Assembly (NCBI GenBank): GCA_012032525.1
Contig: JAAUSV010000006.1
Coordinates: 1-32,432, forward strand
Direction: 5' to 3'
From: Leptolyngbyaceae cyanobacterium SL_7_1
GTDB taxonomy: Bacteria > Cyanobacteriota > Cyanobacteriia > Elainellales > Elainellaceae
Length of the DNA: 32,432 bases
Shown: positions 1 to 32,432 of the stretch, piece by piece
Numbering within the stretch: position 1 is the first letter of the stretch
How the letters are laid out: every line of letters begins with the position of its first letter
Program-made: the position numbers and the translations under genes
The notes under the pieces: generated by a model
Databases searched by the model: none
What the model was told of the DNA's origin: nothing
The model's input: only the letters and a program-made list of their open reading frames with translations

Positions 1-1
1 G

Positions 2-1701
2 GGTCCCGCCTATATCAAGATTGGGCAGGCTCTTTCCACCCGTCCTGACCTGGTGCCAGCCGCCTATTTAGAAGAACTGACCCAGCTTCAAGACCAATTG
101 CCCCCCTTTCCCAATGAGGTGGCGTTTCAGTTTATCGAAGAGGAATTGGGCGATCGCCCTGAAAATCTCTACGCAGAGCTTTCCCCCAACCCGATCGCCG
201 CTGCCTCCCTTGGTCAGGTTTACAAGGGCAAGCTGAAAACGGGTGAGGTGGTCGCGGTCAAAGTGCAACGCCCAGGATTGGCAGAGCGCATTGCCCTCGA
301 CATTTATATCCTGCGGCAACTAGCGATTTTTGCCACCAAAACTGTCAAAACGCTGCGTAGCGACCTGATTGGCATTATGGATGAGTTTGGGGCACGCATC
401 TTTGAAGAGATGGATTACACCCAGGAGGGGCAAAATGCCGAGCGGTTTGCCCATCTCTACGGACATTTGCCCGATATCTATGTCCCAAAGATCTATTGGG
501 ACTATACCTACCAACGGGTATTGACGATGGAGTGGATCACGGGGACTAAATTGACCAATTTAGCCGCGATCAAAAACCAGGGAATTGACGCCAGCTACCT
601 GATAGAGGTGGGAGTGCAGTGCTCTCTGCGCCAATTACTTGAGCATGGGTTTTTCCACGCTGACCCCCACCCAGGCAACTTGCTAGCAACACCGATGGTA
701 AGCTTGCCTACCTCGACTTTGGCATGATGAGCGAGATCAAGTCCTACCAGCGCTATGGGCTGATCGAAGCAGTGGTTCACATGGTCAATCGAGATTTTGA
801 AGGGTTGGCAAATGACTACGTTAAGTTGGAGTTTCTCAGCCCAGAGACAGATTTGGTTCCCATCGTCCCCGCCTTGGGCAATGTGTTTGGCAATGCTTTG
901 AGCGCCAGTGTCTCAGAGATGAATTTCAAAAGCATTACGGACGATCTCTCAGCACTGATGTACGAGTACCCCTTCCGAGTGCCAGCTTATTATGCGTTGA
1001 TTATTCGATCGTTGGTGACACTAGAAGGCATTGCCATCAATGTCGATCCCAACTTTAAGGTCTTGAGCAAGGCCTATCCCTACATTGCCAAGCGATTGCT
1101 CACTGACTCAGCACCAGAGCTGAGAACGTCCCTCCGCGACCTGCTATTTAAGGACAGCAGTTTCCGCTGGAATCGCTTGGAAAATCTGCTGCGCAATGCT
1201 CAAAATAGCCCTGATTATGATCTCACTCAGGTGATGGAGCAGACGATCGACTTCCTGTTTTCGGAGCGGGGGGAGTTCATTCGCAACCAAATTGCCGTAG
1301 AGGTGGTGCGGGGAATCGATTCCTTTGGGCAAACCACATGGCAACAATTTACGGGCGAGGTGCGGAGGCGAATGGGATTGAACGGCAAAGCCCCGATCGC
1401 CCCTTCCCAACCCAACACCCTAGAGCACATGGCGCGGATTATCGACTTGCTACGAGAAACTCCTGGTTTCAATCCTGTTGAGTTGTTGCCGCTCGTGCCC
1501 CGTCTACTGTCTAAACCGGAGACCCAGCAGATGGGACAGCAGATAGCAGCAGGGTTGGCACAGCGTACGGCTGCTCGGCTGATTCGGGAACTGTTGGTGC
1601 AGGAGGAACCTTACTCCAACGGCAAGAAGCTGCCTCAACTGCCACAAGCCCGATCGCCCCAAGCTGCCCTCTCAACCAGTCAACCTCCTTCTAGGGTGTA
1701 A
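2..1701 (+). CDS. AarF/UbiB (ABC1) atypical kinase-like protein, 5' truncated by window, one apparent frameshift near 690-700
   Basis: Frame-2 reading from base 2 gives GPAYIKIGQALSTRPDLVP, then AAASLGQVYKGKL, VAVKVQRPG and HGFFHADPHPGNLLAT. It continues in another frame as DGKLAYLDFGMMSEI. These are ABC1-kinase motifs. Confidence 0.93.
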
Positions 1702-1710
1702 CCGTGGAGC

Positions 1711-1755
1711 ACAACGAATTAAGGGGTGAGCGTTGCTCACCCCTTAATTCGTTGT
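1711..1755. terminator. Perfect 21-bp inverted repeat with 3-nt loop between convergent genes (bidirectional terminator or interspersed palindrome)
   Basis: ACAACGAATTAAGGGGTGAGC-GTT-GCTCACCCCTTAATTCGTTGT, located between the stops of the + strand kinase and the - strand rhodanese-like gene. Confidence 0.7.
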
Positions 1756-1788
1756 AATTATCGTTAAGCATTGACAAGAGATGGTTGA

Positions 1789-2164
1789 CTAGGCAACGGT
1801 TGCGATCGACTCAACAGGATAGCCCACGGCTTTCCAAGCCGCCAAGCCTCCACGAATTTCAGACACATTTAGGAAACCCGCTTCTCGCAAGTTTGTAGCG
1901 GAAATGGCGGTCTCGTCATCGGTTTCGCCATATACATAGATATCGCGTGCCCTGTTCCAAGGTTTTGACCGCAGCAGCAACCAACTCCGGCAGGGGCATT
2001 GAGATGGCACCCAAGATGTGACTGTGGTTAAACAGGTCTCGATCACGTGTGTCGATGATAGTTAGGGCAGGCTCTCCCCAGTCCAAACGAGCTTTGAGAT
2101 CGATGACGCGCGATCGGGCTTCTAGGGGAGGCGGGGTGGGGAACATTCCAAAAAATTTAGACAT
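1789..2164 (-). CDS. Rhodanese-like domain protein lacking the catalytic Cys, one apparent frameshift near 1945
   Basis: MSKFFGMFPTPPPLEARSRVIDLKARLDWGEPALTIIDTRDRDLFNHSHILGAISMPLPEL..LEQGT then, in a second frame, RDIYVYGETDDETAISATNLREAGFLNVSEIRGGLAAWKAVGYPV. Both halves match rhodanese architecture. Confidence 0.8.
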
Positions 2165-2323
2165 GGGAGGAGTACCACAAAAGGGATCAGTTATCCGCAA
2201 TGTAACAAGAATTCTTAAGAACTGCAAACTTTTATTTACAGAATCGGTTGATTAAACTCGATGGTTCCTCGCCATTCCCCCACCGTCCCAGTCATCCCCC
2301 GGTGGTTTTACCCCTCCAACCCA

Positions 2324-2521
2324 TTAGAAAATAGGCTGGGGAATCGGACTAGGAACCGGCTGGGGAACCGGAGTGGGAACTGGTTGCGGTGTTGGACTGG
2401 GAACAGGCTCCGGAACAGGTTCTGGCATCGGTTCAGGGCTAGGCTCTGGGATTGGAGCAGGAATGGTAGGCGGAGTCGGCAACGGCTGGGGCTGGATTTC
2501 GTCAACAAGAAAATGATTCAT
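2324..2521 (-). CDS. Small (65 aa) Pro-X repeat protein
   Basis: MNHFLVDEIQPQPLPTPPTIPAPIPEPSPEPMPEPVPEPVPSPTPQPVPTPVPQPVPSPIPQPIF. A ggagg Shine-Dalgarno-like sequence precedes the ATG. The underlying DNA is a 6-nt-periodic repeat. Confidence 0.55.
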   Translation of the reverse strand: MNHFLVDEIQPQPLPTPPTIPAPIPEPSPEPMPEPVPEPVPSPTPQPVPTPVPQPVPSPIPQPIF

Positions 2522-2589
2522 CGATAATCCTCCAAACAGTACGAACGATTGACACTCCCCAATTCCCCTCGCCCCTTTTCTTTCCTCCT

Positions 2590-2988
2590 TCATCCTCCTC
2601 CCTCCTTCACTTCAACCTGCTCAACATCTACCCGATCTGTGCCATCGACCTTGCTTGCCAGTTCGACAATGCGATCGAGGATGACTTGGTCGGCTAAGTG
2701 TCCCTTGAAGGCGATCGTTCGTCCTGTCTGGACAATCTCTAGCGTCCCGATGTCTTCAATCATTGGGTCTTGGTCTAGGGCGATCGCTACTCGTTTTGCC
2801 AGTCCGCTGGGGTCATACTCTCCCTCCACTCCCATGCACTCTGGAGGAGGGGGAGGGATGTGTAATCCCGCTTTTTCACGCAGTTCCCGATCGTATTCTC
2901 CGGTTAATCCGGGGGTCATCTTGGCAGGAGCGGATTGCGTTGATTTTTGCTGCAATTCTTTCACACTAATTCGATCTATCCAACTCAT
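2590..2988 (-). CDS. BON-domain protein
   Basis: MSWIDRISVKELQQKST... with a C-terminal BON-like segment LAKRVAIALDQDPMIEDIGTLEIVQTGRTIAFKGHLADQVILDRIVELASKVDGTDRVDVEQVEV. GAGGTGA lies upstream of the start. Confidence 0.75.
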   Translation of the reverse strand: MSWIDRISVKELQQKSTQSAPAKMTPGLTGEYDRELREKAGLHIPPPPPECMGVEGEYDPSGLAKRVAIALDQDPMIEDIGTLEIVQTGRTIAFKGHLADQVILDRIVELASKVDGTDRVDVEQVEVKEGGG

Positions 2989-3115
2989 AGTGTCACCTCG
3001 ATCTAGCTGCAATAATCAGTGACAAGGGCAGGGCAGCCCAGAAGAAGCTTCCGGGCTGCCCATCTAGCTTTACGACTTAGAGCCACTGAAGTAATCAGGG
3101 TTAACCAGGATTGGG

Positions 3116-3706
3116 TTAACCAGGATTGGCAATGCGATCGGTAGCGCGATCGGCGGCACGAGCCGCATCGCGAGTGCGCTCCTGAACAAAATCAGACGCT
3201 TCTTCCGTCCCCTGCTCAACATTGCGGGTGACACGCTCAGCCGCATCCTGGGTATTGCGCTGAGTGTTGCGCACCCCCCGTTGCGCTGCATCACTGACAT
3301 CATCCGCCGTATTCTCAACCGATCTTTCTACATCATTAGAGATACGCTTTACCCGCTCAGTTAAAGGGGTGCCTTCTTTGTAGTTCTCTACAAAATCTTC
3401 AGGGCTATTAATCGATTTGCGTAGGTTAGCGCGTGCACTATCAACCAATTGCTTAGACTCTAGATCAGCCCGATTGGAAGCCGCAGGCTCAACATCTTCG
3501 TACTGATTCATCCCACCCTTGCGGTCTTGAATTGTGTCGTATAGCTCAGTCTGTTGTCCTTTGCGTGCATTATACGAACCAGTCCCTGAAACATTGGGTG
3601 CAGGGGGCTTACAAGCAGTACTCACCAAGACGAAAATACCAGCGAGAAAAACAGTAATGACACGACTGGGGCGAATTGATCTAACGAAACTTCTCAGGAT
3701 TTGCAT
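3116..3706 (-). CDS. Putative lipoprotein with charged helical, apolipophorin-like C-terminus
   Basis: Signal sequence MQILRSFVRSIRPSRVITVFLAGIFVLVSTAC with lipobox-like LVSTAC. The tail is a repetitive amphipathic helix (DVSDAAQRGVRNTQRNTQDAAERVTRNVEQ...). Confidence 0.7.
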   Translation of the reverse strand: MQILRSFVRSIRPSRVITVFLAGIFVLVSTACKPPAPNVSGTGSYNARKGQQTELYDTIQDRKGGMNQYEDVEPAASNRADLESKQLVDSARANLRKSINSPEDFVENYKEGTPLTERVKRISNDVERSVENTADDVSDAAQRGVRNTQRNTQDAAERVTRNVEQGTEEASDFVQERTRDAARAADRATDRIANPG

Positions 3707-3998
3707 GACAACACTCCTATAAGTTGATTTGATGCCTATGATTTGATGTCTAACGTAATCACACAACCATCAAATCAATGAACAATTCATACGTTACTGA
3801 GAAACTTTGAGCATTTCTTCTAGCCAAAGTTATAGTTTGTCGCAGTAATAAAATCTGGTAGTCCTAAAATCTTGGGGGAGGATAGAGAAGCGTCATGGAA
3901 AGCGATCGCTCAGTGCCATTCCTATCAAACTTAATTAAGTTCAATGAAGCGAGCAATCCAACACATTTCTTAACACCAAAACGCTACAAATCTTAAAA

Positions 3999-4042
3999 GA
4001 ACCCGCAATTACCTTCTCTTGTAGAGAGATCCGCCGGGTTTA
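3999..4042. other. Possible structured element in the psaE upstream region
   Basis: Outer stem AACCCGC...GCCGGGTT encloses an inner TCTC-TTGTA-GAGA hairpin, about 100 nt upstream of the psaE ATG. Confidence 0.35.
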
Positions 4043-4139
4043 TTGTTTCGTTATTGTGACATTCAAGAGTTTTAGTCATCCGTGGGACGCGGAGGCTTAT
4101 TATAAACCTTAGACTTCTACACCAAAAAGGGAATTAGTC

Positions 4140-4517
4140 ATGGTTCAACGTGGTTCTAAAGTTCGGATTCTTCGCAAAGAGTCTTATTGGTTTAAAGATG
4201 TGGGAACGGTTGCCTCTATTGACCAAAGTGGTATCAAGTACCCGGTAATCGTTCGTTTTGAAAAGGTTAATTACGCTGGGGTTAACACAAATAATTTTGC
4301 TTTAGCTGAAGTTGAAGAAGTTGCTGCTCCCTCTGCGAAAGCTAAGCAGACCACGCCGACTGCTTCTGGTGGCAAACAAACTCCCATTGACCCAGCTCTG
4401 CGGAGAACAGGGCAAGGGGCTGCTACCGAGGTCAGACCTGGAACAGCGGCTGACGCGCCAGGAACGGATAATCCTCAAGTTGAGGGCGATCCTAATCAGG
4501 GAACAGAAGCTCGTTAG
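4140..4517 (+). CDS. psaE: Photosystem I reaction centre subunit IV (PsaE) with an extended C-terminus
   Basis: [61 protein letters not shown] is canonical PsaE. It is followed by about 60 extra residues rich in A/T/G/P. Confidence 0.95.
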
Positions 4518-4537
4518 ATTGGTATCACTTGGTCTTG

Positions 4538-4574
4538 ATAGCTGCCGACTACCTAGTCTGTCAGCTATTTTTTT
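4538..4574 (+). terminator. Rho-independent-like terminator of psaE
   Basis: ATAGCTG-cc-GACT-acct-AGTC-tgt-CAGCTAT followed by a T-tract, shortly after the psaE stop. Confidence 0.75.
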
Positions 4575-4867
4575 GGATTATTGAAAGAAGGCAACAGGGC
4601 GATCGGCGACTAGGTTCTCAGATAGGCAAAGTGGGGGGCGTACCTAACTGGGATATGCCCCCATTATTTAACTGAGCAAAACTCTATCAACAGAAAGAGG
4701 CAGGATTTTAGTTCTTCTTTATACCATAACTACAACCACTTGAATCTCCATTGATCAAAGGTTTTAGAAGTGAATTCATACCTTACCGGGTTTAAGCCTA
4801 CTTGGTAAGTTGAACTTTTACTTTTGATTAAGTCAGTATCAAGTCAATAATAAATAAAGGAGGATTT

Positions 4868-5110
4868 ATGGCATTTCAATCTGTTGATCATCTACCTCAA
4901 GATGCAAAAGAGTTGCCCGAAGGAGCACAACAAATCTTTATGACAGCGTTTAATAGTGCTGAATCGGATGGGTTAAGTGAATCGGGTGCTATGCAGGTGG
5001 CATGGAGCAGTGTAACGGCTGAATATGAGCGCAGCGAAAGTGGCGAATGGAAACATAAGCCCGACGCCAAAGCAGATCGCGGTCCCTTGGGTAGTATGCA
5101 GTCGAGTTAA
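4868..5110 (+). CDS. ChaB family protein
   Basis: MAFQSVDHLPQDAKELPEGAQQIFMTAFNSAESDGLSESGAMQVAWSSVTAEYE..GEWKHKP is a ChaB-type sequence. Aaggagg precedes the ATG. Confidence 0.85.
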   Translation: MAFQSVDHLPQDAKELPEGAQQIFMTAFNSAESDGLSESGAMQVAWSSVTAEYERSESGEWKHKPDAKADRGPLGSMQSS

Positions 5111-5138
5111 TCGATTCTACGGTCGGAGATCTCATTCC

Positions 5139-5168
5139 CCATGGGCACGGCAATGCCGTGCCCCATGG
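5139..5168. repeat. Palindromic element between convergent genes
   Basis: CCATGGGCACGGCA-a-TGCCGTGCCCCATGG (one bulged C). Confidence 0.6.
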
Positions 5169-5179
5169 AGTTTGGGTAG

Positions 5180-5620
5180 TCAATTCTCCATTGCGGGGAC
5201 GGTGATTTTTAGTTGTCCATCATCGATTTCTACGCTGGATAAATCCAGTGGATCATCTTTAGTTAGATTAGGTTCGGTATCCCGTAAATATTGCTCTAGA
5301 ATCTCTAGATTTCGCACATTAGATTTGTAAAAGGCATCAAATAGATCGCCAACTAGGGGAACTGTTCCTACCGCAGCTTCCAAGCCAATGTTTAATAGCA
5401 TCTTTCCCCAAACTGCCTGAGGGAGCTGAAATTGAAAAGCAAGGTAGAGAATGTAGAGTGAAAAGCAGGTGGCGAGCAAATCACCCGCACCAGGAACCAG
5501 CCCTAAGATGGGGTCTAATCCAATCCGAACGTTGATCACTGGAATCTTAATGGCAGTATCCATTAGGCGGCTTAATCGACGAATTCGATTTAGGATAATC
5601 AATCGTTCAGCATTGTTCAT
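5180..5620 (-). CDS. DUF4112-type small membrane protein
   Basis: MNNAERLIILNRIRRLSRLMDTAIKIPVINVRIGLDPILGLVPGAGDLLATCFSLYILYLA... VPLVGDLFDAFYKSNVRN. Confidence 0.85.
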   Translation of the reverse strand: MNNAERLIILNRIRRLSRLMDTAIKIPVINVRIGLDPILGLVPGAGDLLATCFSLYILYLAFQFQLPQAVWGKMLLNIGLEAAVGTVPLVGDLFDAFYKSNVRNLEILEQYLRDTEPNLTKDDPLDLSSVEIDDGQLKITVPAMEN

Positions 5621-5742
5621 TGCTCAATTTCCTTAAATTGTCACAGTTAAAACCCTCGTATTTGGATAATAGGCTGAGAATTATGCCGCCAACCTCTTAC
5701 TAGAGTTGGGTTTTGAGTGGGATTTTGGAAAGTATCTATTAG

Positions 5743-7168
5743 CTACTCTTTTTCAAACATTGTTTTGATCGATCGGTGCGCAACCACTTCCTGCCATCGA
5801 TCGCTCGTATCGGTCTCAACAAACTTTGTCTCTGCTAGTCCCTGCCGCTTTGTGGGCTTGGAAATTCCTTTCCAAGTTTTGCGCAGGGTGTTGAAGGTCG
5901 GTCCAACGATCGCCATCGGCAGCTTAGACACCAGCCAACGCGCCCACTGCCAACTGCCGATGGCAAACGAGCCACTAATTACCGTTTCCACCAACCAACG
6001 ACTGAGGGGTATTTGCTCCAGGACGATAGCCAAACTCTGGCACCGGTTTACCTTGTTTTTGCTGGGCGGCTAGGCGAATGAAGCTACCCCGCTTCTTAAA
6101 ATCCAACATGTGCCCATGCATCGCTAGGGCTTGCTCAATTGGCACGTCGTCTAGCACCAGTTCTCCGGCTTGGTGCATCTGCTTGAGAACGGTAACGGCG
6201 CGATCGCTACGGGCAACCACCACCGAGTATCCTCCCCCCTGCTGCTCAAACGTGGGCGACCAAGCATCGCCCACCGATAGATCCGTGGCTTCATTGGTGA
6301 AGTCGGGGGTGATTTGGCAATTGCGCGAGATGTAAAAAGGAATTAAGTAGTTGTAGTAAAACTTCTGCGCCTTGAACACCCGTCCATCTGCCAGATCGAC
6401 CTGCAAGTAACCGGGCCATTCTCCGGCTCGCCATTGCAGACGGGTGATAGGAATGCGATCGCTCACCCCCTGCATCCGCAAAAACGCCCGCACCGCCCCC
6501 GCATACATATTCGTTCCTGTGTAGGGACCTGCGACAAATACCACCTTCTCAGCCGCTGGATGCCCAGCCGCTTGCAATAGGCGCAACGCCGCCACCTGTT
6601 CTGGTAATCCTACGAATGCCAGTCGTCCAGGAAATTTCTCCATGTCTGGCAAGAGGGTCAGCATCGGCGTCACAGCATAGACGCTTTGCGCCGCCGCTAA
6701 AATGTCTTCCCGACTGGTCGCAATTACTGGGGTGGCGGCTTCGGGGGTTTGTAATCCCTGCCGCAGGACGACAGCTCCCTCAATCTGTCCCGTCTCTAGC
6801 AGGTGAATCAGTACCCGACTGATTACCCCACCCGATGCTCCCCGCCGCCGAATGCTGGGCTCCGCCGCATGACCAATCCAGACTTGACGATAGGCACCCA
6901 AAAGCCAACTGTCTGGTTTGCTGCCGTGCAGATATTCTGCCAGTTGGGGATAGGGAACGCCGCGCCCAGAGCACACTGCCCAAGCAGTTGCCAGCGATCG
7001 ATCCTCCTCCTCATTTAACGAATGTACCAACCTTGGCAACGGTCCAGCAGCAGTCTGTTGAAATCGCAGCAGATCGGGATGCAAGCCCACACAGACGCCA
7101 CAGTGGGTGCAGTTTCCAGGTTGAATGACATCGGTTTGAAAGCGGTGCCAAAAATCAGGTTGGGTCAT
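5743..7168 (-). CDS. FrhB-like (coenzyme F420 hydrogenase/dehydrogenase beta-subunit family) Fe-S/flavin oxidoreductase, one apparent frameshift near 6024
   Basis: N-terminal [38 protein letters not shown], and [33 protein letters not shown]. The C-terminus continues in another frame: [18 protein letters not shown]...[25 protein letters not shown]. Confidence 0.8.
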
Positions 7169-7180
7169 TACAGGGGTGAA

Positions 7181-8278
7181 TCAGGGACAGTTACGATCAT
7201 TTTGCCGACCCTCTGGCATGGTGGTGTTGCACCAAATCGCCCGTCTGGGATTAGCATCGGTGAGATTGGCATCTTTCAAGTTAGCGTATTTGAAGTCCAC
7301 ATTTTGCAGATTTGCTCGCTCTAGGTCAGCCTCTTTTAGCACCGCCCGTTCCAGATCGGCATCCTGCAAATCAACGCCCTCCAACTCAGCATTATTCAGC
7401 AGCGCCGCCCTCAAATCCGTCTCCCGTAGATCCGCCCCGGTAAAATTAGCGTCTTCAAAAAAACCGCCGCGCAAAACCGCTCCTTTGAGGCGCGATCGCT
7501 GCAAATTGGCTCGCCGCAAAATCACATTTTCTGCGTCAATTTCCTCTAACGTGGCATCTTCTAGAATCGCCCCTTCCATCCGTGCCCCTTCGAGAATGGC
7601 ATCCCGCAAATTTGCCCCCCGCAAATCAGCTCGCCGCAGATTGGCACCTTGGAGATTAGCCTCCTGTAGATCGGCACCTACCAAATTTGCCGCACTCAAA
7701 TCAGCCCGAATCAACACCGCCTGCGGCAAGGTTGCCTGCTGTAGATTTATCTGTCTGAGCGCTGCATTCTGTAACTGGGTTTTTGTTAAATTTGATCCAG
7801 CTAAATTTGCACTTTGAAGTTGTGCTTTTTGCAGGTTTGCCCCCCGAAGATCGATCGCTCCTAACTGGATCTGAGCTAGCTTTACTGCTCTCAAGTCGGC
7901 ATTTTGTAGAGAGATGGACGGCTGATCAGAGGCAATCAAATTTGCTTCGCTGAGAAATTGGAGCACCAATCCTTTTCGTTCGCCGTTTAGCTCCCGCAAA
8001 GCAGTCAATGTTAATGCTTCTGGCACAGTAGCAGAGTCTCGATCGTTAAAGGAATCATCATCTTCTAGCACTGCCATTTGTTTAAAGTATTCTTCCAAAA
8101 TCTCCTGCTGTTGTTGATCATTTTTGAGAGGAGGCGTGCCCGTCTCAGCTTGGCTGACCAACGAGAACACAGCCACTACTATTAATGGTAAAACCAGCAG
8201 CGCAATTAACTGTAAAGGCTGAGTCGATCGAAATGCAGGAAAAGGTTTAAGACGACGGAGTAGCTGAGTAAGAGTCAT
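7181..8278 (-). CDS. Pentapeptide-repeat protein with N-terminal membrane anchor
   Basis: Long run of A(N/D)LXX repeats (ADLQEANLQGANLRRADLRGANLRDAILEGARMEGA...). N-terminal hydrophobic segment LQLIALLVLPLIVVAVFSLV. Confidence 0.92.
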   Translation of the reverse strand: MTLTQLLRRLKPFPAFRSTQPLQLIALLVLPLIVVAVFSLVSQAETGTPPLKNDQQQQEILEEYFKQMAVLEDDDSFNDRDSATVPEALTLTALRELNGERKGLVLQFLSEANLIASDQPSISLQNADLRAVKLAQIQLGAIDLRGANLQKAQLQSANLAGSNLTKTQLQNAALRQINLQQATLPQAVLIRADLSAANLVGADLQEANLQGANLRRADLRGANLRDAILEGARMEGAILEDATLEEIDAENVILRRANLQRSRLKGAVLRGGFFEDANFTGADLRETDLRAALLNNAELEGVDLQDADLERAVLKEADLERANLQNVDFKYANLKDANLTDANPRRAIWCNTTMPEGRQNDRNCP

Positions 8279-8280
8279 AG

Positions 8281-9701
8281 CTAGGTTCCAGCAAATACAA
8301 TGAGGATACGATCGCTCAAAATCGGATAAAGCTCAAATAAAATCATTCCCACTAATAGACCATAGAAAAGAGCAAGTCCTTTCCGTTGCATTATTTTGGA
8401 ACTGGTCTGGTTATTCGCTTGTTCAATTTGATGCTGATGAGTATTAAGTACAACTGCCAGAAAAAACATCACGGGCACAAATTGAGCCAATGTAAATCGG
8501 TTGCCACTGGCGATCGGAATATACCAGGCATACAGCAATAAATAGCTGACAAAATAAAGCAGTATAAACAGTAATGCACTCCAGTGCTGACGGGCGATCG
8601 CTAGTGTATTTCGCCACTGAATGAGCGACAAAATTATCCCTGCGGCCAAGTACAAAACTATGTACTTCAAGTAGCCATAGGATTGTCCGGCAATATAGAA
8701 AACTCGATCGATCCCATTCAAAAATCGATCGGCAATTTGTTGAATCGTATGTTCCCTCAGATATTTCTGAAAACTGGGAATATCCTCTGGAGGCATTTGA
8801 GGATATCCTTTACTGTCACCGTGCATTCGAGTGCCGCTCTCGGCTTCCTCCCAAGAGTTATACCAAATATAAAAAGTAGAGTTGACGTTGTAAAAATACT
8901 TTCCAAAAAATCGCTGACTAGTATTGATGTAAGGAAATATGGTGGAGAGAAAGATAGCGATCACTAACGCTAGACTCACCAAATTTAGTAGAGCCGTTTT
9001 TCTAATGACATCTACAAGGGTCGTTTTTTCAGTTGAGTTATTGTTATGGTTCTCCTGGTAAGTACGGTAGGATTGGACAGCTTGCTTGATTAGAAAAACA
9101 AACACAAAAATAGCGATCGCTGGAGCGATCGAAGCCTTGGTTAAGTGGGTGATTCCCAAGGTAAACCCAGTGACAATTGCTAGCTTCCAGGAAGGTCGTT
9201 TTATCATCTGCCATAGAAGCAAAAAACAGCAGAAATTGAGGAAATAAAACAGTAACTCTACCTGCGCATAACCTGCCCTAAACATAAACACAGTGAAGGT
9301 AGTAATCAGCCATAAGCCCAACGCCTGAATGAAGCAGAGGCGTTGTCTAAATAGCCAAAAATGGCGGGCAGTAAGGAAGCTGACAGGGCAATGTTAAAGT
9401 ATTTGCTGCGAGTGAAAAAATCATTTTCACTGAAATCTGGCTGGTAGATAAACGACAACAAAAACGGATAAACAGGCATGCGATTTCGTCCGCTCACATA
9501 GTTGTAATCCGAGTCGTACAGATTTTCAGCATAGCCAAGGTAGGCAGCTTGATCGACTCGGCTGACATCGAGATTCACCCGTCTAGCGTGCTCGATCGCC
9601 CCATAGGAATAGAGCGACAAAAAGAAAATCGCTCCTAGCACTAGGCAGAGGTTGCGCAGACGAGCACCAAAGCGATCGGAATTCCCTGTAGAAACGCTCA
9701 T
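8281..9701 (-). CDS. Polytopic membrane protein, GT39/ArnT-like glycosyltransferase candidate, one apparent frameshift at the A5 run 9357-9361
   Basis: N-terminal YSYGAIEHARRVNLDVSRVDQAAYLGYAENLYDSDYNYVSGRNRMPVYPFLLSFIY. The body has multiple TM segments and a GT39-like layout. Restoring one T gives continuous PAIFWLFRQRLCFIQALGLWLITTFTVFMFRAGY. Confidence 0.7.
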
Positions 9702-9747
9702 AGATTTCGCTCAATTACGGATGTAGTCATAGAATGTTGGGCTGGGA

Positions 9748-10716
9748 CTAGCGATCGCCAACCGATCGGTGCGGGTTTAACTCAGCTCGTCGCTGCCGCA
9801 ACTGAATGTCTTCCAAAATCCGACGATTTACCCCCAACAAATCTGCCACCAGCCCAAACATCCACAGTTGAAACCCGATCAATACCAGCGTCGCCGCCAA
9901 GATCAAACTGGGTGCCCGCGATCGCGTTGGGTCAACCAACAGAAACAACGTCAACCAACGCACCCCTAGTAGCGCCCCCAATGAGAACGGAATCGTTCCC
10001 AAGATCAAGAAAAATCGCAGTGGTTTGTACACCATGAAGATCCGCAGGATGGTAAACAGCGATCGCTGAACATAGGACGGAATGCTTTTGACCAAGCGAG
10101 ACGGGCGCAGGTAGCCATTGGTGCGAATGGGAACGGAGGCGATCGCCATACCCTTCTGTCCCGCCTGAATAATCGTTTCCAAGGTATAGGTATAGGGATT
10201 GAAGACATTCAGTTGCATCGCCGCCTCCCGACTAATGGCACGAAACCCACTGGGAGCATCGGCAACATCCGTATTGCTTGCCATCCGCACTGCCCAACTC
10301 CCTAAGTTTTGCAGAAATTTCTTCACAACGGAGAAGTGCTTGATTCGCCAGATCGGACGTGCCCCAATCACAATCTCTGCCTTGCCTGCCAGAATCGGCG
10401 CAACTAGCTTGGGAATATCAGCCGCACAGTATTGATTGTCGGCATCGGTGTTGACAACGATATCGGCTCCGGCTTTGAGACTGGCTTCGATGCCTGCCAT
10501 AAAGGCTTGGGCTAACCCCTGATTTTGTGCTAGCCGAACGACATGATCGACCCCATGTTCTAGCGCCACTTCCACCGTGCGATCGCGACTACCATCGTCC
10601 ACAATCAACCATTCCACCCGATCGATGCCCTCCACCTGCCGAGGCAACTCCGCCAAAGTCACCCCCAGCGTGTCCTCCTCGTTGTAACAGGGAATTTGAA
10701 TAATTAACTTGGTCAT
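9748..10716 (-). CDS. Family 2 glycosyltransferase, dolichyl-phosphate-mannose-synthase type, with C-terminal TM segments
   Basis: MTKLIIQIPCYNEEDTLGVTLAELPR..VEWLIVDDGSRDRTVEVALEHGVDHVVRLAQNQGLAQAFMAGIEASLKAGADIVVNTDADNQY. Confidence 0.92.
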   Translation of the reverse strand: MTKLIIQIPCYNEEDTLGVTLAELPRQVEGIDRVEWLIVDDGSRDRTVEVALEHGVDHVVRLAQNQGLAQAFMAGIEASLKAGADIVVNTDADNQYCAADIPKLVAPILAGKAEIVIGARPIWRIKHFSVVKKFLQNLGSWAVRMASNTDVADAPSGFRAISREAAMQLNVFNPYTYTLETIIQAGQKGMAIASVPIRTNGYLRPSRLVKSIPSYVQRSLFTILRIFMVYKPLRFFLILGTIPFSLGALLGVRWLTLFLLVDPTRSRAPSLILAATLVLIGFQLWMFGLVADLLGVNRRILEDIQLRQRRAELNPHRSVGDR

Positions 10717-10784
10717 GGTAAGGGCGATCGAGCCAACCGGGATCACAGGGCATCATACACCAAAGATGACCCAGACGGAGGGGG

Positions 10785-12068
10785 TTAGGGTTGGGGGAGG
10801 AGTTGAGCCAGGTGGGTTTGGTAGTTTTGCAAGGTTTGGGTTTGGCTAGTGGCGATCGCCCCGTGCGACAAGTGAACCAGCAGATCGGGGTGGTGGTGTA
10901 GATAGCGAATGGCGTAGGCAATAGCATCGGGTTGGCGAATGGGAATGCGCCAACCATTAACGCCATGCTGCACTAAATCACCACAGTGATCGGTGGCAAT
11001 CACAGGCAACCCCGTTGCCATTGCCTCTGAGATGACCGTGCCAAAGCCATCAGAGATCGTGGGCAAGATCAATACATCAGCAGATCGGTAAAGCTGGGGC
11101 AGGTGAATCGACGGAACTGAGCCTAGAAACGTCACCCGATTTTGAAAAGGTTGTAATCGTTCTGGTTGTAAGCAGAGGCGTCCGGCGATCGTCAGGCTTG
11201 CCCAACAGGGATCGATCCGTTGGAAGGCAGTCAACAAATCGGGAATGCCGTTGCGCAAATTGACGCGACCGACGAATAACACGCGCAAGGGACGATCGCC
11301 CCGATATTGCCGCACCTGCTGGAGTAACCGATAGGCATCCACATTTCCCATAGGAGTGACGATGTGCAACTTGAATTGCAGGGTGGGGGCAATCGCCACC
11401 ATCGAACGGTGGGTATAGGAACTGGGCACGACAATTCGATCTGCCAATTGCCACTCTGCTCGCTGCACCTCACTCCATTGCTGGAACAAAGGGGATCGGT
11501 AGAACTGGGTGCAAGGATCGATCGCCCAACCCTGCCAGCGACGCTCCTCCTGCCACTCCAAGCCTTCCTCCTGAAAGGCGGGATAGCGTTGGTCTAGGAT
11601 GCAGGCGATCGATCGTGACTTAGCCGCTTCAAACAATGCCAGTGCTCCATGATCAAAGGCATAGAGATGGGTGGCATCGGGCAACCCCTGGCGCTCAATG
11701 GCTTGACCAAACCTGCGTCCGTAGTGCAGGTGTGCCCAATATTCATAGAGGCGGGCGGTGGCATGGTGCAACGCTTGACGATAGCGCACTCCCAACCAGT
11801 TGAACCGAGTCACGCGATCGAAATCTAGCTGGGAATTGTGACGAGACAATCCAAACTGAACCTTAGCTCCCATAGCTTTAAATTGGCACAGCTCTTGCAA
11901 GCAACGAACTTCTAAGGGACTCCAGTAGAAGTCGGTGTAGAACTGTTGCAGCCAACCCAGTTGGTGTAGGGCGATCGGGATGCTGTAGTGTTGCTGCGCT
12001 CCCAGTTGCGCCACAAGGATGCGATGGGGAGGGGAGTGGGGAAAAGCAGGTTTGGGAAACATACCCAA
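10785..12068 (-). CDS. Family 4-like glycosyltransferase
   Basis: RPLRVLFVGRVNLRNGIPDLLTAF, VTFLGSVPSIHLPQLYRSADVLILPTISDGFGTVISEAMATGLPVIATDHCGDLVQHGVNGW. C-terminal GT-B donor-site motifs. Confidence 0.9.
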   Translation of the reverse strand: MGMFPKPAFPHSPPHRILVAQLGAQQHYSIPIALHQLGWLQQFYTDFYWSPLEVRCLQELCQFKAMGAKVQFGLSRHNSQLDFDRVTRFNWLGVRYRQALHHATARLYEYWAHLHYGRRFGQAIERQGLPDATHLYAFDHGALALFEAAKSRSIACILDQRYPAFQEEGLEWQEERRWQGWAIDPCTQFYRSPLFQQWSEVQRAEWQLADRIVVPSSYTHRSMVAIAPTLQFKLHIVTPMGNVDAYRLLQQVRQYRGDRPLRVLFVGRVNLRNGIPDLLTAFQRIDPCWASLTIAGRLCLQPERLQPFQNRVTFLGSVPSIHLPQLYRSADVLILPTISDGFGTVISEAMATGLPVIATDHCGDLVQHGVNGWRIPIRQPDAIAYAIRYLHHHPDLLVHLSHGAIATSQTQTLQNYQTHLAQLLPQP

Positions 12069-12191
12069 CTGGATTAGCGAATACCAAAGGGCAAATGAAT
12101 CCCCTCATTACTGGTAAACAGCGCTAATTCGTCGGATCAGGACAATCTCACCAAAAATCATTACAAGCTTGGGACTACCAAATCATTTACC

Positions 12192-13340
12192 TTATTTACC
12201 AAACCCGCGACCTCGATTGGCTGTCGGCATACAAACGCAAGCTTGCAGTTGTTCCCGCAGCTTGGCGTGATCAAGATTTTGCCCGATCAACACCAGTTGA
12301 TTTTTAGGAGTGGTTTTCCACTCGTCGTCATCTAATGTGAATCGTTTGCCGCTGAGGTGGAAAATGTGACGCCGGGGACTACCATCTTCGTTGCGGCTTT
12401 CGTCAAACCAGAGAATGCCTTTAGCACGGAACACAGCGGTGGGAAGCTGGTTGTCGAGGAAGTGTTGAAATTTTTTGATGGCGAGGGGGCGATCGCTCTC
12501 AAAGGACAACGACGTAAACCCATCCACGGCTAAGTGATCGGAATGAGCGTGGACGTGGTCGTGATCATGATCGTCGTGGGCGCAGTGTCCGTGGTCATGG
12601 TCGCAATCCGCGTGGTCGTGGTGGTCATGAGCATGGTGGTCATGATCGTGATGCTCATGATCATCTTCTTTGCCAAAATACTGACTCGCCTCAAACAACC
12701 CCACACTGAGAATCAAGGGCAGCGGCACTTCAGCCTTGGTAGTACGCAGGATACGAGCGCCTTCCTTTACATCTCGAATTTTGACTTCCAGCAAATCGAG
12801 CTGAGCTTCGTCTACCAGATCGGCTTTGTTGAGCAGGAGGATATCGCCGTAGGCAATCTGATTGTGGGCGGCTTCGCTATTGAACAGATCTAGACTGTAA
12901 TTCTCGGCATCGACGACGGTGACGATCGAGTCTAACCGAGTCAAATCGCGCAATTCGGTTCCGAGGAACGTGAGGGCGATCGGCAGTGGGTCGGCTAAGC
13001 CCGTGGTTTCTACCACCAAGTAATCAATCTGATCGCGGCGCTCTAGAATTCGATAGACCGCTTCTACCAGGTCATTGTTGATGGTGCAGCAAATACACCC
13101 ATTGCTCAGTTCCACCATGTTGTCGTCGCTATTTTCCATGGCAACGATCAACTCGTTATCAATGCCAATTTCGCCGAACTCATTCACCAACACAGCGGTT
13201 TTGAGTCCTTCCTGGTTGCTTAGAATATGATTGAGCAGGGTGGTTTTGCCACTTCCCAAAAATCCGGTAATGATGGTAACTGGAAGCCCGCGCTTGAGGT
13301 CATCCATCGATTGAGATTCAGAAACCACGGCTGATTGCAT
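12192..13340 (-). CDS. CobW/COG0523 family GTP-dependent metallochaperone-like protein with His-rich insert
   Basis: VTIITGFLGSGKTTLLNHIL (P-loop), NGCICCTINNDL (CXCC), LLNKADL, His/Asp-rich HEHHDHDHHAHDHHDHADCDHDHGHCAHDDHDHDHVHAHSDH, C-terminal CobW_C-like segment. Confidence 0.93.
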   Translation of the reverse strand: MQSAVVSESQSMDDLKRGLPVTIITGFLGSGKTTLLNHILSNQEGLKTAVLVNEFGEIGIDNELIVAMENSDDNMVELSNGCICCTINNDLVEAVYRILERRDQIDYLVVETTGLADPLPIALTFLGTELRDLTRLDSIVTVVDAENYSLDLFNSEAAHNQIAYGDILLLNKADLVDEAQLDLLEVKIRDVKEGARILRTTKAEVPLPLILSVGLFEASQYFGKEDDHEHHDHDHHAHDHHDHADCDHDHGHCAHDDHDHDHVHAHSDHLAVDGFTSLSFESDRPLAIKKFQHFLDNQLPTAVFRAKGILWFDESRNEDGSPRRHIFHLSGKRFTLDDDEWKTTPKNQLVLIGQNLDHAKLREQLQACVCMPTANRGRGFGK

Positions 13341-13389
13341 AGGACAACAGGTATTGATTGGAAAACGTCAAACGAGCGAAGGAGTGGGT

Positions 13390-13509
13390 ATGAATTTCCT
13401 AGAATTGCACGATGCACTCCTACAGCAACCTCCATTATTGCGTATTTATCTGAAACTGCTCATGACTCTTGAAGAAGTTCTGAACTGGGTGAAACAGCTC
13501 TCTGTGTAA
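13390..13509 (+). CDS. Candidate 39-aa small protein (below ORF-track cutoff)
   Basis: [39 protein letters not shown] with GAAGGAG about 6 nt upstream of the ATG. Confidence 0.35.
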
Positions 13510-13552
13510 GACATCCAATAAAGTTGCACTGTATCCTTATCTCTATAAGCCC

Positions 13553-13585
13553 AGATCCCCGGCTTCTCAAAGAAGCCGGGGATCT
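13553..13585. repeat. Perfect 15-bp inverted repeat with 3-nt loop (interspersed palindrome type)
   Basis: AGATCCCCGGCTTCT-CAA-AGAAGCCGGGGATCT. Confidence 0.75.
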
Positions 13586-13615
13586 AAGAATTCAACCAAT
13601 CTCTCCATCGCCGTC

Positions 13616-15052
13616 ATGAGCCTCACCCTCTACAACAGCCTCACCCGCCGTAAACAACCCTTTGAGCCGATCGAACCGGGGAAGGTGAAGATGTATGTCT
13701 GCGGTATCACGGCGTATAACTACTTCCATGTGGGCAATGGCAGAGCTTTCATGACCTTTGATGTGGTGCGGCGCTACTTGATGTGGCAGGGTTATGAGGT
13801 GCGCTATGTGCAAAACTTTACCGATGTGGATGACAAAATCCTCAAGCGAGCGGTTGAGGAGGGCAGCACAATGGAGGCGATCGCTGAGAAAATATCATTT
13901 GCGGCGTTTACTTTGAAGATGCCGATCGCCTCAATATTCTTCGCGCCGATTCCTACCCCAGAGCTACCTACATAATCGATGGGATGCAGCGTCTGATCCA
14001 CGAATTGGAGCAAAAGCACTATGCCTACGCTGCGGGTGGAGATGTGTATTACGCGGTGCGGCAATTTGCCGAGTATGGCAAGCTCTCTGGGCGCAAGCTA
14101 GAGGACATGCAAGCCGGAGCCAGCGGACGGGTAGACGAAGAGGACAGCGATAAGAAAAAAGATCCCGCCGATTTTGCCTGTGGAAAGCCGCGAAACCGGG
14201 GGAACCCGCGTGGGATTCACCGTGGGGGCGGGGCGTCCGGGCTGGCATTTGGAATGCTCGGCGATGGTGCGGCAGGAGTTGGGCGATTCGATCGATATTC
14301 ACGCAGGTGGACAAGACCTCACCTTCCCTCACCACGAAAATGAAATTGCCCAGAGCGAAGCCGTCACGGGCAAACCTTTGGCGCGATACTGGCTGCACAA
14401 CGGCTTCATCAATATGGATGGCGAGAAGATGTCCAAATCCTTGGGCAACTTTCGCCTCACCCGTGACTTGCTGAAAACCTACGACCCAATGGCGTTTCGC
14501 CTGTTCGTGCTCCAAGCCCACTACCGCAAACCCCTAGATTTCACTGCCGATGGCTTGCAAGCGGCAGAAAGCGGCTGGCACACGCTAAAGGAGGCGTTTC
14601 AGTTTGGTAATCAGTTCGCCGCCCTGCCCGGCTGGTCAACGATGGAGGTGGAGTTGGAGGCTGGGTTTGTCGATCGCTTCAACCAAGCAATGGATGATGA
14701 CTTCAATACGGCAGCGGCATTGGCAGTGCTGTTTGAATTGGCGAAGGAGTTGCGCCGCGAGGGCAATGTGCTGGTGCATGAGGGACAGCCGACACTGGCG
14801 ATCGAATCATTGCAACGCGACTGGCAAACCTTTGTTCGCCTTGCCGCTGTTCTGGGATTGGAACTGCGGATTGATGAGACTCCTACTACTACGCTCACCG
14901 ATGCCGAGATCGAAGCGGCGATTCAGACCCGCCGAGACGCGAAGCAAGCAAAGAACTTTGCGGAGTCCGATCGAATTCGAGACGAGTTGAAGGCGCAGGG
15001 AGTGACGTTGATCGACAAACCGGGTGGGGTGACGGAGTGGCACTGGAGTTGA
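13616..15052 (+). CDS. cysS: Cysteinyl-tRNA synthetase, three apparent frameshifts (near 13907, 14177 and 14230)
   Basis: [79 protein letters not shown]. Three homopolymer-length corrections give one continuous reading frame. Confidence 0.95.
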
Positions 15053-15071
15053 AGGGAAGGAGGATCAGGCG

Positions 15072-15218
15072 ATGAGTGATTTACAAACCAAGTGCAAGCA
15101 CGATCGTTCCTGTTTTTTGCTCGATGTTTCAAAGTCAAAGCTTAAAGTTTCGAGTTTAGAAGCCGAAGGTTTAGGGTCCAGGATGGAAGGATCGAGTTTG
15201 GAGAATGCAGTGGATTGA
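15072..15218 (+). CDS. Candidate 48-aa small protein
   Basis: MSDLQTKCKHDRSCFLLDVSKSKLKVSSLEAEGLGSRMEGSSLENAVD* with GGAAGGAGG upstream of the ATG. No recognised family. Confidence 0.3.
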   Translation: MSDLQTKCKHDRSCFLLDVSKSKLKVSSLEAEGLGSRMEGSSLENAVD

Positions 15219-15499
15219 TACACCCCTTCATCCAGTAAATAAACAAATTTTGAATCTCGAATCTGAGCACGCCAAACTCGTTTTAGTTGAGATTCTAGAC
15301 TTTCGCCGTTTATTAGTAGAACAGGGACAGATCAACCCTCTCAGCCGCCGATCGCATTCCCGAACTAGCAGACAAATCAAACGGCAACCTTGTAGACGGT
15401 TGAATGCGTCTTAAGGTAGATCCTGATCCTTAAATAGCAGACTTTGAGGATAAACTCTCCTAATCTAGAAAGGAAGCAAGTGCGTCATCTGCAATTCCT

Positions 15500-17440
15500 A
15501 TGGTTTTGGAACATCCGGCGAACATGAACCCCGTTAATGCCAGGGCAAACGATGTGTTTGATGTATTTAACTTCAAACACTACATCGGTCCTAACCCGTA
15601 TCTGGAAAGAGGTGCGTTAGTCTTTGAGTTTTCCTTGAGCGGCAACCGCGAACCATTGTCTATTAAAGAATATGGCGAGGCGATCGCCAGCCGCTATCCC
15701 CAGTTGGGCGATCGAGACTATGACTCCTATGGCGAATTGTTTGCCCACACCGTGGCAGAGGTGAGTCGGCTGGATATGGATTTGTATTGCGATCGCTGGA
15801 GCTTGACCACCACTGAGACAGGGGTGCGGATTGCGGTGGAGTCGATCCATGAGTCCACCAGTCATGGGGTGGTGTACGCGGTTTGGGATTGGTTCGAGAC
15901 GATCACCCAGGATCAGCGCTTCTATATCCAAGACCAGATTGAGTTGTTGCAAAAGCGGTTTCGGCGCTCGGTCTATGGCGGTCCGACGGTCTATGCCCTG
16001 TTGCGCACTGCCCACTACACAGGCATTCCTGCTTTCTACCTACCCGATGAAGGGTTGATGCAATATGGCTATGGCAAAAATTTAGTGCGCGGGGTGGCAA
16101 CCACGTTTGATTGCGATAGCCATCTAGATTCGGATTTCACCACGCGCAAGGATGATTGCAAAGCCTTCCTCGATACCCTCGGCTTTCCAGTGCCCAAGGG
16201 CGAGATTGTGATCACCCTCGATCAGGCACTCAAGGCAGCCGATGCCATCGGCTATCCTGTAGCCGTCAAACCCGTAGTCGGGCATAAGGGGATCGGAGTG
16301 ACAGCGGAAGTGCGCGATGACGATGAATTGGAATTTGCCTTCGATCGCGCCGTTGAAGCGCACCCCGAAGACCACCCCATCAACGTGATTGTCGAGCGCA
16401 GTATTCCCGGAGCCGATTACCGCCTGTTGTGTGTGGATGGCAAGTTTGTGGCGGCGATGGAGCGGCGTCCGGCAACGGTGATTGGGGATGGCTACTCCAC
16501 GATCGCTGACCTAATCGATCGGGAAAATCTTAAACCAGAACGGCTCGACACCCCCACCTCGGCAATGGGCAAAATCGTCACCGACGATTCCATGAAGCGC
16601 TACTTGGCGGAGCAGGGGATATCGTTGGATACGGTGGTTGAGGCGGATCGAGCCGTCTCCCTGCGCAAGGTGGCAAACCTGTCTGCCGGGGGAGTCAGCA
16701 TTGATGCCACCAATAGAGTCCACCCCGACACCATCATCCTGGCTCAAGATATTGCCCAGCACTTCCGGTTGGTGTGTTTAGGAATTGATATCCTAACGCC
16801 GGATATTGGGCGATCGTGGAAAGAGGGCAAGTTTGGCATTGTCGAGATCAACTCAGCTCCAGGCATCTACATGCACCTGCGTCCGGCGGTGGGCGATCCG
16901 GTTGATGTCACATCCCACATCCTGGGCACTTTCTTTGAATCGGGAGAATCGTCTCGCATTCCCATCTTTACGTTTAACTATCTACCCCTGCGGCAGTTGC
17001 GCGAACTGATTGATCACATTTTGCTCAGTCATCCCCATTGGACGATCGGGGCAGTCTGTCGAGAGACGGCGCTAGTCAACCGGGCTGAAAAGCGTTTGAG
17101 TGGCGACCATAACACCAAAGTTCAGAGCTTACTGAGAAATCCCAAGCTCGATCTGCTGATTGCGGAATATCGAGAAACTGAGCTGGTGCAGGAGGGCTTG
17201 TTCTACGATGCTAGTCATGTTGTCATCCTGGATGACCCCAGTGAGGTAGAACTTTCCCTGACCCGTGATGTGCTGGAGGGAGCAACCCTTGTGATCAAGC
17301 AGGGAGCCACGGTCTCGATTCGCAAACACGGTTTGGTGGAGCAATTTGAGCTAGCCCCAGAGGAATCCTTTAGCCCAATCTATCTCAAGGAAATCTCAGC
17401 GGTGTTACACAACGCTAGTGAACACGGACAAGGCTGGTAA
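15500..17440 (+). CDS. cphA2: Cyanophycin synthetase-like ATP-grasp protein, CphA2-type
   Basis: ATP-grasp core (DDCKAFLDTLGFPVPKGEIV...GYPVAVKPVVGHKGIGVTAEV...NVIVERSIPGADYRLLCVDGKFVAAMERRPATVIGDG). C-terminal Mur-ligase-like remnant lacks a GTNGKT(T/S) P-loop. Length is 646 aa. Confidence 0.75.
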   Translation: MVLEHPANMNPVNARANDVFDVFNFKHYIGPNPYLERGALVFEFSLSGNREPLSIKEYGEAIASRYPQLGDRDYDSYGELFAHTVAEVSRLDMDLYCDRWSLTTTETGVRIAVESIHESTSHGVVYAVWDWFETITQDQRFYIQDQIELLQKRFRRSVYGGPTVYALLRTAHYTGIPAFYLPDEGLMQYGYGKNLVRGVATTFDCDSHLDSDFTTRKDDCKAFLDTLGFPVPKGEIVITLDQALKAADAIGYPVAVKPVVGHKGIGVTAEVRDDDELEFAFDRAVEAHPEDHPINVIVERSIPGADYRLLCVDGKFVAAMERRPATVIGDGYSTIADLIDRENLKPERLDTPTSAMGKIVTDDSMKRYLAEQGISLDTVVEADRAVSLRKVANLSAGGVSIDATNRVHPDTIILAQDIAQHFRLVCLGIDILTPDIGRSWKEGKFGIVEINSAPGIYMHLRPAVGDPVDVTSHILGTFFESGESSRIPIFTFNYLPLRQLRELIDHILLSHPHWTIGAVCRETALVNRAEKRLSGDHNTKVQSLLRNPKLDLLIAEYRETELVQEGLFYDASHVVILDDPSEVELSLTRDVLEGATLVIKQGATVSIRKHGLVEQFELAPEESFSPIYLKEISAVLHNASEHGQGW

Positions 17441-17479
17441 GGGGTTTGCAAATAAATAATGCACCAATGCTCTCAATCT

Positions 17480-17507
17480 GTAAGGGCGAACCGCCGTTCG
17501 CCCCTAC
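17480..17507. repeat. Palindromic intergenic element
   Basis: GTAAGGGCGAAC-cgcc-GTTCGCCCCTAC, 12-bp arms with one mismatch. Confidence 0.6.
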
Positions 17508-17542
17508 CGAGTCAAGGGGATCGTAATTTTATGCACATTCCT

Positions 17543-17577
17543 AACAGCCAACCGCTAATCGCTAATCGCTAACCGCT
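17543..17577. repeat. Short tandem heptanucleotide repeat (five units)
   Basis: AACAGCC AACCGCT AATCGCT AATCGCT AACCGCT; overlaps the stop codon of the minus-strand gene. Confidence 0.85.
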
Positions 17578-18679
17578 CTTCCCCCCATCCCTGTTGAATC
17601 TCAATTCCTCGACTCTGCATCGTTTGCTGAAATAGCTCAGTAGAAAGTGCCTCCTCCACCGCCCAGACCCCAGGTTTTTGTAACGTCCCAGCAAGCACCA
17701 ATTCGGCAATACTGCCCGTGCCATAGCCCGCAATCACAGCGGTGTTGTGATGTACCAGCGTTGAGTAGTAGCTGACGGGTTGTCCGTGGCGTTGTCCGAC
17801 CACGTCGCAGCGAATGCCCACGCCAATTCCAGACAATCGATCGCTCACCTGGGTCATGCGATAACTGACCTGGGACAAAAACTCCGTCCCACCAGGGTGA
17901 CGAATCCAAGACTTGGGAAAGACATGGGCAGCGATCCAGGTGAGGTGGTTATAGAAATCGGGGACAGAGCCAAATTTTGTCACCACGGTTTTTACGGGAA
18001 ATGCCTCTGCAAGGGTGAAGGTTTCGGGCATCTCATACCAATAGACATGCACCGTGTTGTAGGGGGGTGGCAGGTGCAGGGGTTCGCGATCGCTGTAGGG
18101 GTGCACCTTGTGCCATTTCCCATCAATCCAAGCATCAAACGGTTGCAATAAGCCCAAAAATGTGGTGCGCAACACGGTTAGCCCTGCTCCGCCAGAGCCT
18201 CCTACCACGTAGCTCAAGCGGATCTCATCGGCTTGGTCCAGTTGTTCGACACCTTGGCGCACCATGCTGTTGGAAATGCCAGGGAAAATGCCCGTGTTGA
18301 CGATCGCCGTCACTCCCGCCGCCGCTGCCGCTGCCCGACACGCCAGCACCTTGCGGGTAAATCGGACATTGTCACTCACGTCTAGATAGTCCACCCCCTG
18401 CCGAATGCACTGCTGCAACACCCCGGCATCGCGGTGGTGAAACGGTCCGGCGCAGTGGATCACCAAATCCGCTGTGGCGATCGCCGTTGCCAGTTTTTCG
18501 GTGTCTGCCAAGTCGAGTTGCAACACTTGGCAGCGATCGGATGGCAGTTGGGATGGGTAGGCAGTCCCCGGGTGTTTCCCTGTGACAGTAAGGTGTACCT
18601 GCGTATGGTTGAGCAGATCACGCGCCACACTACTGCCGATTCGTCCCTGCCCTCCCAAAATTAAAACGTGCTTCGACAT
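17555..18679 (-). CDS. Saccharopine dehydrogenase-like NAD(P)-binding protein
   Basis: MSKHVLILGGQGRIGSSVARDLLNH Rossmann motif, VIHCAGPFHHRDAGVLQQCIRQGVDYLDVSDN. Confidence 0.85.
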   Translation of the reverse strand: MSKHVLILGGQGRIGSSVARDLLNHTQVHLTVTGKHPGTAYPSQLPSDRCQVLQLDLADTEKLATAIATADLVIHCAGPFHHRDAGVLQQCIRQGVDYLDVSDNVRFTRKVLACRAAAAAAGVTAIVNTGIFPGISNSMVRQGVEQLDQADEIRLSYVVGGSGGAGLTVLRTTFLGLLQPFDAWIDGKWHKVHPYSDREPLHLPPPYNTVHVYWYEMPETFTLAEAFPVKTVVTKFGSVPDFYNHLTWIAAHVFPKSWIRHPGGTEFLSQVSYRMTQVSDRLSGIGVGIRCDVVGQRHGQPVSYYSTLVHHNTAVIAGYGTGSIAELVLAGTLQKPGVWAVEEALSTELFQQTMQSRGIEIQQGWGEERLAISD

Positions 18680-18769
18680 TCGACCCTACTACTCATTCAA
18701 CAACCATTAGGAATACCACTACCCAACAGTCATCCTAAAACCTGAGAAAACGATTTGATTTTCCCTTTG

Positions 18770-18955
18770 TCAGGCGGATACAAATGTTTGCTTAACTCTA
18801 TAGTTTGTCAAGGGACTATCTGAAACGTAATGACAATTTGTGTAAACCCTTGTAAAGTATTTCACTAAAGCATTTTGGTTGAACTCCCCGCAGCTCACGG
18901 CTTCTGCCCATAAAGAATTCACTGCTGCTTCATTGGATTTATCTATTCTTTTGTA
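18770..18955 (-). pseudogene. Possible degenerate TnpB (IS605/IS1341) C-terminal relic
   Basis: Minus-strand reading ...TPYKRIDKSNEAAVNSLWAEAVSCGEFNQNALVKYFTRVY. It resembles the D-R-D-x-N-A-A-x-N...CG(E) tail of TnpB zinc-ribbon proteins. No upstream body. Confidence 0.3.
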
Positions 18956-19265
18956 GGGAGTTTAAGGAGTTTAAACGGCTTTGTTGTAAAAGTAAAACAT
19001 AGGAAAAATCAGGGGATGAATAGGAGGACAAAGTTTTTGGGTGTGGAACGAGGAGATCGATGAACGGATTAACCCAATGCTTTGCCCCTAAAGGGTTGCC
19101 CCTGAGCCAAGATCTTGATTCTTTGTGGTGTCCTGAGAACGCCGAGGCAGCCTGAATTCATAAAAGAAAGCGGTGTATGGAACATAAACCAGAAAACCCC
19201 TGATTTTGGCATGGTAGGGGTGTGATCCCCCTCGGCTCAAAATAAACCCCAACCTACACAGGAGT

Positions 19266-22200
19266 ATGGAATACGAGATCACTGGCATCTATAACCCTGG
19301 CTTAGTCTTCCTCTCATGCCTAATTGCGACGATCGCGGCTTACACGGCGCTCGATCTGGCAAGACAAGTAAAGCAGGCACAATCAACGAGTGAGTTGTGG
19401 CTACTGGGAGGGGCGATCGCCATGGGGACAGGCATTTGGTCGATGCATTTCATCGCTATTTTGGCGTTGCGCTTGCCCTTGACGATTCACTTCAATACTT
19501 GGATGACGCTGCTTTCCTGGATAGATGCGGTGATCGCCTCAGCCATTGCCCTCTGGTTGCTCGGTCAGTCCCCCACTCGTCAATGGCTCGGTTATGGGAT
19601 GCAGCTAGGGGGTGGGGTCTGTATGGGAATTGCCATTGCCTGGATGCACTACACGGGCATGGCTGCCCTGCACCTGCCCGCCACCCTGACCTATGATGGG
19701 CAACGGGTGAAGTTGTCGATCGCGATCGCCATGGTTGCCTCTCTAGTTGCCCTGGTCCTAGCCTCCCGCTTACCAACCCAATCGCAGGGGTTTAGTTGGC
19801 ACCAGTGGCTGAGTGCGATCGTCATGGGCGGTGCCATCAGTGGCACCCACTACAGCAGCATGGGGGCAACCCATTTTGTTGCTACTTCGCCTACCGTTGT
19901 CAGCCCGACTAGTCCAACTATGATGCTCAACACCTTTTGGTTGGCTACAACCATTGCCATGGCTACGCTATGTATTTTGAGCTTGACGCTGCTGGCAATT
20001 GGCTTTAATCGACGCCTGACCATTCAACAAAGCCGTGAGCAGACCCTCAAAGACGATGTCGCCCGCTTCCGCAATTTGGTTCGAGAGATGCGGGTGGGAG
20101 TTTTGTTGCTTAGCCCAGAGACCAGCGTGCTGGTAAACAATCAACTGGCGATCGATCTGCTTAACCTCGATCCCGCCTTGTTCCACCAGCCGATTTTGAG
20201 TCAAATTAGTCAGTTTTGCTCCGAAGCGGGGGAGCCAATTGCACCGGAAGACTGCCCAGTGCAGCAAGCGATCGCCCAACGACAACCTGTGCATAGAGTC
20301 CTAGGCATCGACGATGGTACAGGCACTCACCGCTGGCTCCTAGTCGATATCGATCCCCAGTTGACTGATCGGGGGGCGATCGAGTTTATTGTCTGCACCT
20401 TCAGTGATATTACGCCCCAAAACGAGCAGAGTCGGCGCTCCGCCGCAGTGAAGAGCGGTTTGCCCTGGCGGTGGATGGGGAGAGCTACGGAGTGTGGGAC
20501 TGGAATATCCAAACAGGGCAGGTGTACCTGTCTCCCCGTTGGCGGGCGATGTTGGCGTACGAGGAGACTGAAATCACAGATCACTTGCAGTCGTTTTCTA
20601 GTGTTGTCCACCCCGACGATTGGGAGCGCGTATCAGCGTTGCTGCAAGCCTACCTCAGTGGCGAGATGCTCCACTACGAAGTGGAGTATCGCATCCGCTT
20701 CAAAACCGGGGAATATGGCTGGATCCTATCGCGCGGGGTAGCTCTACGAGATCAAACAGGACAACCCTATCGCATGGTTGGCTCCCACATCGACATTACG
20801 CTGCGCAAACGAGTCGAAGCTGCCCTGCAAGCCAATCAAGATTTTTTGCATCGCGTGCTGAACTCGGTGGCAGATCCGATTTTTGTCAAAGACGAGCATC
20901 ACCGCTGGACGATGTTTAACCAGGCGTTTTGCAGTCTGTTGGGCTATCCAACCGAAGAACTACTCAATAAGTCAGACTACGACTTTTTCCCCAAACAGGA
21001 AGCCGATCATTTTTGGGAGTACGACGATTATGTCTTTGCGAGTGGCACCGAACACGAGCAAGAAGAAACCCTTACCGATCGCGATGGGGTCGTGCGAATT
21101 ATTTCAACGAAAAAATTGGCGTTTACCTCTGATGCTGGGAAAAAATCCCTGGTTGGCATTATTCGAGATGTCACCGAGCGCACCCAAATGGAGACCACCC
21201 TGCGCCAGATGGCAGAGCGCGAACGGACGATCGCCAGTGTGGTGCAGCGCATGCGACAATCGCTGGATCTCGAAACGATCTTTAGCGCCACCACCCAAGA
21301 ACTCCGCCACGTGATTGGCTGCGATCGGATTTTGGTGTACCAATTTAACTCTGACTGGAGCGGGGAGATTGTGGCAGAGTCAGTTGCCGCTGGCTGGACT
21401 TCCTTTTGCAACCGGAAGAAGTGGGCACCGTGATTCCAGAAGATAACGTGGGGGGCGATCGCTGTGTGATCAAAACTTGGAATGACCAAGCCACGATTCA
21501 AGATACCTACCTGCGAGAGACGGAGGGGGGAATCTACGGAAGTGGCGTTGGCTACCTCTGTGTGCCGGATGTAGAGCAGGCGGGGTTTGAGCAGTGCTAT
21601 CTAGAGTTGCTGGCTCAACTCGAAGCCAAAGCCTATATCACCGTGCCGATTTTCTGTGGCACCAAGCTCTGGGGCTTGCTTTCCGCCTATCAAAACACCA
21701 CCCCTCGATCGTGGGAAAATGCGGAGATTCGCATCATGACCCAGATTGGTAGTCAGTTGGGGGTGGCGTTGCAGCAGGCAGAGTTGTTTGCCCAAGTCCA
21801 ACAACAGGCAGACGAGTTGAAACTGGCAAAGGAAGCCGCCGACGCTGCCAATCGTGCCAAAAGTGAATTTCTTGCCAACATGAGCCATGAGTTGCGCACC
21901 CCCTTGAATGCGATTTTGGGATTCACCCAACTGATGAATCGCGATACCTCCCTGACGCCTACTTACCAGGAATATATCGAGATCATCAATCGCAGTGGCG
22001 AACATCTGCTGGCATTGATCAACGACATTTTAGAAATGTCAAAGATTGAAGCTGGACGGGTCAACTTGACAATCAAGTCCTTTGATCTCGATCGCCTGCT
22101 CACCAACCTCCAGGAGATGTTTCGCTTCAAAGCCGAGGCTAAGGGCATTCAATTGGTGGTCGATCGCCAATCCACGGTTCCCCAATACATGCAGGGCGAT

Positions 22201-23247
22201 GAAAACAAATTGCGCCAAGTCCTGATCAACCTGTTGGGTAACGCGGTCAAATTTACCCAACAGGGCTACGTTCTGTTGCAGGTCAATTGCACTGCCTCCC
22301 CGTCAGATCCAACCCAGGTGACATTGGAGTTTGTGGTCGAAGATACGGGACCCGGCATTGCTTCCCACGAGCTAGATTGCATTTTTGAAGCGTTTAAGCA
22401 AACGGAAACGGGGCGAAAATCAGCGGAGGGCACAGGGCTGGGGCTGCCGATCAGTCAAAAATTTGTGCAATTGATGGGAGGGGCGATCGCCGTTGAGAGT
22501 CAACTGGGGCGGGGAACAACCTTTCGCTTTACGATTCAAGCGATCGCCGATCAACCCACTCCCCTCGCCCTTGCCCACCCCACCATCATCGGACTGGCAC
22601 CCGACCAACCCACCTATCGCATCCTTGTTGTCGAAGACCAACCCTCCAATCGCCTCCTCTTGCTGAAACTTCTCCGCTCAGTCGGATTTGAAGTCCAGGC
22701 TGCCGAAAATGGTCAAGAAGCCCTGCGGGTTTGGCAGGAGTGGCAGCCCCAGTTGATTTGGATGGATATTCGCATGCCGATTTTGGATGGCTACGAAGCC
22801 ACCCGCCAGATCAAAGCCCAACCCCAGGGAAAAGATACGATTATCATTGCCTTGACGGCTAGCGCATTTGAGGAACAGCGTCAGGTGATTTTGGCGATCG
22901 GCTGCAATGATTTCGTCAGAAAACCGTTTCAGGAGTCCGAAATCCTTGCAAAGATGAGTCAATATTTGGGGGTTCGCTATCGCTACCAGGAAGACTCACT
23001 TGCCGCTCAGCCGGATGGTCAAACTTCCCTAACTCAGCTCGACCTAAAGGCGATGTTGGCTGCCATGCCCCCAGAGTGGACGACCCAACTGCAAGAGGCG
23101 GCGTCTCAAGGCGATGATCTGCTGATCCAATCCCTCCTACAACAAATTCCACCGGAGCAATCGTTACTACTGGGGACGCTGACCAACTTGGTCAACCACT
23201 TTCGGTTTGATCTAATCACAAAACGAATGCAAGTAGATGGGGAATAG
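19266..23247 (+). CDS. MHYT-PAS-PAS-GAF-HisKA-HATPase-REC hybrid histidine kinase, two apparent frameshifts (near 20434 and 21403)
   Basis: MHYT-like motifs MHFIAI, MHYTGM, THYSSM. PAS segments, GAF domain, [22 protein letters not shown] (H-box), [61 protein letters not shown]. Confidence 0.92.
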
Positions 23248-23270
23248 TCCCACAGACATTAGAGGTAAGC

Positions 23271-25060
23271 ATGTTCGATCGCTCCGCTGACAGTACGCCC
23301 AAGGACATTTTGATTGTGGATGACACGCTGGAAAACCTGCGTCTCCTATCTGTCATGCTGACCCAATATGGGTATCGGGTGCGCAAAGCCATCAATGGGC
23401 AGATGGCGTTAACAACGATTGAGTCAGTCAAACCCGATCTGATTTTGCTCGACATTATGATGCCCGACCTTTCAGGGTACGAGGTCTGTGTCCACCTCAA
23501 AGCCAATCCCTACACCGCAGAGATTCCCGTGATCTTTATCAGTGCCCTGGGCGATATTTTGATAAGGTCAAAGCGTTTGCCGTGGGTGGCGCGGATTACA
23601 TCACCAAGCCGTTTCATATGGAGGAGGTGATGATCCGGGTGCAACATCAACTAGCGCTGCGGGAAGCCGAAACCGCCCTTCAGTGCCTCAATGGGCAGTT
23701 GGAGGAACGGGTGAGGGAACGCACCCAAGAACTGGAAATCCTCAATGCCCGACTGACTAAAATGGCACTGTATGATGCGTTGACCGAATTGCCCAATCGC
23801 ATCTTCTTCATTGACTCGTTGGCACGGGCGATCGCCGAGAGTACCGACAATGCCACGTCGTTTGCGGTTTTGTTTTTAGATTGCGATCGCTTTAAGACCA
23901 TCAACGACTCCTTGGGATATGGGGTCGGAGATGAGTTGCTCAAGGCAGTTGCCGATCGGTTGCAGTCCCTATTGAGACCCACCGATCTGCTAGCTCGGAT
24001 CGGCGGTGACGAATTTGCCATCCTGCTGACCCCCATGTCTACGGCAAGCACTATCACCCAGAGTGCCAACCAGATTCTCGATGCCCTGTCTACGCGGTTT
24101 CAGCTAGAAAACTATGAAATCTTCATCAGTGTCAGCATTGGAATTGCCTTGAGTAATTCCCAATCCAACAGCGCTGAACAGATGTTGCGTAACGCCGACA
24201 CCGCCCTCTACCGCGCAAAGACCCAGGGAAAAGCCCAATACCAAGTGTTTGACGAATCGATGCAGGCGAGCGTCTTGCAACTGCTGCACTTGGAGACCGA
24301 TCTGCGCAAAGCCTTGCAACAGGAGGAATTTTTCCTGCACTACCAGCCGATCATTAGCCTGGCAACAGGTAGAATCGTGGGTTTGGAAGCGTTGATTCGC
24401 TGGCAACACCCCCACCGAGGGTGTATCTCTCCGGCATTGTTTATTCCAATCGCCGAAGAAACAGGGTTGATTGGCAGAATTGGGGAGTGGGTGCTAGAGG
24501 AAGCCTGCCAGCAATTGCGCACGTGGCAACAGCAGGTGTTGCAAGACTATCCCCTGTTTGTCAGTGTCAATGTCTCGGCTCGCCAATTGGTGCAACCGCA
24601 TCTGATCGACCACATCGATCGCGTCCTCCAGGAAACCCAACTCAACCCAGGCTATCTAAAGCTAGAAATCACCGAAAGTGTGATTATGGAAAATCCCCAA
24701 CTAACCGCCATCACCCTAGAAAAATTGCAAAAGCGCAGTATTCAGCTCAGTGTAGACGATTTTGGCACGGGCTATTCCTCCTTGAGCTACTTGCATCGCC
24801 TACCCGCCCAAACTCTCAAAGTAGATGGGTCGTTTGTCCAAAGCATTGATGTCGATGGCGAGCGGTTGGAACTGGTGCAGGCGATCGTCGGGCTGGCGTG
24901 GAACTTGGGCATGGAAGTGGTGGCAGAGGGGGTAGAAACCACTAAACAATTTGCCCAAATCAAAGCGCTCAAATGTGACTACGCCCAGGGCTATTTATTC
25001 TCCAAACCCCTACCCGCCGAAGCCATTGCTCAGTTGATTGCCCAATCCCCCCAGTGGTAA
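23271..25060 (+). CDS. REC-GGDEF-EAL response regulator (cyclic-di-GMP turnover), one apparent frameshift at T4 run 23557-23560
   Basis: [43 protein letters not shown] (with RxxD I-site); [54 protein letters not shown]. Confidence 0.95.
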
Positions 25061-25205
25061 GGGGAAAATCTACCCCAGACTACTCCGGTGGCGATGAAAG
25101 ATCGCTATACTCCTTAGATAGAATGGTAAATGAACTGTTATAAGCGTCCCTCTAGGGCTTGTTTAATTACGTTAGTTTTTAGTTTGAGTTTTTAGGAATT
25201 GCACC

Positions 25206-25865
25206 ATGACCTCCTATGCAACCTCTACGGCTAGAGCCGACCTAGGTGAGCTACGACGATTAAAGGGGCTATTGCCACCTGAATTGAAAAGCTGGGTGTC
25301 GGTGGAGGCGAGTACCGCTGTCAACCCACCCCTGATCACCAGCGAAGAAATTGGTAGAGATCAGATCGAAGTGCAAGTTGACCTGGCAAAGTGGGATGCC
25401 TTGGCACTTGACCAACGCAACCTGCTGTTTTGGCACGAGGTCGCGCGGATTCAAAATGACACCATCCCCAGAGACGGGTGGGAAATGGCAGCCTTGGCGA
25501 TCGGCTTGGGTGGAGCGGTTGGTGAGTTGTGGGTGCAGGATGGCTTGTTGCTAGTGCTGGCACTGTTGCTGTGTGGTGTGTCGGGGTTTCGCCTCTATCA
25601 GCGCAACAATGGACAAAAAACCCTGGGGGAAGCCGTGGAGGCAGACGAAAAGGCGATCGCCCTTGCCACTCGCTTTGGCTACTCCCTGCCCAACGCCTAC
25701 AAAAGCCTGGGCAGTGCCCTGAAGATTTTGATCGATCAATCCACTAACCGCCGTAGCCGCAAGCGCTATGAGGCTCGACTCGACGCCCTGCGCAAGAGCG
25801 CGGCAAAGGCAAAGGCAAAGGCAAAATCGCCCACTGACGATCGCTCCATGGGGTCGGCATACTAA
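25206..25865 (+). CDS. DUF3318-type protein
   Basis: LGELRRLKGLLPPELKSWVSVEAS...NPPLITSEEIGRDQIEVQVDLAKWDALALDQRNLLFWHEVARIQ, TM segment, (AK)n tail from four GGCAAA hexamers at 25802-25825. Confidence 0.85.
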   Translation: MTSYATSTARADLGELRRLKGLLPPELKSWVSVEASTAVNPPLITSEEIGRDQIEVQVDLAKWDALALDQRNLLFWHEVARIQNDTIPRDGWEMAALAIGLGGAVGELWVQDGLLLVLALLLCGVSGFRLYQRNNGQKTLGEAVEADEKAIALATRFGYSLPNAYKSLGSALKILIDQSTNRRSRKRYEARLDALRKSAAKAKAKAKSPTDDRSMGSAY

Positions 25866-25903
25866 GGCTGTTTCTTATACTAAGACTGTTTCCTGAAGTT
25901 ATC

Positions 25904-25934
25904 AAAAAGGGCAAGCTCAGAGCTTGCCCTTTTT
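25904..25934. terminator. Bidirectional Rho-independent-like terminator
   Basis: AAAAAGGGCAAGCTC-A-GAGCTTGCCCTTTTT between convergent CDSs. Confidence 0.9.
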
Positions 25935-25960
25935 GATTTTATTTGGTTGTCCAACCCTAT

Positions 25961-26437
25961 TTACCACAATCCTGGAACTGGGCGAGGAGGAGAGGGTTGG
26001 GTGGGGCGAGTGGCGGGTGGGAAAACGGGTGCGTTAAACGCAGGCGCTTGCAAAATGGGTACGGGTTCATAGGGGGTGGAAAGCAACAACGAACTGTCGT
26101 AGGGATTGACTAAATCAGCCGTCCGCACATAGGGATCGCTCTGGGTTTGCTGAAACAAAATATCTCGGTAAACTCGATGCACCGATCGCCCATCTTGCCA
26201 AATATCATTCTCAGGAAATGGACCAAGGAACCAGGTAATATTGCGTTGAGGAACCCGGTTTTCAAAGAAAGTTCCACTGCGATTGTAGAAAGCATCCAGC
26301 ACCCGATCGTTGATGGTTTGCACCTCAATGCGTTCAGGTTCGTCGTCTCCTTCCTGTGCCATTGCCCCGCTTGTTATGACGATGGGTAGAATGGCGATCG
26401 TCAACAAACCCGTTAACGTTTTGATCTTCATACGCAT
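25961..26437 (-). CDS. Secreted hypothetical protein
   Basis: Signal peptide MRMKIKTLTGLLTIAILPIVITSGAMAQ, then an uncharacterised 130-aa domain and a Pro-rich tail. Confidence 0.65.
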   Translation of the reverse strand: MRMKIKTLTGLLTIAILPIVITSGAMAQEGDDEPERIEVQTINDRVLDAFYNRSGTFFENRVPQRNITWFLGPFPENDIWQDGRSVHRVYRDILFQQTQSDPYVRTADLVNPYDSSLLLSTPYEPVPILQAPAFNAPVFPPATRPTQPSPPRPVPGLW

Positions 26438-26836
26438 TGTAAAATCCTCACGTTTGCGATAATGCTAACCCATGATTCGTAACTTTGATCACGCTCAGCA
26501 TTTTTTTGTGGCTAGCAATTCAATGGAGTCTTTGCTGAGGGGATCACACTTCCTTCTAATCTGAATTGTTCAAATTCGACACCCTAATTAGTAAAAATAT
26601 AGTCTATTCTTGGGTGAGAAAAATCCGAAATCGCCAAATTAATTATTCAAAAACCCATTAGGAAGAGTTTGATTATTTCTACTTTTAGGAGTGGGGGTTG
26701 GATGGCGACCTCCTGATGTGGAAGAACCTGCTTTTCTGTCCAGCGATTCCCTTCTTACTCCCCCAATCTCTCGTGCCAAATTAAAGCAATCGCCCACTTG
26801 AGAACCCACCTGATCAACCCCTGTTGCCCCTCCCCG

Positions 26837-28159
26837 ATGATGACTGACTCTGCCCAACCCCCCAACGTCCAAGACCTCCGCTTTGTTCGAGTGGTATGGT
26901 GTGACAATGCCAACGTCATTCGCGGCAAAGCCTTTCACACGCGCTTCCTAGCCGAGCACCAAGAACGTGGTGTAGGCATCGCCATGGCACAGCAAGCGAT
27001 TCCGGTGATGTACGATGCGATCGCCCCCCACAGTGGTTTGAGTCCTGTCGGGGAGGTGTGGTTGGTGCCTGACTGGTCAACCTTTGCTCCGTTGCCCTAC
27101 ACTCCAGGACACGGGCGCGCCTTGGGAGACATGATTCACCAAGGAGAGCCGTGGGCACTGTGTCCGCGTGGATTTCTCAAGCGCATGATTGCCCAGGCAG
27201 AGGGGTTGGGGTTGCAGGTCAAAGCGGCATTTGAGCACGAGTTTTATTTGCTGCGATCGACCCAACCCCTACTCCCGGTTGATACAACCGTCTTCGCTTC
27301 CACCCTGGGCATGGACATGAATCATGGCGTGATCGATGCCATCACCGATGCACTAACCCTGCAAGGGATTCCCGTCGAACGCTACTACGCCGAATCGGGA
27401 CACGGGCAACACGAACTCTCGATGCGCTATACCCATGCCCTGCAAGCGGCGGATTGGCAGATCGTATTTCGAGAAACCGTACGGGGGGTGGCACTGCGCC
27501 ATGGGTTGACGGCTTCGTTTCTACCCAAGATTTTTGCCCAACAGGCAGGCAGCGGGTGTCATTTGCATTTCAGTTTGTGGCAGGGAGACATGAATTTGCT
27601 GCCTGCCCCCCAGGGGCTGTCTCCGCTGGCACAGGCATTTGTGGCGGGGGTGCTACACCACCTGCCAGCCCTAATGGCACTGACCACGCCCAGTTGCAAT
27701 TCCTACCGACGATTAAAACCCCACTTTTGGAGTGGAGCGTTTCGCTGTTGGGGATGGGATAACCGGGAAGCCGCCGTGCGCTTGCCCAGCAACCCCACCA
27801 CCCCCAGCCCCACCCACATTGAACTAAAAACCGTAGACGCCTCTGCCAACCCCTATCTGGCGCTAGGGGCAACGATCGCCGCCGGGTTAGATGGCATTCA
27901 GCAGCGGATGACCTTGGGGGCTGCCGTTGCGGTCGATCCGGGGGAATGGTCGATCGAGGAGCAACAAGCGCGAGGAGTCGATCGCCTTCCCACCCATCTA
28001 GGAGACTCGATCGCCCACCTGAAAGACGATGCGGTGTTGATTCGGGCACTGGGCAGCCCACTGGCACAAGCGTTTCTAGCAGTGCGGCAAGCGGAGTGGG
28101 AATTTTTCAAGGCAATGGAGTTGGACGAGGAGGTGAATTTGTTACTGGAGCGGTACTGA
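26837..28159 (+). CDS. Glutamine synthetase-family (GlnA-like) ligase
   Basis: FEHEFYLL, YAESGHGQHELSMRYTHAL, FLPKIFAQQAGSGCHLHFSLW, NSYRRLKPHFWSGAFRCWGWDNREAAVRLP. GS catalytic-domain landmarks. Confidence 0.88.
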   Translation: MMTDSAQPPNVQDLRFVRVVWCDNANVIRGKAFHTRFLAEHQERGVGIAMAQQAIPVMYDAIAPHSGLSPVGEVWLVPDWSTFAPLPYTPGHGRALGDMIHQGEPWALCPRGFLKRMIAQAEGLGLQVKAAFEHEFYLLRSTQPLLPVDTTVFASTLGMDMNHGVIDAITDALTLQGIPVERYYAESGHGQHELSMRYTHALQAADWQIVFRETVRGVALRHGLTASFLPKIFAQQAGSGCHLHFSLWQGDMNLLPAPQGLSPLAQAFVAGVLHHLPALMALTTPSCNSYRRLKPHFWSGAFRCWGWDNREAAVRLPSNPTTPSPTHIELKTVDASANPYLALGATIAAGLDGIQQRMTLGAAVAVDPGEWSIEEQQARGVDRLPTHLGDSIAHLKDDAVLIRALGSPLAQAFLAVRQAEWEFFKAMELDEEVNLLLERY

Positions 28160-28166
28160 CGCCAAG

Positions 28167-28194
28167 GTTAACGAAACCTTACTGACTTGTTAAT
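28167..28194 (+). promoter_or_regulatory. Three GTTAAC/CTTACT/GTTAAT half-sites at 11-bp spacing upstream of the CDF gene (Pho-box-like)
   Basis: GTTAACGAAACCTTACTGACTTGTTAAT; period 11 over three units. Confidence 0.3.
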
Positions 28195-28254
28195 TTAATG
28201 CCTGTTAATCTGAACAAGATTTCACTGTTGCATCACTAAATTTACCGAGTCTTC

Positions 28255-29280
28255 ATGGTATCCGTTACGCAAAGCGAGCATACTTCCGGTGCTGTAAGCC
28301 ATTGGGGTTGTGCCTGTTCAGGGCTGTATGCAGTTGCCATCGATCAGGCGGGGGAGCGCAAGCTGACGCTGTTGGGTGGGGCGGCTGCCCTGTCACTGGG
28401 GTTGCTCTTGGTGGAAATGGGGCTGGGCGTGTTTAGTCATAGCCTTGCCCTGTTGGCAGACGCCGGGCACATGGTTCTCGATGTGGTGGCGTTGACATTA
28501 ACCTGGGTGGCGGCTTGGGTAGGTCGTCGTCCGGCAACTCCCCAGGCTCCGTTTGGACATCGCCGAGTCGAGATTTTGATGGCATTGGTCAATGGCTTGA
28601 GCTTGTTGGCGATCGCCATCTTTGTTGCCCAAGAGGCGATCGAGCGTTGGCAAACCCCGGAGCCTGTTTTGGGTTTGCCCATGCTGGCGGCGGCGGTGAT
28701 GGGGTTGGGCATCAACAGCCTCAATCTCTGGTTGCTCCACCGCGAGAGCCAACAGGATCTGAATCTCCGTGGGGCAATGTTGCATCTGACGATGGATGCC
28801 GTCAGTTCTGTGGGGGTAATCGCGGCGGCAGTGGCGATCGCCCTGGGGGAGTGGTGGTGGATGGATGCGGCAGCCAGTTTGGTGGTGGCAGGTTTAACCG
28901 GATTGAGCGCGTTGCCATTGATCGGGGAAAGTTTGGAGATTTTTTTGGAATATGCTCCTCGATCGGTTGATCCGGCGCAAGTTGAGAAGGCGATCGCTTC
29001 TTTCAATTCCGTCAAAGCCGTGGAGAAATTATTTATCTGGACGATCGGCTCTGCCCAACTTGCCCTGTGCGCCCACCTGACCGTGGAACCACTGACTCCA
29101 GGAGAGCAGAATCGGTTGCTGGTGCGCTTGCACGACTATCTGCACCAGGAGTGTGGTATCCGTGAAATCACGCTGCAATTTCATACAGAGCTGGTAGAGA
29201 CGCCGGAATTGCATCCCATGCTTAACCCAAGCTTAACAGCGTTGTTTCCGGGAAAACACGGAGAACTCTTCTCCGGGTGA
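28255..29280 (+). CDS. Cation diffusion facilitator (CDF/CzcD-ZitB-like) metal efflux transporter
   Basis: SHSLALLADAGHMVLDVVALTLTWVAAW, FGHRRVEILMALVNG, HLTMDAVSSVGVI, C-terminal soluble domain with LCAHLTVE. Confidence 0.93.
   Translation: MVSVTQSEHTSGAVSHWGCACSGLYAVAIDQAGERKLTLLGGAAALSLGLLLVEMGLGVFSHSLALLADAGHMVLDVVALTLTWVAAWVGRRPATPQAPFGHRRVEILMALVNGLSLLAIAIFVAQEAIERWQTPEPVLGLPMLAAAVMGLGINSLNLWLLHRESQQDLNLRGAMLHLTMDAVSSVGVIAAAVAIALGEWWWMDAAASLVVAGLTGLSALPLIGESLEIFLEYAPRSVDPAQVEKAIASFNSVKAVEKLFIWTIGSAQLALCAHLTVEPLTPGEQNRLLVRLHDYLHQECGIREITLQFHTELVETPELHPMLNPSLTALFPGKHGELFSG
29221..29239 (+). promoter_or_regulatory. Pho-box-like 8-3-8 direct repeat at the 3' end of the CDF gene
   Basis: CTTAACCC-AAG-CTTAACAG, about 95 nt upstream of the PEP-CTERM gene start. 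Confidence 0.3.
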
Positions 29281-29332
29281 TAACCTCCGTAGAAGAAGTC
29301 TGAAAATCTATACAGTTCTTCAATTATCTTCT

Positions 29333-30064
29333 ATGCGCATTATTTCACTCTCCCTTCTGGTTGGCGTTGCAATAGCTGCCTCGACGGCTCCTGCGCAGGC
29401 AGCGTCGAGCCTCTATCGCGTTGAGTCGGGCACCACCAGTTTGAGTGTTGATTCCGCAGCATTAGAGCTGTTGGAATCGCTCGGACTGAGCTTCAGTGGC
29501 ACATTTGATACGGTTACGCCAGCGGATGGTTTTGCAGTTGGTTTTGAAATTTTGTCCCCCAGCGATGATGATGCGGTGGTAGGGTCAACCTTCAATTTCA
29601 ATTTTGATACGGCAACTCAAGCCTTTGCTCCTGTGAGCGGCTTGATCGAGCACATTGGTGGCTTGAGCTTTGATGTGGACACGTTTGATCCAACCACTAA
29701 CCCGGATGGATTGGCGCTGTTCTCACCACTGGAAATTGGGGATTTTTCGATCGGGTTTGATGGAGGTTTCTTCATCGCCGACAACGTCACCACCGGATTG
29801 CCTCTGTTTGATTTGGTGGTAAACGATGCACCCAGTTTGGATCAGCGGCAGTTGCAGGTCACGGGTGTCGATGTGTTGGTGTCTTCCAACTTCAATGCAC
29901 TCCTGTCCAATGCCGCAGGTAGCACTGATTTGGGATTGACCGGAGCCAAGATTGGCACGGCTCAGATCGATGCCAATGCTTCCAAAGTGCCTGAGCCTGG
30001 AACAGTGGTGGCGATCGCCCTTGCAGGGGCGGCGGCGATCTTCGGACGGCGACGCGCCGCCTAG
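29333..30064 (+). CDS. PEP-CTERM sorting-domain secreted protein
   Basis: N-terminal signal MRIISLSLLVGVAIAASTAPAQAA; C-terminal VPEPGTVVAIALAGAAAIFGRRRAA. Confidence 0.92.
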   Translation: MRIISLSLLVGVAIAASTAPAQAASSLYRVESGTTSLSVDSAALELLESLGLSFSGTFDTVTPADGFAVGFEILSPSDDDAVVGSTFNFNFDTATQAFAPVSGLIEHIGGLSFDVDTFDPTTNPDGLALFSPLEIGDFSIGFDGGFFIADNVTTGLPLFDLVVNDAPSLDQRQLQVTGVDVLVSSNFNALLSNAAGSTDLGLTGAKIGTAQIDANASKVPEPGTVVAIALAGAAAIFGRRRAA

Positions 30065-30070
30065 GGAGAC

Positions 30071-30537
30071 ATGCACATGCTAAGGCAATGGGGCTGGATC
30101 CCGACAGTGGGGATGGTGATGGCAGGGCGATCGCCCAACCCGCTGTAGCTCAAAATCAGTTGCACATAACTTTGGATGCCCAACCGTCCTCTGATTTTCG
30201 ATCGCTGATACAGCAAGCAGAGTTGGCGGCACAAGGATTGGTGCAACAAGCATTTGCAGCTACTCCCACCGATTCCGTTGTATCGGTAATGGTGTTGGGT
30301 GACTATAACGGGCAAGTGGCTCCGCTGTTAATGGTGACGGTGTCGCGAGACCAATGGCAACGCAGTCCAGCATTGTCTGAGTGGACACGATATTTCCGCG
30401 ATTCTGCGGTGCTGTTGGGCTATGTGGCTCCAACCCAGCGATTGCAACCCGTTGTACCCAGCGTTGCGCCAGTCCCCCTTGCCTACTCCCCCATGCCGCC
30501 CTGGTTGTCCGATATTGAGCCAAATTTCTACCAGTGA
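30071..30537 (+). CDS. Secreted hypothetical protein ending in EPNFYQ, one apparent frameshift at GGG 30125-30127
   Basis: Restoring one G joins MHMLRQWGWIPTVGMVMAG to AIAQPAVAQNQLHITLDAQPSSDF..., giving a signal peptide plus mature domain ending SDIEPNFYQ. Confidence 0.6.
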
Positions 30538-30630
30538 TCAGGACAACTAGAGGACGGCGATCGTTGGCTGTTTCATCTGAATATCTGTTCAACAGCTTGA
30601 ACAATACTTTTCTCTTACAGGGTTACTGAC

Positions 30631-30840
30631 ATGGGTTCATTGTTTAACAAACCACTGCGATCGTTGATTTGGTTTATGGCGGGCTTGCTCTGCGCAATGG
30701 TGATGGCGATCGCTCCATCTACCCCCGTTGCAGCCCAGCACTCAATTTCGACCGATGCAGCTCACGGCATGGTTACTACGTCTGTAGATGGGTTTCAGCG
30801 TGTAGTGGCGTCCCATCTAGAGCCAAATTTCTACAACTAA
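30631..30840 (+). CDS. Small secreted protein (69 aa) ending in EPNFYN
   Basis: MGSLFNKPLRSLIWFMAGLLCAMVMAIAPSTPVAAQHSIS... signal peptide, C-terminal ASHLEPNFYN. Confidence 0.6.
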   Translation: MGSLFNKPLRSLIWFMAGLLCAMVMAIAPSTPVAAQHSISTDAAHGMVTTSVDGFQRVVASHLEPNFYN

Positions 30841-30953
30841 CCCGATCGGTTTCTTCAGCCTCAAGGAGACCAACCCCTCCCGCTGGTGGGTTGCTTTCCG
30901 ACTAGATGGACGCGCTTGGATAAACCTTTTAATGCATCACTCAAGGTATTGCA

Positions 30954-32432
30954 ATGATTCAACTATTTGAACGGTTTTCTCGACAGACTGCCCTGCTGAT
31001 GGCAGGTCTGTTTGCCGCCTTGATCTTAGTGGCAACCCCTTCGCCTGCCTACGCGGCGGGTAATGGCGTCAACGTCATCATCATGATTGGCGATGGCATG
31101 GGCTGGGAAATGGCACGCGCTGCGGCGGTTGCCAATGGCGCACCCCTCTACCAAAACGGTAAAGGTCGGGGACTCAGTTTCCAAAATCTAACTGGTTATG
31201 GATTGGTGACGACCTACGGCACCACTATTCAGGGACCCAATGGCGTGTTTAGCGATGGGAACTCGGCGCTGGATGATTCCAACCCTGTGACTGGACAAAG
31301 CTCCGTACGTCCAGGATTTTCCTTCAAAGCGACCCCCTTCAACGCTGGAACCACACCAACGGGTGGCGCCACCGATCCTTCTCTAGGAAACTTGGTGGGA
31401 TACGAACCCGATCGCGGCGGTCCCAACCCTTGGACTCCTGGCAGCGACCCTGAGTACATCAAGTGGAGCTATCCCGACTCCGCCAACACCGCGACTACGC
31501 TCTACACGGGCGTCAAGAGCTACAACAATGCGATCGGGGTGGATATCTTTGAAAAGAATTTGACCACTATCCTGCAACAGGCGCGGGAATTGGGCAAATC
31601 CACCGGGCTAGTGACTTCCGTGCCGATTACCCACGCCACTCCCGGTGCGGCAACGGCAACGGTCAACCGTCGTGCCAAGTACGATCGCGACTTCCCCGCC
31701 CTCGACAATATCTTGCAGGAAGCATTGGTGAGTGATGAGGACGGCTCTCTGTTCCTGCCCACCGTGTTGTTGGGTGGTGGTCATCCCCTCGACCACGAAA
31801 ACACGATCAACGATCCGGCTCGGAGTTGTGATGCGATTCCTGAGGCAGCAAATCGTCGTCCTGGGGTGTGCTACTTCCCCCCTGGAACAATAACTACGTC
31901 TACATTCGTCAGGCAAACTATGAGCATTTGCAGGCGAACCCCACCAACAACCGCTATGGCTACCAGTTTCTAGAGCGTGGTGCCAATGCGGCAACGACGT
32001 TGTTAAATACCTCGTTGCAACTTGACCCCAACCAGGGTCAGCGCCTGTTGGGCTTGTATGGCGCCCGCGGTCAAAATGGCAATATCCCCGTTAGCTCTGG
32101 CAATGGTGATTACAGCCTGACTGGATTGAACATGTTCTCTGTGTTTAGCACCACTCGCGGTGGACGCCCCACTGTGGCGGAGCAAGCCCAAGATCAGACC
32201 CCCAATCCCGATGTCGATCGCCCCTTACAACCTGGCGAGACCACCGAACAGTTCATCGCCAAAGAGGTCAACGAAAACCCCACCCTTTCTGACATGACCC
32301 AAGCGGCGCTGAACGTATTGGGTAAGGATCAAGATGGTTTCTGGCTGATGGTGGAAGGTGGAGATATCGACTGGTCTGCCCATGACAACAACATGGACAA
32401 CCTGATCGGAACGATGAAGGATTTTGACAAGG
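30954..32432 (+). CDS. PhoA-type alkaline phosphatase, 3' truncated by window, one apparent frameshift at C6 run 31877-31882
   Basis: Signal peptide; VNVIIMIGDGMGWEMARAA; PDSANTATTLYTGVKSYNNAIGVD (catalytic Ser region); SVPITHATPGAATA; second frame GFWLMVEGGDIDWSAHDNNMDN. Confidence 0.92.

Follow-up and report, generated by a model that had tools for sequence, protein, structure and literature searches.

The window, meaning the whole stretch of DNA analysed (32,432 nucleotides), is a single contig from a draft genome that consists of 500 pieces. Towards its end, two adjacent small ORFs, ORF1 and ORF2, finish in the same short tail ahead of an alkaline phosphatase gene (Table 1). An exact 15-nt core, GAGCCAAATTTCTAC, lies at 30517-30531 and again at 30820-30834, in frame both times; it encodes EPNFY directly ahead of the last codon and stop of both ORFs. 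The common EPNFY[Q/N] end described in the earlier note is real and extends well beyond this genome. The same note held that the two ORFs otherwise look unrelated, and their family profiles indeed align only over the last 13 columns, which rules out full-length paralogues separated by an internal deletion.

Table 1. Features of the tailed operon in the window
Feature	Coordinates	Strand	Basis or remark
Pho-box-like tandem TTAA repeats (GTTAACGAaacCTTACTGActtGTTAATTT)	28167..28196	+	88 nt before CDF gene
CDF cation-efflux transporter	28255..29280	+	PF01545 6.5e-39, PF16916; HxxxD motifs HMVLD and HLTMD
PEP-CTERM protein, occasional operon member	29333..30064	+	PF07589
ORF1, exported small domain and disordered tail with tag	30088..30537	+	homologues, AF2 model
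Tag EPNFYQ, C-terminus of ORF1	30517..30534	+	stop 30535-30537
ORF2, 69 aa: N-terminal signal/membrane segment, unconserved linker, tag	30631..30840	+	intact
Tag H-L-E-P-N-F-Y-N, C-terminus of ORF2	30814..30837	+	stop 30838-30840
Alkaline phosphatase PF00245	30954..32432	+	PF00245 2.6e-26 and 5e-16 on two pieces

The usual operon order is zinc-type CDF exporter, ORF1 (optional), ORF2 and phosphatase. The CDF protein of the window has a PF01545 match and an HxxxD motif in both metal-site helices, from which zinc is the predicted substrate. Where a locus has enough sequence, a CDF gene usually precedes the phosphatase; it is absent in one (L060). A PEP-CTERM homologue occupies the same place in G020 and G021, a PEP-CTERM-like gene is found in L120, and most other loci examined have none; this neighbour is an occasional passenger, not a core member. 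The Pho-box-like site has 19/24 matches to three YTTAAYYW repeats at 11-bp spacing (p=0.015 against same-region shuffles). Several other lineages have similar sites around -80 to -88, and 9/40 loci taken singly reach p<0.05. The repeats agree with the consensus published for SphR, CTTAACCT, whose 8-bp repeats are separated by 3-bp linkers (PMC1906773). No Rfam match was found at 28100-31100.

Two of the genes are interrupted in this draft. The earlier note read 30071-30537 as one protein; these 467 nt are not one open frame. The signal-peptide-like start of ORF1 at 30071 (MHMLRQWGWIPTVGMVMAG) is closed by a stop when read in its own frame; the tag and the mature domain lie in the frame of 30088-30537. 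Because the start and the tagged domain differ in frame, ORF1 contains a 1-nt frameshift around 30121-30140, which is either a draft-assembly error or decay; most ORF1 homologues have an in-frame signal peptide. The phosphatase gene runs off the end of the contig and shifts frame within 31820-31892, close to six consecutive C. Its PF00245 match is above the Pfam cut-off and it has PDB relatives. ORF1 and ORF2, searched against Pfam, NCBIfam and PHROGs profiles, have no match near a cut-off.

Architecture of the two tailed families

ORF2 is the smaller carrier, about 62-81 aa long across loci, and it always lies directly upstream of the phosphatase (28-342 nt, median 46, in 56 loci); it was never found elsewhere. 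Its invariant positions in A1 are M1, F15, G18, H62, E64, N66, F67 and Y68. Among 48 distinct tails, E occurs in 46, P in 43, N in 48, F in 47 and Y in 48, while H occurs in all 48, a residue that the search pattern itself imposes on the named loci and that the phosphatase-anchored loci also have. The hydrophobic or membrane core ends a median of 40 residues before Y (range 32-53). An AxA-like site is present in 37/48 by a simple rule, with cleavage uncertain. The ORF2 signal peptide resembles that of the phosphatase (own-pair mean score 35.3 versus -0.8 ± 7.3 in shuffles) and is closer to that of its own phosphatase than to those of others, a comparison confounded by relatedness. In Nostoc sp. 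CCCryo 231-06 (L149), ORF2 is reduced to a tail remnant, SAHLEPNFYQY, beside an intact phosphatase.

ORF1 is a small exported domain with the tag at the end of a low-confidence tail (AF2 model, mean pLDDT 77, beta-alpha-beta-beta order). The distance from LLG at the domain end to Y of the tag is 33.5 ± 1.9 residues, with an unconserved linker sequence; in both families, linker sequence drifts and linker length is limited. Foldseek found no significant match to the ORF1 model in the PDB (best E 0.042, TM 0.32), and no sequence relative was found there either. Homologues occur in 20/36 genomes of the same order. Same-order operons carry ORF1 tails EPNFYD (G020, G021) or NSEPNFYN (G005-G008); next comes a small exported ORF with the ending ESNFYR or SHQE[LQ]NFY[QS], and then the phosphatase. 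Among 16 distinct ORF1 tails, E, N and F are present in 16/16, P and Y in 14/16, and the H of the tag only in L173. All ORF1 homologues found inside phosphatase operons are tagged; paralogues outside the operon have other tails and are untagged. Such untagged paralogues are widespread (L020-L037), with tails that are long and Pro/Thr-rich or short, and match no Pfam family above its cut-off.

Tag codons vary freely at synonymous positions and 0-3 residues follow Y; the tag is conserved at the amino-acid level. Across 15 loci, the 15-nt tags of ORF1 and ORF2 are identical at 11.7/15 nt within a locus and 11.9/15 nt between loci. Because these values are equal, the DNA identity mostly reflects protein-level conservation plus codon coincidence, and gene conversion is rejected as its general cause, L173 excepted. 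In that locus (Chroococcus; L173:1196-1898) ORF1 and ORF2 both end VAASHLEPNFYQ, the same 12 residues with near-identical tail DNA. This is a recent tail copy between the two genes and shows the tail moving as a module.

Spread of the tail and its link to one phosphatase group

An unanchored H-x-EPNFYQ scan of 84,980 genomes, with no stop required, gave 59 stretches, with 40 matches in 39 cyanobacterial records; genomes were sampled, and many of the named loci are close Nostoc relatives. Of these 40 matches, a stop follows after 0-2 residues in 39, and a PF00245 alkaline phosphatase lies 28-342 nt downstream in 38. As for the remaining two, L196 has 56 bases of the locus left, and L147 lies 10 residues from a stop and has no phosphatase. 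Non-cyanobacterial matches have no phosphatase nearby. The C-terminal enrichment and phosphatase neighbourhood that the earlier note had proposed to look for in other genomes are thereby borne out, and its broader claim, that two exported proteins beside an alkaline phosphatase share a conserved motif at their very C-terminal ends, is supported.

A phylum-wide search for EPNFYx-stop led to a further family in which two tagged genes stand in tandem (G064, G161) and to a single tagged ORF2 directly before the phosphatase in G085, G225 and G374. An independent search of 390 genomes, anchored on the phosphatase, found this small ORF again in four families, together with tail variants SHRAPN[FY]YQ that are invisible to the pattern. 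The tail is more than a chance resemblance, because it recurs at the same place in at least four cyanobacterial families with synonymous codons free, and because the stop-free scan placed nearly all cyanobacterial matches beside a stop.

Away from the operon the picture changes to background. In 40 relatives, the relaxed E-x-NFY pattern gives about one match per genome, similar to a reversed control, and six such matches that were inspected all lie in short, non-genic frames of 9-30 residues; exact EPNFY is also at background level in the genomes examined. A tag-like match near L106 is a chance match. The literature search for EPNFY returned one unrelated immunology paper, and we could not find an earlier description of this tail on two exported families beside an alkaline phosphatase.

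The phosphatase itself does not carry the tag: the earlier note had proposed to check its own C-terminus, and the tag is absent from the C-termini of intact homologues. All 43 tagged-operon phosphatases fall on one side of a branch (1 change versus 18.4 in shuffles), a branch that is unsupported in a quick tree poorly supported at depth. Phosphatases of other groups have no tagged ORF upstream. This genome has a second alkaline phosphatase (L119, on C477), likewise with no tagged ORF upstream and with a very long tree branch. Few positions are specific to the phosphatases of the tagged group, and they suggest no docking site.

Possible roles of the tail

The reading we favour, tentatively and with a probability of roughly 0.42, is that EPNFY[QN] serves at the C-terminus as a docking tail that binds a dedicated partner in the periplasm, probably the phosphatase. 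The tag would be a short linear motif that the exported proteins of a single phosphate-scavenging operon carry on a flexible linker. ORF2 would be the minimal carrier, with a phosphatase-like N-terminal signal or membrane segment, a linker of ~40 residues and the hook H-x-E-P-N-F-Y; ORF1 would be a small periplasmic domain bearing the same hook. Both hooks would bind one partner, most likely the co-encoded alkaline phosphatase, whose homodimer would present two equal hook sites. Once docked, the small proteins may help the phosphatase to fold, to load zinc from the co-encoded CDF exporter, or to stay tethered at the membrane.

Docking would explain why otherwise unrelated exported families have only their last ~13 residues in common, why the tail behaves as a mobile module in L173, and why it is confined to one operon. 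A dedicated partner is suggested because exact EPNFY and relaxed E-x-NFY matches elsewhere stay at background level. The low-confidence ORF1 tail fits a motif that might order only on binding. Also in favour are the tagging of every ORF1 homologue found inside the operon, the tie of the tag to one phosphatase group, and the zinc-type CDF ahead of most loci; for a CDF that acts on an alkaline phosphatase, ZNT5-ZNT6/ZNT7 and TNAP offer a precedent (PMC5666860). In an AF2 model of a natural read-through fusion of an ORF2 tail to a phosphatase, tag pLDDT is about 31, in a poor model (mean 60, 24 sequences). That ORF2 is found just upstream of the phosphatase, and nowhere else, also fits a cis-acting leader and counts against docking, as do the few group-specific phosphatase positions, which suggest no docking site; linker lengths near that of the ribosomal tunnel fit a nascent-chain role as well as docking.

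The close rival to docking, possible though less favoured, is accordingly a nascent-chain regulator: translation of ORF2, and perhaps of ORF1, would pause with the tag at the peptidyl-transferase centre until export or pulling on the chain releases it, tuning phosphatase translation in the manner of SecM, VemP, MifM and CutF. The ribosomal tunnel is close in length to the distances from structured element to Y in both families. This reading would explain why ORF2 sits so strictly before the phosphatase and why the spacers are limited, and it draws weight from the likeness of the two signal peptides. Like CutF and CutF-like proteins (cutFOG, Rhodobacter; PMC9973294), ORF2 is a small Sec-exported protein directly upstream of one exported metalloenzyme, as CutF is of CutO, with a conserved C-terminal motif and a metal-transport context. 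As in SecM, VemP and MifM and in the NSP-, NAP- and DGMK-stop arrest peptides (PMC10987492), the ORFs are exported, the conserved residues adjoin the stop, and a structured element seems to stop within a limited range ahead of the motif. That distance, from localisation signal to motif, has a median of 54 in MifM and 71 or 131.5 in SecM (PMC10987492) versus 40 in ORF2, and a docking linker could be limited too. Several features nevertheless speak against a pause. Unlike CutF-like proteins, ORF2 has no PP motif within its last 15 residues (nor a RAPP-type one), no CxxxC, and no detectable stem-loop over the downstream start or ribosome-binding site; 48 regions over the phosphatase start gave a mean folding z of 0.03 and an accessibility of 0.52 versus 0.50 in shuffles. 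The gap between ORF2 and the phosphatase varies widely, and hairpin-rich insertions are tolerated: in three Nostoc strains (L169:306-498 and the same place in L174 and L184) an element with 17-nt terminal inverted repeats (TAGGGCGTGTTTTCAAA) and a strong internal hairpin sits in this gap beside an intact ORF2. Up to three residues may follow Y, and the same tag stands on a second, folded protein, ORF1, which precedes ORF2 rather than the phosphatase. In contrast to the SecM, VemP and MifM type, the motif sequence is different, two genes in tandem carry it, and the downstream gene encodes an alkaline phosphatase instead of a Sec/YidC secretion factor.

Two other readings are considerably weaker than docking or pausing. 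A processing, sorting or turnover tag, read on both tails by a general periplasmic protease, chaperone or export factor, is improbable: the extreme C-terminal position on exported proteins would suit it, and PEP-CTERM/exosortase and other C-terminal sorting tags are likewise short conserved signatures on exported proteins, but EPNFY has no transmembrane helix and no basic tail, and only the operon's own copies were found where many tagged proteins per genome would be expected. Because relaxed matches elsewhere in the genomes examined are at background level and fall in short non-genic frames, a general sorting tag is rejected; of the roles that the earlier note had offered, general sorting, anchoring and processing find no support, given this confinement to one operon type, and complex docking remains, beside the cis-acting nascent-chain role that the note did not raise. 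A secreted peptide signal, in which the C-terminal hexapeptide would be cut off and act as a pheromone, is very improbable. A tiny exported precursor with a conserved C-terminal hexapeptide may be likened to those of Phr/PapR peptides, but the tail is nearly invariant across families where such signals usually diversify, it also ends a folded 150-aa protein, and no receptor gene was seen in the loci examined.

A larger scheme for the whole operon is speculative and on the unlikely side. It might be an assembly module for an exported zinc enzyme, in which the CDF exporter would supply zinc and one or two EPNFY-tailed exported proteins would dock through the same C-terminal hook, joining phosphatase, zinc source and membrane; equally, it might hold a pair of nascent-chain sensors in tandem that share a single undescribed arrest motif. 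As an assembly module it would be a prokaryotic counterpart of ZNT-dependent phosphatase activation, where the CDF zinc transporters ZNT5-ZNT6 and ZNT7 are needed for stabilisation and metallation of tissue-nonspecific alkaline phosphatase, TNAP (PMC5666860). Both systems pair a CDF zinc transporter with an exported zinc alkaline phosphatase; the present one differs in being a bacterial operon with separate tagged accessory proteins, and here the role of the CDF protein is suggested by gene order and HxxxD motifs only.

Alkaline phosphatase is a main phosphate-scavenging enzyme of cyanobacteria, and little is known about how exported phosphatases acquire metal and arrive at their site. The accessory proteins of one phosphatase group are marked by a conserved tail that is easy to recognise, and this offers a direct handle on the question: a pair of small genes, a motif of five residues and a single enzyme assay. 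Should the tail act on the ribosome instead, it would represent a new arrest motif, one that controls a nutrient-scavenging enzyme and not a secretion factor.
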